A program made the translations under genes and the position numbers. From positions 1 to 64,000 of the IMG/VR virus record IMGVR_UViG_3300008735_000003: a stretch of DNA of 64,000 nt; one strand, 5' to 3'. Below the pieces are notes generated by a model. That model saw only the letters and a list, made by a program, of their open reading frames with translations. It made no database searches and had not been told where the DNA came from. This DNA is from a virus. This document shows positions 1 to 64,000 of the stretch, piece by piece (positions within the stretch are counted from its first letter, which is position 1; every line of letters starts with the position of its first letter).

Positions 1-1848
<1,848 letters not shown>

Positions 1849-1879
1849 CCCGTTAAATTGGAGGATAAGATGTCTATGG

Positions 1880-2852
1880 ACGCATTCTCGAATCTTAATT
1901 AAGGCAACACGTGCATAGTGTTTCTTTGTAAGTCGCGAAAGCTTTTTTTAAGATTCGTAAAAAAGCCTGTAGAGGTAATAATACTTTGAGCTCACGCAAA
2001 AAGCGAAGCTTGTAAATCTGATTTCGTTAAAATCGCCTGCAAGCCCTAGATATAATGTGTAGGGTGGGTTTTATCGGAAAAGGATGGATTTTTAATTTTG
2101 GCAAGCTTAACGTTCGAATAACCAATCCGAATTAATTGAGCAATATGTTGCGCTTAATTAAGGAGGAAAGGAAAATTTTTGAATATGAAGTGTTTGGAAG
2201 GTTACATCGTTGCAGCGATCTAAACCGTAGTAAAACGCCAATCTATTCGAAAAAGTTTTGGTACTTGTTAAAGCACAAAAATCCAAAGGGTTTTTGATCT
2301 ACATTTAAAATCACTGGGTCAAACCTAAAGACAAACTTAATTGAAGTGTATGAATGTCCGACCAACCCGCATCCTAATGTGGGGCGCCTTAGGTCGATCA
2401 AAAACTACAATTAATTGTGAATAGATAAGAAGATAGATAATAAGCCAAATGAAACAGGCCGAATTATTAATCCTCATATTAAAGTTTAAATCTTAGTTTT
2501 GAAAAATAGAACCTTATTTTATTTTCGATGTCGTAGTTAAGGCGAAATTACGACGGCTGAGTTGGAAAGTGAACGATAAAACGTAGATAGGATCGTTTAC
2601 CGTGTGCCAGATTTTTTACACCTAGTCTAATTGTTTGGATTATGATGGTGAAAAAAAAATAGCATAATTTCCTATAATAAGCAAATCAACCCCATGTTAG
2701 GGGTCTACAAAATGCCATTGATCAAAGGCAATAAAAAACGATAAGAGGAAGAAATTGCAAATCGCAAAATTTGGCAACATTAAATTCTAAAGCGACCACG
2801 CAATAGAAACCCATTTTTAAGGGGCTAGAGGTGAGGGGAAAACCCTCACCTC
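1880..2852 (+). ncRNA. Candidate large structured non-coding RNA (~970 nt)
   Basis: No plausible gene spans 1849-2897, in a window where genes otherwise abut. The stretch is rich in helices I can pair by eye: 1889-1898 with 1948-1957 (10 bp), 2044-2048 with 2060-2064, 2132-2141 with 2152-2161 (10 bp, one G-U), 2200-2203/2206-2210 with 2215-2219/2223-2226, 2277-2284 with 2288-2295, 2359-2363 with 2392-2396 enclosing 2067... correction: enclosing 2367-2372 with 2377-2382, 2530-2535 with 2549-2554, 2569-2577 with 2592-2600 (9 bp), 2689-2693 with 2700-2704, and 2713-2716 with 2727-2730. A possible long-range helix pairs 2065-2071 with 2807-2813. The region ends in a terminator-like 10-bp hairpin. 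Size, phage context and ornate folding resemble the GOLLD and ROOL classes of giant phage RNAs, but I cannot assign a family. The 5' end is uncertain, and no clear promoter of its own is visible. Confidence 0.6.
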
Positions 2853-2879
2853 GTATGCCTTCTTGTTCTTTTCTTTAGT
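2828..2879 (+). terminator. Terminator-like hairpin after the structured RNA
   Basis: A perfect 10-bp stem (2828-2837 with 2843-2852, GAGGTGAGGG arm) closes a 5-nt GAAAA loop and is followed by a T-rich but interrupted tract at 2856-2879. It plausibly ends transcription of the structured region. The lack of an uninterrupted T run directly after the stem lowers confidence. Confidence 0.7.
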
Positions 2880-2891
2880 TTTTAGTATAAT
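2863..2891 (+). promoter_or_regulatory. Sigma70-type promoter, predicted leaderless start
   Basis: TTGTTC (2863-2868), a 17-nt spacer and a consensus TATAAT (2886-2891) lie just after the hairpin. The ATG of the next gene begins 7 nt after the last base of the -10 box, so the predicted +1 is the A of the start codon. No Shine-Dalgarno sequence is present between them. Confidence 0.6.
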
Positions 2892-2897
2892 ATTTAC

Positions 2898-3041
2898 ATG
2901 ATGGAAATAGATAAAAAGTTCTTAAGCCTAGCGGAACCCATTAAAGATGATGGCGGAGAGAAGAAAATATCCAAGTGTAAGAAATGCCTAGTCAAAGCGG
3001 TATATAAAAGCTTTTGCATAAACTGCGGGAAATACTCTTAA
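2898..3041 (+). CDS. 47-aa zinc-ribbon peptide
   Basis: A small gene of 48 codons. Cysteines 27, 30, 40 and 43 form two CxxC knuckles (CKKC, CINC), as in a minimal zinc ribbon; the rest is charged. The start is the first of two adjacent ATGs, placed where the promoter predicts +1, so translation may be leaderless. It lies three bases upstream of the next gene and is probably co-transcribed with it. Small phage zinc ribbons often bind nucleic acid or RNA polymerase, but nothing here shows the target. Confidence 0.65.
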   Translation: MMEIDKKFLSLAEPIKDDGGEKKISKCKKCLVKAVYKSFCINCGKYS

Positions 3042-3044
3042 TTT

Positions 3045-3899
3045 ATGCAAAAGCCTTTAGACATCCTTTTAGAAGACCAAAAGACATCAAAATATATAAC
3101 ATCCAGCACTATAACTAAAGAAAAAAATCCGTTTGATTCTAGGGCTCAAGTAAGCCTATTAAACGACTCCATAATAGGTTTCTTAATAGATGAATATATA
3201 CATCATTCTGAACTATACTCGCTTATATTCGAAGCCGAGTTGAAAGGAGCAATAATGAACGTCGACGAATTTGTGGCGTTAAATAACGGAGACATAATTA
3301 AAACATCAGACCTATGGTCCATTATTTGTTCTTCTATAGTTAAGTCTCAAAAAAATCACATTATACTAAAGTGTAAGGAAGGTGTTGATTCTTTTTTGGT
3401 TTTGGATTTGGATAAAATCGTTTCTAACGATCGTCTAGACTTCTATAGAATGAATAGAATGATACAACAAGTTTTTGTATCGCTTAAAGATGAGGGTGAA
3501 AAAAATGTCGAGCATAAATGGAAAATAAAAAATATAGGCAAACTTATAAAGAGACAAATAGATAATGGATCGTTGTCGCCCTTGTCGCGCTTTAAGATTA
3601 TAGAAACCATCTCAAATGTAGTCGAACAAATAAACGACACGTTTAGAGTATTTTCTTCTATAACAAATTTGAAGTATTCCTTAGCGTTGGATGTATTATC
3701 CCTGTCTGACGCACTTGGAAGGGAAAGAATGAATAAACTCCAATTCTTCATTTATTCGAGCCTGGGTCAAAAAACCCCCATAGTTCCACCGTTGACCTTT
3801 ATAAAAAAAGGGGGTCAAAAATCGGGTTCTTACGATGATTTACACCGTATATTCGAGTTTTCTCTTAAGAATAACGCGGAAGAAATCATCATTTTGTAG
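3045..3899 (+). CDS. Unknown 284-aa protein
   Basis: I do not recognise this protein. It is largely predicted alpha-helical, with a charged central part (about residues 150-175) and no cysteine clusters, signal peptide or membrane segment. It starts three bases after the zinc-ribbon peptide stops, without a clear Shine-Dalgarno sequence, suggesting translational coupling. It sits among non-structural small genes before the resolvase, so a role in nucleic acid metabolism or host takeover is as likely as a structural one. Confidence 0.6.
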   Translation: MQKPLDILLEDQKTSKYITSSTITKEKNPFDSRAQVSLLNDSIIGFLIDEYIHHSELYSLIFEAELKGAIMNVDEFVALNNGDIIKTSDLWSIICSSIVKSQKNHIILKCKEGVDSFLVLDLDKIVSNDRLDFYRMNRMIQQVFVSLKDEGEKNVEHKWKIKNIGKLIKRQIDNGSLSPLSRFKIIETISNVVEQINDTFRVFSSITNLKYSLALDVLSLSDALGRERMNKLQFFIYSSLGQKTPIVPPLTFIKKGGQKSGSYDDLHRIFEFSLKNNAEEIIIL

Positions 3900-3931
3900 G
3901 GATATTGTTCCGAAACTTCTGGCCTTGTTAC

Positions 3932-3953
3932 TTCTATCAGTGGATCGATAGAA
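3932..3953 (+). promoter_or_regulatory. Leader hairpin before small membrane peptide
   Basis: A 7-bp inverted repeat (TTCTATC at 3932-3938 with GATAGAA at 3947-3953) ends just before the GAGG ribosome binding site of the next small gene. It could modulate translation. No regulator or ligand is evident. Confidence 0.35.
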
Positions 3954-3965
3954 AGAGGATGATAT

Positions 3966-4100
3966 ATGAGCTTCTTTAGAAGGATAGCACATTTTACTAC
4001 CGTTCTTGTCGCTGGTCTGTTTTTGGCCTCCAAGCTTCTTAGGAAAGTTGGAGAGGCTATTTTAGACGTAGCTTCGAAAATGAATACCGTCGTGGCGTAA
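3966..4100 (+). CDS. 44-aa small membrane peptide
   Basis: A short gene, ATG at 3966 with GAGG upstream, encoding a peptide with basic residues at the N terminus (FFRR), one hydrophobic stretch of about 15-18 residues (TTVLVAGLFLA core) and a second amphipathic helix. This looks like a single-pass membrane or membrane-binding peptide. It is followed at once by a stable stem-loop and then a strong terminator. Candidate roles include membrane-active host-takeover peptide or toxin-like peptide; none is demonstrated. The clear ribosome binding site makes it likely to be real. Confidence 0.5.
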   Translation: MSFFRRIAHFTTVLVAGLFLASKLLRKVGEAILDVASKMNTVVA

Positions 4101-4101
4101 T

Positions 4102-4147
4102 CACCCTATTGGAAAAACGACATTAATTCGTCGTGCCCAATATAGTG
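4102..4147 (+). other. Stable stem-loop in 3' region of small membrane peptide gene
   Basis: Nested inverted repeats start right after the stop codon: CAC with GTG at the outside, TATTGG with CCAATA, then ACGAC with GTCGT around an A/T-rich loop. Together they form a long interrupted hairpin. It is not followed by a T run, so it is not a terminator. It could be a 3' UTR element or part of a small RNA that ends at the terminator 100 bases on. The remaining 4148-4245 is A/T-rich with no gene that I can see. Confidence 0.4.
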
Positions 4148-4245
4148 ATTAGCTAAACATTTATTTTTTTAATTCCTTACACACCACGACAATGAAATAA
4201 AAACAAATATATACATGGTCTTCTAAACAAAAAAGCCTATATTTG

Positions 4246-4271
4246 GGCGGGGGCCTTCCCCCGCCTCTTTT
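4246..4271 (+). terminator. Strong Rho-independent terminator
   Basis: A perfect 8-bp GC stem (GGCGGGGG at 4246-4253 with CCCCCGCC at 4258-4265) has a 4-nt loop and is followed by TCTTTT. It separates the small-gene unit from the resolvase unit, which has its own promoter directly downstream. Confidence 0.9.
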
Positions 4272-4285
4272 AGCCAAAAAATAGC

Positions 4286-4314
4286 TTGACTTTTTTTTAG
4301 CCATGAATTAACAT
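4286..4314 (+). promoter_or_regulatory. Promoter of resolvase operon, predicted leaderless start
   Basis: TTGACT (4286-4291), 17-nt spacer, TAACAT (4309-4314). The ATG at 4322 lies 8 nt after the end of the -10, matching the predicted +1, and no Shine-Dalgarno sequence is present. The position right after the strong terminator supports a new transcription unit. Confidence 0.6.
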
Positions 4315-4321
4315 TAATATT

Positions 4322-4963
4322 ATGAGAATAATGGGAATAGACCAAAATACTCATACAAGTGGATTCGTTATAGTTGACCTCTCCTTAAATGAAAATGGAG
4401 AGGAAGTAATAAAGGTTGTTTATAGCGGATTTCCAATCAATGCTAAGAGATCAAAAAAATTGCAAGAAAGACTATATGAAAAGTCTTCGCACCTTAGAAA
4501 AGGTATGCATAAAATACTTTCCGAATACAAACCAGATATAGTTATTAGGGAAGAAATAAATCCAAGGGGATCTTCATCGAATCAAATTAATATGGTCAAT
4601 GGAATCTTAGATGCATACTTCTTTTCAAAAAAATATTCGTTCCTAAACGGAAAATATAAGCGAATCACGCCCGTGGAGTGGCGTAATATAATCATCCCAA
4701 ATTTCCCCAGATTTAAGAAAACGACGATAAAAACCAAAAAAGAATATTGTCAAATATTCATAGATAATTTATCCGAAAGGAATATAGAGGGGTTTGAAAA
4801 AATATTCCACGATGCGGATCTACTAGACGCATTCGGCATGGCCTATGCGTGCTCCGTTGGAATGATGGCTGGAGAGAATGAAAAGTATAGAGAAAGCCTT
4901 GGGGAAATTCCTGCTAGGCTTATAGTTAGTCGAAAAACTGGCGAACTTAAAAAATGGGACTAA
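4322..4963 (+). CDS. RuvC-like Holliday junction resolvase
   Basis: A 213-aa protein with the RuvC/RNase H-fold layout. The N-terminal strand carries the first catalytic Asp (GIDQN, Asp7), a second strand ends in acidic residues (IVIREE, Glu77/78), and a C-terminal helix has the DxxDA pattern (Asp166, Asp169) typical of RuvC. Such enzymes cut branched DNA. In phages they resolve recombination and replication intermediates before or during packaging, and may cooperate with the terminase. It is first in an operon with the OB-fold gene, whose ATG follows 10 bases after the stop with a GGAGG site. The fold call is strong; the exact substrate is inferred. Confidence 0.85.
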   Translation: MRIMGIDQNTHTSGFVIVDLSLNENGEEVIKVVYSGFPINAKRSKKLQERLYEKSSHLRKGMHKILSEYKPDIVIREEINPRGSSSNQINMVNGILDAYFFSKKYSFLNGKYKRITPVEWRNIIIPNFPRFKKTTIKTKKEYCQIFIDNLSERNIEGFEKIFHDADLLDAFGMAYACSVGMMAGENEKYRESLGEIPARLIVSRKTGELKKWD

Positions 4964-4972
4964 GGAGGGCGT

Positions 4973-5935
4973 ATGGCGCTTCGGTTTTCTATTTCAGACC
5001 TATATAAGCAGTCTCTTATCGGCGTAGAAGTTTTGGTAAACGGCTTTATATTCAGCATGAGCAAAATGGATAGGAATGAACATGGCTCATTCCTAAGGAT
5101 AAAGCTATTCGATGGCAAGTCATTTATAATGGCAACCGTATGGGATGATAGCGCCGATTTCTGGTTATCTCTTTATGAGGACGGATATAACTATATATCT
5201 GAAGCCGAATTTAAGGTGGTTAATTATAGTAGTCGAATAGAACTTCGAACTAACTCTATAACCAAAGATGCCTTTAAAATTAAAGACGATAAAGAATTAT
5301 ATAACAGAGGCTTTATAGATCCAAAAAAAACCATAGCTGAATTTAATAAAAATAAAAAACTTATAGCGGAAAAGAATAATAGAAACCTTTTGGATGCCAT
5401 TATAGACTTCGTTAAGGATGGGGAAAATGGTCTTCTTTCTATGAACGAGCCCCGTTTAAAACCAAATGAAACTCCGGGGTCGTCCTATGATACGCAATTC
5501 CCGTTCAATTATGGAATGATTTCTAAGGCTAATTTAGCGATGGACTATATGAGAGATTTATTTAGTCGGTTCCCCTATCTAAAGGTCAAACTAGATACGG
5601 ATGCGTTATATATTGCAACCCTAGTGTTTTTTTTAGCCCATACTTTCCTTTTTGAGCAGAATGGGGGTGGCGGATATAAAGTGAGTACGATAGGGGGAGC
5701 TCTAACCCCCGAGATGGCAAGCTCGATTCTACTCTCTAAAATTGAATCGCAAGGCGATATAAATCTAAGGGTTGGAAAATTAATTTCTTCCATAGGGAAG
5801 GTTCCCACTATACCAAATCAAAAAACAAGCAGGACGCTCGAAGAAGTCGTACTTGATAAGGGAATAAAGCATGCCTCATCCATGGGTGACATATTGTATT
5901 TGGCTGAAAGAGAAGAGGAGGTTCCATGTCGATAG
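4973..5935 (+). CDS. OB-fold nucleic-acid-binding protein
   Basis: A 320-aa protein. Residues ~10-105 have the strand pattern of an OB fold (VLVNGFIFSMSK, IKLFDGKSFIMATVWDD, YISEAEFKVVNYSSRIEL), similar to the N-terminal domain of YhaM-type exonucleases and to single-strand-binding modules. The C-terminal ~170 residues are helical. One helix (DALYIATLVFFLAHTFLF) recalls the HD-domain core, but no complete HD metal site is visible, so catalytic activity is doubtful. Start: ATG with GGAGG 7 bases upstream. It follows the resolvase in the same operon and overlaps the next gene by 10 bases. A DNA- or RNA-binding role in recombination or replication is likely. Confidence 0.6.
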   Translation: MALRFSISDLYKQSLIGVEVLVNGFIFSMSKMDRNEHGSFLRIKLFDGKSFIMATVWDDSADFWLSLYEDGYNYISEAEFKVVNYSSRIELRTNSITKDAFKIKDDKELYNRGFIDPKKTIAEFNKNKKLIAEKNNRNLLDAIIDFVKDGENGLLSMNEPRLKPNETPGSSYDTQFPFNYGMISKANLAMDYMRDLFSRFPYLKVKLDTDALYIATLVFFLAHTFLFEQNGGGGYKVSTIGGALTPEMASSILLSKIESQGDINLRVGKLISSIGKVPTIPNQKTSRTLEEVVLDKGIKHASSMGDILYLAEREEEVPCR

Positions 5936-6387
5936 ATATAGATAATATAAAACGAATAGTAGAAAAAGCAAAAAAGAATGGGAAAGTTAGAGACCTTAAA
6001 AAAAATGATGAGAAAAAAGATAAGGAAGAGGAAGAAAAAGCCCAGGTTGAAGTTGGGGATATTACCGAGACAAAATACTTAGAAGACTTTTTAAGGCTAA
6101 TTAAACATATAAATGGAGTTGTATCTGAATTTGCTTCTGACGAGGGGGCAGAATTTATGGGATTTCACTACTCCAATTTAGAGAAGGAGCTTACTGAAAT
6201 GAAGTCCGAAGGCGAGGATGAAAAAATAGGGGAAATCATACGCACTATAGTGTTGAACGAGATAAATTTCCTAAACATAGTATTTGGACCATCCATTTTT
6301 TTAGCAGAAAATCCTGAGGTTTTATATAAAAAAGAAATGGCACAGTTTTTATTACTCAAGCATGCCAACTCCCTGAAAATAGAATAG
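5926..6387 (+). CDS. Unknown 153-aa charged protein
   Basis: Not recognised. The N-terminal ~45 residues are extremely rich in Lys and Glu (a probable coiled coil or disordered linker). The C-terminal ~100 residues are predicted helical, with a hydrophobic core around NEINFLNIVFGPSIFLAE. The start has a strong GAGGAGG site inside the end of the OB-fold gene, so the two are translationally coupled. It is the last gene of the resolvase operon; a new promoter follows immediately. Confidence 0.6.
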   Translation: MSIDIDNIKRIVEKAKKNGKVRDLKKNDEKKDKEEEEKAQVEVGDITETKYLEDFLRLIKHINGVVSEFASDEGAEFMGFHYSNLEKELTEMKSEGEDEKIGEIIRTIVLNEINFLNIVFGPSIFLAENPEVLYKKEMAQFLLLKHANSLKIE

Positions 6388-6393
6388 ACGCTC

Positions 6394-6402
6394 TGATATA
6401 CT
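6394..6402 (+). promoter_or_regulatory. Extended -10 promoter (TGATATACT)
   Basis: TGATATACT, followed by ARAT, is shared exactly with the promoter at 15752-15760. Both lie upstream of runs of structural genes and lack a good -35. This looks like a late-type extended -10 promoter. Predicted +1 is near 6409, which places the usable start of the next gene at 6440. Confidence 0.55.
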
Positions 6403-6439
6403 AAATATGACCTTCTTTTTAATGATGGGGGCTTTTTCT

Positions 6440-7024
6440 ATGGGATTACAAGAGACGTTAATTAAAATGATGCAAAAAGAAGCGCCAAGCGCATTAACTG
6501 GCGCTTCTCTCGGCTCTATAGTCGGGGGAACCTCTGGATATAATGATCCGCATAATCCACACAACGTTTTAAATACCGCCGAAGAATCAATAGGTGGCGG
6601 AATTAAAGGCATGGGGTTGGGAGTTGGGGCTGGCCTGACAGCGGGACAAATATCCAAAGTTATGGAGGGTGGTCCTGGTAAATTAAAACATCTTTTAGGT
6701 CTTGGTGCCGGTCTAGGCACATTGGGTGGAATTGCAAAGTCATATACCAATCCGTTTCAGAGGTCCGATATATCCGATTACGCATCCTCAGGATTGGAGG
6801 GAGGAGCCATAGGTTCTTCCATGTTAGGCGGAGGGGCGCTAGCCCATAAATTACTAAGCGGAACAAAAAACCCGTATATAAGGACACTTGGCACCATCGG
6901 CGGAGGATTAACATCGGGTGTTGCTGGGAATCTGGGGATTCAAAAAATTAAGGAATATATAGATGGGATGGGTCAACAAGGCCACACACCTCAACAATAT
7001 TATCAACAATACGGCGGGTACTAA
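6440..7024 (+). CDS. Glycine-rich hydrophobic protein
   Basis: A 194-aa protein built from Gly/Ala/Ser-rich hydrophobic stretches (GASLGSIVGG, GMGLGVGAGLTAG, LLGLGAGLGTLGG), resembling glycine-zipper membrane segments. I choose the ATG at 6440, preceded by GGGGGC, over the in-frame ATG at 6407, which falls at or before the predicted transcription start. Similar proteins recur at 29297, 29878, 30237, 31470 and in the N-terminal part of the tape measure. Such sequences may line or insert in membranes during DNA entry, or be ejected from the virion; this is inference. Confidence 0.65.
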   Translation: MGLQETLIKMMQKEAPSALTGASLGSIVGGTSGYNDPHNPHNVLNTAEESIGGGIKGMGLGVGAGLTAGQISKVMEGGPGKLKHLLGLGAGLGTLGGIAKSYTNPFQRSDISDYASSGLEGGAIGSSMLGGGALAHKLLSGTKNPYIRTLGTIGGGLTSGVAGNLGIQKIKEYIDGMGQQGHTPQQYYQQYGGY

Positions 7025-7025
7025 T

Positions 7026-7880
7026 ATGAAATTAGATAGTTTTAAAGAGTTTTTAAAAAGAGCCAATAATGATTTTCTTGAAACGCAGGAGGATGTAGAA
7101 AGAAAAGAGGTAGATGAAGCCGCCATCGGCGAAACTCGCAATAAAATAGAAACCGACGCTCAGAATAAAATAAATGAAGTAAAAGCGCTATATGAAGAAA
7201 AAGTTAATGATATAGAGCTAACAAAGATATTAGAAGAAAGGCAATTAGAAGAGAGAACTAAAATGGAAATGGAAGGGGCAGAACAGGAATTTATGGAGGG
7301 GGCCCAGTCTATATCTGTTGAGTCCGATGAGTTGAGTGGACAATTCCTGTCCGACGAAGATATGGATGGACAACTTTTAGAACAAAAAGCTCAAGAAAAA
7401 GAACAAGAATTACAGGAAGAACATAATTTAGAGCAGGCTGGTGGAGGGGGCGGACAACAAGATGAAAAGGTTGATGGCGGTAATATAAGCGATGGAATGA
7501 TGCCGCAAGGATCGGTTGGCGGGGGAGGAGAACAAAAAATGTCCTCCGAATTAATGTCGTTCGCATTGCCGGATAGAAGATATCCGGTTTACAATAGAGA
7601 GCTAGCTTATAGATCGTTGGAGATAGCTAAAGTTGCCGGCGATGAATATGAAATGAAAAAGGTTTTTGAGGCGGTTGTAGAAAATTTCGGCGTAGGTTTT
7701 TTTAAGATATCAGACGATCGAATGTCGAAAGTGGCTGCCAGCTATACGGGACTATCCCCGCTACGAGATCAAAACTGCGCAAAGTGCCGGTTTTTTTCTG
7801 TTGGTAAAATGGCGTGCGATAAAACGCATGGAAAAATAGCTGCCGCTGGATGGTGCGATAATTTTAAACCATCCGTTTAG
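7026..7880 (+). CDS. Head-region protein with HiPIP-like four-cysteine C terminus
   Basis: A 284-aa protein. The N-terminal ~150 residues form a Glu/Lys/Gln-rich coiled coil, followed by a Gly-rich linker. Residues ~175-230 contain an ALPDRRYPV segment that recurs in the next gene. The C terminus has Cys251, 254, 264 and 277 in a CxxCxxF...C...GWCDNF arrangement, close to the cluster-binding pattern of high-potential iron-sulfur proteins. The same motif is also found in some phage head proteins of unknown metal content. I use the ATG at 7026, one base after the previous stop; the frame is open further upstream inside that gene. It may be a scaffold or core component; metal binding is inferred. 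Confidence 0.6.
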   Translation: MKLDSFKEFLKRANNDFLETQEDVERKEVDEAAIGETRNKIETDAQNKINEVKALYEEKVNDIELTKILEERQLEERTKMEMEGAEQEFMEGAQSISVESDELSGQFLSDEDMDGQLLEQKAQEKEQELQEEHNLEQAGGGGGQQDEKVDGGNISDGMMPQGSVGGGGEQKMSSELMSFALPDRRYPVYNRELAYRSLEIAKVAGDEYEMKKVFEAVVENFGVGFFKISDDRMSKVAASYTGLSPLRDQNCAKCRFFSVGKMACDKTHGKIAAAGWCDNFKPSV

Positions 7881-7893
7881 TAGGAGGAAAAAT

Positions 7894-9111
7894 ATGGGAA
7901 TTTACTTTGATTCAAATAAAGAATATGATTTAAACGATCATATTGAACGAGGAAATATGGAGGACCTCGCCAACTTTATAAAGGAGGGCGAGGATACTAT
8001 CCCATCATATATACTGAGCGGGGAATCCCCCTACCACGACCCAAAACAAATAGGTGACGATGGTTTCGCCTTGGTTATTAAAGAGGGAGCAGAGTCGTTT
8101 CGTAGATTTCCAGTTCATAGCAAGGCTGATACTTGGATGACACAACAAGCCTTCATTAAAACGTGTCATTCCTTGCCTATATCGTGCGTGGGTCGTACTG
8201 CCCACGTTATAAAGAGCGCGTGCGAATTCTTTGATATAGAGATAAACGATTTCGTGAAGCGAGCTTCTGGAAAGGCTATAAAATTCGAAAACGCATCTTT
8301 AAATACAATAGATTTTAATGACCACGATGTTTGCTTCCTAGAAGATAAATTAGCGTCAGATATGCAAATGGAATTTCATTACGCACTCCCATCTGAGGAG
8401 AGATATCCGCTAAATACTCAGAAGGAAATCAAGATGGCCTGCGAATATTTTCAAAAGCATGCCGAAGAACTAGGGAGCCTCGGAGAAGCCGAAGAGTTTG
8501 CGGAAAATGTTAAATTGGCCTGTATAAAATTTAACGTAGATATTCCAGAAGCCATATATGAATGTACTGACGATTACAACCCCATCAATCTTGAGGTTAT
8601 AAAGAAGGCGGTAGACGATAGAATTTATGTAGCAAATAGAATGTGGGATTCTAAACGTGTCGCCAATATAAAGTTGGCCTACGATAATATTATCGAGAAC
8701 GCCCCGTTTTTAAAACCGAGCGAGGTAATACATAAAATGGAAGAGGTGGATAGCGGCATGATGAAGATAGCCAAGTATAACCACTTTCAAAAACCATCCG
8801 ACATAATTAAAATATCCTCTATTTTTGAAGGCAAAGACATAAGTGTGAATGAAACTCACGTTTCTCCGAATTTCGATTCAACCATGATCGAAGGGGAAGA
8901 GAGTGTAATAAATTCTGGAAATCACGTCCTTAATGACGAAGAATATGAAGCGTTGGAAACGGCCTTTAGTATGAATCCGAAGAGTCTCCACGGTTTTATA
9001 TCGGATGAAACCATAGAAGGTTTAATGGTTAATTTCCGTGAGACCTATGAAATGTTGCCGATTGATGATAAACTTACAATCAAACAAGTATTAACGACTC
9101 ATATGGAGTAG
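7894..9111 (+). CDS. Unknown head-region protein with YP-motif repeats
   Basis: A 405-aa protein without a recognised enzymatic domain. It carries two copies of an [aromatic/Arg]-[FY]-P-[LV] segment followed by a helix (FRRFPVHSKADTW near residue 70; ALPSEERYPLNTQKE near 165), the second like the motif in the preceding gene and in DUF6582-type phage proteins. The rest is mostly helical and acidic. Start: ATG with GGAGG 7-8 bases upstream. It lies in a tight run with the portal and is most likely a virion or head-assembly protein. Confidence 0.55.
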   Translation: MGIYFDSNKEYDLNDHIERGNMEDLANFIKEGEDTIPSYILSGESPYHDPKQIGDDGFALVIKEGAESFRRFPVHSKADTWMTQQAFIKTCHSLPISCVGRTAHVIKSACEFFDIEINDFVKRASGKAIKFENASLNTIDFNDHDVCFLEDKLASDMQMEFHYALPSEERYPLNTQKEIKMACEYFQKHAEELGSLGEAEEFAENVKLACIKFNVDIPEAIYECTDDYNPINLEVIKKAVDDRIYVANRMWDSKRVANIKLAYDNIIENAPFLKPSEVIHKMEEVDSGMMKIAKYNHFQKPSDIIKISSIFEGKDISVNETHVSPNFDSTMIEGEESVINSGNHVLNDEEYEALETAFSMNPKSLHGFISDETIEGLMVNFRETYEMLPIDDKLTIKQVLTTHME

Positions 9112-9112
9112 T

Positions 9113-9787
9113 ATGTCTTCGATCAAAAAACATGCAGCTAATTTTTTAAAGAGGGGCGAGGGAGAAGAAGGGCTTATAATCACATTGAAGGAAATAGACG
9201 AGTGTCTATCCCACTTCTGTGGCGATCTTTGGGAAAATCTCGAAGTAGAAGAAATAATTAAACGACTAACCGAAGGCGGAATAAGGTTTGATTCTAGGGA
9301 AAACGACCCGTTTATAAATAAATTAAACTCGTTCTTAACGCTCATTTTTTCTACTTCGTTTTTCGAAGACATAGATATTTTTCAAAAAGTCATTTTAGCA
9401 ATCAACGAAAAATTTGTGGATATGGAAACATTCCAAGAAATTGATTTAACCGATATAATTTATGGGCTAAAAGAAATGAGGGAAGTCATAGATATGTCGA
9501 ATCAAAATCAATTATTTTCCGTAGATATAAAGGCCTACGTTGCCGCCGTGGCGAAAAAAGACGGCCTCATCCTTCTACCGAAGGAATTAGAATTTGCACA
9601 AAAATTTTTAGATAAATTAAATGAAGGCTATACCGGAGACGATGTCCCGTCTAAGAGCGAAATATTAGAACGTATGGAAATTCATATTGATGAATTGAAT
9701 GAAGAAGAAAGTTCCATAGATAGGCAAGTCCTAAAAATAAAAGCATTAGAAATGAAAACAAAGATTAGAGATAAAGTTGTGCATTAA
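9113..9787 (+). CDS. Unknown 224-aa protein upstream of portal
   Basis: Not recognised. It is strongly acidic and predicted entirely helical, with no cysteine motifs or membrane segments. It begins one base after the preceding stop, with GGAG inside that gene, and its stop overlaps the portal start (TAATG), so it is translationally coupled to the portal. A head-assembly or portal-associated role is suggested by position only. Confidence 0.55.
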   Translation: MSSIKKHAANFLKRGEGEEGLIITLKEIDECLSHFCGDLWENLEVEEIIKRLTEGGIRFDSRENDPFINKLNSFLTLIFSTSFFEDIDIFQKVILAINEKFVDMETFQEIDLTDIIYGLKEMREVIDMSNQNQLFSVDIKAYVAAVAKKDGLILLPKELEFAQKFLDKLNEGYTGDDVPSKSEILERMEIHIDELNEEESSIDRQVLKIKALEMKTKIRDKVVH

Positions 9788-12003
9788 TGAGTTTCGCTAC
9801 AAAATCCAGTATATTTTCTGATGCCTTCCTTAGTCAAAAGACTTACTCAGGGGGGTTTACCCCCTCCCCATATGCAGATTTAGCGACATCTCGCGCTCCA
9901 AAAGATCTAAAGCGGATGTTTCCGCTTTTGGAATATTATGCAAAGATGGACGATGTCGTTTCTCCAATAGTTCAAAAGGCTTCGCAGTACCCCATTATGC
10001 CGCTAGAATATTCAGCCATAGAAGAAGATAGAATTCGCAAGGTGGTTAAAGAAATATTCGAAGAGAATCTCGATGTCAGGAATTTTTTGATGGAACAGAA
10101 TATGGACTATAATACATACGGAAATTCGTTCACATCATTAAGTTTCCCATTTAAAAGATGGTTTAAATGTAGGGAATGCAAAACCAAGATGTATGCAGAT
10201 TTTATTTCTTCTTATAGGTTTAAGAATTGGAAATTCTACTTTAAATGCCCGCAATGCGGAGATAAAAAAAGGGATAAAGAATATGGCGATCAGTACGTTC
10301 TTAATAAGAGCGGAGTAAATCTCATAAAATGGAGACCTCATGACATCGATATTATAAGACATCCATATACGGGGAAGAGCCAGTTTTTTTATACCCCATC
10401 TAAGGAGAGAAGAAAAGAACTTTTGACGGGTAATAAATTCCTTCTCGACGGCACCCCCAAAATGATACTCGAAGCGATTAAGAAAAAGAAAAAAATCGTT
10501 TTTAACGATGGGGATATTTTTCACATGAAAAGGCCCGGGGTGTCTTCTCAAAATCAAATGAGCGGATGGGGAATGCCCCTAATATTACCCTGCATCCACC
10601 CTGGGTATTTAAAGAAAGTTTATATGAAAGCCTCGGAGGTCACCGGAGTTATTCGTTCCGCGCCAGCTCACTTCATTTATCCAGAAACAAATACGGGGGC
10701 TGGAGCTCACGGACAAATTTTACAGTCACACGACGTGACATTATTTCAAGAACATATAAGGCAGGAGTTAATTAAGCACAGGTTTGATCCTGGATATGTA
10801 ATGACGTCTCCACATCCAATAGGGCAACAAATGCTTTTCGGAGATGCTAAACAATTTAACTATTACCAGGAAATAAAATATCAGGACGAACAAATTCTTT
10901 CCGCTCTCGGATATCCGAGAGAATTATTACAGGGGGGGTTACAATTTTCAAGCTCTTCTATAGCACTAAGAATATTAGAAACGCAGCTCCTCAAGGTATT
11001 TCATTACAACAATTCGTTTCTTAAATGGCTTTTCCTTAAGGTTAGCGCTAAGTTCTCCTTAGGAGATAACTCCGTGTCTATGCAAAAATTTAAAATGGCA
11101 GATGATATACAAATGCTTCAATTACAACTCCAAGAGTCTCGTGAAGGCGATATGTCTAGAAAACGTATTTGGGAAGGGGCGCTGGATATAGAATGGGACG
11201 AAGAACAAAGAATGATAGGGAAGGAAGATGAAGAAAAATATTCCCGATTAAAGAGGCGCGCCATAGCGGATGCGGAGATACAAGCGGCTGCGCAAGAAAT
11301 AATGATGCGCTCTCAGGCGAAACAAATGGTTAAGAGCGATGTAGATCGAATGAAACAACAAGCCGTAGCCTCTAAACGAGATCCATCTTATGCCAAGAGA
11401 ATGCAAATGGAACAACAAATGGTGCAACAACAAGGAATGATGCAGCAAATGGAAATGATGGCTAAGAATCAGGAAATGAAACAGCAGCAACAAGATCGTC
11501 TTATGGCCGACTCAGACCTAGAAAAAAATATAAACGAAAAAGAAATGGATCGTGAAGCTCGCCGCGAAGAGATGCAAGATAAACATATTGATAGGGAGTT
11601 GGAACGAGAAGACAAGGCTAAAGATAGAGAGGCGGAAAGGCAAGCTAAACTCGAAGATCGAGTGATGGATAAACAGATAAAAATGGATCAACATGATCAA
11701 CAAATGAGGGGGCAGGCTAAGATGATGGGCATCCCCGACGAGCGTGGAGGAATGGGAGAAAACGAAATAGGCGCGGGAATGGAAAATGGAGGGGGAATGG
11801 AAAATGGAGGGGGGATAGCCTCTATCGTTAATATTATAGCGAGCAGGGAAGCATCGCCTTTCGAAGCGTTGAGATATATAGAAGAAAGAAGCCCGCAGCT
11901 TTATGAAGGGGTGGTGCAATATTTTATGCAAAACCAAGCCTCTTTTTCTCAGGATATAATTCAAGAAGTCATGACATACATCGAATCTAGAGGTGGGATG
12001 TAA
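9787..12003 (+). CDS. Portal protein
   Basis: A 738-aa protein with portal-family features: an N-terminal region with MDDVVSPIVQKASQYPI, a central part ending in the clip/stem-like QDEQILSALGYPRELL and SSSSIALRILE segments, and a long Gln/Met/Lys/Glu-rich coiled-coil C terminus (~residues 480-660). A zinc ribbon is inserted at Cys128/131 and Cys154/157. The portal forms the dodecameric ring at one capsid vertex, through which terminase pumps DNA and to which the tail attaches. An 18-base tandem repeat (~11777-11812) encodes GMENGG-type repeats near the C terminus. The start overlaps the upstream stop (TAATG). Confidence 0.88.
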   Translation: MSFATKSSIFSDAFLSQKTYSGGFTPSPYADLATSRAPKDLKRMFPLLEYYAKMDDVVSPIVQKASQYPIMPLEYSAIEEDRIRKVVKEIFEENLDVRNFLMEQNMDYNTYGNSFTSLSFPFKRWFKCRECKTKMYADFISSYRFKNWKFYFKCPQCGDKKRDKEYGDQYVLNKSGVNLIKWRPHDIDIIRHPYTGKSQFFYTPSKERRKELLTGNKFLLDGTPKMILEAIKKKKKIVFNDGDIFHMKRPGVSSQNQMSGWGMPLILPCIHPGYLKKVYMKASEVTGVIRSAPAHFIYPETNTGAGAHGQILQSHDVTLFQEHIRQELIKHRFDPGYVMTSPHPIGQQMLFGDAKQFNYYQEIKYQDEQILSALGYPRELLQGGLQFSSSSIALRILETQLLKVFHYNNSFLKWLFLKVSAKFSLGDNSVSMQKFKMADDIQMLQLQLQESREGDMSRKRIWEGALDIEWDEEQRMIGKEDEEKYSRLKRRAIADAEIQAAAQEIMMRSQAKQMVKSDVDRMKQQAVASKRDPSYAKRMQMEQQMVQQQGMMQQMEMMAKNQEMKQQQQDRLMADSDLEKNINEKEMDREARREEMQDKHIDRELEREDKAKDREAERQAKLEDRVMDKQIKMDQHDQQMRGQAKMMGIPDERGGMGENEIGAGMENGGGMENGGGIASIVNIIASREASPFEALRYIEERSPQLYEGVVQYFMQNQASFSQDIIQEVMTYIESRGGM

Positions 12004-12413
12004 TGGCAAGTTCTGGGAAATATGGGAATTTTTCAATAAGGCAAATGGGGCCGTCGCTACCTGGGCTGGACGAACATAGCTCCAGACTTCCAAAGAATGG
12101 CGCCTATAAGAGTAGAATATTTAATTTATGTAGTCCGGATGAAAATAAAGAATTCGAACTTTTAATGACAGATATAGCCAAATGCCCGAAAAAATATTCT
12201 TATATAGAAGTGGATAAATTTAACTATGAACACTTCACCTATAGAGCGGTTTCCTTTTTCGAATTAAACGGTACGGTAGAAAAGGAGGAAAAAAAATCCT
12301 CCGTTTCTTTTGCCGATGTTATCTCTCCTTTTTTAGACGAAGAAAAGAAAGAGGAAAAAAAGAAGGAAAAGAAGGCAGTCCCTAAGAAGAAAAAGGTGAA
12401 GAAAAATGGATAG
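12003..12413 (+). CDS. Unknown 136-aa protein with Lys-rich tail
   Basis: The start overlaps the portal stop. The first ~90 residues are a small mixed domain (HFTYRAVSFFELNG at the end). The last ~35 residues are almost wholly Lys and Glu, then Lys only, a probable disordered nucleic-acid- or protein-binding tail. The stop overlaps the next gene start. Position suggests a portal or head accessory protein; there is no family match I can name. Confidence 0.5.
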   Translation: MASSGKYGNFSIRQMGPSLPGLDEHSSRLPKNGAYKSRIFNLCSPDENKEFELLMTDIAKCPKKYSYIEVDKFNYEHFTYRAVSFFELNGTVEKEEKKSSVSFADVISPFLDEEKKEEKKKEKKAVPKKKKVKKNG

Positions 12414-13074
12414 CATAGATAATGTAAACGTTCATCTCACCCCGATCACAAATACAGTCGATAATATTTATGGAGCATTCATTTATATAAACCATAATGA
12501 GGCGTCGGCATCATACGATGTGTATAAAAAAACGAGCTTAGACTCCGATTTTATCCTTCTAGATAACATCGTTTTGCACGATTATTTCTTCCCGCTACCA
12601 AAAAATATAACTACAGTTCAATTTAAAGTGGTTGGAAAGAAGAGCGGGGAATCTAATGTTACATTCTCTACGGAGATACTTAATATTCCGACTACCGAAT
12701 TTTTCGTTACGATCACGGGATACCTAACCTCTATGGAGGGAACAAAACTTACTAATACCCTCGTCTACTATGAGCTCATGCCACACTACGTTGAATTTGA
12801 AGTGAATGGAATGGTAATAAATAAATCCATTGAGGGAGTAGCGGTGAGCGATGGAAATGGAAAATTCGAAGTCACACTCCCGGCGAATAGGGGGGCAGAT
12901 GGATCTAAAGTCATAAATATGGGGAACACTTATTATGAATTTACATTCTCCAATTCATCCATTAAGAGGGAGATAAATATTGATGATGGATTGGCGCAAT
13001 CATTTTCAGATTTAAGGGTGCCCGAGCGAATGAGAAGAAGACGAGATAACTTCCTAGATATGTTGAGGGTTTAA
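12406..13074 (+). CDS. Beta-sandwich structural protein (FN3-like)
   Basis: A 222-aa protein that is mostly beta-strand. The first ~95 residues resemble a fibronectin-III/Ig-like fold (YINHNEASASYDVYKKTSLDS type). The second half (VSDGNGKFEVTLPANRG) resembles a carboxypeptidase-regulatory-like beta sandwich. The Arg-rich helix at the C terminus (RMRRRRDNFLDML) may dock it to a partner. It overlaps the end of the preceding gene. Such proteins commonly decorate virions. Confidence 0.55.
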   Translation: MDSIDNVNVHLTPITNTVDNIYGAFIYINHNEASASYDVYKKTSLDSDFILLDNIVLHDYFFPLPKNITTVQFKVVGKKSGESNVTFSTEILNIPTTEFFVTITGYLTSMEGTKLTNTLVYYELMPHYVEFEVNGMVINKSIEGVAVSDGNGKFEVTLPANRGADGSKVINMGNTYYEFTFSNSSIKREINIDDGLAQSFSDLRVPERMRRRRDNFLDMLRV

Positions 13075-13434
13075 GTGGGAGCTATAGTTACCGGTAAAAC
13101 TAAGTTTACAGTTTCTGGAAGGCATACTTGCGGGGACGATTGGATTCCCTTTACAAAAACAGAAAGCCTAGATAAGGAACTCGAAGAGATGTTAACTATT
13201 GAAGACGAAAAAACTGCCGTGGTCGGGTCATATTGGAAGGGGCCGTTGAGTTGCGGGGTTAGTTTAAAAGTTGAAATGGAATCCGCAAAATATGATCATG
13301 AAGTTAATGGTAAAAAAATATCTACCGAAGATGATGGAAACGATCAAATGAAGTTTACATTTTATGGCGGACAAGGCGTGGCTAAATTCGAAAGATGGTC
13401 AGAAGGGAATAAACTCTTCGATATCGATGCCTAA
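13075..13434 (+). CDS. Unknown 119-aa virion-like protein (GTG start)
   Basis: It starts with GTG directly after the preceding stop. A small beta-rich protein (FTVSGRHTCGDDWIPF, SYWKGPLSCGVSLKVEME, MKFTFYGGQGVAKFERW) with two cysteines and no recognised family. Its stop overlaps by four bases the end of the convergent minus-strand gene, marking the boundary of the reversed island. Confidence 0.5.
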   Translation: MGAIVTGKTKFTVSGRHTCGDDWIPFTKTESLDKELEEMLTIEDEKTAVVGSYWKGPLSCGVSLKVEMESAKYDHEVNGKKISTEDDGNDQMKFTFYGGQGVAKFERWSEGNKLFDIDA

Positions 13435-15182
13435 CTAATATCTAAATTTTTAATGTCGAAAGGGTCGGAATTCGGCGAAATAACATCGTCTCCTGAATCT
13501 CTATCCCTCACTCTAATCAACGCCGAAGTATAATCGTTCGGCAATAAAGCTAATGAGTTCCAATTTATTCCCCTGCGCGTCCCCGGCGAAACGGCTTTTA
13601 AATGAGGAGTTCTCGTAACGTTGGCATCTTCGCTCCAAGAAGTGCCCCCATCAAGAGAGTATTCCAAATATATTTCATGGTTGGCATTGGATAGGCACAA
13701 TAGATCGTATTTAATCGAGATGACCCCACTATTTCCTGTAACTGCCGGTTTAGAAATCGATGGCATGTTAGATATATTGAAAGAATTCGAGGCTGGGGAA
13801 TAGACGGCACTCCCCCCATTTTCGTCTTGTATCCTAACCATAACCCCAACTAAGTTCCCATGGGTCAGCGTAGAAGTGTCCCAATTCACAAGGTTATCGT
13901 TTCCGTTAAAAACGTTCGTTATATCTGGGGTAGAAGTTATATTCGTCGTCTCATTCCAAGAGGCGCCCCCATCCAGGGTATACGCTAGCACCATTTTATG
14001 CGAGTACCCAGATGTATCTGCAAGATCATATTTCACCTCGACTATCCCGGCATTTCCGGTAACAGTCGGTTTGGTTATAATCGGAATCGGCTCATCCCCA
14101 TGTATGTCTAAGAATGTCGTTATACTTCTCAGCTCCTGCGCCCTAATCCTTAGCTCCTCTATATATCTTGGTTCATTTATAAAAACTGAGAATGTCCCCC
14201 CAGACCCAGAAGCTCTTTTTCGAAATAAGAAGTAAAAATTGTCTAGAAAGTAGTCCATTCCGGATTTGATACTAGACAACCCACTATCTAAATCTATTTT
14301 CCACTGAACATGATTGAGAGGAACCCCGGCAGAGCTCATCCCGTCTATATGTGCCTTCAGACTAATTAACGCGGCTTGATAGGAGGTGTATTCATCTTCT
14401 GGAATTAATGATATCAACGTCCCTATATTGGAAGAAATAGAATCTCGGATTGAATCGAAGTTAGTCAATAGTTCGGCGGAGAGTGTAGCCTCGTTTTGAT
14501 CTCCAATGATGAGCGGATATGAACCGAGTATTTTTCCGAGTAAGTTAAATAATTGCGGTGGAGAAGTTTCCCATACATTAACCGTTAAAATTAGCTTTAA
14601 AATATATTGATCTGAATATGCCGGCACATATCTATTTTCAAATATGGCGCCCCTTACGGGGAGACTAGAAAAGTTTTGAATATATGCCGGATCGCCTGGG
14701 CGTTTATATTGTGACGGATGAAAATCGATATTAAAGTTAGCATTCGTTTTTCCAGAGAACTCGCTCTTTAGCGCTTCGATATAAGATATAACGTTTGTGT
14801 CACTTAAAAAGGTTGTGTCTATTAGTGGAAGCTCTGGTGGAACAAAAAAATTCGGGGTAAACCCGGTAGATGGAGAAACTATCCCGGAATTATGCAGATC
14901 CACTTCATATGGCGTATCGTAGGCCTCCGTCAATATTGACCAATAAAGGAGCAGTATTCCATTGGGTCCTAGAAAATAATTCCAAGCATCGGTGTAAAAT
15001 TTATCCTTCTCAATTTTTATTAGGAGGTCGGCCTCCATATCGGAGACGGTTTGATCTAGCTTATCAGCCTCCCTCCCCATCTCCGTCTTACCCGTAAGAT
15101 ATTCCCTCTCCCCATCATTATTGAATCGAATTAGGCTAGTTTCTAATCTAGTTCTAGACGTGGACGAAAAATTTATCGGCAT
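13431..15182 (-). CDS. Protein with two tandem Ig-like 'SLDGGTSW' repeats
   Basis: A 583-aa minus-strand protein. The N-terminal ~370 residues are mainly helical and unrecognised. The C-terminal ~210 residues are two tandem beta-sandwich repeats, each opening with KP-[TA]-VTGN-[AS]-G and carrying YTLDGGASW or YSLDGGTSW and a TP motif, as in bacterial Ig-like surface domains. It starts directly before the HU-like gene stop and is the last gene of the reversed unit. Possible roles: head fibre, decoration or cell-surface interaction. The repeat call is firm, the role is not. Confidence 0.65.
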   Translation of the reverse strand: MPINFSSTSRTRLETSLIRFNNDGEREYLTGKTEMGREADKLDQTVSDMEADLLIKIEKDKFYTDAWNYFLGPNGILLLYWSILTEAYDTPYEVDLHNSGIVSPSTGFTPNFFVPPELPLIDTTFLSDTNVISYIEALKSEFSGKTNANFNIDFHPSQYKRPGDPAYIQNFSSLPVRGAIFENRYVPAYSDQYILKLILTVNVWETSPPQLFNLLGKILGSYPLIIGDQNEATLSAELLTNFDSIRDSISSNIGTLISLIPEDEYTSYQAALISLKAHIDGMSSAGVPLNHVQWKIDLDSGLSSIKSGMDYFLDNFYFLFRKRASGSGGTFSVFINEPRYIEELRIRAQELRSITTFLDIHGDEPIPIITKPTVTGNAGIVEVKYDLADTSGYSHKMVLAYTLDGGASWNETTNITSTPDITNVFNGNDNLVNWDTSTLTHGNLVGVMVRIQDENGGSAVYSPASNSFNISNMPSISKPAVTGNSGVISIKYDLLCLSNANHEIYLEYSLDGGTSWSEDANVTRTPHLKAVSPGTRRGINWNSLALLPNDYTSALIRVRDRDSGDDVISPNSDPFDIKNLDIS

Positions 15183-15461
15183 TTAAATCAAGGCTTTTTT
15201 TATCGTTTTAGACCATACAATCTTCAATGCCTTTCTAGGAGCCACCTCCATAGTCTTTCCGTTTAAAGTCTTCGTAGTTCCAGCTCTTTCGTATATGTGT
15301 ATCGTCCCAATCCCGGGGAGCCTAAATTTTCCTTCTTCCTTGAGTTGATTTATTACGAGGTTTACGAGGCAATCATAAAAAGCGTCTAAGACGCGTCTAG
15401 GAATCATTTGTATCTCCGCCATACTCTGCTTAAACGTCTTAAATTTATCTACTCTACTCAT
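15183..15461 (-). CDS. HU/IHF-like DNA-binding protein
   Basis: A 92-aa protein. Two N-terminal helices lead into the HU beta-arm region: GKFRLPGIGT, then a basic arm (YERAGTTKTLNGKTMEV) and a C-terminal helix (WSKTIKKAL). Length and order match HU, which bends and compacts DNA as a dimer. I choose the ATG at 15461, which overlaps the preceding stop (ATGAGTAG); a start at 15503 would need a long extension inside the neighbour. Phage HU proteins can shape replication or packaging complexes, or condense DNA. It is unusual to find it on the opposite strand between head genes. Confidence 0.8.
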   Translation of the reverse strand: MSRVDKFKTFKQSMAEIQMIPRRVLDAFYDCLVNLVINQLKEEGKFRLPGIGTIHIYERAGTTKTLNGKTMEVAPRKALKIVWSKTIKKALI

Positions 15462-15726
15462 TATCGACTCCGTAGGCCGATTTAAGTGCGAGCATATTCT
15501 CAATTTTAATGTCTACAGAACGACAATGTGGGCACATAAACAACCCAAACGTTATGCCCGGATCGTTTCCTCTTACTTTTCCCGCAACCTCTAATGTTGC
15601 TTCGAATTTATCCATCTTTCTCCCAAGACCACATTCTTGGCAAATTACAGATTGGACAAAAAAACCTTTTTCAGCTTCGGTGTATTGCGGAGCCAACGTA
15701 TGGTCCGATGTTTCTTCTTTAGACAT
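15454..15726 (-). CDS. 90-aa zinc-ribbon protein
   Basis: First gene of the minus-strand unit, with an AAGGAG ribosome binding site before its ATG. Cys29/Cys32 (CQEC) and Cys65/Cys68 (CPHC) form a two-knuckle zinc ribbon with a ~32-residue insert. It overlaps the HU-like gene by 8 bases, so the two are coupled and may work together on DNA or on transcription. No specific family is recognised. Confidence 0.65.
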   Translation of the reverse strand: MSKEETSDHTLAPQYTEAEKGFFVQSVICQECGLGRKMDKFEATLEVAGKVRGNDPGITFGLFMCPHCRSVDIKIENMLALKSAYGVDNE

Positions 15727-15743
15727 GAAATCTCCTTTTCTTT

Positions 15744-15778
15744 GTTGTTACTGATATACTAGATGTATCCATAATAAC
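15744..15778. promoter_or_regulatory. Divergent promoter region with dyad around extended -10
   Basis: Between the divergent genes lies TGATATACT (15752-15760, plus strand), identical to the site at 6394. It sits inside a dyad: GTTGTTA (15744-15750) with TAATAAC (15772-15778), and GATA (15753-15756) with TATC (15766-15769). Reading the minus strand, TTGTGT followed 17-18 bases later by TATATC is a possible opposite promoter. The symmetry suggests an operator, but the binding protein is unknown. Confidence 0.5.
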
Positions 15779-15795
15779 ACAAGAGGGAGTTTTTT

Positions 15796-17169
15796 ATGAC
15801 CTATACGCAAAAATTACATCCATTGGGTGCGGAAAAAATAAGAGAGAACTTTAAATTCTTTTCTAATGAAATCTGCCTAGCCATCATAGATGTAGTAGAT
15901 GTGGAATCCTCAACCTTTGAAGCAGAAATATTCGATCCGCCAAAAGGAAGGCCCGTAATAGTTCCCTATGCCCATACCGGATGGTCATATGTGGGGGGTT
16001 CTGGAATCATATATATACCTCAGGTCGGAGATATCGCGATACTAGCCAGCATAGGGAAAGATTATTACCCTCTTGGATATACATCGATTCCCATATTGGG
16101 CGGCGATGAGAAGGGTAAAGAGAAGGAAAGCGGTAAAGATACGAACTATCTTAAAACGGCGACATATCAAAAGGGAGAAGGGGGCAAACCGAAAAAGCCG
16201 AATAGGTCTTGTGGAATGCTTAGACTCCCGCAGGGCGCGGCCGCGTTATTAGGTCCAAAGGGAACATCGGCCGTTATAACGAATGGAAGGCATGTTGAAA
16301 TGAGGTCTTCTGAAGAATGCTCGATAGAACTTAAGGGAGACTCCGCGATCGCGGGATCTACGCCTATCATGTCATTTTTTTCCTTAGATGCAAAATTCGA
16401 TTATTCCTCGTGTCTATTTGAATTCGAGCGGTTAACGGACCGCGGATCTGAAAAGGGGAACAAGGGGGCAAAAAAGAATCGTGGTTTTTCAGCTAAATTA
16501 CAAAAAAAAGCTTTGGAAAAAATAAAGGGGAAAACTGGAACAGATGGAGGGGGCGGAGATTCAACTGCGTCTACGAATACACTCAACACCCAATTATTTT
16601 TCAAGACTACCGGTAGGAAAGAGGATAAGTATTATCAGATAACAACCGGTCATCATTTAGATAATAAAGAACATATAAGAGAAGAGGCACTAAAAAAACC
16701 AGATGAAAAGAATTCTGACACAACGAATGTGGACCCCTCCAATGATGTTGGAAATAAGGGATTTAGCATGGACGGAGCCATCCCGAAGGGGGGAAGTAGC
16801 GCGCTTTCTCCAAAAAACACCAAACCAACATCTAAGGGGAGAAACCATAATTCGCTTTGGAAACGCGTCCTTAAAGACGACGGAGAAATAATAGAAGCGT
16901 CTGAAGAAAATATGGAATATCAAACTCAAAAGGACTTTAAGATATTTGCAAAGGAAACATTGGCGTTTCTCTCCGAGAAAGAAACGCTTGTTTATGGAAA
17001 AGAAGATGTAAGCGTGCTGGGCGAGAAAAACATCACAGTAAATAGTCAAGATAAGATCTTATTAACAAACCAAAACGTTCAAATGGAATTTGGTGATAAA
17101 ATAAAGGTAGATAAAGCTTCTAATAGCGAACAAAAGAAGCTCCCGAAGAAAACAGATGGAATACTTTAA
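15796..17169 (+). CDS. Baseplate spike-like protein with OB fold
   Basis: A 457-aa protein. Residues ~20-100 resemble the OB domain of gpV/gp5-type central spikes (VPYAHTGWSYVGGSG, YIPQVGDIAILASIGKDYYPLG). The middle is a Lys/Gly-rich linker. The C-terminal ~75 residues show short beta repeats (KDFKIFAKETL, KETLVYGKEDVSV, KNITVNSQDKI) like the intertwined beta-helix needle of spikes. The central spike sits on the baseplate hub and pierces the outer envelope. It has its own promoter, a GAGGGAG site before the ATG, and lies ~24 kb upstream of the other baseplate genes, which is unusual. Confidence 0.68.
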   Translation: MTYTQKLHPLGAEKIRENFKFFSNEICLAIIDVVDVESSTFEAEIFDPPKGRPVIVPYAHTGWSYVGGSGIIYIPQVGDIAILASIGKDYYPLGYTSIPILGGDEKGKEKESGKDTNYLKTATYQKGEGGKPKKPNRSCGMLRLPQGAAALLGPKGTSAVITNGRHVEMRSSEECSIELKGDSAIAGSTPIMSFFSLDAKFDYSSCLFEFERLTDRGSEKGNKGAKKNRGFSAKLQKKALEKIKGKTGTDGGGGDSTASTNTLNTQLFFKTTGRKEDKYYQITTGHHLDNKEHIREEALKKPDEKNSDTTNVDPSNDVGNKGFSMDGAIPKGGSSALSPKNTKPTSKGRNHNSLWKRVLKDDGEIIEASEENMEYQTQKDFKIFAKETLAFLSEKETLVYGKEDVSVLGEKNITVNSQDKILLTNQNVQMEFGDKIKVDKASNSEQKKLPKKTDGIL

Positions 17170-17179
17170 AGGGAAAAAA

Positions 17180-19087
17180 ATGGAATTATTTAAAAGAACT
17201 ACTAGAGAAAAGACATCTTCCGATTCTATGGAAAAAGTTGCTGTGGGTACGAATTATGCTAAACTTAGTGAGAATTCGGAGAATTGGTCAGACGAAATTT
17301 ACGACCAGGCCGTGAAGCAGCTCCCAACTCTAGCTGCCCAAAAAATGTTTGTCGACCTAGATATTGCGGATGACATACGAGGATTTGGCAAAGGTGAGCT
17401 CATTGTAAACGGAAAATTTACAGTTCCGTTCTTTATTTCAGAATTCATGCTATCCCCCCTCGATCTAGTAGTACAAAATAACAAAGTTTATTCGGCATCT
17501 AAAAAGAGACTCATGGAGTTGGTTCTTCAAGATAGGTTTCAATTACGAGAGGCTGGAAAAGAAGAAGAAAAACTCATTTCTTTAAATACCTCCAAACCTT
17601 CGCCATCTCTTGGCGGCGGGGAAAGTGGAAATTTCATACAAGATACTACGTACGATAATAAAATGGCGGGTGACTTCCACTTTGTTTTAGAAGATCCGGG
17701 TCCTTCATCTAGTGAATATATAGTTAATTCCATGGATAAATATACTAAGTCCCATGGGATGAAAATGGTAAATAAATTCGCTTGCGGACCCTTATTCCAA
17801 TCGTTTAATGTTTCGCCGGAGAAGGCCAGGAACATCCTTAGTAAGGATGGCATGCTTTCTTTAACTCACCAAGATAAGGTGGCAGATGTGGTGGATGTCG
17901 GCGAGAAACTAGCTTCAAACCGAATAACTAAAAGCGGCGCCCATAGGGTCTATAGTATCGATAATGACAAGGCCTATGATGGGGTATATATTACGAAGAT
18001 AGCCTCCCCATCGGACCAAGAATTTAAAAATCGACAACTTTTTTTATCATCTAATGGGGAATACTCTATCGATCAGAATATATATGGATCGTCGATTCCG
18101 TTAGATGGAGAAAGGTTTTATGATAAGGTTGCCGGAGAAGACATAAAGAAGGGCAAAAGGGGGGTCTTAGTTTTTGAATATATGGGAGAAAAACTAGCCT
18201 TTGGACCGTTTATCGTAACTAATCGTCCTAGCAAAGTCACTGGAAAGATAGCTTTCGATATAGCGTCGGGGGATGGAACGAACATGAAGATTAAGCTAGA
18301 CCCGAACAAAAATAGAGCAGTCTACTTGCCATCATTGAATACGACTATTTTTCCCAGTAAGGTTGCATTCGTTCCGATAAATAGCCGATTAAAATTGGCC
18401 ACCGACAACGAAAAACACCATACGAATGGAGATCGTCTCATAGAGGTATCTTCCGACGGAGTAGAATATATCCTTAAAGTTGCTGACGGAAAGGGTGGGA
18501 TGAAAAAGAAGCGGCTAAATAATAGAGCTCAGGTATTAAACGAATTGCACGACGATGGTTTATCCGCAGCTCGTTCCGAATTAATGAATGGTAGCGACCT
18601 AAAAAAATATACCTTTCTAGGGAAGGCCGTAGATAAAATTACCGGAAAATCCATGAATAAAACCGAAAATATAACCTTAAAAGGGCCTAGAATTGGCGAA
18701 GAACGAGATGGCGATAACCCCGTTACAAAGTCTGCCGGGGAACACTTAATCTCTACGCTGATAGATAAGTTGGCTTATGGTTACAAACTAAGTGAAGCCG
18801 AGATGAGCAAGGTGGCTAGTATTTACGACGATCACGTAATTATGGTAAAAACGGCCATGCTCTCTTTAGACGACATAATACCCGAAGATAGGAAGACCGA
18901 TAATATACATAAATATTTCGAATATATTCCGCATATAGAAAAAGTAGAAAATGCATTGGGAAATTTGTTGATGGAGGTGAGGTCTGGATCTCAAAAATTT
19001 CCCGAAAATTCATTAATGAATGCGATGAGGAACATAGGAGTCGTAAAAGACGCCTTAGTCATAATGCAGCAAACAGATTCGGTATAA
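17180..19087 (+). CDS. Large unknown virion-like protein
   Basis: A 635-aa protein of unknown family. It starts at an ATG preceded by AAAGGGA, 10 bases after the spike gene stop; an upstream in-frame ATG at 17156 inside the spike gene is less likely. The middle is beta-rich (FAFGP-, KIAFDIASGDG-type strands) and the C-terminal 100 residues are helical. It contains many [EDN]-K-[VIL]-A segments (MEKVAVG, ITKIASP, YDKVAGE, MSKVASI), a feature shared by head-region proteins of this phage. Probably a structural component. Confidence 0.5.
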   Translation: MELFKRTTREKTSSDSMEKVAVGTNYAKLSENSENWSDEIYDQAVKQLPTLAAQKMFVDLDIADDIRGFGKGELIVNGKFTVPFFISEFMLSPLDLVVQNNKVYSASKKRLMELVLQDRFQLREAGKEEEKLISLNTSKPSPSLGGGESGNFIQDTTYDNKMAGDFHFVLEDPGPSSSEYIVNSMDKYTKSHGMKMVNKFACGPLFQSFNVSPEKARNILSKDGMLSLTHQDKVADVVDVGEKLASNRITKSGAHRVYSIDNDKAYDGVYITKIASPSDQEFKNRQLFLSSNGEYSIDQNIYGSSIPLDGERFYDKVAGEDIKKGKRGVLVFEYMGEKLAFGPFIVTNRPSKVTGKIAFDIASGDGTNMKIKLDPNKNRAVYLPSLNTTIFPSKVAFVPINSRLKLATDNEKHHTNGDRLIEVSSDGVEYILKVADGKGGMKKKRLNNRAQVLNELHDDGLSAARSELMNGSDLKKYTFLGKAVDKITGKSMNKTENITLKGPRIGEERDGDNPVTKSAGEHLISTLIDKLAYGYKLSEAEMSKVASIYDDHVIMVKTAMLSLDDIIPEDRKTDNIHKYFEYIPHIEKVENALGNLLMEVRSGSQKFPENSLMNAMRNIGVVKDALVIMQQTDSV

Positions 19088-19387
19088 ATGAATATTCCTA
19101 GGCTTCTTTTTTTGTGGGCAAAAAACGCGGAGAATATAAGCTCGAACTTTATAGGCGGAAAATCTAAGTTGTCTCCGTCCGTCCAAAAAGGCGGGTTAAA
19201 GGCATTCGGAGGTAGAGCGACCTTGAGGGCTTCTTCCGCCCTCCCCGACCCTAAAAAAATGGGGAAGCTTTATCAAGAAGCATCTGCTATAACTAGTACA
19301 AAAGATAGGGTAACTCCATCTGTCGCAAATCTTAATAAACCGATAAGCGATATCGGCCTAAACTTTGAAAAGAAGAATAATGTCTAA
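19088..19387 (+). CDS. Unknown 99-aa basic protein
   Basis: The ATG abuts the preceding stop, and the stop overlaps the next start (TAATG). The N terminus (MNIPRLLFLWAKNAE) resembles that of the glycine-rich proteins at 29297 and 29878 (MANVSRLLFIALKQA), hinting at a shared short targeting or assembly peptide. The remainder is basic and low in predicted structure. No family recognised. Confidence 0.45.
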   Translation: MNIPRLLFLWAKNAENISSNFIGGKSKLSPSVQKGGLKAFGGRATLRASSALPDPKKMGKLYQEASAITSTKDRVTPSVANLNKPISDIGLNFEKKNNV

Positions 19388-20259
19388 TGTCACCTTACGC
19401 ACGTTTTTTAATAACTTCTTACTTTTATAATGGGTATGACATCACCGAATCGGTTTTAAATAAATTGGGCCTAATATTCGATGAAATGCAATTTTCCACC
19501 ATTATAAATGGCGCCCTTCTTTTTTTACCAGAAAATGAGAGAAAAGTATTTTTTAGTCGCGGCAAAAGTAAAAAAATAGAAGTTAGTTCGGATATTCTTA
19601 AAAAAATAAATAAGCAGTACGGAATCAAACTTACTAAGAAACGTGGAGAACAAATAATACCCAACGAAGTTCTTAGGTTGATAAGAAATAGAGAGCTAAG
19701 AATATTTCTCGAAATACTCTTATTAGGGCGCGTCCCCATAGAAACTATATATGAGGCGTTAAATACCAAATTTAAGATTAATAAAGAAATAACCGAAGAA
19801 GACATAAAGGAATATTCATTTTGGATGTTCGATTTGCGAATCATGGACGATATAGACTGGCAAGAATATATGGCCTACTTATTTAACGCTTCTGCGTCCG
19901 AAGAGGAATTAATTAAAATCGAATATGAAGATAAACTATTTGCCTTGAGAAATGTGCCAGATCACGTTATATTAAGAGCCGGGATAGATATCCCGTTAAA
20001 ATTTTCTAAGATGCTATCGGTCATAGCAAACCATGTTTTTGAAAGTATACAGCAAGATATAGAAATCGGAGCGCCGTGGAGAGAATTAGACGCGAAAATC
20101 AAGGTCTTTAAAACTATAGGAGAGTCCTACGAAAAACACAATCCAGATCCTCCATTTAGAGCATCCGATGTTTTTAAAGATATGGAGTTAGACCTTGTGG
20201 ATGAAGATATAGACGAACTACCCCATTTTTCAGAGGAAAAAAATGAAGAGAAAAAATAA
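19387..20259 (+). CDS. Unknown protein directly upstream of terminase
   Basis: A 290-aa, predicted all-helical acidic protein that overlaps the terminase large subunit gene by 17 bases. The position is where many phages encode the small terminase subunit, but size and sequence do not show a recognisable helix-turn-helix small terminase. A packaging accessory role is possible; I would not name it small terminase from sequence alone. Confidence 0.45.
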   Translation: MSPYARFLITSYFYNGYDITESVLNKLGLIFDEMQFSTIINGALLFLPENERKVFFSRGKSKKIEVSSDILKKINKQYGIKLTKKRGEQIIPNEVLRLIRNRELRIFLEILLLGRVPIETIYEALNTKFKINKEITEEDIKEYSFWMFDLRIMDDIDWQEYMAYLFNASASEEELIKIEYEDKLFALRNVPDHVILRAGIDIPLKFSKMLSVIANHVFESIQQDIEIGAPWRELDAKIKVFKTIGESYEKHNPDPPFRASDVFKDMELDLVDEDIDELPHFSEEKNEEKK

Positions 20260-21862
20260 ACACCAGGTTACAAATCGCCTTTCATCGTTCGCTCAGCAAC
20301 TTTTAATTTTAAACGGCAATCCATTCTCTTTAGAAGCTCGCCCTCATCTTTGGAAAATATATAATCAAAATAAAAAGAAAACGCTCCTAGTATTTTCTCG
20401 CCAAGCGGAAAAATCTACGACGTTGGGCGCGAAGGCGATAACAAGGTCTTGCATATTCCCGTTTTTTAAATCTTTGTATGTAGCGCCTCGAGGTGATCAA
20501 GTAGCAACCTTTTCTCACCAAAAACTACATGAATTTATAGACGGCTCCCCGAAGGTCGAAAAATATTTTCAAGATAAAAACTGTAAAAAATCCGTCTTTT
20601 TTAAAACGTTTACGAACGGATCGGAATTAGTCCTTAGGAGTTCGTACTTATCCCCAGACGCTATTCGAGGTATATCTTCAGATTGCCTTTATATAGACGA
20701 AATACAGGATATCGTGCAAGATCATCTTCCGGTTATAGAATCTTGTTTACAGCACGGAAAACCATGGGCTCGCTTTAGAGAATATGCCGGAACTCCGAAG
20801 TCATTTCAAAACCCCATAAATCAGCAATGGAACCAATCGTTAAAGATCGAATGGATAATAAAATGTATGGGGTGTAATTCTCATAATCTTTTAGGCATGA
20901 AGAATATAGGAAAAATGTTCATGATATGTTCGAAGTGCGGTAAACAAATATTTCCGCATGACGGTAGATGGGAAATAACGAATACCGATGGAAAATTTCC
21001 GGCGTTTAGAATTTGCTATCTAATGGTCCCGTGGTGTATGTGGTACAACCCTAAAGATAAGGCGGAACCCGGGGTTATACAAATGCTCGATGACTGGTCT
21101 GAGGCTAAATTTAGAAATGAGACATTGGCGGAGTCTTTCGATAATGCGGATAACCCGATCACCGAAGATGATCTAAAGGCATGTTGCGAAGATTACCCAC
21201 TATTCCAAAGTTTTAAAGATATACCTCAGGAAATGGGGGCGAGTAAATCGATGGTGGCCGGAGTAGATTGGGGAACGTCCGAAGATAAAAAGAGCAGAAC
21301 CGTCTTGTCCATAGGAACCATGTGCTCCGATAGGAGATTCAGGGTTCTCTTCATGAAAAAATATTCTTCCGCAGAAACCGACCCTAGATTTCAGGTCGAT
21401 GATATAGCCAGAATATGTAAACATTGGGGAGTTGTCGCCATAGGTGCTGATTGGGGGTTTGGTTATATGCAAAACGCCGAACTCAGTTCCCTTCTCCCGA
21501 ATAGAGTCCAAATTATGTATACTAGCGGAAATCAAAAGGCTGCGTTAATTTTCGAGAAGAAAGTTGGCTATTATAGTATCTCCCGTTCGCAAACGCTTTC
21601 TAAATTATTCCTAGAGATCCTGCATAAAAATATAAAGTTCTTTAATTGGAAAGACGAAAATGATTATAAGCGAGGAATGGATTTTTTTGCACCGGACTTC
21701 GTTAATGTTAGCAAGGAATATAATGAGAATACTCGAATGACACATTATATCCACCCACTCAATGTTCCAGATGATGCATTAATGTCGTTAAATTACGCGC
21801 TTTGTGCGAACATGATTTTAAGGGGACAATACTCTACAAACATAAAGGACAGAACCGAATAA
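20243..21862 (+). CDS. terL: Terminase large subunit (DNA-packaging ATPase/nuclease)
   Basis: A 539-aa protein with the ATPase and nuclease halves of TerL. A Walker A-like SRQAEKST spans residues 52-59, with Glu56 where Gly is usual. Walker B is CLYIDE (Asp152, Glu153). The RNase H-type nuclease acidic residues are Asp342 (GVDWG), Asp403 (GADWG) and Asp510/511 (VPDDA). A zinc ribbon (Cys208/211, Cys229/232) is inserted between the two halves. The enzyme docks on the portal, translocates DNA into the prohead and cuts the concatemer. It starts inside the preceding gene with a GAGG site. Confidence 0.92.
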   Translation: MKRKNKHQVTNRLSSFAQQLLILNGNPFSLEARPHLWKIYNQNKKKTLLVFSRQAEKSTTLGAKAITRSCIFPFFKSLYVAPRGDQVATFSHQKLHEFIDGSPKVEKYFQDKNCKKSVFFKTFTNGSELVLRSSYLSPDAIRGISSDCLYIDEIQDIVQDHLPVIESCLQHGKPWARFREYAGTPKSFQNPINQQWNQSLKIEWIIKCMGCNSHNLLGMKNIGKMFMICSKCGKQIFPHDGRWEITNTDGKFPAFRICYLMVPWCMWYNPKDKAEPGVIQMLDDWSEAKFRNETLAESFDNADNPITEDDLKACCEDYPLFQSFKDIPQEMGASKSMVAGVDWGTSEDKKSRTVLSIGTMCSDRRFRVLFMKKYSSAETDPRFQVDDIARICKHWGVVAIGADWGFGYMQNAELSSLLPNRVQIMYTSGNQKAALIFEKKVGYYSISRSQTLSKLFLEILHKNIKFFNWKDENDYKRGMDFFAPDFVNVSKEYNENTRMTHYIHPLNVPDDALMSLNYALCANMILRGQYSTNIKDRTE

Positions 21863-21868
21863 TGTTAA

Positions 21869-21874
21869 TATACT
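21869..21874 (+). promoter_or_regulatory. Possible -10 box before protease-region genes
   Basis: TATACT lies 16 bases before the chosen ATG, with GGGGAG as ribosome binding site between. There is no TG extension or good -35. It is similar in placement to the other late promoters but weaker. Confidence 0.35.
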
Positions 21875-21890
21875 TATGTGGGGAGATATT

Positions 21891-23276
21891 ATGCTAGAAA
21901 AAGATCGAGAAGTAGTAAGAAAGGCTTACGGACTATATAAGAACGGAACCGAAGATCTAAGCGAGGCTCTAATACAGGGCATCGGGAAAGTAGCCTTCCC
22001 ATCCGGTCGAGTACAAAACATGTCAATGGCATTGAATCAAATGGTCAGAGCCTCAAATAAAAAAACTGGTAAATATGCAAATAGATTTATATTATCCGAC
22101 CCTAATAAAGTTTTGGATCATATAAAGACATCTTCGAGCAAATCGTCGAAAACTCAAATAAAAAATAGTAGGAGAAGTCAGTTAGATGATTACCTATCTT
22201 CTCCGTCGAAGACGGGGAGGGAGTCCAATGCGTATGTCCCTAGCGGCGACAAATATAGAGAGGTCATAGATCAATTCAATAAAATGGCACATATTAAAAA
22301 CGAGCTAGAGGATAAAAAGGTCGCATATGAACGAAATTATTTGACGGCTTCAAATAATTTATCCTACCAAATAAAACAAGCATACGGAAAGGGACTACCT
22401 ATGCTGGAGATAGAAGCGGCCTTGATAATGTCGAATCCTAATCAAAGTCACGTGGCTTCTGGATATTGTAAAAAGGTTGCATCGGAGTTAAATGAGATCA
22501 GAAGTCTTAGGGTGGAAGATAAAGAAAAATTCTTCTCTATAAATCATGATGCGTTTGGAAGGGAAATAACTAAAATGGCGGAGGATGAGGGAGTAGACAT
22601 GGAAGATGGAATATTAAAAAAAGCTTACGAGAATTTACTAACTTCCTATACTAGTAAAAAGACGAACGAGAGAAATATTTCTTTCGTTAAAATAGCCCTA
22701 AATAAAACGAATGAAGCCAAGGAAGCGATGGAAAAAACCGGATTTCTTGGAGGGATAGGAAAAAAAATAAAGAGTATGTCCGGTTGGGATGGGCTAGGAG
22801 ATGGAACTAAAAACATAATAAGGGGTGCTGGAATTGCGACCGGAGTTAATTCTGCTATTTTTGGCGGAATGCATATGATGGACAAGGCTGTGGGGGCCGG
22901 AGTCGCTAAGTTTAAGCAATCGTCCGGATATAAAGCCATGATAGAAAAAAATCCCGATCTCAAAGACGATGAAATAACCAAGGAATATTACTCCTTGATA
23001 GCAGATCTTAATCCCGTCTATGCCTCAAAACCACTACAAATGGGGCAGCTTATAAAGACCCTCATGGAACAACAGCAGATAGTGACTCCGGACATGGCCG
23101 CCAACTTGGCCAAATCGGCGCCTAAAGTTAAGGATCAAGTTATGTTTAAATCACCATTCATGGGGAACGTGACTGAGCAGGGGCAAGCTAGAACCGAAGA
23201 CCTTTTTCAAGACTACTCGAAACATGTTAGAGGAGTTGAAGAAGCAGAAAGAAATAGAAATAGTAACACCCCATAG
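21891..23276 (+). CDS. Unknown head-region protein
   Basis: A 461-aa protein. The ATG at 21891 has GGGGAG five bases upstream and is preferred over the in-frame GTG at 21876. The N-terminal 300 residues are helical and charged. A Gly/Ala-rich hydrophobic segment (GAGIATGVNSAIFGGMH) near residue 320 could be membrane-active. Several K-[VIM]-A segments are present (GKVAFPS, KKVASEL, TKMAEDE). It lies between terminase and protease, so an internal head protein or scaffold partner is plausible. Confidence 0.5.
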   Translation: MLEKDREVVRKAYGLYKNGTEDLSEALIQGIGKVAFPSGRVQNMSMALNQMVRASNKKTGKYANRFILSDPNKVLDHIKTSSSKSSKTQIKNSRRSQLDDYLSSPSKTGRESNAYVPSGDKYREVIDQFNKMAHIKNELEDKKVAYERNYLTASNNLSYQIKQAYGKGLPMLEIEAALIMSNPNQSHVASGYCKKVASELNEIRSLRVEDKEKFFSINHDAFGREITKMAEDEGVDMEDGILKKAYENLLTSYTSKKTNERNISFVKIALNKTNEAKEAMEKTGFLGGIGKKIKSMSGWDGLGDGTKNIIRGAGIATGVNSAIFGGMHMMDKAVGAGVAKFKQSSGYKAMIEKNPDLKDDEITKEYYSLIADLNPVYASKPLQMGQLIKTLMEQQQIVTPDMAANLAKSAPKVKDQVMFKSPFMGNVTEQGQARTEDLFQDYSKHVRGVEEAERNRNSNTP

Positions 23277-23288
23277 GATTAATAAAAA

Positions 23289-25202
23289 ATGCACTATGGA
23301 TTCGAAAAACATTTAAATGTATCCTCCTATGGCGAATTTACTCCCGTCATGGAGGTTTTACAATCTCGAGGAAACACCTCCTTTAATAAAACCGCTAGCG
23401 AACTCCCTAAGGACGTTAAAGAAGCCATAGAAAAAATAAAGCCGGGGAAAAATAATATTTTTCTCGTTATAGCTCCGATGGGCATTGGGGAATATTGGGG
23501 CGCAAATGTAAACGGAGATTTTTTCCCGGAAAAGGGTCTTTGTCATTCCTCTAAAGATTACGGACATAAGACATTTCTTAATTCGAATATGTTCGTCCAC
23601 CACATAAATAAAGACCCTAAAAAAGGTTTCGGAAAACCTGTATTCTCGACGATCGATAACCCCATGAAAAGGGTTATAGTCATATCCGAAATATCTCTTT
23701 CTGATGCTAAGAATAAGGGAGCGAAAAAGTTTTTAGATATGATATCGAATGGAATTATGCCGGAAGTTAGCATGGGGTGCAAAGTTCCCTTCGACATATG
23801 TTCTATTTGTGGAAATAAAGCTAAGAGCCCCGCATTTTATTGCAAACATCTTTCTGGTGGAAATATGTTACAGATGGATCAAGAAACAGGTAAGGTCGCT
23901 TATGCGATAAATGATTTTCCTAGATTTTTCGATTTATCGTTCGTGAATCGTGGAGCTGATAGAAGCTCTGGAACCCTAATGAAAATCGCCGGAGATACAA
24001 GCATTATCTCCGAACCAACAAAAATCTTTATCCCCTCCGGTTATCGAACTATAATTGATGAAAAAATAGCGGAGGAAAAAGAGAGTCTTATAAATGAATC
24101 GGAAATTAAGGATACGGAAGAATTCTTGAAATTAAGCCGCGATATAAATGATGTTGGAGAAATGGAAGACCTTCTTTTAAAAAGAAGGACCGATGCATTC
24201 TTCCCAACCATGGATCGTGGTACGTTAAATAAACTCGCTAATGAATCCATGGGGGACGTTTTTGGGACATTTTGGTCTTTCGGATTACCGTTAAAAAGAT
24301 CGGAGATACAGTACATCGGATTAAATAAAATGGGCCATCCTAAGTTGGCAAACGAACTATATGAAAGGGGTGCTCTTCTTCCCATAGTTAATAATGCAAA
24401 AAATATAGAGGAAATACCCCTGGGGGTTTCGGATAATGCTATAAAAATCGCGAAGGCTATATTTTGTGAAAGGACCATGAAGCAACCATTCCTCCTCAAG
24501 CGCATGGTGAACGGCCCGGTTGAAAAGGTGGCCGTAGAAATAAGCGATTCTGACGCCATGGGGATATCCATCGCCATGACCGCAATTTATGCCGCTTTAG
24601 CGAAACTCGTAAAAAAAACCGATGTCCCCGCTTTAGCGAAAATATTAAATTCTAATCCGAAATTATTAGCAGCAATAGGACTTGCTAATTTTACTGCTGC
24701 AAAGATGGCGCCGACAATCATGATGCCGACTATTACAAGAAAAGATCAAACCTATGTTCGCCCCGATCTTTCCTTATATAAGAGAGGAGAAGAAGCTCCG
24801 TTGGTGGATGGGGCAATAGATAGATTGAAAGGTAAGGTAAGAGGGGTGATAGGCAAGATCCTGGGGAATAAGAAAGATCTAGCAGCAACCGCTTTGTTGG
24901 CCTCCGGATTCCTAGGCATAAGGGAAGCGTTAAAAAATAAGAAAGAGGTTTTGAATAGAATAAAAGGAGCGCATCCCAAAAACAGGGATAATATGTCCGC
25001 CCTATCCAATTCTATAATAGATCATCCGGTAATATCGACCGCAGCAGCGGCGACAATCGGAAATGTTTTTTTTAGAAAAGGAAAAAAAGCACTATTTTCT
25101 AAAAAATCAAGCGAAAACGTGCTAGATTTTGATATCATTGTAAATGAGGGAACTAACGGAATTGACGAATTAAACTCATGTACGAATTTTTTGTTACAAT
25201 AG
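23289..25202 (+). CDS. Prohead (head maturation) protease, fused to C-terminal extension
   Basis: A 637-aa protein. The N-terminal ~190 residues match phage head maturation proteases: a conserved His region (MFVHHINKDP, His104/105), strand/helix elements with a final SMG motif (Ser161, EVSMGCKV), and then a zinc-type CSICG...YC.H cluster (Cys171/174, Cys185, His187) before a DLSFVNRGAD segment. The protease cleaves scaffold and capsid propeptides during maturation. The C-terminal ~400 residues are helical with a Gly/Ala-rich hydrophobic stretch; this extension is longer than a minimal protease and may act as scaffold. The His/Ser assignment rests on motif spacing. Confidence 0.72.
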   Translation: MHYGFEKHLNVSSYGEFTPVMEVLQSRGNTSFNKTASELPKDVKEAIEKIKPGKNNIFLVIAPMGIGEYWGANVNGDFFPEKGLCHSSKDYGHKTFLNSNMFVHHINKDPKKGFGKPVFSTIDNPMKRVIVISEISLSDAKNKGAKKFLDMISNGIMPEVSMGCKVPFDICSICGNKAKSPAFYCKHLSGGNMLQMDQETGKVAYAINDFPRFFDLSFVNRGADRSSGTLMKIAGDTSIISEPTKIFIPSGYRTIIDEKIAEEKESLINESEIKDTEEFLKLSRDINDVGEMEDLLLKRRTDAFFPTMDRGTLNKLANESMGDVFGTFWSFGLPLKRSEIQYIGLNKMGHPKLANELYERGALLPIVNNAKNIEEIPLGVSDNAIKIAKAIFCERTMKQPFLLKRMVNGPVEKVAVEISDSDAMGISIAMTAIYAALAKLVKKTDVPALAKILNSNPKLLAAIGLANFTAAKMAPTIMMPTITRKDQTYVRPDLSLYKRGEEAPLVDGAIDRLKGKVRGVIGKILGNKKDLAATALLASGFLGIREALKNKKEVLNRIKGAHPKNRDNMSALSNSIIDHPVISTAAAATIGNVFFRKGKKALFSKKSSENVLDFDIIVNEGTNGIDELNSCTNFLLQ

Positions 25203-25226
25203 GGTGTAGATGGGAGGAAGGAAACC

Positions 25227-25748
25227 ATGAATAGAAAACCATTTAAAAAAGCACAGGAAATTTTCAGCTCTGTTATGAACCAGGAGAAAACCGCTTCTAG
25301 TAGAGTCACTAAAGAAGATTTATTCGAGTTGGGTTTAGTATCTAACGAAGTGGAAAAATTAACGAAGGTCGCTAGTTATGTTGGACAAGAAATCGCCAAT
25401 GAAGTGACTCGTAAATTATCCGGCGAAGAAGGGACTTCTTCTCCCGAACCCGCCACTTCACCAACGTCTCAAGGAGAAACCCCTCTAGGGGCGGAACAAA
25501 GCGACGGGGGGCAAGTACCAACGGACCATGAAGGGTTGCCGCCTTTCGAAGGTCCACAGGTGAAGGCTATGAAACTAGTCCAAAAAGCTTTAGATATTCC
25601 TGAAGTTCAAGACGGCACGCCGGATACATCGGGGAAAACACTTTCTCATACAGACGTTACCAGCGGAACCGAGACATCTAGTTCTGGGGCTGGCGAAAAG
25701 ATGAGTTCCGATGACGAACTATTAGACAATTTACTTGGAATTTCCTAA
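25227..25748 (+). CDS. Acidic scaffold-like protein
   Basis: A 173-aa protein with a strong GGGAGGAAGG ribosome binding site. A short helical N-terminal part (with EKTASSRV and LTKVASYV) is followed by ~100 residues rich in Ser, Thr, Pro, Gly and Asp/Glu with little predicted structure, and an acidic helical end (DDELLDNLLGIS). Position between protease and capsid and this composition fit a scaffold or internal head protein. Confidence 0.5.
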   Translation: MNRKPFKKAQEIFSSVMNQEKTASSRVTKEDLFELGLVSNEVEKLTKVASYVGQEIANEVTRKLSGEEGTSSPEPATSPTSQGETPLGAEQSDGGQVPTDHEGLPPFEGPQVKAMKLVQKALDIPEVQDGTPDTSGKTLSHTDVTSGTETSSSGAGEKMSSDDELLDNLLGIS

Positions 25749-25749
25749 A

Positions 25750-26040
25750 ATGAATTTATTTGAACTAGATAAAATAATTGAGGATTGCACCGAATATTCG
25801 CAAGAATCTTCTAAGGTTGCTTCTGATGCGGAATTGAATTCGGCGGATCGAAAGAACCGCATTTTAAACGAACTAAAAACTGTGTCATCGAAAAAGGTAG
25901 CAGGAGATTTTTATCCCCAATTGGACATCATGGAAAAACGAGCATCTGGTGTAGCTCGAGGACTATTAGGATTAGATTCTAATAAAATCGGCAATCCGGA
26001 TATCAATGACGCATTGACCTTTATATTTGGAGCAGAATAA
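25750..26040 (+). CDS. Small helical protein of scaffold region
   Basis: A 96-aa protein starting one base after the preceding stop. Predicted helical, with SSKVASDAE and KKVAGDFY segments like its neighbours. No recognised family. Its place in the protease-scaffold-capsid run suggests a head assembly role. Confidence 0.5.
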   Translation: MNLFELDKIIEDCTEYSQESSKVASDAELNSADRKNRILNELKTVSSKKVAGDFYPQLDIMEKRASGVARGLLGLDSNKIGNPDINDALTFIFGAE

Positions 26041-26041
26041 A

Positions 26042-26377
26042 ATGAGTTCTATTTATAAAGAAGCATCCGAATATATAGAAGAGCTTTACAATGAGAACGA
26101 GGCTTTAAAAAATAGAGTCTCTGAATTAGAAAACAAGAGCGATAAAGTTGAAAGAAATAGTAGAGTTGGAAAAATAGCCAGTACATTTTCGTTAGACCAA
26201 GATGAGGCTAGCAAACTCCAAGACTACGACGATAGCGCTATAAAGGTGCTAGAAAACTTTACGGGCATCTCTTCAGACCAAAGTTTTGGTAAGGTAGAAA
26301 AGGTTGCACAAGATTTGGGAAATAACGAACTAGACTCAGCACGAGAGGACGTATATAATTTTTTAGCTCGGAATTAA
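26042..26377 (+). CDS. Coiled-coil scaffold-like protein
   Basis: A 111-aa protein. The first 45 residues are a heptad-like coiled coil (YIEELYNENEALKNRVSELE), followed by a helical acidic region with VGKIASTFS and VEKVAQDLG segments. The ATG has GGAG nine bases upstream. Placement two genes before the major capsid protein and the coiled coil support a scaffold function; unproven. Confidence 0.55.
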   Translation: MSSIYKEASEYIEELYNENEALKNRVSELENKSDKVERNSRVGKIASTFSLDQDEASKLQDYDDSAIKVLENFTGISSDQSFGKVEKVAQDLGNNELDSAREDVYNFLARN

Positions 26378-26396
26378 ATTTTGAGGAGAAGAAAAT

Positions 26397-26927
26397 ATGG
26401 CATTTGTAAATAATTTAACTAAGACCAACACATCAGGATTTAATGATCCCTCCATCAAAATGAATGTTTTGTCGGGGCAGGATTATATGTACTCCCCCGT
26501 TTATCGTCTCTCTGCCGGTTTGGCCGATGCGATTGTTAAAAGGGGAATGTGGCTACAATTAAACGCTGATAATGAATTGGAACAAATACAGGCGGCCACT
26601 ACTGGCGTTCGAAATGCTAAAATGGTTTTATCGCCAAGTACACAGAGCGATACCAAAGCCTTTAAGTATAAGTCCGATGGGACGGATGCTGGCGGATATA
26701 TGGCAACCGTTTTTGGCACCCATAGATTTGAGGTTGGTAGTACGCTATATGACGATACTCAGACCTATACTGCCGGAACCGAATTGAAGATTGTTCGTGG
26801 ATCTAGCGGAGAAGGAATTCTTACTCCGGCCGATACAACCGGCGATGTTGTTACGGGAATCGCCGAAGGCGTTGACTCTAGAAATATGTTGATTTTCACC
26901 ACTAATATCGAACCTCTTAAGGTATAA
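26397..26927 (+). CDS. Probable capsid decoration protein
   Basis: A 176-aa beta-rich protein (YSPVYRLSAGLADAIVKRG, TAGTELKIVRGSSGEG, GIAEGVDSRNMLIFTT) immediately upstream of the major capsid gene with a GAGGAGAA ribosome binding site. The pattern of short strands setting, wrapping and ending in a 'valid for time/offset' style sheet resembles head decoration proteins, which trimerise on the mature capsid. The assignment rests on position and overall look. Confidence 0.55.
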   Translation: MAFVNNLTKTNTSGFNDPSIKMNVLSGQDYMYSPVYRLSAGLADAIVKRGMWLQLNADNELEQIQAATTGVRNAKMVLSPSTQSDTKAFKYKSDGTDAGGYMATVFGTHRFEVGSTLYDDTQTYTAGTELKIVRGSSGEGILTPADTTGDVVTGIAEGVDSRNMLIFTTNIEPLKV

Positions 26928-26972
26928 TAAGGGTAAGTAGGAAGAAATTTTACAAGTATTGCGAGGATTATT

Positions 26973-27896
26973 ATGGATAAATTTGCACAAGAATATAATT
27001 ATAAGACGCATGCGAGACAGTTTTTGCAAAGTCTCGATGATGGCGATACTCATAAGGAAGCTTCGGAAACCTTTTCTAGGGTTATTAGAGCATTCGAAAG
27101 AGAGGATTCCTTTGCTGTAAAGATTTTACCAGCACAGGAAATTACCATCGATGAGTGTCAAATTTCCACAGAAACTCAGAATGAAGGATTTACCTACATC
27201 CTCTTTAGAGAGCCCGAGGGAGCTGCGCAATACTATACATGGCAGGGTACTGGAGATTCGGAATACATCTATGCTGAGAAGTTAGAAGTGCCTATCTCTA
27301 AAGTCGGAACTAGAATCTTTCAAAAGACCGAAGATGAACTTCTATCTTATAAGGGGATTGGGTTGGTTGAAATGGTCGAGAAGAATGCAGCCAAAGAAAT
27401 ATCTAATATTCAGGACGACATTTTTCTAGGATTCGCACGTAATGCGGTAAAAAATAATGGACTCGATTTAGACTCGGCTGGAAAGGGATTAACTAGGGAA
27501 AATTTTATTGACCTTATTAATATGCCTCTTGCCGCTAAATTAAGGGGTAACATCGTGTTAATGACTGAAACCACTTGGAATAACTGGTTGAAGCAAGGGA
27601 ACGATGTTTTTGGCGACCCGTTGTTGAGCGAGATCATAGTCAATGGTTATAAGCATCGCTCCATCCTCGGAGTCCCCGTTATTACGACCATCAAAAACGA
27701 ACTTCTTCATGACAATGAAGTCTTTTCATTCCCCAAGCCTGAATTTTTAGGACGATTCTTGGTAATGGAAGATACGAAATATGTCGTCGAGAAGTTTAGA
27801 GGTCGCGTTTCATGGCACTGCACCAAAAAGTTTGGCTTAGTTTTTGCCAACACGAACGGCGTAGCCCGCTTAAAGCTTAATAACTTTAGCGACTAA
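26973..27896 (+). CDS. Major capsid protein (HK97 fold)
   Basis: A 307-aa protein with the HK97-type capsid layout: an N-terminal helical arm (residues 1-45), an E-loop region (FTYILFREPEGAAQYYTWQG), a long spine helix region (ISNIQDDIFLGFARNAVKN), and a P/A-domain end with GYKHRSILGVPVITTIKN and the final KKFGLVFANTNGVARLKL strand. It forms the icosahedral shell. It is downstream of protease, scaffold and decoration genes, as expected. The N-terminal MDKFAQEY and HKEASETFS segments resemble short motifs in neighbouring head proteins and could mark processing. Confidence 0.85.
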   Translation: MDKFAQEYNYKTHARQFLQSLDDGDTHKEASETFSRVIRAFEREDSFAVKILPAQEITIDECQISTETQNEGFTYILFREPEGAAQYYTWQGTGDSEYIYAEKLEVPISKVGTRIFQKTEDELLSYKGIGLVEMVEKNAAKEISNIQDDIFLGFARNAVKNNGLDLDSAGKGLTRENFIDLINMPLAAKLRGNIVLMTETTWNNWLKQGNDVFGDPLLSEIIVNGYKHRSILGVPVITTIKNELLHDNEVFSFPKPEFLGRFLVMEDTKYVVEKFRGRVSWHCTKKFGLVFANTNGVARLKLNNFSD

Positions 27897-27921
27897 CAAC
27901 TAAAGAAGGAGACCTTTAGAT

Positions 27922-28350
27922 ATGTTGGAAATTAAAGAAGACAAGAAGTATGTCATAAAAAATCTGAGCGATGATAGTAGATATGCGGGCCACCCGCAAC
28001 AACTTTGTTTAGACGGATCTCGCCCCCCGCTTTTACCAGGAAAGGAATTAATCATGAAGGGGCGCGATATAAACCATCATGTTATTGGCAGGGTATCATC
28101 GAACTCAGGTTCGTGGATAACGATTGAGCCGTTAAAATTAACCTCTCCCCGCCCTAAAAAGACTGGAGCGGTAGTAGAAGCTCCAGAAGTTGTGGTTGAA
28201 GCCTTAGCGGTAGAAGCTCCAGAAGTTGTGGTTGAAGCCTTAGCGGTAGAAACGGAAGTTGTGGTTGAAGCCTTAGCGGTAGAAACGGAAGAGATCGTAG
28301 TGGGGACGAAAAAAGAAAAGAAAAAGGGAAAAAAGGCGCCTAAAAAATAG
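27922..28350 (+). CDS. Small protein with Val/Glu/Ala repeats and Lys-rich tail
   Basis: A 142-aa protein with an AAGGAGA site. The first ~75 residues form a small beta-rich domain. Residues ~85-125 are tandem repeats of VVVEALAVEAPE type, encoded by 36/33-bp DNA repeats, and the last ~15 residues are Lys-rich. The repeat is likely an extended or amphipathic spacer between a virion-bound domain and a basic tail that could touch DNA. Directly after the capsid gene, it may be a head accessory protein. Confidence 0.55.
   Translation: MLEIKEDKKYVIKNLSDDSRYAGHPQQLCLDGSRPPLLPGKELIMKGRDINHHVIGRVSSNSGSWITIEPLKLTSPRPKKTGAVVEAPEVVVEALAVEAPEVVVEALAVETEVVVEALAVETEEIVVGTKKEKKKGKKAPKK
28174..28303 (+). 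repeat. 36/33-bp tandem coding repeat
   Basis: Two identical 36-bp units (28174-28209 and 28210-28245), one 33-bp variant (28246-28278) lacking one codon, and a degenerate fourth unit. All keep the reading frame. Near-perfect identity points to recent slippage or unequal recombination. Confidence 0.9.
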
Positions 28351-28358
28351 GATCAAAT

Positions 28359-28865
28359 ATGACCTACCCATCCCCAAGCGAACGAAGATACGAAGCGACT
28401 ACAGCGGTCGGAAAACAATTCGTAACAGACCTTCGTATGTTCATGAGGGATACAGCTAAATTTAACGATCTACTAGATGAAGAAGAGGTTGGCGATGATG
28501 TCCTAGTCCAAGCCACCATCATGATGATTAACGACTTTCAATCTACAACCCCATTGATTTTTTCTACATCAGATCTAGAGTTCATATTAAATAATCACCT
28601 AGTCACAGCGGCATTACATATATCGGCCGCTCATGTCTTAATGATGAAGGCACAACAACAAGAAAGAAACTTCCTTCAGTATAGTGATGGAGGAAGAACT
28701 GAAACAATAAATGATAAAGCACAAACTTATAAAGAAACTATCCAAATTTTAAGAAATTTCGGTTATAATGTATTTAAAGAGTTCAAGCTGGCTTCCAACC
28801 TGGTAAGAGGATATGGAGGAAGCGGCGTGTTTTCAGATTATTTTTATTTAAATGATGGAATTTAA
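28359..28865 (+). CDS. Probable head-tail connector protein
   Basis: A 168-aa protein, helical, following the capsid region. The pattern LRMFMRDTAKFNDLLDEEEV-type N-terminal helix plus a central ALHISAAHVLMMKAQQQE helix is compatible with the helical head-completion/adaptor class that sits under the portal. Support is position plus size; no signature residue is decisive. Confidence 0.45.
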   Translation: MTYPSPSERRYEATTAVGKQFVTDLRMFMRDTAKFNDLLDEEEVGDDVLVQATIMMINDFQSTTPLIFSTSDLEFILNNHLVTAALHISAAHVLMMKAQQQERNFLQYSDGGRTETINDKAQTYKETIQILRNFGYNVFKEFKLASNLVRGYGGSGVFSDYFYLNDGI

Positions 28866-28888
28866 AAAGTAAAACCGGAGGATTTAAT

Positions 28889-29290
28889 ATGGTTGATCAA
28901 GAAGCACTTATTAGAAGTTTAGCAGGTAAGCTAAGTGAGGAGCAGATTCACGATAGCGTAAAAGAAGCCGGGGAGCATGGAGATTCTATCGATGATCTTA
29001 CGGCGATCGAAAAGCTTGCCTATGTATTAGAAAACGAGAATTTGGATAAAATCGCATCGGATAATTCCGAAAGAGGTGTTGCTCGCATCGAAGCTATTCA
29101 GAAATTAGCTCAAGAAGCGGAGATGGAACAATTCATGATCGATCTCGCAGATCTGACTTCTGAGATGGTTCGAGTAAAGCAAGCACACGATGTTTTAGAG
29201 GCTGTTGAGGCGGAAGAGGCATATCAGGAAGAGTATGAAGAGAAAGAAGCATCCGATGGAATTGATGTCCTGGATCAAATTTTAGGGTAA
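28889..29290 (+). CDS. Acidic helical protein
   Basis: A 133-aa acidic protein with a CGGAGG ribosome binding site. Repeated short segments (IEKLAYVLE, LDKIASDN, IQKLAQEA) make an almost periodic helical array of the K-[LI]-A type, and the C terminus is Glu-rich. No recognised family. It sits before the duplicated glycine-rich genes. Confidence 0.5.
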   Translation: MVDQEALIRSLAGKLSEEQIHDSVKEAGEHGDSIDDLTAIEKLAYVLENENLDKIASDNSERGVARIEAIQKLAQEAEMEQFMIDLADLTSEMVRVKQAHDVLEAVEAEEAYQEEYEEKEASDGIDVLDQILG

Positions 29291-29296
29291 GTTAAT

Positions 29297-29866
29297 ATGG
29301 CAAACGTATCCAGGCTACTTTTTATCGCGCTTAAACAAGCCGACGATAATCGTAAAGAGACCGAGACAATCCTAGAAAAAGCTAAACGAATGGGAGCTAA
29401 GGGAGTTCAGAAGGGGAAGGATGCCGCCAAGTATATAGCCGGAAAGTTTGTAACGCCCAAAAAACGAACCGTTAGTATGGGAGGACTAGGATTTGCGGAA
29501 GAAACTCCAGCAAAACTCACCCGACTAGGAAAAGGTTCTCTTATCGGTGGTGGTATTTTAGCCGCAGGAGCCGGAGGTCGTTACCTCTATAACCGAAATA
29601 AACAAGCCGACGATAATCGTAAAGAGACCGAGACAATCCTAGAAAAAGCTAAAAGAAAGAGCAGCAAGATGTACGAAAGTGCCAAGAATATTGGGTCTAA
29701 GGGGCTTAGAAAAGCGGATGAGTTAGGAAGGACATTGGTTACGAAAGAAATGTACCGTGGATCTCCAAGACGAAGACTGACTAAAAAAGGAAAGATTCTT
29801 GGTGGATCTTTAGCCACTCTTGGGTTGGTTGGAACCGGTTATAAAATGAATAATAGGGGTAAATAA
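29297..29866 (+). CDS. Chimeric glycine-rich hydrophobic protein (duplicated modules)
   Basis: A 189-aa protein composed of a head module (RLLFIALKQADDNRK and basic helix), a Gly-rich hydrophobic hairpin (GGGILAAGAGGRYLYNRNK), then a second copy of the ADDNRKETE helix and a second hydrophobic C terminus. The DNA junction at ~29600 joins what is the end of the related gene at 30204 to an internal part of the head module, so it looks like a fusion made by recombination between tandem copies. Basic helices plus glycine hairpins suggest membrane insertion or ejection; the function is unknown. Confidence 0.6.
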   Translation: MANVSRLLFIALKQADDNRKETETILEKAKRMGAKGVQKGKDAAKYIAGKFVTPKKRTVSMGGLGFAEETPAKLTRLGKGSLIGGGILAAGAGGRYLYNRNKQADDNRKETETILEKAKRKSSKMYESAKNIGSKGLRKADELGRTLVTKEMYRGSPRRRLTKKGKILGGSLATLGLVGTGYKMNNRGK

Positions 29867-29877
29867 AGGAGAATAAT

Positions 29878-30204
29878 ATGGCAAACGTATCCAGGCTACT
29901 TTTTATCGCGCTTAAACAAGCCGACGATAATCGTAAAAAGACCGAGACAATCCTAGAAAAAGCTAAAAGAAAGAGTAGCGAGATGTACGAAAGTGCCAAG
30001 AATATTGGGTCTAAGGCTATAAGAGCCACCAAAAATAAAGCTTCGGACATCGGAAGTAAATTCGTAACTAAAAGCCCGAATACCGGCGGACTATTAGGAA
30101 AGCAAAAAAGGAGTCTTACTAGCTTAGGAAAGGGCTCTCTTATAGGTGGCGGTATTTTAGCCGCAGGAGCCGGAGGTCGTTACCTCTATAACCGAAATAA
30201 ATAA
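29878..30204 (+). CDS. Glycine-rich hydrophobic protein, paralogue of preceding gene
   Basis: A 108-aa protein with an AAAGGAG site. The first 90 bases match the start of the previous gene with one mismatch, and its last 51 coding bases match 29552-29602 exactly. Head module, basic helix and a single C-terminal glycine-rich hydrophobic segment are present, which is probably the ancestral form of this family. Confidence 0.6.
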   Translation: MANVSRLLFIALKQADDNRKKTETILEKAKRKSSEMYESAKNIGSKAIRATKNKASDIGSKFVTKSPNTGGLLGKQKRSLTSLGKGSLIGGGILAAGAGGRYLYNRNK

Positions 30205-30236
30205 TACTCACATATTCACCCGAATGGGGCGTAGCG

Positions 30237-30683
30237 ATGAATAAAAATACTAATAAATTGCTACGTCTTTTTTGTTCTCCAGGATACGAGAAAATTGCCA
30301 TTAGTGTTATGGGGAGCAAGTCTCTTTTAAGAGGTGCCCATATACCCAAACCAAAAATAACCCCAACCGCCCCACCTGGCTCGCAGGTTATGAGCGGAGG
30401 CTCGATAAGAAATGAAGCTAAAAATGTGAGAAGATTCGATCCATCTCTTGGCTTTTTCGGGCGTCTAAGAGAAGCAGTCCCAACAAAATATAAGATGCTT
30501 GGATTGGGCGCAGCTTCCCTGGCTGGTGGAGCGATCGGAACGACAGCCCTAATGTCTGGAGGGAGGCAAGCATCGATAGCCGACCCCAATACTTCTATGA
30601 TTAGGCGAGGCCTCAAACTCAATACTGGTTATTTTAGACCGCAGGACTTAAAAGTTTACCAAAATAATGGGGTTGCCTATTAA
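30237..30683 (+). CDS. Glycine-rich hydrophobic protein
   Basis: A 148-aa basic protein with one clear hydrophobic Gly/Ala-rich segment (MLGLGAASLAGGAIGTTALM) around residue 95 and a YEKIAISV segment near the N terminus. It resembles in composition the neighbours at 29297, 29878 and 31470 but not in DNA sequence. Its stop overlaps the next gene start (TAATG). Function unknown. Confidence 0.5.
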   Translation: MNKNTNKLLRLFCSPGYEKIAISVMGSKSLLRGAHIPKPKITPTAPPGSQVMSGGSIRNEAKNVRRFDPSLGFFGRLREAVPTKYKMLGLGAASLAGGAIGTTALMSGGRQASIADPNTSMIRRGLKLNTGYFRPQDLKVYQNNGVAY

Positions 30684-31468
30684 TGGAAATAACTTCGATA
30701 AATATAGATCCATTCGATAAAAGGGACTACATAATACAGTGGGAATATTCCAACGCTAAGAATAGGCCTACGTCAGATTTCGATCTATTTATTTACCGAT
30801 CAACCATAAAAGATCAAGACGATAAGTATTCGAAATTATCTGGAAAGTTATCTCTATCCACGCCGATTTATAAAGATAAAAAAACATCTAAGCTAGACAT
30901 ATGGAAAGATGTCTACTATAAAATCGAATTAGTAGATAAAGTAAACGGTGGAAGCTATTTTTTTGGTCCCCAAGGATTAGGACAAGAACCTTCTTCTCAG
31001 GATAGGCTAATAATAAAACATAAGAGGAGGAAGCTTTTTAAGACCGGACGTAGCGTTTTAATTTTTAAAAACCCTAGGGATGGATTGAGGTGCGAGTGCT
31101 ATAATCCGATACTGCAAAAAATAGAGAAACCCAACTGTTCCGTTTGCGGGGGAACTGGATTTGTTAAGGGATTCGACGGTTATGTTTATACGAAATTCTT
31201 TTTCCCTCCGGAGGCTATGCAAGAACCAAACAAATATGGAGATGAACAGCCAGTTATAAAGAATTTTATTACATCGGATTTCCCCCACATAAGGTCGGGA
31301 GATATGATCGTTGATACGGAAAATAGAAGGTTCATAGTATCGGTGGTACAATCTGTCAATCCTAGAGGGGTTCTCATAGGTCAAAATATAAGCGCTTTGC
31401 GTGTTAAATCGACCGACGTTATAATGGGTATACCGGTTCCGGATGACTTTAAAAAACTAGGCGCATAA
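30683..31468 (+). CDS. Unknown protein with DnaJ-like zinc knuckle
   Basis: A 261-aa protein. The first ~95 residues look like a beta-sandwich (IIQWEYSNAKNRPTSDFDLFIYRS), followed by a four-cysteine cluster (Cys137, 139, 152, 155; CECY and CSVCGGTGF), the latter like a DnaJ/zinc-finger knuckle, and a beta-rich C-terminal domain with an IRSGDMIV segment. Position between capsid and tail genes suggests a neck or head-tail joining protein. Confidence 0.5.
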   Translation: MEITSINIDPFDKRDYIIQWEYSNAKNRPTSDFDLFIYRSTIKDQDDKYSKLSGKLSLSTPIYKDKKTSKLDIWKDVYYKIELVDKVNGGSYFFGPQGLGQEPSSQDRLIIKHKRRKLFKTGRSVLIFKNPRDGLRCECYNPILQKIEKPNCSVCGGTGFVKGFDGYVYTKFFFPPEAMQEPNKYGDEQPVIKNFITSDFPHIRSGDMIVDTENRRFIVSVVQSVNPRGVLIGQNISALRVKSTDVIMGIPVPDDFKKLGA

Positions 31469-31469
31469 C

Positions 31470-32240
31470 ATGGCTTCCAAATATACCGAAAGATTAATGC
31501 AAGAATACAAACTCCAAAAAAAGTTTGCCATGGAAAAAACTGCTTTTAATCCAATGCTTCTGAGAGGCGGTTTGGCCAAGGCGTTGTGGGGTGGAATTAG
31601 AAGCCTATCGCAAAGCGGGGCAAAAAGTCTAAAAGATGTGGGAAAAGAAATAGCCGGTGGGACAAAATTAATGCTAAGCCCAAAGTCTCTTTACCACAAT
31701 ACAAAAGAATCAATAAAAAATCCCATAGGATCTTTTACAGCAACATTTGGGCATAAAAATAGATTCTCTAAAGATTTCTTAGGCAAGCTAGAAAAGGTGG
31801 ATCATAAGCTTACATCGGATTGGGCTGGCGGGGCGAAAAAGAATTTAAAAACTATCGGGGAAATGGGATGGCTTGGAAAAGGGCTAACTTTAGGACTAGG
31901 CGCTCCTTTGGCGTATGGTGCCGTAACATCTCCATATGAAAGGTTTAAAGAATGGAAGCGCGGGGATATAGGCGCGCTTGGAGCTATAGGGGGGGTGGCT
32001 GGAGACATAGGTAGCGTGGCTATAGGCGGCCCCATGATGCAGGCTATGACGTTGGGGACGGCAATCCCCATGGCGTCTCACGCCGCCGGAGCGATCGGAG
32101 ACGATTTAACCGGTTTTAAACCGAAAAAAACAGTAGAACCGTATATAGCAAATAGGAGCTCAACACTAACGAATCAAATTAAACCGTATATACCCAATGC
32201 AGATGCGGCTTTGGGGCAACCGGCCAAACAACATATATAA
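31470..32240 (+). CDS. Glycine-rich hydrophobic protein
   Basis: A 256-aa protein. The N-terminal ~25 residues are charged (with KKFAMEKTAF), then a basic helical region, and from ~130 to ~205 several Gly/Ala-rich hydrophobic stretches (GLTLGLGAPLAYGAV, GAIGGVAGDIGSVAIGG). It resembles glycine-zipper membrane proteins and could be ejected with DNA or sit in the virion. It is last before the tail promoter. Confidence 0.5.
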   Translation: MASKYTERLMQEYKLQKKFAMEKTAFNPMLLRGGLAKALWGGIRSLSQSGAKSLKDVGKEIAGGTKLMLSPKSLYHNTKESIKNPIGSFTATFGHKNRFSKDFLGKLEKVDHKLTSDWAGGAKKNLKTIGEMGWLGKGLTLGLGAPLAYGAVTSPYERFKEWKRGDIGALGAIGGVAGDIGSVAIGGPMMQAMTLGTAIPMASHAAGAIGDDLTGFKPKKTVEPYIANRSSTLTNQIKPYIPNADAALGQPAKQHI

Positions 32241-32260
32241 AGATGTAAATAGAACTTCTT

Positions 32261-32269
32261 TGTTATCAT
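32261..32269 (+). promoter_or_regulatory. Extended -10 promoter of tail genes, predicted leaderless start
   Basis: TGTTATCAT lies with its -10 part (32264-32269) ending 7 nt before the ATG at 32276, and no Shine-Dalgarno sequence between. It fits the TGNTATAMT-like series with one mismatch. Predicted +1 coincides with the ATG. Confidence 0.45.
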
Positions 32270-32275
32270 AGAAGT

Positions 32276-32893
32276 ATGAGTAATAAAATGGGTTCTATAA
32301 ATAACATCACAAAGATCCGCGAGCGTATTTTAGGCTCTTTGATGGAGTTTTTTTCCAATAGGGACGACTACGTTTTTTCTTCAAACGAGTCTAAGTTGGA
32401 TGGGCAAATATATATTTATGATGAATATGCTGACAATATAGAAAGCCCAGATACATACCCACGCCTTTGTCTAATAAGGAATGGGTCTAGGTACGAAAAT
32501 ATTAGCGGATTTAACGATACTCATATTGGGCACGAACATATGAATTTAGAATACCAAAGGTCTGACGTATTAAACCATAATTTTACCCTTTCTATCAAGG
32601 CAGTTCAGTTCCATCCTTGTGAGGAAATAGCTTACCTAGCTTCTGCGTTTATACGTTTTTTTTCGAAAGAGATAGCTGCCGGAGATAAAGATAGGCTTTT
32701 ATATAACGTTTCGCATAATTCGCTTTCTAACGTTTTTAAAGTTGGGTCTGAGGGTGAGAAGAGATCGGTATTTCAATGCGATATACATTTTACGGTTGAA
32801 GATAATGAAATAATGAAATTTGAAGAGGCCGATAATGGGAAGTCATTTCAAGGAATAGACTTTACATTTAATATCGAAGAGGCCAACTGTTAA
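32276..32893 (+). CDS. Probable tail completion (terminator) protein
   Basis: A 205-aa protein directly upstream of the sheath gene. N-terminal helix (IRERILGSLMEFFSN), then mixed alpha/beta with DTYPRLCLIRNG and a FTLSIKAVQFHPCEEIAYLASAF segment, in the order seen in tail-terminator proteins that cap the tube before head joining. Assignment from position and fold pattern only. An internal ATG at 32288 is an alternative start if the mRNA is not leaderless. Confidence 0.45.
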   Translation: MSNKMGSINNITKIRERILGSLMEFFSNRDDYVFSSNESKLDGQIYIYDEYADNIESPDTYPRLCLIRNGSRYENISGFNDTHIGHEHMNLEYQRSDVLNHNFTLSIKAVQFHPCEEIAYLASAFIRFFSKEIAAGDKDRLLYNVSHNSLSNVFKVGSEGEKRSVFQCDIHFTVEDNEIMKFEEADNGKSFQGIDFTFNIEEANC

Positions 32894-32907
32894 AAAAGGA
32901 TGTAGAT

Positions 32908-35118
32908 ATGGCGATAGGAAATAGACCAGTTGAAATAACTCAGATTTATGAGCCCAGAGGGACCTCCTTCATAACGCCAAGATTAGTACCGGTTGCTATT
33001 GGAGTCTTAAAGCAAAAGATCAAGAAAGCTCTTATGGGGTCATACGATGGCGGGGGCGTTTCGGATAGCGATACAGATCTGCCGTTTCCATCTATCCTAA
33101 AGGCTGGAGCTCAAGTTGAATCTAGCTCAGTAAAGGTATATATCGATACGAAGCTTAAAGGACATATTTTAATCGAGGATACAAATTACGATGTTACTGA
33201 GGAAGGTTTGACTCTATACCCAGATATTGAGGTTGAGTATAACCTAATAGATGACGGCTCCGGAACTGCCAAAATATATAAAACCGGGACTCAAATAATT
33301 TTAGAAGACACCAAGACCTCATTCATCGCTTCCCATATTTATGGAAATGCGAGTAAAGGAGATAAGGCCACCATATTAGGCTATGATGGAGTACATACCG
33401 TCAAGACGATAATTTCTGCCAATAAAGTAGAACTCGCCTTAGCTGTGGGAAGTACGCTTGAAACAGCCTTTACCGATAGGCCAGATAGAATTTTTACGTC
33501 TATGAAATACGATATCGATAGAACCGTAACGGTGGGGGATACGACCAACCTACTTCCCTCTGGAGACATTTATATATCCTTGGACGCCATAAGAACAGAT
33601 AAGGCTGGGGCTGTGCAGTATATAAGAACTAAAGACGATCTAGATGATCTCGGGCCGTTTTCTCCAGATAATGAGGTCGGATTCGCTTCGCATATTTTTA
33701 ACCAAAGTAAGGACGCCGTAACAGCCTACGTTACTTTAACCGAGCATAGTGCGGATGAACATAATGCAGCTTTGGAATTACTTAAGACCGAAGAGGTTTA
33801 TTACTTGAATCCGCTGACCATGGATAACTCCATCATAAACCTATACATCGGTCATGTCAACGCTATGTCTTTACCCGCAGAAATGAAGGAAAGGGTCGTT
33901 TATTTTTCCAGGATTTTGGAAAATAATGCAGTCCGAGCCCTAGATGATGTTGGTGATATAACTATAACTAGCGGAACTTTCTTTTTAGAAAATACCATAG
34001 GAAATTTTCAAAGTAACGGGGTCCTTCCCGGAGATATAGTAGAATTTACGGATAATGTTGGTAGTCAAGATACATCTGGAAAATATACTGTCACAAATGT
34101 TATTAGCGAAACAAAACTGGAATTATTTGAAAGCGTTAGAAATACGCAGGTGACTGGAACTGATGGTAAAATAGATCGGAATGGGTTTACATTAACCACT
34201 TCGCAAAATTTAGCGGGAGTAACAACGTCTTCGGATGTAGAGATAACGTCTGGAGATGATCCCGGAATATATAGCATTTCTGTGGTAAATTCTAGTGCTG
34301 GCACCATTACCATAGGAAATCCACCTACTGAAGGATTTAAAAGTATGACCGCTGGAAGCTTTACTATTTTCAAAGCGGCAACTTCAACAGGTGGGAACGA
34401 CATCACATACGATATTACATCCTCCGATTTTACGCGGCAGGAACAAGCAGAATATATGAAGGGGTTGGGCGAGTCTTACGGGAATCAAAGAGCCAGGATG
34501 ATTTTTTCTGATAGCTGGCAGTTTGATGCTCCCGATTTAGACGACGATGGAAAAGCCATTACAAGTACATTCACTGTCGGAGGAGAATTTGGAGCGTCTA
34601 CGATCATAGCTATGAGATTCGCTAGAGGGCCGCAAGTTCCCATGACTGGAGAACTTATCCGGCATGCTAGAACGGTATTTAGCTCTAGTCAAATATTTAC
34701 TATGCCGCAACTTCAAATTATACAGAGCGGCGGAGTAATAGTAGTTTTTCCCGATGAAAATTCTACTGTTCCGAGAATAATGCAGCTTTTAACTACGGAC
34801 GTTTCTGACGTCACAAAGCAAGAGGTTACAATTATAGAAGCGGTTGATTTTTTCGCAAAATATGTGCGTTCAAACGTTAGGAAATTTATGGGGATAAATA
34901 ATATAACTCCCCAAGTCCTTAACGTGGCGCACATGAAGATGGACGCCCTTACGAAACAGGTTTTGGAAGACCACGACGGTTGTGGGCCGCTATTTGGCCC
35001 AAAGACCGAACTTTTATCGTTAAAGGCTGCCACTGAATGTCCCGATACTGTAGAAGCCGAATGGGATATTGACCCATTATTTCCTTGGAATAAAACCAAG
35101 ATTAAATTTTATGTTTAA
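32908..35118 (+). CDS. Tail sheath protein
   Basis: A 736-aa protein with an AAGGA site. The C-terminal ~200 residues carry the conserved sheath core: ARGPQVPMTGEL, a strand/helix with VVFPDENSTVPRIMQLLTT, the EAVDFFAKYVRSNVRKFMG helix and a final strand ending in KIKFYV. The N terminus (residues 1-60) is the linker-strand region. Extra beta domains are inserted in the middle, making it longer than minimal sheaths. The sheath contracts to drive the tube through the envelope, which makes this phage a myovirus. Confidence 0.85.
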   Translation: MAIGNRPVEITQIYEPRGTSFITPRLVPVAIGVLKQKIKKALMGSYDGGGVSDSDTDLPFPSILKAGAQVESSSVKVYIDTKLKGHILIEDTNYDVTEEGLTLYPDIEVEYNLIDDGSGTAKIYKTGTQIILEDTKTSFIASHIYGNASKGDKATILGYDGVHTVKTIISANKVELALAVGSTLETAFTDRPDRIFTSMKYDIDRTVTVGDTTNLLPSGDIYISLDAIRTDKAGAVQYIRTKDDLDDLGPFSPDNEVGFASHIFNQSKDAVTAYVTLTEHSADEHNAALELLKTEEVYYLNPLTMDNSIINLYIGHVNAMSLPAEMKERVVYFSRILENNAVRALDDVGDITITSGTFFLENTIGNFQSNGVLPGDIVEFTDNVGSQDTSGKYTVTNVISETKLELFESVRNTQVTGTDGKIDRNGFTLTTSQNLAGVTTSSDVEITSGDDPGIYSISVVNSSAGTITIGNPPTEGFKSMTAGSFTIFKAATSTGGNDITYDITSSDFTRQEQAEYMKGLGESYGNQRARMIFSDSWQFDAPDLDDDGKAITSTFTVGGEFGASTIIAMRFARGPQVPMTGELIRHARTVFSSSQIFTMPQLQIIQSGGVIVVFPDENSTVPRIMQLLTTDVSDVTKQEVTIIEAVDFFAKYVRSNVRKFMGINNITPQVLNVAHMKMDALTKQVLEDHDGCGPLFGPKTELLSLKAATECPDTVEAEWDIDPLFPWNKTKIKFYV

Positions 35119-35128
35119 GAGGTAGAAT

Positions 35129-35905
35129 ATGAGAAACTTACAAGGTTGGGATTTTAATAATAAACACGTTCAAAATGACGTTGTTCCGGGCAAATTTGTA
35201 TCCGGCAAAACCGTTCTTATCGCGTTCGGCCCACCTCGTTTTAGTATGACGGTTGGCGGAGATAACTCGGCTGCTGCGACTGGGAATGAGGTCGATCTAG
35301 AATTTGATTTTTTTAGTGGGATAGATAACGAAAAATCGCTGATACGTAGCGGAGCCATCGATCACTTCTCCCCCGTCCCTGTGGGCCTAGTTCAAAATAT
35401 AAGTCTTTCGCAAGGAAGGAACGTGGCAAAGATATACGAGCTTGGTTCTGAACGATCCTATCAAATCCCCGAGAGATCGGAACCATCCTTCTCCTTTTCC
35501 AAGATATTGTATAGCGGCCCATCCCTATTAAAATTTTCCCATGTTTACTATCTTAAAAGGCAGGCGACGGGAATTCATGATGTCGAACTAGAAAAAATAA
35601 AAAATGTTATGAAGGCCGCAGATATTGATGATGTAAAAGATATAGAAAATGCTATAAAAAGTCAGGCCGGGTCTCCCGGATACGGAGACTTCTTTATCAA
35701 TTTAGCATCGGAATTATTTCAATTCCCCATAGGTATAATGTTGATGTTTAAGAATAACTCTGGTAAAATATACGGAGCGATGTACTTAGAGGATGCATAC
35801 ATATCTAGCGTTGACTTTAGGGTGGATACCGCATCTACCATTATCGGAGAGAGCTGCGGAGTCTCTTTCGATAATATCCTTCCGTTAAATGTTGTTCCTC
35901 GTTAA
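35129..35905 (+). CDS. Tail tube protein
   Basis: A 258-aa beta-rich protein right after the sheath gene. The segment VGLVQNISLSQGRNVAKIYELGSERSYQIPER matches, in pattern, tube proteins that start with a short strand, a helix, and a long strand, and the C-terminal SSVDFRVDTASTIIGESCGVSFDNI strand is typical of tube closure (quoted here in pieces of the same region). A helical insert lies at ~150-190. It would stack as hexameric rings inside the sheath. Confidence 0.7.
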   Translation: MRNLQGWDFNNKHVQNDVVPGKFVSGKTVLIAFGPPRFSMTVGGDNSAAATGNEVDLEFDFFSGIDNEKSLIRSGAIDHFSPVPVGLVQNISLSQGRNVAKIYELGSERSYQIPERSEPSFSFSKILYSGPSLLKFSHVYYLKRQATGIHDVELEKIKNVMKAADIDDVKDIENAIKSQAGSPGYGDFFINLASELFQFPIGIMLMFKNNSGKIYGAMYLEDAYISSVDFRVDTASTIIGESCGVSFDNILPLNVVPR

Positions 35906-35925
35906 TTTTAAAATGAGGAGAGCAT

Positions 35926-36657
35926 ATGGGAAAAAAGAGTGGCGGTAGTCTCGCAAAAGCGCTGTCAAAGGAACGAGAGGCAAGTGATCCCTCGTCTCCT
36001 AATGTTTCGGAAGAGGCCATACTTAGCGTATTCGAACAAATGGAACAAGAAGTGGGGGATGTTTCGTCGGAGAAGGAAGAAACCGATCAGAGTTCTCCTT
36101 TTTTAGCGTCAAAGGAAACGGACGAGGAAATCATCGCCTCTGGCGACGATGTACAAAACGAAGATGATGTCGGAGAATATAGAAAAAGGGTTGGGCGGAT
36201 ATATCCGAAGGAATCTATCGCTATAGCGGAGCATTGGGTGGATAATATACACTCCGTCCTTCTAGGCGACAATTTCTTTCTCTTTCAATTTACCGAAAAA
36301 CATACCGGAACATCTGGGTTCGAATTCGCATTGAGGAGTCTCACGTCGGAAGAAGATGCTGAGGTTCGAGGTGCTTCCGTCATGAACGGTTGGTCCTCCT
36401 CTCCTTCAAACGACGCGTTGCAACTTACGCTTTTAGAACAGCTTAAATATTCACTCTATTCGTTTAAAGATAAGAATTTTCGTGGAGCTTCTCTACAAGA
36501 TAAAGACTCTTTTATAGGGGCCCTACCGTCTTTCGTTAGAAATAGAATGATAGAACAACTCCAATTCTTCAACATGGCTCTCGATTTAGCGTCTAGGGGT
36601 AGGGGGGAGTTTGACCTTGTAAAAAAGTATTCGGCTCTTCAACCTACATTTCCCTAG
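35926..36657 (+). CDS. Tail assembly chaperone, short (G-like) product
   Basis: A 243-aa protein between tube and tape measure. The N terminus is acidic and low-complexity. The C-terminal ~150 residues form a helical domain (FEFALRSLTSEEDAEVRG, LLEQLKYSLYSFKDKNF, FVRNRMIEQLQFFNMALD). Start: ATG with GAGGAG. In many long-tailed phages this gene ends with a slippery site that yields a longer product by -1 frameshift; the same arrangement is seen here (next entry). These chaperones bind and arrange the tape measure before tube polymerisation. Confidence 0.72.
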   Translation: MGKKSGGSLAKALSKEREASDPSSPNVSEEAILSVFEQMEQEVGDVSSEKEETDQSSPFLASKETDEEIIASGDDVQNEDDVGEYRKRVGRIYPKESIAIAEHWVDNIHSVLLGDNFFLFQFTEKHTGTSGFEFALRSLTSEEDAEVRGASVMNGWSSSPSNDALQLTLLEQLKYSLYSFKDKNFRGASLQDKDSFIGALPSFVRNRMIEQLQFFNMALDLASRGRGEFDLVKKYSALQPTFP

Positions 36658-37040
36658 TAAAGCACAAGGTAGAGAGAGCTAATTTTTTCGTAAGTAGAGG
36701 GAGAGACGATTTCCTCCTATTTTTATTAAGATGTAAAATTCATCTAGATAATATAGAGGCTAGGCAAAGATTCCATTTTTTTGAATTACTATGCCTTTCT
36801 AATCCGCACCTCACGCCAGAATTCGCCAATGAAGCCTATTCGGCTTTCCATTCTTTATTAAAGCCAGAAGTTGATATAGGCGGCATATTCCATGTTACTA
36901 GTGAAAAAGATAACGAACAGGCCGTAGAAGAAGGAAAGAACGCATTAGAAACGCTCAATTTCGAGCCATCTAAGATTTCAGCTAAAATGAGTATGGAGGA
37001 CAAGTTAAAAATACTTGAATCCTTTACAAATAAAGAGTAG
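35926..37040 (+). CDS. Tail assembly chaperone, -1 frameshift (G-T-like) fusion
   Basis: The -1 frame is open from 36615 to the stop at 37038-37040, with no good start of its own, exactly filling the gap before the tape measure. Slippage on A_AAA_AAG at 36621-36627 joins 234 codons of the short gene to 137 more, for 371 residues. The extension reads VERANFFVSRGRDDF, then helical FHFFELLCLSNPHL and a charged C terminus, i.e. a normal folded domain. The fusion:short ratio is set by slippage efficiency. It is the expected G/GT pair next to a tape measure gene. Confidence 0.8.
36621..36627 (+). promoter_or_regulatory. -1 frameshift slippery site A_AAA_AAG
   Basis: The heptamer is in the correct phase (GTA AAA AAG in the zero frame), is the most efficient bacterial -1 slippery type, and is followed 5 nt later by a possible stem (GGCTCTT at 36633-36639 with GAGAGCT at 36674-36680, including G-U pairs, large loop). 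The zero-frame stop is 27 nt downstream of the heptamer. The stem is tentative. Confidence 0.8.
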
Positions 37041-37042
37041 CT

Positions 37043-39370
37043 ATGCCGGGCGAAAGATATGATCCAATAGAACACCAATTACAGCAGCGAAGACTCTTTG
37101 CGTATGGAAAATATGAAGACCCCTACGCTAAATTAAGAACTGGCGTTTATAACCCGGGGGCCATGGAACTCCTCGGCCTATCCTTCCAAAGATTTGATAT
37201 GACCGCCCGCGACCAAAGGATGTATCAACGAGAAGCTCGCTTAAGAATGGTTGAGGATCTAAAATCGACGGCCATATCTGTCGGTGGTATGGGTGGAGCT
37301 TTTGCCGGAGGAACCGCTGGTATGGTCGCCGGTATCAAGGCGGGAGCGATGTTTGGCCCGATCGGAGGTTTTGTCGGTGGCGCCGTAGGAGCCCTCGTTG
37401 GTGGTGGTGTAACGGATGCGATTTATTCGCCGATACAGAAACGCTTTGCTCGTCAAAATGCGATTAGACGAGAATTCGCTGGAAGGGGGGATTTATTTGG
37501 GGTTTCAAATGTAAGAAGAAGCGCAGGTAGAATAACGCAGTCGTTTAATAGGATGGGAGCACAGGACTCTTTGTTTAGTTCGGACGACTTAGTGGAAATG
37601 GCTTCTAGGTTTAAAGATAGGGGTCTTTTAAAGCAGAATCAAGGTTTGGGAGAATTTGAGAAGAATTTTAAGGCCATGAAAAGCCAGCTTAAAGATGTGA
37701 TGCGTACGATGGGAACGGGTCTCGAAGAAGCGACAGATATGATAGATCAAATGAATCAAATGGGATTCATGAAGCCAGGTAAGATGGCTGCAAATATGGC
37801 TAGAATAGTCGGCGGAACAGCTCGCTCATCCGGACTTTCCACCTCTTATCTACAAGGACAACATAGGCGGGGAATGGAAGCCGGAGTTATGTCCGGCTTT
37901 GATCCAACTGCTATGGGAAAATTTTATGTACAGCAGTCGGCTAGATTTGAACGAAGGGCTGGGGAAGGCTTAATAGATAATATGCCCCGCTTTGGTGGAA
38001 AGGGAGCCACGTTAAATCGAATGAACCAAGCCATAGAAACTCTCCCTAGAACACAAGGATTTTTAAATTATCTGACGCTCGGGGTTGGGAAAGGCGGAAA
38101 ATTTAGCTATGATCGCCTGATGGAAAAATCTAAATTGGCAATGGAAAGTGGTGATACGGTCGCTTTTGCGCTCAACCATAAAAGAATGTTGAGGGGAATC
38201 CGAGGACCAGATGGGAAGGCTATACAGTGGGATGAAAGAGACTTTTTGTCCCGGCTAGGAAATAATACACCGGAAGCTATAAGGAACTTTACTAAATTTG
38301 TGGGCGGAACGGGTATAGGGTTACAAATAGCTACGGGCGGGGCGATTCAATCCGATATAGGGTCAGTCCTTATTGACCAGTTAAATGCGGGGAATCCATC
38401 GGCTCTATCGGAAAAGAAACTAGTAAATAAACTCAATATTCAAAAAAAGATAGGATTGATGCAGGTGGGGCGGCCTAATTCTATACCAATACAGCAATCC
38501 CTTTCTGCCCCAAGCATGCTTGGGCCTGGATTTCAAAATTTATCTGTAGGCGGAGGATTAAATTTCCTCGGAATGGGGGGAATAGTAGACTCCAATTTCA
38601 CCTCCGGTTCTGGAGCTATGGATGCGTACAAGAAATTCCAAAAAGGCGGATTTTATTCCGGCCCCGTTAACCTAGATGCAAATATGGCGGCCCTCTCCTC
38701 GGATATATCGGGGGCTAATGTTCCAGATATGTCCGGAGATTTTATGAGGACTTTAGGGGGTAAATATTTTCGCCAAAAGGGATTAGATCCGTTAAGGATT
38801 GTAGGGAAGTTGTATGGAGCTAGAAACTTATCCGGAAATGCGCGTAGTTCTTATATTAAGAGGGCGGTAAAGGCGATGGGACTTCCCGATGGAAGTGCGG
38901 AGAATTTTGCGAAAAAATTATCCGCGCTAAGCGGCGGCGAATACATAAACACACTTTCCTCGTTTGTAAAGGGGAATATGAAAAATAATAAGAGCGCGTA
39001 TGCGACCTACTATAGCGATGGAGATTATTGGGGGGACGAGATGCAAGGGTTTTTAGGCGGTGGAGATTTGGGAAGATTCCTAGATGCCACTTCAATACAA
39101 ACTACGTCGATTGCTGCCGGAAAGGGTAGAAGAGTTATGAAGTCCATGTCTGGAAAAAACAGGGCGGGTACTAAATACGACGACCCAGGCATGATAGAAA
39201 ACTTTTTAGATTGGAAAGATAGCTTTTTTGATAATCTTTTAGGTAGAAAATCAAACAGCGCGGTTAAGGACGACATAATTCAAATATTCGAAGATAGCGG
39301 AAAAACTTTCGGGGATACCGCAGCAAAAACAATGGTAGAAGTGCTGCGAGATAACCCGAGGGCTAACTAG
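37043..39370 (+). CDS. Tape measure protein
   Basis: A 775-aa protein directly after the frameshifted chaperone pair, the canonical tape-measure position. It is mainly helical, with a long Gly/Ala-rich hydrophobic stretch (residues ~78-125: GGMGGAFAGGTAGMVAG, GPIGGFVGGAVGALVGGG), as is common in tape measures that also insert into the host membrane. By the usual ~1.5 Å per residue rule, 775 residues would set a tail of roughly 115 nm. The start is two bases after the chaperone stop. Confidence 0.8.
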   Translation: MPGERYDPIEHQLQQRRLFAYGKYEDPYAKLRTGVYNPGAMELLGLSFQRFDMTARDQRMYQREARLRMVEDLKSTAISVGGMGGAFAGGTAGMVAGIKAGAMFGPIGGFVGGAVGALVGGGVTDAIYSPIQKRFARQNAIRREFAGRGDLFGVSNVRRSAGRITQSFNRMGAQDSLFSSDDLVEMASRFKDRGLLKQNQGLGEFEKNFKAMKSQLKDVMRTMGTGLEEATDMIDQMNQMGFMKPGKMAANMARIVGGTARSSGLSTSYLQGQHRRGMEAGVMSGFDPTAMGKFYVQQSARFERRAGEGLIDNMPRFGGKGATLNRMNQAIETLPRTQGFLNYLTLGVGKGGKFSYDRLMEKSKLAMESGDTVAFALNHKRMLRGIRGPDGKAIQWDERDFLSRLGNNTPEAIRNFTKFVGGTGIGLQIATGGAIQSDIGSVLIDQLNAGNPSALSEKKLVNKLNIQKKIGLMQVGRPNSIPIQQSLSAPSMLGPGFQNLSVGGGLNFLGMGGIVDSNFTSGSGAMDAYKKFQKGGFYSGPVNLDANMAALSSDISGANVPDMSGDFMRTLGGKYFRQKGLDPLRIVGKLYGARNLSGNARSSYIKRAVKAMGLPDGSAENFAKKLSALSGGEYINTLSSFVKGNMKNNKSAYATYYSDGDYWGDEMQGFLGGGDLGRFLDATSIQTTSIAAGKGRRVMKSMSGKNRAGTKYDDPGMIENFLDWKDSFFDNLLGRKSNSAVKDDIIQIFEDSGKTFGDTAAKTMVEVLRDNPRAN

Positions 39371-39390
39371 AATCTATTGGAAAATTAAAT

Positions 39391-40011
39391 ATGGCCAAAT
39401 TAAACGAAGTAAATAAACTTAATGATTCCGATGTAATTTTAAGGAATGCTGGAAAAGCTTCTTCAAACCCATACGAAACTAAATCCAATGAAGATAGCGG
39501 AAAACCGAATAAGACCGAAGTGGGTACGAAGGTCTTTACTCGCCTCAAAATAGGAAAAACGGTGGCCCCCGATACGGACAATGAAACAACATACGACTTA
39601 GATTATGCGGCCCGCTTTCACTTACTCCAATTAAGAAAGGGTATTCCGGTCGGATCATACGAAGCATTTTTTAAAACGGCTCCGACACACAGAATCACCA
39701 ACCTAAATGAAGATGGAACAAAAACCGCAATTCCCATTTCGAGAAAAAATTTTTTAATGATGAGGGAGGAAGCGGAAGATAATTTTCCACCCATAGTGGA
39801 CGCGATATACAAACAAAGCGAAGGTAGTGTAAATAACGAAGATATACATCCGTTTTGGAGGAAGCTAGAAATATACCTGAAACTATACGGGCCGGTACAA
39901 ACGAAGGTTTTTCTCTCGAACGAGGATAATCCAAACATAAGCTTTTTTAAGGATAAAACCATCGAAGATGGCGCAGATTCTTTCTTTCTTTTTCACTCGC
40001 TAGATAGGTAA
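39391..40011 (+). CDS. Unknown protein after tape measure
   Basis: A 206-aa protein. The N terminus is charged and likely disordered (residues 1-45). Then a domain with YDLDYAARFHLLQLRKGIPVGSYEAF and a C-terminal part with LEIYLKLYGPVQTKVFLSNED. No recognised family. Lying between tape measure and baseplate genes, it probably belongs to the tail tip or initiator complex. Confidence 0.5.
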   Translation: MAKLNEVNKLNDSDVILRNAGKASSNPYETKSNEDSGKPNKTEVGTKVFTRLKIGKTVAPDTDNETTYDLDYAARFHLLQLRKGIPVGSYEAFFKTAPTHRITNLNEDGTKTAIPISRKNFLMMREEAEDNFPPIVDAIYKQSEGSVNNEDIHPFWRKLEIYLKLYGPVQTKVFLSNEDNPNISFFKDKTIEDGADSFFLFHSLDR

Positions 40012-40015
40012 TAGT

Positions 40016-41140
40016 ATGCCAAAAAATATATCGCTTTACGAGCCGACTCAAACCGCACTAACTGCGCAAGAAGTGAGGGATATGGTTAAAACTAGAAGGG
40101 CTTGGATTGTTGAAGGTAGCGTCGGTATAACCGATATCGACGGAACCCCCGTTCCGTCGGTCTCCATAGAGCGAAGCGGAAAACTTAAGATTTCTAGCGA
40201 AGAAATATCGGTACCGTTGATGGAAAGCACGTCCAGCGAAGCCGCAACAATCATAGGAACGGCATCGTTAAATCCTGAACCGATAACTTCTACCATTTTT
40301 CCAAACTTAAATACCAACTTAAGCGTACCGCTAACCTTGGATGAAGGTAACCATATAGTTGGAGGGGGGATAATACACCCGGAGACGAGGTTACTCAAGC
40401 CTTCCATTTCACCTCAACTCGCCCCAGAAGAGACCGGGGAAAGGAATGATGAAAAAGTTAAGGAGGCTGTAATCAACATAGCTTCCGGAGAAACGCCCAC
40501 CATAACGTCTAATCCATCCGTTGAAACGAGCAGGCCGGTCGTAGAACCTATAACGCAGGAAAGGTATAATAATCTTCTTAATGTAAACTCTGAATTTTTA
40601 AATAAAAAAACGAATAGATTAACGAAACAGGAGAATAAGGGCGTAAAGAGGCTGGCCTATATAGAAGAGCCGAAAGGAGTGGCCAAAATCTCGTTAATTG
40701 AAGATGGAACAAATAACGTGAAACATGAGATGGGATTATTTATTTTAACGTCTTTCGAGGAGGGCATGAATATTAGGCATCAAGTCGTCGGAACGCAAGA
40801 TGTTGACATAATAAATTTCTTCGAAGAAGAAGCGAAAATATGGGCGTATAGCGGGGTTACCCTTAATGGAGCTAGGGGATCGGTACAAATTAAAGATGGT
40901 AATACTTTGGCCTCTAATAATTGGTACAAAGACTTTAACGCATTTGCGGAAGATTCTCTCGGAGCCCCATCCAAGGTGGGAAAAAATAAAAAGAAGGTTA
41001 GGCATAAGGTTAGGATGGAATACATGAATTTCGTTAGAGAAGGATTTCTTTTAAATGTAAGATATTCCTCAAACGCTTCCAATCCCAAGCTGGTTAATAT
41101 ATACTTTCAAATTGCGATCTCAGACCAATATACGATTTAA
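40016..41140 (+). CDS. Probable baseplate/tail-tip protein
   Basis: A 374-aa protein. The first ~220 residues are low-complexity with many Ser, Thr, Pro and Ile. The last ~150 residues form a beta-rich domain (MGLFILTSFEEGMNIRHQVVG, WAYSGVTLNGARGSVQIKDG, YMNFVREGFLLNVRYSS). Similar tube-like domains connect the tube to the hub in other contractile tails. Assignment from context and strand pattern only. Confidence 0.45.
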   Translation: MPKNISLYEPTQTALTAQEVRDMVKTRRAWIVEGSVGITDIDGTPVPSVSIERSGKLKISSEEISVPLMESTSSEAATIIGTASLNPEPITSTIFPNLNTNLSVPLTLDEGNHIVGGGIIHPETRLLKPSISPQLAPEETGERNDEKVKEAVINIASGETPTITSNPSVETSRPVVEPITQERYNNLLNVNSEFLNKKTNRLTKQENKGVKRLAYIEEPKGVAKISLIEDGTNNVKHEMGLFILTSFEEGMNIRHQVVGTQDVDIINFFEEEAKIWAYSGVTLNGARGSVQIKDGNTLASNNWYKDFNAFAEDSLGAPSKVGKNKKKVRHKVRMEYMNFVREGFLLNVRYSSNASNPKLVNIYFQIAISDQYTI

Positions 41141-41142
41141 TC

Positions 41143-43272
41143 ATGATAGCATCACAAATAAAACTAAAGATATTTGTCGAGGGAATTGAAATTAAATCTT
41201 GGACATCCATTTCAATGAATACCGGAATTAATGCTGGAGTATCGGCATCGCTTTCCATACCGGATGACGGGGTTATATTCGCCTCCTTTATACCCGGAGT
41301 TAAGGTTTCCATTTTCATGAACCGCCAAGCGTTCATGAAAGGTGTAGAAGAGGGAGAATTTGTCCTTCTTTTTGAAGGCGAGTGTCAAAAAATAAGTCGT
41401 TCATCTGGAACGAAAAGAACCGGAAGAAATGTGATTCTTAATATACATGGGTGGATTTTTTATAGTAAGTTGGCCAAGACATACCATTTCGATCAAGCTT
41501 CAACTACAAAGGACGTCACCTTACTAGATAATACGTCGACTTCTCCATCTAGTATTTCAGCAGATGTGGTCGATGATGTATTGAATAGGCGCACTTCGGT
41601 TAGTACGGGGCTGGGAACGGAAGAACAAATGGCCTTAAATAGACAAAAGAAAAGAAATTTTAAGAGGAAGGCAATATATAAGAAGCTGTTCGCCGGAAAG
41701 CCATTAAGTGGATTTTCTAGGAATTCTAAAAATTCGTCACATGAAGATGGCGGGCTAGAACACCTCCTAGAGAACTTCTTTTATTTTTTTGCCTACCTTT
41801 CAAATTCTTCTGGTTCGGGTGGATCGGAAATACAAAAGTTATTTAGGGTGATATTCGAATCTGCGAAGTTGAGGAAGAAGTTTTTCATCATAAGCGATAA
41901 AGAAAATAATACGGCCTTTGATCCTCAAAAAACATCCAATCACGCATTAGTCGATGCGGCAAAAAATAACCATTGGTTTCAGTTCGCAATGGAGCAGGCG
42001 TTTCATAGATTGGGGCATATAGGAAGATTCTTCGATTTTCTTTCGTATTTGCTCGGCGAAACCGCCTATACGTTTTGCGAAAACCTTGCGCCATCAAAGG
42101 TAGGTTCGGACAATATAAACCAGATATTTTTAAAGCCAAATTTATTTTTCGCCCTTCCACCAAAATGTAATATACTTTTCCCCGGAAATATAGATTCGGT
42201 TCAATGCCACAGGAGTTTCGATTCTGAGCCAACCGCCGCATTCCGAAGAATGCCAATGATAAAACAATTGGGGAGCGGGAGTACATCGAATTTAACTAGA
42301 GAGGGGATAGAGCAAACGAATTTACTTTATGCCAAAACTCAAGCCAATTCTATCCCTGGCGTTTTAAATAGATTTATAGATGAACATAGGATTGAGCTAG
42401 AAAGAATAGATACCGCCAATGCGGATATGGAAAGGATGGAAAAATTAAAGGGACCAAATCACTACATCGATACATCCGGGTCTGTTTCAGATTTTCTTTT
42501 AACCACGGTGGGCGCAACCGATCTCGGAGAGGGGGGAGAACTTCGCGCGCTAAAAAAAGAAAACGTGAAGCTTTTTAATGCGAAGACACAATATAACTAC
42601 ATGGAGACGTTATATAGCGGGAGAGTAGCCTCCATAAATATGCCATTTTCCCCGTATATGATAGTCGGCCATCCCGCGATGGTCCTCGAAGATCTTTATG
42701 TAACTATCGGGCTCTTAGATTCTATTGCCCACTCTTTTACGCCTTCATCGGCGGAGACATCCATTAGACTTCGTTATACAAGAACATCAACATATGATTT
42801 AAATAACATAGGAGACGCTTCTCCCGTCCCCATGGATTTTTTTAACAAACATTACAGGGGAAACGAGATAGATAAAATATATAAAGATTTTTTTGGTACA
42901 AGCTCTTTAGAGATAGATGGTACGATTGATACGAGCGGCAACGACCAAAATGCATATAGAAAGCTTTACGATAAGATGAGAAAGGCTAGCAGAATTCTTA
43001 GAAGGGAATATTTTGAAGTCCCAAAGGAGAATAGAAACGCGTTTACCGAAAAATATCATGAGAGGTCCTTTGTAAAGGAGGGCGAATACTTTTCTATCAT
43101 GGGAGCAAAAAAAACGGATAAAAAAACATATAACGATATATATGAGGCTGAATCTATAGACGGCGCAACCGATAAAAATACCCCGCCATTTATAAAAGAG
43201 AAACAAGCCCCTATAATTCAATATGTAAATAACATAAATCAGAGGGCGCAATTGGAGAAAAAGAATGAGTAA
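41143..43272 (+). CDS. Baseplate hub protein (gpD/gp27-like)
   Basis: A 709-aa protein. The N-terminal ~130 residues show the hub-type beta barrel start (KLKIFVEGIEIKSWTSISM, ASLSIPDDGVIFASFIPGVKVSIFM, LLFEGECQKISRSSGTKRTGRNVILNIHGW). The GVKV-IFM and FEGECQKI pattern, 'functional coordinate then effect', is typical of gpD/gp27/late-control proteins. A mid-region is helical and a later region (ASINMPFSPYMIVGHPAMVL) resembles the second barrel. The hub carries the spike and joins tube to baseplate. It overlaps the sigma-like gene by 8 bases. Confidence 0.68.
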   Translation: MIASQIKLKIFVEGIEIKSWTSISMNTGINAGVSASLSIPDDGVIFASFIPGVKVSIFMNRQAFMKGVEEGEFVLLFEGECQKISRSSGTKRTGRNVILNIHGWIFYSKLAKTYHFDQASTTKDVTLLDNTSTSPSSISADVVDDVLNRRTSVSTGLGTEEQMALNRQKKRNFKRKAIYKKLFAGKPLSGFSRNSKNSSHEDGGLEHLLENFFYFFAYLSNSSGSGGSEIQKLFRVIFESAKLRKKFFIISDKENNTAFDPQKTSNHALVDAAKNNHWFQFAMEQAFHRLGHIGRFFDFLSYLLGETAYTFCENLAPSKVGSDNINQIFLKPNLFFALPPKCNILFPGNIDSVQCHRSFDSEPTAAFRRMPMIKQLGSGSTSNLTREGIEQTNLLYAKTQANSIPGVLNRFIDEHRIELERIDTANADMERMEKLKGPNHYIDTSGSVSDFLLTTVGATDLGEGGELRALKKENVKLFNAKTQYNYMETLYSGRVASINMPFSPYMIVGHPAMVLEDLYVTIGLLDSIAHSFTPSSAETSIRLRYTRTSTYDLNNIGDASPVPMDFFNKHYRGNEIDKIYKDFFGTSSLEIDGTIDTSGNDQNAYRKLYDKMRKASRILRREYFEVPKENRNAFTEKYHERSFVKEGEYFSIMGAKKTDKKTYNDIYEAESIDGATDKNTPPFIKEKQAPIIQYVNNINQRAQLEKKNE

Positions 43273-43990
43273 ATTTGAAAAAGAAAAGGGGGTTTGGGAG
43301 AGGTGGAAAAAAAACCCCTCCCCAAAAATGAATCGAGAACTCCTAGACATTTTAAAACCTAGGATAGATTATGCTGTCAAGAAGTTTACACGATCGGGAA
43401 TTCCGGCCAACGCCCTTAAAACCCAAGCAAAAAAACTATCCATCGCTCAAGCGAAAACATACGACCCTGGTAAGGGAGTGCTTTTATCTACGCATATCAC
43501 CCACGGACTAAGAAAAATGACCGACTATGTGGAAGATGAAAAAAATGTAGTACGTATACCAAACTATGTAAGAAATCAAGTCGCCACCTTCATGGAAGAA
43601 AGAGATAAGCTCGTGGATGAATTAGGTCGTGATCCCAACATAGAAGAAATAGCGGATAAGATGAAGATAGGTAAAAATCTAGCATCAAAGTTAGAGAGTT
43701 CCATAGATAGGAAAGAACTCACCCACTCATTAACCCAATTAGACATTGGGGATGTCTACTCTAGATCAGAAGAGGAAGAGCTAATAATTTCGCATTATTA
43801 TGACATTAAAGATCCGGGCATGAAAACGATATACGAATATACATTCGGGCTTTTTGGTAAGAAGCGTTTAAAACCTAAAGAGATATCAAAACGAACGAAA
43901 GTGAACGAACAAAAGGTCAGGAGAATACAGTCGGGATTCGCGAAGGATATTAAAAAGTATTATACGGGACAGGTAAAGTCTCACATTTAA
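43265..43990 (+). CDS. Sigma-factor-like protein
   Basis: A 241-aa protein with sigma70-family order. Region 2-like: helix LLDILKPRIDYAVKKF, then AKTYDPGKGVLLSTHITHGL (residues ~62-82), the YDPxKG...ST pattern preceding the core-binding/-10 helices. Region 3-like: VVRIPNYVR and LGRDPNIEEIADKM (residues ~95-133). Region 4-like helix-turn-helix: KPKEISKRTKVNEQKVRRIQ (~203-222). It would direct host RNA polymerase to phage promoters. It overlaps the hub gene and has a GGAG site, so it is expressed with the baseplate genes, an unusual place for a regulator. Confidence 0.72.
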   Translation: MSKFEKEKGVWERWKKNPSPKMNRELLDILKPRIDYAVKKFTRSGIPANALKTQAKKLSIAQAKTYDPGKGVLLSTHITHGLRKMTDYVEDEKNVVRIPNYVRNQVATFMEERDKLVDELGRDPNIEEIADKMKIGKNLASKLESSIDRKELTHSLTQLDIGDVYSRSEEEELIISHYYDIKDPGMKTIYEYTFGLFGKKRLKPKEISKRTKVNEQKVRRIQSGFAKDIKKYYTGQVKSHI

Positions 43991-43994
43991 GACT

Positions 43995-45710
43995 ATGGGT
44001 GCAGATCTTTGTTCAATTATATCCGTCCTCGGAGAGGCTAAGTCTCAAATTCGGAGATATAAAAAGGGGATAGGAAAAAAGATATCGGTACTCGAATCGG
44101 ACGACGGTGGCGGGTCCGAGAAAAGTGGGTTGGGAAAATTCCCCCTTGGCGGAAAAGGGTCTGGTGGGTTAAAGGGATTTATTAGAAAAAAAATAACCAA
44201 TGCCTTAAAAGGTTCCATTCTCGGAGACCTTGTAAATATGTTTGAGGAGGGGTTTAACTTAGATAGGTTCCTAGATGTAGTCATAAAATACTTTCTCCTC
44301 CTCGATCAAAAGGCCAAACGAGAGCGACTAAACCACCCAACAGAACATTACTTTGCCGACTATGAAGTCTACGAAGATTTCATATATAATATTACCTCCG
44401 ACCCAGATGATTTAATTTTCATCGCGAAACTTTCCACCGAAGAATTCTTAGAAGAGGTCAATAGGCAAGATGAGATAATAGAGGACATAGAAGAAGAGAT
44501 CGCCATATTAGAGGCGGAGATAATTAATCTCGACCCGTCCTTTTATGTCGGGAACTTGGAGACTAATTTAACCAATGCTTCGGCGGAGATTTTAAATGCC
44601 ATAATGGAACTCGGAGAAGCGGAAGTTAGCATTTCCAAAGATATATCGGACTTTAATTCTAATTCATACGTAGATTCCGAAAACCATATATCAAGAGCCA
44701 TCGATTATGCCGAACCAGAAACCTCATTCAACGACATAGCATTCACATCCTCATTGGACGGGATAATTTCCTCTATCGCAGAACTAAGCGCGAGAACCGA
44801 GGAGATACATGAAAGAAAGGGGCTTATAGAGAATTTTATTCCGTCCTTTGAGGAGAGTTTTTCCGATACCGCATTGGATGACTACCATTTAAAAGCGATC
44901 ATAAATGATATGCGAGAAATAAAAACATTCATAGATTCATCGATTAAGGCGGGCGAGGATAAACAAAGGGCAACGAGGGAATCGGTCTTCGCCCGCTTGT
45001 GGGCGATACGCCTCTTTATGATGACGTCCAAACTAGACATATTATCCGCATTAGAAGCGCTAAAGAATCTTACTCCGGGGGGCCCGGATAGAGAGAATTT
45101 AGATATGTTGGATAGTGTGGTATCATCGCTTGGAGATATAGTTACCTTCGAAGAAGAGGACCAGCAAGATTTAGACGGGATAATAAATACGCTTAATAGA
45201 GAGGGGAACATAGCTTTGACCGATCCAAATAGCGATCAAAATAATTTGACCGAGGCCATCGAAGATCTTAAAGCGATCGTAAATAAACATAAGGTTAGAA
45301 ATGGTGAATACCGTGGGGCTTTAGAAGGTTTTAATCCGAGAGAAAATAAACATCTAGAGAGGGCGATGAAAGTTTGGAAGTTGAGGGGGTATCTCGACGT
45401 TATAGATGCTATGAAAAGGGGCGACTGGAAGGAGGTCTTCTCGATATTGAATAATGGCAACTTTGGATTCAACGATTTCTTTAGACAATTGTTTTGCGTC
45501 CTCGATGCGAAGAGTGCCATATCCCAAAAAAGCAAAGAGGTTCTCGGTGATTTTTCGGCAGAAATGGATAGATTCGAAAGCCTTAAAAACTTAGAAATCA
45601 AACCCAGGAAAAAGGTAATAGAAGCGGCAGTAAATAGCCTTAAAAGAAAGAAAAAAGATTTGGATGGGCTGTCGGGAAGAATCGATGATGCCATAGGATC
45701 AGAGGGATAA
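43995..45710 (+). CDS. Long coiled-coil tail/baseplate protein
   Basis: A 571-aa protein, mostly helical. There is a Gly/Lys-rich segment at ~40-65, coiled-coil stretches (EEVNRQDEIIEDIEEEIAIL near 155, and others to ~470) and a basic C terminus. No recognised family. It sits between the sigma-like gene and the gp25-like gene, so a baseplate or tail-tip structural role is most likely. Confidence 0.5.
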   Translation: MGADLCSIISVLGEAKSQIRRYKKGIGKKISVLESDDGGGSEKSGLGKFPLGGKGSGGLKGFIRKKITNALKGSILGDLVNMFEEGFNLDRFLDVVIKYFLLLDQKAKRERLNHPTEHYFADYEVYEDFIYNITSDPDDLIFIAKLSTEEFLEEVNRQDEIIEDIEEEIAILEAEIINLDPSFYVGNLETNLTNASAEILNAIMELGEAEVSISKDISDFNSNSYVDSENHISRAIDYAEPETSFNDIAFTSSLDGIISSIAELSARTEEIHERKGLIENFIPSFEESFSDTALDDYHLKAIINDMREIKTFIDSSIKAGEDKQRATRESVFARLWAIRLFMMTSKLDILSALEALKNLTPGGPDRENLDMLDSVVSSLGDIVTFEEEDQQDLDGIINTLNREGNIALTDPNSDQNNLTEAIEDLKAIVNKHKVRNGEYRGALEGFNPRENKHLERAMKVWKLRGYLDVIDAMKRGDWKEVFSILNNGNFGFNDFFRQLFCVLDAKSAISQKSKEVLGDFSAEMDRFESLKNLEIKPRKKVIEAAVNSLKRKKKDLDGLSGRIDDAIGSEG

Positions 45711-45711
45711 A

Positions 45712-46152
45712 ATGAATACTGATTTTAAAACAAACTTCCTTATAGGCGAAGAAAACACCGTAAACATAACTTCTACAGAAAAGAGTCGGCTAACGTCTGG
45801 ACCATTTAAGTTGGCCCAAAAAGTTACGCATTCGTTATTAACCAATATAGGAGACGACATATTTGATCCAGATTGGGGGTCGAATCTCTTGGAGGTTTTT
45901 CGCATGCCACCGTCTGGCGATACAGCCCAGACTAAAACCGCCTTCAGGTTGGCAAATATGTCGGTTAAGAAAACGCAGGTGGACGTATTAAACCAGCAAA
46001 GTAAAATGCGAATCACTGATGAAAACATTTCTTCCATGTTAAAAAAGCTAACTTTAAAATCGGTTACACCGGATTTAAATAACAATACTTGGGAAATAGA
46101 CATAGACATCGAAACATTAAATGGAGATACCTTAAATATATCGTTTCCGTAG
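45712..46152 (+). CDS. Baseplate wedge protein, gp25/W-like
   Basis: A 146-aa protein with the gp25-like signature: helix KLAQKVTHSLLTNIGDDIF followed by DPDWGSNLLEVFR, a second helix and a C-terminal beta hairpin (NNTWEIDIDIETLNGDTLNI). gp25-like proteins form the baseplate wedge core that triggers sheath polymerisation. Start with GAGGG. The gene order gp25-like then gpJ-like is conserved in contractile systems. Confidence 0.8.
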   Translation: MNTDFKTNFLIGEENTVNITSTEKSRLTSGPFKLAQKVTHSLLTNIGDDIFDPDWGSNLLEVFRMPPSGDTAQTKTAFRLANMSVKKTQVDVLNQQSKMRITDENISSMLKKLTLKSVTPDLNNNTWEIDIDIETLNGDTLNISFP

Positions 46153-46226
46153 GGCTCGATATTTTTGGCGATAAAATGGTACACTATATACGGTTTGGTA
46201 GCATTAAAGTTTTATAGAAGGAAGGA

Positions 46227-46232
46227 TATAAT
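46227..46232 (+). promoter_or_regulatory. Possible promoter before gpJ-like gene
   Basis: TATAAT at 46227-46232, 17 nt after TTAAAG (46204-46209), with an AGAGGT ribosome binding site and the ATG at 46250 downstream. The intergenic gap (97 bases) is the largest in the baseplate region, which supports a promoter; the -35 is poor. Confidence 0.4.
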
Positions 46233-46249
46233 ATAAAGAGGTAACTATT

Positions 46250-47944
46250 ATGGCGTCTATAGAAGAACAAGTAGAAAGGGCGGTAAAAAAAGCGGTCGAA
46301 GAGATAAGGTCGGACGTTGATACATCTCAAGGAGCAGCGCTTCTAGACTTAACTATAAAACCGCTAGTCGCGCAATTAACTCCAGTCGTTCGTTCCATAG
46401 AATCGATGCACTTTAGGATGGCATTAAGAAACGCACCATTTCTGAGCAAAATGGATATGGACGACTTAATGTCTAATTGGTTTATATCTCGTAATGAGGG
46501 AGATACGGCGGCAGGGACTATCCGCCTTTATTTCAACGAAGCCAGCGATATAATTATGGAAGCCAACTCTGTATCGGTTTTAAATAAAAACGGGATATCC
46601 TTCGTAAATACTCAGCAGTTCTTTTTTGAAGAAATTGAAGTCCAAGGTAATGTCGAAAATAATCTATTCTACGTGGACATTCCGGTTGAAGCAACTATAA
46701 AAGGAAAATTCGAAACTTTGGCTGGAGAGATATTATCTATAGAATCCGCCCCAAGGGGGGCGGTATCGGTTACGAATAAGGACAACTTCTATCCTGGAGA
46801 AAACGAAGAAAATAATATTGACTTAGGACTTCGCGGTGAAAAAAGTATAACGACAAGGAATTTAGTAAATAACCGTTCTATCGCTGCTGTACTTAGAGAC
46901 GAATTCCCTTGGGCGAAACAAGTTCAAGTTGTTGGGTATGGCGACGATGAGATGAAAAGAGATGCCATAAATTTGCAAGAGATTATAAAACTTCTCAACG
47001 ACTCCAAGGACATCGATGAAATCGTAGCCCTCCCTTCTTTAAGTTCCGACGTTCTTAAAAACTTTCATGTGGGGAATAAAACGGACATTTATATATCTAG
47101 GAAGAATTTAATTACGCACTCAGTAATATTAACGGCAAGCGAAACTGATTACGGCACGGTATTTAATGACGATAATGCGATACTCAACCTAAGGACCCTG
47201 GTCGATGGCAGCGGAAAATTAAGATTTAAATTCCCCATATTCGATATCGTGGCGGTTCAGCAATTAAACTCAGCCTTAGAACCTATAACGTTATTTAACG
47301 AGATAAAGGAAGAAACCGAAAATCCTACAAATCCGAACGGCTTTACGAACGGATTTTATAATTTCGAAGTTTTAGATACTTCCCTAAGATTTTCTATGCA
47401 AGAGAAGATAGGACTAAGATTGCAATCCGACGAGGACGAAGCGGGAGTCGCGATCGCTGGAAAGAAGTCATTGCAGGGGGTCCCGCTAAAGATCACGTAT
47501 AGATACGTGGATGGCGTCGAGGAGGTTCAAAACTTTGCTTCAACTTCGGAACAGAAACTGGTCATCGCCGACCCCATAGTAAAATCCCTATTACCGGGAT
47601 TCGTAGATGTAGTAGATCCCAACGACTTAACGACCGTATCTACCATGAAAGTTACATTATTTCCAGGGAAGACTATAGCTGAGGTAGAAGCCGGAGTTTC
47701 TTTTTTTGTGGAAAATATAGGAGACAATTTAGAGATATCCGATATGATCGCATATCTATATCAACAAGAATTAGTTTCTTATGTAGAAGCACCATTATAT
47801 TTAAAATTGCGCATCGAAGATGAGACGCGAACGGTGATTATACCCGAAGGGTCTCCTAGTAATAATAGATTCGATTTAAAGGAGCTAAAACAAAGGCACG
47901 TTGGGTTTATTTCGGAAATCGTGGTTGAGGAGGCTATAGTTTAA
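46250..47944 (+). CDS. Baseplate J-like protein (gpJ/gp6 type)
   Basis: A 564-aa protein with the baseplate J layout: a helical N-terminal part (GAALLDLTIKPLVAQLTPVV), a MDDLMSNWFISRNEGDTAAG segment typical of gpJ/Mu gp47, a mid beta domain (GTIRLYFNEASDIIMEANSV), and a later domain with EFPWAKQVQVVGYGDDEM. It forms the wedge ring around the hub. It is preceded by the gp25-like gene and overlaps the next start (TTTAATG). Confidence 0.8.
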   Translation: MASIEEQVERAVKKAVEEIRSDVDTSQGAALLDLTIKPLVAQLTPVVRSIESMHFRMALRNAPFLSKMDMDDLMSNWFISRNEGDTAAGTIRLYFNEASDIIMEANSVSVLNKNGISFVNTQQFFFEEIEVQGNVENNLFYVDIPVEATIKGKFETLAGEILSIESAPRGAVSVTNKDNFYPGENEENNIDLGLRGEKSITTRNLVNNRSIAAVLRDEFPWAKQVQVVGYGDDEMKRDAINLQEIIKLLNDSKDIDEIVALPSLSSDVLKNFHVGNKTDIYISRKNLITHSVILTASETDYGTVFNDDNAILNLRTLVDGSGKLRFKFPIFDIVAVQQLNSALEPITLFNEIKEETENPTNPNGFTNGFYNFEVLDTSLRFSMQEKIGLRLQSDEDEAGVAIAGKKSLQGVPLKITYRYVDGVEEVQNFASTSEQKLVIADPIVKSLLPGFVDVVDPNDLTTVSTMKVTLFPGKTIAEVEAGVSFFVENIGDNLEISDMIAYLYQQELVSYVEAPLYLKLRIEDETRTVIIPEGSPSNNRFDLKELKQRHVGFISEIVVEEAIV

Positions 47945-50900
47945 TGTCAGGATTAGACTTTAAAACCAAAAATATTTGGAAGACTATGAGCCGTTATTGG
48001 TCTTTCTACGAAGATAGGGATCAGCACTCTGCCGTATGGGATACCGCGTCGAAAGTTTTGAACGGATTGCATACGAAGGCGTTTCAAACGTTTTATAGTA
48101 AATCCATCAAAGATGTTCCTGTTGGTTATAATGCTAGTCTTTTAAATGGGAAGATAGAACACGGCCTCTTCGACTTTGGAAGCTATATTGGTGACAAAAA
48201 AATAAATCTTCCGTTATCGAAAAATACTCAGCCACTCCTTCCGTTAAGGTTTGAAACGGAGGAGATATGGATAAATGATGCGGAGAAAAATACATTCTTT
48301 AAGATATTCGATAACGAATATTACCACCCGGATTTAAAAAATTTTACGTCTACCTTGCCATTCTTTACGGAAACAAACGATAGTTTTCTATTAGACGCTT
48401 CCGATAATGATATGATTTTCTCGTCCGATGTCGTTGATATAAAAACTTACGGTGATTTAATATTCGTAAAAATGGCAGATAAAATGTTGCGCATCTTTAA
48501 GATCGATGTAGCAAATAAGAAGGCAAATTTATTTTTTCAAGGAATTCCGAAAAACCAAGATAATACGAACATAAATATATTCGAAGATTTCTTTTTAAAA
48601 AACGACATGCTTTATATTGCCGCCGGAACCGACGGAGTCGCCGTATATGAGGTGGATAAGGTGGCGGAAACTTTCACAAGAGTTAATCCGGATCACTCGT
48701 TCGCAAAGTCCATAGGAAGAATAGCCATCGATGGAAACATTCTTTTTGCTTCAACATCCGAAATTACGTCCACGGATCAAGATCAACACATATATATCGT
48801 AGACGCTACAAACCCAAGGTCCATAACTTCGAATCCGGCCTCATTAATTCAACAAACGTCTTTAACGAATCCAACGGGGCAGGACGGCGGAATTTTATAT
48901 ATGACGGCTAGGCAACATATATTATCCGTTATAAGGGAGTCGAGCGCTACGTATATATTGGAACAGTACGTTTTTACCGATTACGAAAATATATCGTTAG
49001 TAACGCTTGAGGAAAAAATAGAACGACCTACGAACTCGACGTTAACGCTTTTTAAACATATATCGGCGGTATCCCTTTTTGTATTCGTTTTTAATGACGG
49101 GGTGACGCAATACGTAAGGCTTTACGATGTCAAGAATCCTAAGGCTCCTTCATTATGGGAGGAAATACAGATTCCCGTTTCTAAAACGATAACTTCGATC
49201 GACCTTTCCTTTGACCTAAATACGCTTATTCTTAGCGTGGATAATGGAGTCGTCCTAGAGAGCTCGAATTATATAGGATCTTGGAATGCTAAAGACAACC
49301 TTCCCCCATTAAATTCTTCGGGTGGCGGAGGAAACTCCGATGACTTCTACATAGTCAGCGTGAAAGGAAACACCGTATTAGATTTGGAAAATGAATGGGA
49401 AGTGGGAGACTTAGTGTATAATTCTGGCGCGTCTTGGGTTAAATATGATCGCGGTTTCCTCCTTTACGACGTCACCGAATTCGGAAATTCTTCCCCTATA
49501 AACGAAAAGGCGGAACCGGTTCTTACGAATAATATTATGATCGCGTCTCCATCATTTTCAGAGGACTTTGTTTCTTTTTTCGATCCGGTAATAAATAAGG
49601 TACGTTTTTTTTCGCACGACTTTTCTCATAGGGGGAACGTATTTCATACGTTCGACGATCTCACAGAATTGGCCCCCGGATTTTTTAATGAACTAAACTT
49701 AAATCTTTACGACCATATATTATCGCCGGGAATATATGGAACGCCGAGAGGGTTCACGGAGATGCTTTGGTCCATAACTTATGATCCTGCGACTAAAGAA
49801 TATACTTTCGATATTACCGACCCCAATTATATCGTCCCATCTTTCGCTCCAGACCCAACCGACCACCATAAACTATTCGATGACGATAAACTATTTTCGT
49901 CTAAGGCAGTAGAAATTGATGAAGATAGCGGAGATATTCTAAGGCTCAGAAATAACGGCACCAATTCGATAACTATAAACTCGACCCCATATTCATTGGA
50001 CTTTGAATGGACTATGGCCAAAAACGTTATAGACCCAATTAACGGCCCAGAAGAAAATAAAGTTATTATTAAACCAGATCTTGGGAAAGTAAATGAGGCT
50101 ATATTAACGGAAATACAAAACAACGGTTTAACCGGAAAGGGATTTAAATTATACAGAAACTTTACCTTACAAGCGGTAACGCTTCGGGACTCCATACCCA
50201 TCCCATTTAAAACGCCGACATTTTTAGCCCCCGGTTTAGATAACGTCCCTCAGGGCGGATCTTTATTTTTCGTAGCTCCTATAAAAAAGAATGATACGGG
50301 ACAAGTTCCCTTTGGCTTCGTAATTTACCAAAGATACGGGGCTTTAAATTTAAAGGATGAAATGGATCAGGAATTCGCAGTTTCTGCTGCCTTCTCTAAC
50401 GGCGGAGCGGACTTCGGTTCAAAGGTAACGAATCCAAGCACAGAGGGCTTCTATGTTCTTCCTGGCCAAGACACTTTAAAGGGCAGGTATAAAGTCGAGT
50501 CGGCGTTTAAGGACCTACTTTTTATAACCATTGAAGAACAAGATTCCGGAGCGGCAGAAGATGAATTTAAAGTATCGCCGTCAAAAGAGTTCTTGGGAAA
50601 ATTCACTCTAAGTTCCCCAGAAGATGACATGATTAGCGATGGGAAGAAATATAGTGGCGCATTCGTGACCGGGGAAGAAAAAGTATATATTCGCGGAACG
50701 AATATGTCCAATCTTAAAAGGGTCGATATTAAAGACTTCATAGGGAAGGTAATATTCTTTTCATCTAGTTCATCCGCGCCCGATCTAACCTCCGGGAATC
50801 AATCATCTTGGTTCATCGTAGTCGATGGATATGGCGGCGATGAAAATAATGATGGATACATTATATTAGCGAAGAATACGAATGATACTGAGATCTATAT

Positions 50901-52224
50901 TCCTACAACCACGACATTATCCGGAGCCGGCGAAGGGTTCTTCGTCTATGAATTTAAAAACGCAGATATTATGCGTCCATTGTCATTGGCCGCCTCTAGA
51001 GATAACGTAGTGGATGGGGGATATTATAAAGTCGCTAATATTCTTTTCGGCGTATATTTTACGTTCATCGGATTTCCTAATGAAGAGGGGAATTTCTTTC
51101 AAAATATATATGAGTTAAAGGATGCCGTCTTGGATGATGTAACGAAAAAAACTCCGAAAACATTTCAGCTTTACGACGAGGAGAGAGACGGGGAAAATAT
51201 AGATAAAAAATATTCAGAACACGAAGGAATAATTATGTTCTCTTATGATCCTGGAGTTAGAGAGGTTTTCGCCGAATTAGCGTTTGAAAATAAGAGCATA
51301 CTCGATAAGATTTATGCGCCCATCGTAGAAGGAAAGCATAATGAAAGGAAAGATAGCGAAGAATATAAGCTGGAAATAGCGGGCCAAATGTATTCCTTTT
51401 CCCACGGCTCTAATATAAATCCTGTAGAGGTCGGCTTAACGATTTTTACGAAACAGCCGGTTAATATATCTAAACGTTCTACGGTCCTATCTTTCACGGA
51501 CCGGAAAGAAATGACGGTTCAAGATAGGGACTTGAAAATATATACGGTGGATCTTAATGGGCACTCCCTCAAGCCTACGATATTCGAAGGAGTCACATTA
51601 GAGCCGTATCAACCTTTGACTAATGCGATAGAAATTAAAGACGACGTTATAGAGCCGAGATGGTGGGACCGCGATTACATCGAGATCTTGAGCCCTCACG
51701 TTAGTCAAAGAAATATTCCAAACATAACAAAAGCACAAAGACGCGTTATAAACGAAGTCCTAAAGAATAACACCTTTGGCGTCAAGATTAACGCAAACGT
51801 TCTTAGGGAGGACGGGGGAACTTCGCTTTCTCGGATAAATGAATTTATAAAAGAAATAAAACCGTCATATTCGTATGCGGTCGTTTATACGAAACTCGAC
51901 CTCGAAGACGAGACCGAAATATTAGATATGGAAGATTCGCTAGATATAGAACTCACCATAAGGGTTCAGGCTACGATTTTTGCAAATAATAGAAATCTTT
52001 ACACCACGGATGATAGTGCGTATAATAGCATCGAACATGAAATGGGAAGACAGAATTCCTTTCTTCCGCATGACATGGTTCATATGCGAATTCAGAAAGA
52101 CGGCGATTCGGCCATTTATGGGTGGTCGGAAGAGGATGGGTTTTTTATTTTGGCGGATAAAAGTTCGGATACAGAAAATAAACACTACTTAGAATCAGGT
52201 CAATTTATTTTTAAACTAGTATAA
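47944..52224 (+). CDS. Giant baseplate/tail protein with beta-propeller region
   Basis: A 1426-aa protein. The N-terminal ~120 residues resemble a gpI-like baseplate segment (MSRYWSFYEDRDQHSAVWDTASK). Residues ~155-440 show propeller-like repeats (DIKTYGDLIFVKMADKMLRIF, YIAAGTDGVAVYEVDK, IAIDGNILFAS, HIYIVDATNPRSI) of the LVIVD type. Later parts are beta-rich and unrecognised, and the C terminus has helices around TKAQRRVINEVLKNN. A similar propeller recurs at 60225. Likely a baseplate wedge protein with receptor-facing domains. Confidence 0.6.
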   Translation: MSGLDFKTKNIWKTMSRYWSFYEDRDQHSAVWDTASKVLNGLHTKAFQTFYSKSIKDVPVGYNASLLNGKIEHGLFDFGSYIGDKKINLPLSKNTQPLLPLRFETEEIWINDAEKNTFFKIFDNEYYHPDLKNFTSTLPFFTETNDSFLLDASDNDMIFSSDVVDIKTYGDLIFVKMADKMLRIFKIDVANKKANLFFQGIPKNQDNTNINIFEDFFLKNDMLYIAAGTDGVAVYEVDKVAETFTRVNPDHSFAKSIGRIAIDGNILFASTSEITSTDQDQHIYIVDATNPRSITSNPASLIQQTSLTNPTGQDGGILYMTARQHILSVIRESSATYILEQYVFTDYENISLVTLEEKIERPTNSTLTLFKHISAVSLFVFVFNDGVTQYVRLYDVKNPKAPSLWEEIQIPVSKTITSIDLSFDLNTLILSVDNGVVLESSNYIGSWNAKDNLPPLNSSGGGGNSDDFYIVSVKGNTVLDLENEWEVGDLVYNSGASWVKYDRGFLLYDVTEFGNSSPINEKAEPVLTNNIMIASPSFSEDFVSFFDPVINKVRFFSHDFSHRGNVFHTFDDLTELAPGFFNELNLNLYDHILSPGIYGTPRGFTEMLWSITYDPATKEYTFDITDPNYIVPSFAPDPTDHHKLFDDDKLFSSKAVEIDEDSGDILRLRNNGTNSITINSTPYSLDFEWTMAKNVIDPINGPEENKVIIKPDLGKVNEAILTEIQNNGLTGKGFKLYRNFTLQAVTLRDSIPIPFKTPTFLAPGLDNVPQGGSLFFVAPIKKNDTGQVPFGFVIYQRYGALNLKDEMDQEFAVSAAFSNGGADFGSKVTNPSTEGFYVLPGQDTLKGRYKVESAFKDLLFITIEEQDSGAAEDEFKVSPSKEFLGKFTLSSPEDDMISDGKKYSGAFVTGEEKVYIRGTNMSNLKRVDIKDFIGKVIFFSSSSSAPDLTSGNQSSWFIVVDGYGGDENNDGYIILAKNTNDTEIYIPTTTTLSGAGEGFFVYEFKNADIMRPLSLAASRDNVVDGGYYKVANILFGVYFTFIGFPNEEGNFFQNIYELKDAVLDDVTKKTPKTFQLYDEERDGENIDKKYSEHEGIIMFSYDPGVREVFAELAFENKSILDKIYAPIVEGKHNERKDSEEYKLEIAGQMYSFSHGSNINPVEVGLTIFTKQPVNISKRSTVLSFTDRKEMTVQDRDLKIYTVDLNGHSLKPTIFEGVTLEPYQPLTNAIEIKDDVIEPRWWDRDYIEILSPHVSQRNIPNITKAQRRVINEVLKNNTFGVKINANVLREDGGTSLSRINEFIKEIKPSYSYAVVYTKLDLEDETEILDMEDSLDIELTIRVQATIFANNRNLYTTDDSAYNSIEHEMGRQNSFLPHDMVHMRIQKDGDSAIYGWSEEDGFFILADKSSDTENKHYLESGQFIFKLV

Positions 52225-52228
52225 AAAA

Positions 52229-52855
52229 ATGGAAGGAATAGTAGAAATATCCTCGAGCCTACCTTGGGACATCGAAGAAGAAAAAATAGAGCTTCTTCAA
52301 TCGCTAAATCACAACATCGATGTCAAAAAATATATAAGAAAAGATCATAAATCGATTAAAGTAAGGAATAGGGTCCTATGGAGCGGGAGGAAACTCGCCT
52401 TAGATCTTTTGGTTAATAATAGAACGTACAGAATTAATAAGATAGCCGGAGGAGACGGGGCGAATATTTTTACATCTGGAGTTTCGGTCTCGGTAGAATT
52501 TCTAACTCCGTCTTATCCAGAAGTCAACGAAGTTGTAAAGAATAAAGTCTTAGAATCTAATGTCGGGGCCTTTGGGGATATAAACGGAAATGCTGCCGAC
52601 GGATACGAAATGACGCTGGCCGCCTCTCTCCATAGCCTATCCGATAAGGTTGGAAATTATAGGTCGGGGAATAGCAACCTACATATAAATCAACTATCTC
52701 TTTTCGCATCGGGCGCGGATACGCCCGCCATGGGCGTTTTTCCAACGGGAGCGGATATTCCATTCTCTAGCGCAATTCTTCCCGATCTATCTGGTTTTCT
52801 CAATACGGGAGTCAATTATACGCTCTTTATAAATTGGGTGGTTAGGATAAAATAG
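52229..52855 (+). CDS. Tail-tip paralogue 1
   Basis: A 208-aa protein. With the next two genes it shares an order: a G-x-[VI]-[EQ]-[IV] start, a P-rich turn, a charged helix with Asn/Asp, an [RN]-x-V...SG helix, an iGdG- or gGDG- turn, and a final strand ending in W-x-[VI]-x-I. Probably one subunit of a tail-tip or fibre-anchoring complex. Family not recognised. Confidence 0.55.
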   Translation: MEGIVEISSSLPWDIEEEKIELLQSLNHNIDVKKYIRKDHKSIKVRNRVLWSGRKLALDLLVNNRTYRINKIAGGDGANIFTSGVSVSVEFLTPSYPEVNEVVKNKVLESNVGAFGDINGNAADGYEMTLAASLHSLSDKVGNYRSGNSNLHINQLSLFASGADTPAMGVFPTGADIPFSSAILPDLSGFLNTGVNYTLFINWVVRIK

Positions 52856-52859
52856 TAAT

Positions 52860-53501
52860 ATGCTTTTTAAGGATGAAGTCGCCATAAGGGGAACCGTACA
52901 AGTTTACGACGGTATCCCGAGCATGCTTCCCGATGACTATGTGGACCTGATGATGGAAGCCAATCCGGAACACTTTAAGGGAAATGTAATTTCGATTCCA
53001 TTAAGAGAAACCCCTTTAGAGGAGAGGAAAAATTTGGTCGTAGATTCGGGGAAGAACTTACTTCTCCGGAGACTTTTTTTAACCTCGGAAACCGATCGTC
53101 TCCTCCATATAGCCATTGGAGATGGGGCCTACTCTTTTGATGCGCAAGGGAAGCCGACCGGAACGGAGCGGCTCCCATTATCCAGCGACTTAAATTTGCA
53201 GAATTTTTTGGTCGGAAAAAACATCCTTTCCGTCGGCTCATTAGACGGGGGGAATATAACTGGATATAATATCGCGCTTTCTACAACCTTTACAAGCTCC
53301 GACGATCCCATCGATGATGCGGATTTATCGACGAATAACCTGGATAGAAGAATAAATGAAATCGGTTTATGTACGACCGAAAGTGGCGGAACTTACTCGA
53401 ATTACTTCTCGCTCTTTACACTAAATAACTATATGTTTTCATCGGGGACGGCTTCGATGTATACCTTTGTCTGGATTTTAGAGGTGTTGCCGAATGGATA
53501 A
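52860..53501 (+). CDS. Tail-tip paralogue 2
   Basis: A 213-aa protein, related to its neighbours by the aligned blocks RGTVQVYDGIPS, NLVVDSGKNLLL, IAIGDGAYSFD, RINEIGL and a terminal W-type strand. It overlaps the next gene by eight bases. Likely part of the same tail-tip complex as the flanking paralogues. Confidence 0.55.
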   Translation: MLFKDEVAIRGTVQVYDGIPSMLPDDYVDLMMEANPEHFKGNVISIPLRETPLEERKNLVVDSGKNLLLRRLFLTSETDRLLHIAIGDGAYSFDAQGKPTGTERLPLSSDLNLQNFLVGKNILSVGSLDGGNITGYNIALSTTFTSSDDPIDDADLSTNNLDRRINEIGLCTTESGGTYSNYFSLFTLNNYMFSSGTASMYTFVWILEVLPNG

Positions 53502-54099
53502 AAATTTTGATGTGAAAGAAAAATTAGAATTGGAAGGAAGGGTCGAAATATTCGAGGGGATTCCGAGAGACATTTATTCCCTACAAGAGTTGGATCGATT
53601 ACAATTCTTAAATCCTGATGTTGATGTGGAGGAGTATGTAGTTCCTAAAAAAATATTAGTGAGCGAGGGAAATAGGATAGTAAATAGCGGGAAAGAAAAT
53701 CTTTTAAATCATGCATTCGAGGGGAACGGAGATTTTCTTGACTTTATGGCCATCGGAGATGGCGGATATGATTTCGCCGTTGAAAAAAAATTATTCCCAT
53801 CCGTTGTAGATTCTAGCTTAGGACATATATTAGGGTCGGCGAATGAGATAAACGCGTTCGATCCAACTACTGGAGACGCCATCTTAGGCTTTACGAAAAG
53901 CATGTCGAGCACCTTTTTTAGCGAAACGAAAAATACTACCGACTTTAAGTCGGAGAATAGAGTCGACTTTTTCGTTAACGAGATGGGTATATTAACTTCT
54001 GGCGGCTCGCTTTTTTCACGAGTTACGTTTAATAATATCCCGTTTCGTCCATCCGATTTAATTGCATTGACTATAACCTGGTACATAAAGATATCTTAG
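53494..54099 (+). CDS. Tail-tip paralogue 3
   Basis: A 201-aa protein, the closest relative of paralogue 2 (EGRVEIFEGIPR, NRIVNSGKENLL, MAIGDGGYDFA, VNEMGIL, LTITWYIKIS). Three tandem diverged copies suggest a heteromeric ring or stacked subunits in the tail tip. No outside family recognised. Confidence 0.55.
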   Translation: MDKNFDVKEKLELEGRVEIFEGIPRDIYSLQELDRLQFLNPDVDVEEYVVPKKILVSEGNRIVNSGKENLLNHAFEGNGDFLDFMAIGDGGYDFAVEKKLFPSVVDSSLGHILGSANEINAFDPTTGDAILGFTKSMSSTFFSETKNTTDFKSENRVDFFVNEMGILTSGGSLFSRVTFNNIPFRPSDLIALTITWYIKIS

Positions 54100-54100
54100 T

Positions 54101-54679
54101 ATGGCCTCGTTCAAAATCATAAGGAACTCGAATCAATTTACCTCTCAAATTTTTCGCACCCTCTTAATGTCTATGTCTGGGGGGGTCGGGGGTATTATCG
54201 ACGGGTTAGATATAGACCAGGATTCTTGGATCGCATCTTCTACCGATGAGATTAAAATAACGCCGGGGTCTTATATCTATCGAGGAGAAATAATAGAGAT
54301 ACAAGAAAGTATAACTATCCCGAATATATTTTCCTCGACATTAAATGGAGATGTTATATTTTTTTTAAATCATGGCGGAGATCATTCGAGGGACGGGGTG
54401 CAGTTAGGATATGGGAGACTTCCGTATGATTCCAATGACGTGGTCATATTAGCCCATAGGAAAGGAGATCGGTTCCTTCGTAGAAGCAACGTCGTAAAGA
54501 ATCCATCGTATGTTGGCGTAGATGGAGCGTCCATAACGGAGGATGTAAAGAATGGAGAAATTACGCTAAACATAACGGAAACTCCGTATCTAAAGGTATT
54601 CGTAGAGGGAGACCCGGTCGCGCAACTCTTCCTCATCGTGGGCGACGGAACTCCGACCCCCCATAAGGTCTCGACATAA
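54101..54679 (+). CDS. Tail-tip/fibre-base protein
   Basis: A 192-aa protein. The segment GGVGGIIDGLDIDQDSW...ITPGSYIYRGEIIEI matches in pattern the C-terminal part of the protein at 60225 (GILGGLDVSLNGNTM...IGPGTFIHSEEIYE), and less closely the next gene (IISPGAFIKSGIVYI). This shared module occurs in baseplate-fibre attachment proteins. Its exact partner is unknown. Confidence 0.5.
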   Translation: MASFKIIRNSNQFTSQIFRTLLMSMSGGVGGIIDGLDIDQDSWIASSTDEIKITPGSYIYRGEIIEIQESITIPNIFSSTLNGDVIFFLNHGGDHSRDGVQLGYGRLPYDSNDVVILAHRKGDRFLRRSNVVKNPSYVGVDGASITEDVKNGEITLNITETPYLKVFVEGDPVAQLFLIVGDGTPTPHKVST

Positions 54680-54680
54680 T

Positions 54681-55772
54681 ATGGCTATAAAAAGATTAAG
54701 TACGGACGAAGATACTTACGACGAGGATCACTTAACGAACCTCGTCCGATCTTTGGTATATAAAGATGGTGTTCTTTTCGGGTTTAATGTTGTGGAGAAG
54801 GCGGTGAACGATGAAATATATGCGATCATTTCTCCAGGAGCATTTATAAAGTCTGGGATCGTATATATCTTGGAGGAGGAAATCGACGGTTCCAATTTAG
54901 ACCCGGGAGATACGCACGACCTCGATATCACTCCACATGCCAACGATCTAAACTACACATATGGATTAGATAGGTTATATAGCGGTAGAGAGACGATATA
55001 TATCGTTGAAACGAATACCGATCCAAACAATGTCACAATGGAGCCGGTCTTTAAAATTAAAACATCTCCGGGAGACGATGACCTTATAATTAGTATCCGA
55101 AAGGTAGATTGGATATTTCGCTTAGATCCAGATCCGCTTAGCGGAGATATGACATTTCTTCCCGAAGACGGCGGGGATAGAAATATTATTTTTGCTCCAA
55201 ACCTCCCATCTTTGAGGGTTTATGAAAAATTTGACCCATTTGGATGTATGTACCTGATAGCTCACGAATATGATACTAACGCTCATGAAGTTGAGGGCGA
55301 AGAGAATCTCCTTCTCGGTGGCGAGGTTTTAATTCCTACCTCGGCGGACCCCATTAATCCAAACGTACTAGCCTCAACGACATTACTACCACATTCTCCG
55401 TTGAATATATTGGATGGTAATTTTGGAACGGCGTGGCAAAGCGAGGGAATGGGCTCGATGGAATATTTGTGGATCGACTTTGAAACGGATAAACAGATCG
55501 TGGCGCTAGATATATGGCCTGTGACGGGAGGAATTCAAGACGTCGCCCTAGACGTATATATTGGAAGTATCCCCGATCCGAAAGACGATAGTATGTGGCT
55601 AGAGGTGGATATAAAAACATATGCAGATCAAGAAGCCGGATTTGAAAGGAAGAGTTTTGGAAATATAAACAAGGCTAGGTACTATAGAATTCGTTTTTTA
55701 AATGATCCTGGAAATGGAAGAAAGATGGTGAGGGACATGAAATTTTACGAACCGTACATATTGACCGCATAG
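54681..55772 (+). CDS. Tail protein with discoidin (F5/8 type C)-like domain
   Basis: A 363-aa protein. The N-terminal ~80 residues carry the shared ISPGAFI fibre-base module. Residues ~228-360 form a jelly-roll like F5/8 type C domain: ILDGNFGTAWQSEG, YLWIDFETDKQIVALDIWP, and the closing ARYYRIRFLND. Such domains bind carbohydrate or lipid surfaces, so this may be a receptor-binding or adhesion subunit. It ends just before the fibre promoter. Confidence 0.68.
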   Translation: MAIKRLSTDEDTYDEDHLTNLVRSLVYKDGVLFGFNVVEKAVNDEIYAIISPGAFIKSGIVYILEEEIDGSNLDPGDTHDLDITPHANDLNYTYGLDRLYSGRETIYIVETNTDPNNVTMEPVFKIKTSPGDDDLIISIRKVDWIFRLDPDPLSGDMTFLPEDGGDRNIIFAPNLPSLRVYEKFDPFGCMYLIAHEYDTNAHEVEGEENLLLGGEVLIPTSADPINPNVLASTTLLPHSPLNILDGNFGTAWQSEGMGSMEYLWIDFETDKQIVALDIWPVTGGIQDVALDVYIGSIPDPKDDSMWLEVDIKTYADQEAGFERKSFGNINKARYYRIRFLNDPGNGRKMVRDMKFYEPYILTA

Positions 55773-55790
55773 ATATTAGTTTGGTAAAAT
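55761..55790 (+). promoter_or_regulatory. Promoter of fibre cassettes
   Basis: TTGACC (55761-55766), 18-nt spacer, TAAAAT (55785-55790) with a TG extension (TGG). It overlaps the last codons of the preceding gene. The first fibre gene follows with a GGGAG site. Confidence 0.55.
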
Positions 55791-55808
55791 GATGAATGGG
55801 AGAATAAA

Positions 55809-56738
55809 ATGGCGATAGGAAATACGAATTTAAATTGGCTGGTAGAAAACGATGAGCTTACCGGCTCGCCGTTATCTTCCCCAACGACGCCCGCTGGGAA
55901 TTTAAACGTTCCCCTGAATGAATTATTGCAGAACGATATAAATCTACAGGGGCAGATAGACGCGATAGTCGGCGCCGGGAGTGGACCTTCTACGTTCACC
56001 GAACTTACGGATACGCCATCGAGCTTTACGAATAATCAAATTTTAGAGACGACCGGAAGCTCGGTTATTTCGGTCCCCAAGGCGACGGGATATAATAAAA
56101 ACACGGGGACTACGGCCGGGACGATCGCCACGGGAGATCACGCGCATGTAAAGGCGGATATTTCTGATTTTGCCCACACCCATGTTTTAGCTGACATCAC
56201 AGATTACGATCCTAGTGTTCCTACTAGATTAAGTGACGGCTCACATCTTTTTTATACTCGTGCAGGAAAATTTATTAGAGTGGGAAATTATATCACCAGC
56301 GTCTACACAATCGCACAAATAAATTTTACTAACCCAGAAGATAGTTTTACTTATGAGTTGGAGGTGTATGGGTATCCTCCTGGAACCTTCGGCCTTTTTT
56401 CGAGAAAAACTTACAGCAACAGAATAACATCCAAACAAGAAAACGGAACCTCAACAGCTTACTTAGATATAGTGACCGGTCCCTCTTCAACCGACATAGT
56501 GAAAAATGTGTCTTCTGGGGAATCCTACGGGACCTATGAACTTAACTCAGCCATTGATACAAATCCGACTATGAGCATCTACACGGCAAATACGTTTTCA
56601 CAATTAAATATAAATACATCCATTACGAACCTCTACATAAACACAGTGGATACTACGGAAATTCTTTTTAGACTGCATGTATTTGCAGAAGCGAATACGG
56701 GCGATGGGGATGTGTCTATTGTACCACTTGGCGTATAG
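55809..56738 (+). CDS. Tail fibre 1
   Basis: A 309-aa fibre. The N terminus (NTNLNWLVENDELTGSPLSSPT, PAGNLNVPLNELLQNDINLQ) is shared with the fibre at 57227 and more distantly with 58789, and is probably the baseplate anchor. Next comes a TFTELTDTPSSF segment and a collagen-like/His-rich GTIATGDHAHVKADI shaft motif typical of tail fibres. The C-terminal ~160 residues are a unique beta-rich receptor domain. A chaperone-like gene follows, separated by seven bases and with AGGAGG. Confidence 0.72.
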   Translation: MAIGNTNLNWLVENDELTGSPLSSPTTPAGNLNVPLNELLQNDINLQGQIDAIVGAGSGPSTFTELTDTPSSFTNNQILETTGSSVISVPKATGYNKNTGTTAGTIATGDHAHVKADISDFAHTHVLADITDYDPSVPTRLSDGSHLFYTRAGKFIRVGNYITSVYTIAQINFTNPEDSFTYELEVYGYPPGTFGLFSRKTYSNRITSKQENGTSTAYLDIVTGPSSTDIVKNVSSGESYGTYELNSAIDTNPTMSIYTANTFSQLNINTSITNLYINTVDTTEILFRLHVFAEANTGDGDVSIVPLGV

Positions 56739-56745
56739 GAGGTAA

Positions 56746-57243
56746 ATGATGGATTGTTTTGTTTTAGATTCAGATGGGCGTGTTTCTGGGCGGGAAAAAG
56801 TAACTCAACCGGACAACATTAAGTACATATCTGTGAGAGAGCACCCCTATCCTCAAAATTTACAGGCCCCCGTATGGATAGATGGGACGTGGAAGGAGGG
56901 GGCCACAAAACGGCAGATAAATGAACAAAGAGAAGTACGACTTAAGGAGTATAAACTACGGGATATAAAAACTGCCAAGGAACAATGTGAGCATTTAATA
57001 AAAATACTATTTCCAACCATATACCATGAATTCAATCTTCTCAGAGAAAACCCGAACGACCCAAGATTCAAAATTCTAGACGATCTTCGGGCCGTCTCGA
57101 ACGATATAGAAAAAAAGATCGAGGCTTGTGAATCCATGGAAAAATTACAGGAAATCGATATTCGAGAATTATTCCGAAAGGATGAAAGAGCCCAAGATGA
57201 GAATGGAAAATTTATAGGGGATATTAATGACGATACCAAATAA
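56746..57243 (+). CDS. Fibre assembly chaperone-like protein 1
   Basis: A 165-aa protein with a strong AGGAGGT site. The N-terminal half has a small beta domain ending in APVWIDGTWKEGA, as in tail fibre assembly proteins. The C-terminal half is helical, with NLLRENPNDPRFKILDDLR, a motif shared with the genes at 58154, 58503 and 59664. Each such gene directly follows a fibre gene, so a cognate chaperone or fibre-maturation role is likely. It overlaps the next fibre start. Confidence 0.62.
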   Translation: MMDCFVLDSDGRVSGREKVTQPDNIKYISVREHPYPQNLQAPVWIDGTWKEGATKRQINEQREVRLKEYKLRDIKTAKEQCEHLIKILFPTIYHEFNLLRENPNDPRFKILDDLRAVSNDIEKKIEACESMEKLQEIDIRELFRKDERAQDENGKFIGDINDDTK

Positions 57244-58138
57244 TAATCTATCTTGGCTGGTAGAAGAAGATAAATTAACGGGGTCCCCGAAGGGCTCTCC
57301 GACTTTGCCCGCAGGGAACTTAAACGAACCTCTCGCCGAACTCCTACTTAATGATCAAGATTTACAGAGTCAAATAACCGCTATAGGGGGAGGGGGAGCT
57401 TCTACGTTCGCCGGACTTACGGATACGCCCGGGACCATAGGGAATGGGATTGTGACGGGAAACGGATCGGCACTTTCTTTTTCGCCAATAGGAACCGGCG
57501 TCGCAACTGGCAATGGATCATCACTATCCTTTTCTCCAGCGCAATCAGCGCATAATAAACCTTTTGGGGCTACGGCTGGAACGGTTGCTATGGGGGATCA
57601 TAGTCACCCTCATTACGAAAATAGCCATACATTTGGACACAAGAGCGACTTCTTTGCTACTAATTCCAAAATTTATACGCATTCGGCAGGGTTACAACAC
57701 ATATTAGATATAGGTGGAATAAATTCGCAGCTATGTAGTCCACATTTAACTCTATCGTCACTCACCCCATTAGGTTCCCCAGTTAATCTTTACGCCAAGT
57801 TTGTTATATCGTGGTTTTGGAACTTTTGTTGGGTTCGACCTATAGAATATGAACTTGTAAATTCTGCAGCACACCCAACAGCGGAAATAAGATTCCTCGT
57901 ACATTCTACGTCTGATTACGCCACCTTTATATTTTCCTTCAATGAAATAGTTAATGGAGTTCAAAAATCTTCTAGCGTTCCGGGGGGAAGCACACTTCTT
58001 GAAAAGATAGGGGTTTGGGTTCAGTTTTCAGACGTTAACTCTGCGCCCGGTACAACCTTTAGTGCAAAGTTTGAAGAAATGGGATTGAGTAATACGACCC
58101 CATCATCAACCTCTGCGAACATAAATTTTATAGTGTAG
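57227..58138 (+). CDS. Tail fibre 2
   Basis: A 303-aa fibre whose N terminus (NNNLSWLVEEDKLTGSPKGSPT, PAGNLNEPLAELLLNDQDLQ) closely matches fibre 1. The shaft has two copies of a TGNGS-[AS]-LSFSP repeat and a GTVAMGDHSHPHYE segment. The C-terminal ~150 residues differ completely from fibre 1, consistent with exchange of receptor domains. Overlaps the preceding chaperone by 17 bases. Confidence 0.7.
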   Translation: MTIPNNNLSWLVEEDKLTGSPKGSPTLPAGNLNEPLAELLLNDQDLQSQITAIGGGGASTFAGLTDTPGTIGNGIVTGNGSALSFSPIGTGVATGNGSSLSFSPAQSAHNKPFGATAGTVAMGDHSHPHYENSHTFGHKSDFFATNSKIYTHSAGLQHILDIGGINSQLCSPHLTLSSLTPLGSPVNLYAKFVISWFWNFCWVRPIEYELVNSAAHPTAEIRFLVHSTSDYATFIFSFNEIVNGVQKSSSVPGGSTLLEKIGVWVQFSDVNSAPGTTFSAKFEEMGLSNTTPSSTSANINFIV

Positions 58139-58153
58139 TTTTTTGGAGGATAA

Positions 58154-58483
58154 GTGAACGAAAAACAAAAAGTATCCACCTTTACCCAAATGTTATTGGA
58201 TGAAACTAATTCTTACGTATCATTTAAAATTACCACCATTTTAGAACCATATGAACAAATGAATTTAATTAGGGAAGGAAGGACAGATGATTTTAGATTC
58301 AAAGTCCTCGATGATCTTCGCTCCGTCTCGAACGACGTGGAGAAGAAAATAAAAAAAGCGAAAACGATAAAAGCGTTAGAAAAAATAGACGTAGATGAAT
58401 TATTCCGAAAGGATGAAAGGCTCATAGGCGATGACGGAAACTTTATTCCCGATACATTAAAAGAAGAAAGAGAAAGTCATTAA
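58154..58483 (+). CDS. Fibre chaperone-like protein 2a (GTG start)
   Basis: A 109-aa protein starting at GTG with GGAGGATAA directly upstream. It lacks the N-terminal beta domain of the gene at 56746 but keeps the helical RFKVLDDLRSVSNDVEKKI and ELFRKDERL blocks. A 23-base stretch (58397-58419) is identical to 57166-57188 in the first chaperone, so the duplication is recent. Confidence 0.58.
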   Translation: MNEKQKVSTFTQMLLDETNSYVSFKITTILEPYEQMNLIREGRTDDFRFKVLDDLRSVSNDVEKKIKKAKTIKALEKIDVDELFRKDERLIGDDGNFIPDTLKEERESH

Positions 58484-58502
58484 TTACACCTCTATAGAAT
58501 AT

Positions 58503-58757
58503 TTGAAGGGGAAGTATATCGAAGAAATAAAAAAGATTAGTTCAGAATTAATAGAAAAAGCATTTCCGTTATATAGGCAGGTAAACGCCTTGCGAGAGAA
58601 TCCCAAGGACGAGCGGTTTAAAATCGTAGACGATATTCGAGCCATTTCGAATGAACTTGAGGCGGAAATAAATAATTTTGAGACACGCGAAGAACTCCTA
58701 GCTTTTAAAACGAAGGAGAAGCTCCTAAACGATGAAAGACTAAAGGGGAAGATTTAA
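58503..58757 (+). CDS. Fibre chaperone-like protein 2b
   Basis: An 84-aa helical protein with the same ALRENPKDERFKIVDDIRAISNELE motif. The only in-frame start is TTG at 58503 with no ribosome binding site. The frame is open upstream to 58461, overlapping the end of gene 2a, which makes a +1 frameshift fusion or a degraded third copy conceivable. Expression as an independent protein is uncertain. Confidence 0.42.
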   Translation: MKGKYIEEIKKISSELIEKAFPLYRQVNALRENPKDERFKIVDDIRAISNELEAEINNFETREELLAFKTKEKLLNDERLKGKI

Positions 58758-58788
58758 TATGGATGGTGGAAAGAAATAAGGAGATTTT

Positions 58789-59655
58789 ATGCCGTTACCT
58801 AATACCACACTTTCATACATCGTCGCGGGTAATAAACCTATAGCGGCCAACTCCCAAGGATCGGGCGCAGGCTTAGTTAACGCTCCGCTGGTGGAACTCT
58901 TAGCCAACGACGCGTTCCTTCTCCAGGAGATCGAAAACGTCGCAAACTCCACGAATACAGCCTATATAACCCTTTCGGACACGCCGTCATCATACTCCGG
59001 CGATTCGAATAAATTTGTTAGGGTAAAATCGAGCGTCGATGGATTAGAACATATAACGATAACTCCAGCTCTTATTGGCGCTTCGAACGCGGGACATAAT
59101 CACGATACTGTCTATGAACCACTAGGAGCTCCGAATGCGACCGATAGTAAGGGTGTGCAAGGTCGAGGTGTTTTTGTCGTTAACGGAACATTCAACGTTC
59201 CAGCCGGCATAACGAAGCTCTTAATTTATATGATAGGCGGCGGTCAAAATAATTGTGGAAGCGGTGGTGCTGGATTGAGCGGACTTCTAACCGTATCCGG
59301 AACCGACGTTCTTACGATCACGATAGGTCTCGGAGGAGGAACAGGTGGAGATACCATAATGACATCGTCCACCCAAGGCGGAACTATTATTGTCCCCGGA
59401 GGAGGTTCTGCTTCTTCCTTAACCACGTCTTTAGGTGGACTATCTAAGTTCATTTCAACTATAGGCGGAACTCCCGGATCTGGCCAAGGTGGGGGCTGGG
59501 CCGGAGACGGAGGAGGCGCTTCCGGCGCCGGAGTTTACGGCGGAGCTGGAGGAGCATCGGTTGGAGACGGGAGTGGAAGGGATGGGGTTTTTTTTGGGGG
59601 AGGTGCGGCTGATGGTGAGGCTGGGGCCAACGGAGTCGTTGTCATAGAATATTAG
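58789..59655 (+). CDS. Tail fibre 3 with glycine-rich tip
   Basis: A 288-aa fibre with an AGGAG site. The N terminus (NTTLSYIVAGNK, LVNAPLVELLANDAFLLQ) is a diverged form of the anchor of fibres 1 and 2. A LSDTPSSYSG and HNHDTVYEP shaft follows. The C-terminal ~130 residues are extremely Gly-rich (GGGTGGD, GGGWAGDGGGASG, GAGGASVGDGSG) and end in NGVVVIEY, the pattern of polyglycine tail-fibre tips. Three fibres with three tips suggest multiple receptor specificities. Confidence 0.7.
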   Translation: MPLPNTTLSYIVAGNKPIAANSQGSGAGLVNAPLVELLANDAFLLQEIENVANSTNTAYITLSDTPSSYSGDSNKFVRVKSSVDGLEHITITPALIGASNAGHNHDTVYEPLGAPNATDSKGVQGRGVFVVNGTFNVPAGITKLLIYMIGGGQNNCGSGGAGLSGLLTVSGTDVLTITIGLGGGTGGDTIMTSSTQGGTIIVPGGGSASSLTTSLGGLSKFISTIGGTPGSGQGGGWAGDGGGASGAGVYGGAGGASVGDGSGRDGVFFGGGAADGEAGANGVVVIEY

Positions 59656-59663
59656 GAGAGCAT

Positions 59664-60221
59664 ATGATCGATGAAAAAAAATTAAATGAAATATTTAGTG
59701 ATGAAGAGGTCGTAGGGATATATGAAGTTGACGCAAGAGGGAATATAATTCGAAAGGGGTTTTCCGATAAATCGTACGCATCGGCATGTAAAGAAAAAAT
59801 AGTCTTCGATGAAATTCCGCCGCATATATTTAGAGGAATTTGGAATGGCGAGGAATGGGAAGAGGGCGCGTCTGATGATTACATAGAACTGGCATTAAAC
59901 TCCTGTAAAAAAAACATGATTCGTTTTTTAAAAAACGCATATAAAACCAAGATCGAATCATTTTTTCCCGCGCACGCTCAGTTCAATGTTATTCGTCGCG
60001 GAGAAGAAAAGGAAGATGAAAGATTTGTTCGTTTAGAGAAGTTGGCGGCAGAATGTAACGACCACGAGATCACGATAAAAGATGCGAAAACCACGAACGA
60101 CCTCATAGCGGCTAAAAAGAAAGCCTTGGACGAAAACCCATCCCTGGGAAATGCGGGGACGGCAGAATTAAAATCTTCTTCCGATATCATTGAATTGTGG
60201 TCAGACCATAATATAACCTAA
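59664..60221 (+). CDS. Fibre chaperone-like protein 3
   Basis: A 185-aa protein following fibre 3, with GGAG upstream. The N-terminal half includes VGIYEVDARGNIIRKG and IWNGEEWEEGA, as in tail fibre assembly proteins and in the gene at 56746. The helical half has the shared FNVIRRGEEKEDERFVRLEKLA motif in more diverged form. This completes the third fibre-chaperone pair. Confidence 0.6.
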   Translation: MIDEKKLNEIFSDEEVVGIYEVDARGNIIRKGFSDKSYASACKEKIVFDEIPPHIFRGIWNGEEWEEGASDDYIELALNSCKKNMIRFLKNAYKTKIESFFPAHAQFNVIRRGEEKEDERFVRLEKLAAECNDHEITIKDAKTTNDLIAAKKKALDENPSLGNAGTAELKSSSDIIELWSDHNIT

Positions 60222-60224
60222 CTC

Positions 60225-62111
60225 ATGCCTGAAAAAGAATTATTAGTCGGAAAAAGTATTTCGCTCGTTAATGAGAGGAAGAAGACCGATGTGATCGGCG
60301 ACCCCGTATATAACGAAAATTACGTATATATTCCGCTTGGCTCCGAAGGCGTCGGTATATTAGAATTCAACTCCTCTTCTGATTATAAGGAGGTCGGGCG
60401 TTGGGGTTCTAAAACGAATGTTTTCGATTCGGAAACCCCGCCTTTCAGAGATACCATTTATATTTCCGATCTGGAGATCGATGGAGATTATATATTCGCC
60501 TATGACCTTAACCGCCCGATCATCTACGTACTAAAAATATCCGGCGAGAATCTTTTTTATAGCAACTTTATAACCACTCCAACAGATTATGATGATCGCC
60601 CCAAGGCGAAAGAAAGAAAGAGCGAATTTCTTAGACCTTTTTTTTTAGATGATAATAGGCTTAGATATATTTATGCGGCAGAAATACAAAAAATATTTAT
60701 TTCGCAAAATGATGAGGGGAGCTTTTTTAATTCGGTACATTTTCGTGAAGTTGATTATATTTCCAATCCGACAAACTTTTCAGTTTTAAATAAGGTCGGT
60801 GGGAATTTCGTTTCTTTATCTAACTTTGAGGAAATTTCTATCCTTCCAAAAACATCGGGGAATGAGGCAAATATAACTCCGACAAACGATATACTTAAAA
60901 GGCAGGAAGTGTTCTTCGGGAATATAATCCCCTTGGATTTCTTTTCCGATCAAGATGGAACTAACGCGATACTAGCGTTTTCATATAATTTACAAAATGC
61001 TTCTACCCTTTTTGATGGGCTAGAGAATAGAATCTATTTGGCAAAAATAGCCCTTAATGGTAATCCGAATTCTATAACTTCTAATTCATTCTCATTAAAT
61101 CTCGGGGCTTCGGAAAATAGTTTAACGAACTCAGTATCCGATGTCTTAATTTTTGGCAACGGAGTATATTTGGCATTGGGGGACTCGTTTTTAAAAACCT
61201 TTAACATCGGCGATTTATCGACCGTAACTAGCACCATAAGTTTTAATGGTGAAAAGATACTAGGGTTACAAAAAACTTCTGCCAATATATTCGTTTTAAG
61301 TAACGATGGTGTTAATTCTTTCTTGAGAATATGCACGCAAAACCCGGATTTTTCTCTCAACGAGGTAAAAAAAATAACCGCCGATATTAGTGTGGATCGA
61401 GCGTTTTTAAAGCCCGACGGGTCTATACTTCTTTTTGCAAAGGATCAGATATACGCTCATTCATATTCTGATAAGGTTATTGTTATTTCACAAACAGAAT
61501 TAGAACAAGCTTTGAGACCGTTTAAAAGACCGGGGTGGTTCACTACTCCGATAATGAAAAATCCAGAATTTAAAGCTATGTGCGATGGAATAGTTAGGGC
61601 AAATACCAACGTCAACGCCTCGGAAAAAGTGGAGATTTCTCAGAACGGGACATTGCCCGACTTAACTAGCTCATATAACCATTCGAACGGAATACAAACC
61701 ATAACAATATTCCCAAAAAAAACCGAGCTCTATAAATCGAGCCTCTTTAAAAGCGTGTGGGGAAAATTATTCGAAGAGTCCTACGGTATATTGGGCGGAC
61801 TCGATGTATCATTAAACGGAAATACCATGACGATCGGCCCCGGAACATTCATACATTCAGAAGAAATATACGAAAGCGATGCGGACGAAACGGCAGATGT
61901 TAGCGGGGCCGTAAATGGGTCACAAGTCTATTACGACGGAAACGTTTTCGCCTTTAGCTTAAACGGAGGTCTAAGTAATTCGGTCATCGTAGCGACGTAT
62001 AATTCTGGCGCCTGGATTATGACGAGAAAACTAGGTCTTTCTCCCATAGTTTTAAGCAATACATTAAATCGCGTTTTTCTAAACGAATCCGGTGTAGTCG
62101 AATTTTTTTAA
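60225..62111 (+). CDS. Beta-propeller tail protein with fibre-base module
   Basis: A 628-aa protein. Residues ~15-430 carry propeller-type repeats (YVYIPLGSEGVGILEF, DGDYIFAYDLNRPIIYVLKI, GNGVYLALGDSFLKTFNIGD) similar in style to the region in the giant baseplate protein. The C-terminal ~150 residues contain GGLDVSLNGNTMTIGPGTFIH, the module also present at 54101. A likely peripheral tail or receptor-interaction protein. Confidence 0.55.
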   Translation: MPEKELLVGKSISLVNERKKTDVIGDPVYNENYVYIPLGSEGVGILEFNSSSDYKEVGRWGSKTNVFDSETPPFRDTIYISDLEIDGDYIFAYDLNRPIIYVLKISGENLFYSNFITTPTDYDDRPKAKERKSEFLRPFFLDDNRLRYIYAAEIQKIFISQNDEGSFFNSVHFREVDYISNPTNFSVLNKVGGNFVSLSNFEEISILPKTSGNEANITPTNDILKRQEVFFGNIIPLDFFSDQDGTNAILAFSYNLQNASTLFDGLENRIYLAKIALNGNPNSITSNSFSLNLGASENSLTNSVSDVLIFGNGVYLALGDSFLKTFNIGDLSTVTSTISFNGEKILGLQKTSANIFVLSNDGVNSFLRICTQNPDFSLNEVKKITADISVDRAFLKPDGSILLFAKDQIYAHSYSDKVIVISQTELEQALRPFKRPGWFTTPIMKNPEFKAMCDGIVRANTNVNASEKVEISQNGTLPDLTSSYNHSNGIQTITIFPKKTELYKSSLFKSVWGKLFEESYGILGGLDVSLNGNTMTIGPGTFIHSEEIYESDADETADVSGAVNGSQVYYDGNVFAFSLNGGLSNSVIVATYNSGAWIMTRKLGLSPIVLSNTLNRVFLNESGVVEFF

Positions 62112-62117
62112 CAATAT

Positions 62118-62146
62118 TTGCCTTTTCTACCGACCGATGATATAAT
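62118..62146 (+). promoter_or_regulatory. Promoter of lysis region, predicted leaderless start
   Basis: TTGCCT (62118-62123), 17-nt spacer, TATAAT (62141-62146) with TG extension (TGATATAAT from 62138). The ATG at 62154 lies 8 nt after the -10, with no ribosome binding site, so the mRNA is predicted to be leaderless. This is the best promoter match in the window. Confidence 0.7.
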
Positions 62147-62153
62147 ATTAGCC

Positions 62154-62432
62154 ATGGGAATATTAGAGCAAAAACCACAAACCGAAGTGGAAAAAAAAGA
62201 AGTCGATATGATTGATCCGGTTACTAGTAAGAAGTTTATATGGGAGTCAAAAAAGGGGCAGTATTTTTTCATCACACTATTCGTGGTTATTTTACTCGGA
62301 ATTGGAATGTCGTATTATGGAGTCTATAAAGCGGACCTAATTACAAAGATCGTCTCATTGGGCGTTGTTTTTGGAATGGGGCAGGTCGGGCAGGATTTCT
62401 TTCAATGCGCAGCCAAGTGGAAAGGAAAATAG
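62154..62432 (+). CDS. Holin-like two-helix membrane protein
   Basis: A 92-aa protein with a charged N terminus, a first hydrophobic helix (YFFITLFVVILLGIGMSYYG) and a second (LITKIVSLGVVFGMG), then a short basic tail. The layout resembles small holins that open the inner membrane at the end of infection. The ATG at 62154 is preferred over the TTG at 62118, which is in the -35 box. Followed by two membrane/secreted coiled-coil proteins, as in lysis cassettes; no endolysin is seen in this window. Confidence 0.55.
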   Translation: MGILEQKPQTEVEKKEVDMIDPVTSKKFIWESKKGQYFFITLFVVILLGIGMSYYGVYKADLITKIVSLGVVFGMGQVGQDFFQCAAKWKGK

Positions 62433-62827
62433 TGATTTGGGTAAAAAAGAATTGGGCCAGAATGCTCTGGTTTTTGGGGATCGTAGTTGCGGTGATTGTT
62501 GGTATTTTTGAGATGTTCTTAAAGTTCGATCAGAGCCGTATATCGAAACGCCTAAAAGATAACAAAGAAAAATTAAAGAAAAACGAAAAAAAGATAAGAC
62601 AAATAGAAGTTAGGGATGCTATCTTAAAGGAGCGCGAGAATGCGCTCGATAATAAAGAGGAAACTATCGAGAGGGATTTTAATGAAGGGGTCAAAAAAGC
62701 TAAAAAGAAATTTGATCTAAAAAACGAAGAAGATAAGAAATTCTTTGATCAACTTGAAGGAAACTTAAAAAGCGGGTATAGAGAATCTGTATCCTCTGAA
62801 TTAGGGATAAAAATAACAAAAATATAG
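62432..62827 (+). CDS. Spanin-like protein (inner-membrane anchor plus coiled coil)
   Basis: I choose the GTG at 62432, which overlaps the holin-like stop (TAGTG) and has AAAGGA six bases upstream; an ATG at 62405 is in frame but inside the neighbour. An N-terminal membrane helix (MLWFLGIVVAVIVGIFEMF) is followed by ~90 residues of charged coiled coil. This is the layout of an inner-membrane spanin. Alternative: a generic membrane-anchored tail or envelope protein. Confidence 0.5.
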   Translation: MIWVKKNWARMLWFLGIVVAVIVGIFEMFLKFDQSRISKRLKDNKEKLKKNEKKIRQIEVRDAILKERENALDNKEETIERDFNEGVKKAKKKFDLKNEEDKKFFDQLEGNLKSGYRESVSSELGIKITKI

Positions 62828-62828
62828 A

Positions 62829-63341
62829 ATGAAACAATCTTTCGTATTCCTATTGATTCTTGGAACGGCACTATTTTCTGCCCCCCCTTCTCAGGAAATA
62901 AATGTCACCGAGTTGACTAAGGAATACGAACTTAAAGAGAAGCCCGGGGTTAAAATTGGCCCCGGGTTTTTCCTTTCTACAAAAGATTACGATAAACTCC
63001 TTTTGAGTGCGATACGAGATAAGAAGAAAATAAAGCTACAAGAAAATGAAATAGATTATTTAAAAGAAAGAAATGAATTATATAGGGAGAGAGATAAACT
63101 CCTTAAAGAAATAAAAGAAGAGAGAGAAAAAATAAAGAAGGAAAGAGAAGAAAACTTTAAACTCTATAAGGATATCGTTAAGGAAAATAAAGCTCTTTAC
63201 GAAGATAATGAAAGAATGATGGAAAAACAAGTAGCATATCAGAGAAGAAAGGCGCGATTCTACCGCAGGATATTATTTACTGGAGCCATTATGGCGGTTG
63301 GACAAAACTTAAAATTAGATGTTTTTAAAATAAATTTCTAG
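62829..63341 (+). CDS. Secreted coiled-coil protein, possible spanin partner
   Basis: A 170-aa protein with a clear signal peptide (MKQSFVFLLILGTALFSA, cleavage likely after Ala18), then a PGVKIGPGFFLS segment, a long Lys/Glu coiled coil, and a hydrophobic C-terminal stretch (ILFTGAIMAVG). There is no lipobox cysteine, so it is not a classical outer-membrane spanin lipoprotein. It follows the spanin-like gene by one base, which supports a joint role in the envelope. Confidence 0.5.
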   Translation: MKQSFVFLLILGTALFSAPPSQEINVTELTKEYELKEKPGVKIGPGFFLSTKDYDKLLLSAIRDKKKIKLQENEIDYLKERNELYRERDKLLKEIKEEREKIKKEREENFKLYKDIVKENKALYEDNERMMEKQVAYQRRKARFYRRILFTGAIMAVGQNLKLDVFKINF

Positions 63342-63355
63342 TAACGGCCCTATAG

Positions 63356-63403
63356 AACCCCTGTTATAATATTCATGTAACGACTATTATACGGGGGTTT
63401 TTT
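63356..63403 (+). terminator. Terminator hairpin overlapping an extended -10 promoter
   Basis: AACCCCTGT and ATAAT (63356-63370) pair with ATTAT and ACGGGGGTT (63386-63399) as a 14-bp stem with one bulge, followed by a run of Ts. The left arm contains TGTTATAAT (63362-63370), an extended -10. Transcripts arriving from upstream would make the hairpin and stop; transcripts started here would contain only the right arm. The next ATG follows a GGGGG and T6. Confidence 0.65.
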
Positions 63404-63404
63404 C

Positions 63405-63809
63405 ATGCCTTTTACAGAAATTATTACTGAACAACTTATAGAAGAAAAGGAAGCAGAATCATATACGATCAACGAAAACGTTGCTTCTTTTAAATGCCTC
63501 GTATTCGATCCCGCTGGAAATGATGATGAGCTGGTGATCGCCGATAACTCCGATCTAACCCATAAAGGGAAATTTTTTGGAGTAGCGAAAGTTTCCGGGA
63601 CTTCGGGGAATAAGGTTATGGTTCAGGCATTTGGAGAAATGGAAAATTCTGGGTGGTCTTGGGGAACAATGTGGGGCAGGCTTTATTACGATTCCAATGG
63701 CGATATCACCGACGTCTACCCATCCGGAGGAGATCACGTCCAGATCATAGGTAAGGTTATGAGTCCAACCAAGATATTCCTTAACCCGGAAGCGGCGATG
63801 TCTCTATAG
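63405..63809 (+). CDS. Probable tail-fibre-associated trimer protein
   Basis: A 134-aa beta-rich protein with own promoter/terminator unit. The C-terminal pattern (WGRLYYDSNGDITD, DHVQIIGKVMSPTKIFLNPE) is common in small phage proteins that follow fibre genes or form capsid/tail spikes of the 'pseudo-decoration' type. The exact role is not clear from sequence. Confidence 0.5.
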   Translation: MPFTEIITEQLIEEKEAESYTINENVASFKCLVFDPAGNDDELVIADNSDLTHKGKFFGVAKVSGTSGNKVMVQAFGEMENSGWSWGTMWGRLYYDSNGDITDVYPSGGDHVQIIGKVMSPTKIFLNPEAAMSL

Positions 63810-63820
63810 GGAGCTAAAAT

Positions 63821-64000
63821 ATGGCTGAAAGAAAAATAACCGCGCTTATAAACGGGTCGCCCGATATTCCCGGAGCTAGCGACGATTATACCGTTGCTGG
63901 AAAAAATATTACCAATATTGCCAATGTAGATGCCACCGATACCAATCTGGACGGACACGCGGTAAACGCTAAATCGGTTAGGGACTATGTTCTTGGAAAT
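63821..64000 (+). CDS. Tail fibre-like protein, 3' truncated by window edge
   Basis: ATG at 63821 with GGGAG upstream; 60 codons are visible before the window ends. The visible part (NGSPDIPGASDDYTVAGKNIT, TNLDGHAVNAKSVRDYVLGN) looks like the N-terminal region of a tail fibre or adaptor. No stop in view. Confidence 0.5.
   Translation, partial: MAERKITALINGSPDIPGASDDYTVAGKNITNIANVDATDTNLDGHAVNAKSVRDYVLGN

What the first reader, a model, noticed from the sequence alone, without database searches (positions are those of the whole stretch)
1849..2897. About 1 kb gene-free, heavily structured region: candidate giant phage RNA
Seen directly: no plausible gene in a phage that otherwise leaves few gaps, and at least ten helices of 4-10 bp including 1889-1898/1948-1957, 2132-2141/2152-2161 and 2569-2577/2592-2600, ending in a 10-bp hairpin. 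A long-range pairing of 2065-2071 with 2807-2813 could close the domain. Two copies of the palindrome-containing CTTAATTAAGG (1894-1904, 2153-2163) could make kissing contacts. Known: GOLLD and ROOL are large, ornate RNAs often carried by phages. Inference: this is a member or a new class of similar size.
Basis: partly seen in the sequence, partly recalled or inferred. Interest (0 to 1): 0.88.

Follow-up and report, generated by a model that had tools for sequence, protein, structure and literature searches.

The report
Orphan large structured phage RNA candidate
A phage that packs its genes almost end to end leaves one gap of about 1,000 bases that codes for no protein and folds more strongly than chance, so it probably makes a large structured RNA of an undescribed family, but no relative was found with which to prove it.

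Summary
1849-2897 is the only gene-free stretch over 350 nt in the 64-kb window. It has no coding signal, and the named helices are there. On the + strand it folds better than shuffled sequence (z about -5 to -7), as strongly as or more strongly than three yardstick phage RNA loci: phage K lnc002 -5.6, Vibrio phage D69 GOLLD -2.9, ICP1 -2.4. By Rfam 15 models it is not GOLLD, ROOL or OLE, and it lacks the ICP1-type core. No homologue was found in phage, plasmid or virus collections or in about 60 distantly related phage records, so covariation, the decisive test, could not be run. The best reading is a standalone RNA gene of about 0.8-1 kb. One gene model (promoter-like site 2027-2056, 5'/3' closing helix, terminator-like hairpin 2822-2860) is attractive, but its promoter and closing helix are near chance level. 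A distant relative, Vibrio phage D69, carries a true GOLLD RNA. 'Large phage RNA, perhaps a new class' is plausible (about 0.65) and unproven; kissing contacts and oligomers are speculation. By-product: the ICP1 RNA has relatives in other vibrio and shewanella phages that Rfam 15 does not match.

The parts
1849..2897 (+). Gene-free, structured region; candidate large noncoding RNA locus
   Evidence: gap; no coding signal; fold excess, + strand
1860..1902 (+). Ribosome-site-like GGAGG (1860-1864) and 10-codon ORF ATG 1870 to TAA 1902: leader peptide or gene remnant
   Evidence: Read directly; codon score 0.38 on 10 codons only
1889..1957 (+). 5' domain: perfect 10-bp helix 1889-1898/1948-1957 with two inner hairpins; its inner part is followed by a T run (1943-1949) and could end the VWA operon
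   Evidence: p 0.99; z -2.82 for 1865-1980; terminator role is inference
2027..2056 (+). Promoter-like site TTAAAA-N18-TATAAT; would start RNA near 2062
   Evidence: sites of this quality are at chance frequency, so weak
2061..2070 (+). 5' strand of possible closing helix, pairs with 2808-2817
   Evidence: p 0.76-0.78 when folded from 2040 or 2058; control 4/100 shuffles, 6/50 windows
2808..2817 (+). 3' strand of possible closing helix
   Evidence: weak by control
2086..2284 (+). Domain closed by 2086-2093/2277-2284 and 2096-2105/2264-2273, containing hairpin 2132-2141/2152-2161
   Evidence: p 0.85-0.99
2337..2414 (+). Domain closed by 2337-2347/2404-2414 with hairpin 2366-2372/2377-2383
   Evidence: p 0.78-0.84
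2492..2672 (+). Domain with hairpins 2499-2511/2517-2528, 2530-2538/2546-2554, 2569-2577/2592-2600, 2612-2622/2647-2657 and 2623-2630/2635-2642
   Evidence: p 0.75-0.99
2822..2880 (+). Terminal hairpin (stem 2828-2837/2843-2852, extended by GGGC/GCCU) and U-rich tail: probable transcription terminator
   Evidence: z -4.73, no shuffle folds as well
2863..2891 (+). Promoter-like TTGTTC-N17-TATAAT ending 6 bases before ATG 2898; suggests the downstream gene has its own start of transcription
   Evidence: weak

Best explanation
The region encodes, on the + strand, a standalone noncoding RNA of roughly 0.8-1 kb that folds into several branched hairpin domains and ends at the hairpin 2822-2860. Its start may be near 2062, or it may be cut from readthrough of the VWA gene. 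It most likely acts in trans as an abundant structured RNA during infection, like the ICP1, phage K and GOLLD/ROOL RNAs, rather than as a leader of the downstream gene. Shown here: the gap, no coding signal, fold excess on the + strand, no match to known families. Inferred: transcription, boundaries, and a role in infection.
For: Only large gap in a packed genome; no coding signal; fold z -5.35 on + against -3.31 on -, with one of 34 control windows as low; local windows mean z -1.88 against -0.27; 7 long stems against 2.4 expected; terminator-like end; same size and setting as the ICP1 RNA, an about 1-kb ORF-less space with an about 800-nt transcript and no tRNAs (PMC7567579); yardstick RNAs score no better.
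Against: No transcript data. No homologue, hence no covariation. One coding window (34001-35042) folds as strongly (z -6.27), so the fold excess alone is not proof. The - strand and the 1849-2061 part show a weaker excess (z -1.64 for 1849-2061).
Confidence: 0.65

Rival explanations
1. A decayed gene: a gene once followed the VWA gene (its ribosome site and first codons survive at 1860-1902) and has rotted into noncoding sequence with incidental hairpins.
For: GGAGG-N5-ATG eleven bases after the VWA stop looks like an operon gene start.
Against: No coding signal in any frame and no family match; decay does not predict a + strand fold excess or a terminator-like end; a packed phage genome should lose such sequence (inference).
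Confidence: 0.12
2. Several small elements rather than one RNA: the end of the VWA operon with its terminator and leader peptide (1849-1950), one or more small RNAs, and a terminator plus promoter for the next operon.
For: 1901-1949 is terminator-like; most strong helices are local; 1849-2061 is less structured than the rest (z -1.64 against -4.46).
Against: About 740 bases from 2086 to 2830 would still need explaining and carry structure throughout.
Confidence: 0.13
3. A DNA-level element such as a replication origin or packaging site whose inverted repeats act as DNA.
For: Noncoding, AT-rich, a palindromic 11-mer present twice; the - strand also folds somewhat better than chance.
Against: No iteron array or long direct repeat, no clear GC-skew switch in 1-8000, folding prefers the + strand, helices include G-U pairs.
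Confidence: 0.08

Closest known systems
Phage ICP1 long noncoding RNA (NC_015157, gap 80097-81107)
   Same: An ORF-less space of about 1 kb in a phage, about 800-nt RNA, no tRNAs in that phage (PMC7567579), no Rfam match at gathering score
   Different: Shown by RNA-seq to be the most abundant phage transcript; has relatives in other phages sharing a core that is absent here; only a 13-base match to ours
Phage K lnc001 and lnc002 (Kayvirus)
   Same: Phage RNAs of about 0.6-1.15 kb; lnc002 has similar fold z and strand bias (-5.6/-3.8) and no Rfam match apart from the adjoining tRNA
   Different: Next to tRNAs, expression shown (PMC9241854); no sequence similarity
GOLLD RNA (RF02032)
   Same: Phage setting, size (many over 800 nt; PMC12286853), elaborate predicted structure; a true GOLLD lies in a distant relative, Vibrio phage D69
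   Different: Covariance model does not match here; no tRNA in the window
ROOL RNA (RF03087)
   Same: Phage setting and approximate size (env-120 is 659 nt; PMC12286853)
   Different: Covariance model does not match (no positive control); no tRNAs in the window

Membership tests
GOLLD | Match to covariance model RF02032 (conserved 3' domain) | tested here: not met
   No match in own record at E up to 1, while D69 rang with 186 bits; none at E up to 10
GOLLD | Setting near tRNA genes (usual, not universal) | tested here: not met
   No tRNA in 64 kb; the record is probably a fragment
GOLLD | Homo-oligomeric cage | not testable with these tools
   Needs in vitro RNA and cryo-EM
ROOL | Match to covariance model RF03087 | tested here: not met
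   no positive control rang
OLE | Match to the OLE model in Rfam 15 | tested here: not met
   No OLE match at E up to 10 in 1700-3050
Group I or group II intron | Match to the Rfam intron models | tested here: not met
   No match; sizes and divergence leave some doubt
ICP1-type RNA | Core AAGTAAGACACTGTGAATRTCTAG shared by ICP1, Vibrio 1.101.O and Shewanella 1/4 | tested here: not met
   No match in the window with up to 3 mismatches; present in L157, L161, L162
Large structured phage ncRNA (general kind) | No coding capacity and more structure than chance | tested here: met
Large structured phage ncRNA (general kind) | Covariation in homologues | not testable with these tools
   No homologue found in the collections that could be searched
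Large structured phage ncRNA (general kind) | Discrete abundant transcript | not testable with these tools
   No expression data; the virus is known here only as a contig

The most novel reading that the evidence does not exclude
A previously undescribed class of giant phage RNA, unrelated in sequence to GOLLD, ROOL, OLE and the ICP1-type RNA, whose 5' and 3' ends close a multi-domain fold of about 0.8 kb and which assembles into a defined particle as GOLLD and ROOL do.
Probability: 0.15. Interest if true: 0.8.

Novelty: new variant of a known kind. Interest (0 to 1): 0.5.

Why it matters
Large phage RNAs can be the most abundant transcripts of an infection, yet their function is unknown. If this one is real it adds to ICP1 and phage K in suggesting that many phages carry their own, mutually unrelated RNA of about 1 kb outside the few families in Rfam. 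A shared role rather than a shared sequence would then be the thing to look for.

Tried and rejected
Homologue hunting failed by every route: blastn in phages and plasmids (the one plasmid hit is 41 bases, E 0.08, inside a protein gene); protein scans of the VWA, 284-aa and terminase genes in viral contigs; DNA patterns (their loci show no wider match); relatives reached through portal and terminase alignments, whose records were searched whole for the region and for the VWA protein; a covariance model of 2488-2676, which found only itself. A 26-base, 88% match in G012 covers only the ribosome site and start codon, and is taken as chance. A 15-20 base stretch (2192-2211) resembles a repeated element of phage Arash and G003 and is taken as chance because only those bases match. 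The promoter at 2027-2056 and the closing helix made a neat gene model, but the controls put both near chance, so they are kept only as a hypothesis. AlphaFold on the VWA protein alone gave pLDDT 35 and was not used.

Full report
What was checked. The window is bases 1-64000 of a 71,594-base virus record. Its genes are packed and nearly all on one strand. Its structural proteins are very distant relatives of those of large phages such as Salmonella phage Arash and Vibrio phage D69: portal 26-30% identity, terminase about 27% to Arash. A RuvC-like resolvase, a head protease-like protein and a baseplate wedge protein are also recognisable. Since the complete relatives are 170-210 kb, the record is probably a fragment (inference).

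The gap. Between the stop of a VWA gene at 1848 (weak CoxE-like match, below the Pfam cut-off) and the ATG at 2898 of a 47-aa ORF with two CxxC pairs lies the only gene-free stretch of 350 nt or more in the window. Codon usage of the phage's own genes gives no convincing in-frame signal there in any of six frames, and none of seven small ORFs matches Pfam or PHROGs. One oddity is a good ribosome site (GGAGG, 1860-1864) followed by a 10-codon ORF (1870-1902), which may be a leader peptide or the remnant of a gene.

Structure. The full-length fold energy is -272.9 kcal/mol, z -5.35 on the + strand and -3.31 on the - strand (a second, smaller set of shuffles gave -7.34 on +, so the exact figure is soft). 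Of 34 control windows only one (34001-35042, inside a gene, z -6.27) was as low; the next was -2.73. Windows of 160 nt have mean z -1.88 against -0.27 in controls. There are 7 stems of 9 bp or more against 2.4 expected. As yardsticks the same calculation gives -5.6 for phage K lnc002, -2.9 for the D69 GOLLD region and -2.4 for the ICP1 gap, so this region is at least as structured as known phage RNA loci.

Gene model. A terminator-like structure at 2822-2880 ends the region (z -4.73). It is followed by a promoter-like site whose -10 box ends six bases before ATG 2898. A TATAAT box at 2051-2056 would start a transcript near 2062, whose first bases can pair with 2808-2817 just before the terminator-like hairpin (p 0.69-0.78), giving a closed RNA of about 0.8 kb. 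The controls were sobering: promoter-like sites occur at chance frequency in this stretch, and 4 of 100 shuffles and 6 of 50 genomic windows have a comparable closing helix. The model is a hypothesis, not a result.

Known families. Rfam 15 has no match in the window and only three chance-level hits at E up to 10 in the region. The GOLLD and ROOL models do not match the record. The GOLLD search did work: it found a true GOLLD (186 bits, cut-off 150) in Vibrio phage D69, in the middle of a tRNA island. The ROOL search had no positive control. The closest analogue is ICP1, with an about 1-kb ORF-less space, no tRNAs and an about 800-nt most abundant transcript (PMC7567579). Our region shares no more than a 13-mer with it, at a level expected by chance, and lacks the core shared by three ICP1-type RNAs.

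Limits. No homologue was found by any route, so covariation could not be tested, and there is no transcript evidence. The conclusion rests on lack of coding signal, fold excess, strand bias and precedent. Function in trans and any oligomer are inference from the better-known phage RNAs.

Noticed in passing
L157:10098-11108 (-), L159:711-1612, L160:353-1643, L161:127-1382, L162:79-1395: The ICP1 long RNA has partial homologues in gene-poor gaps of other vibrio and shewanella phages, three of which share the exact 18-mer AAGTAAGACACTGTGAAT. Rfam 15 does not match the ICP1 copy at gathering score. With several diverged copies this one could be tested for covariation.
   Followed up: partly
W02 (OZ195729.1) 99273-99683, - strand: A GOLLD RNA (186 bits) in Vibrio phage D69 lies in a tRNA island where the record annotates only small hypothetical ORFs.
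   Followed up: partly
window 4080-4280: A second, smaller structured stretch: long hairpin 4093-4155 (z -4.10) right after a 44-aa ORF, then a very G+C-rich hairpin near 4245-4266 followed by TCTTTT.
   Followed up: partly
window 2886-2900 and 4309-4324: Two gene starts without a visible ribosome site have a -10-like box 6-7 bases before the ATG (TATAAT, TAACAT), as in leaderless genes.
   Followed up: no
window 34001-35042: A coding stretch that folds unusually strongly as RNA (z -6.27), without notable inverted repeats.
   Followed up: no
window 1-1848: The VWA gene begins in a (QG)n repeat at the very end of the record, where the assembly probably broke; no relative of it was found in the phages searched.
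   Followed up: partly
G003 and Arash, e.g. L039:8582, L035:16329, L022:6396: A repeated intergenic element with GTTTGAAAGGTTACAACGTTT in G003, also present in part in Arash; possibly a regulatory repeat.
   Followed up: no
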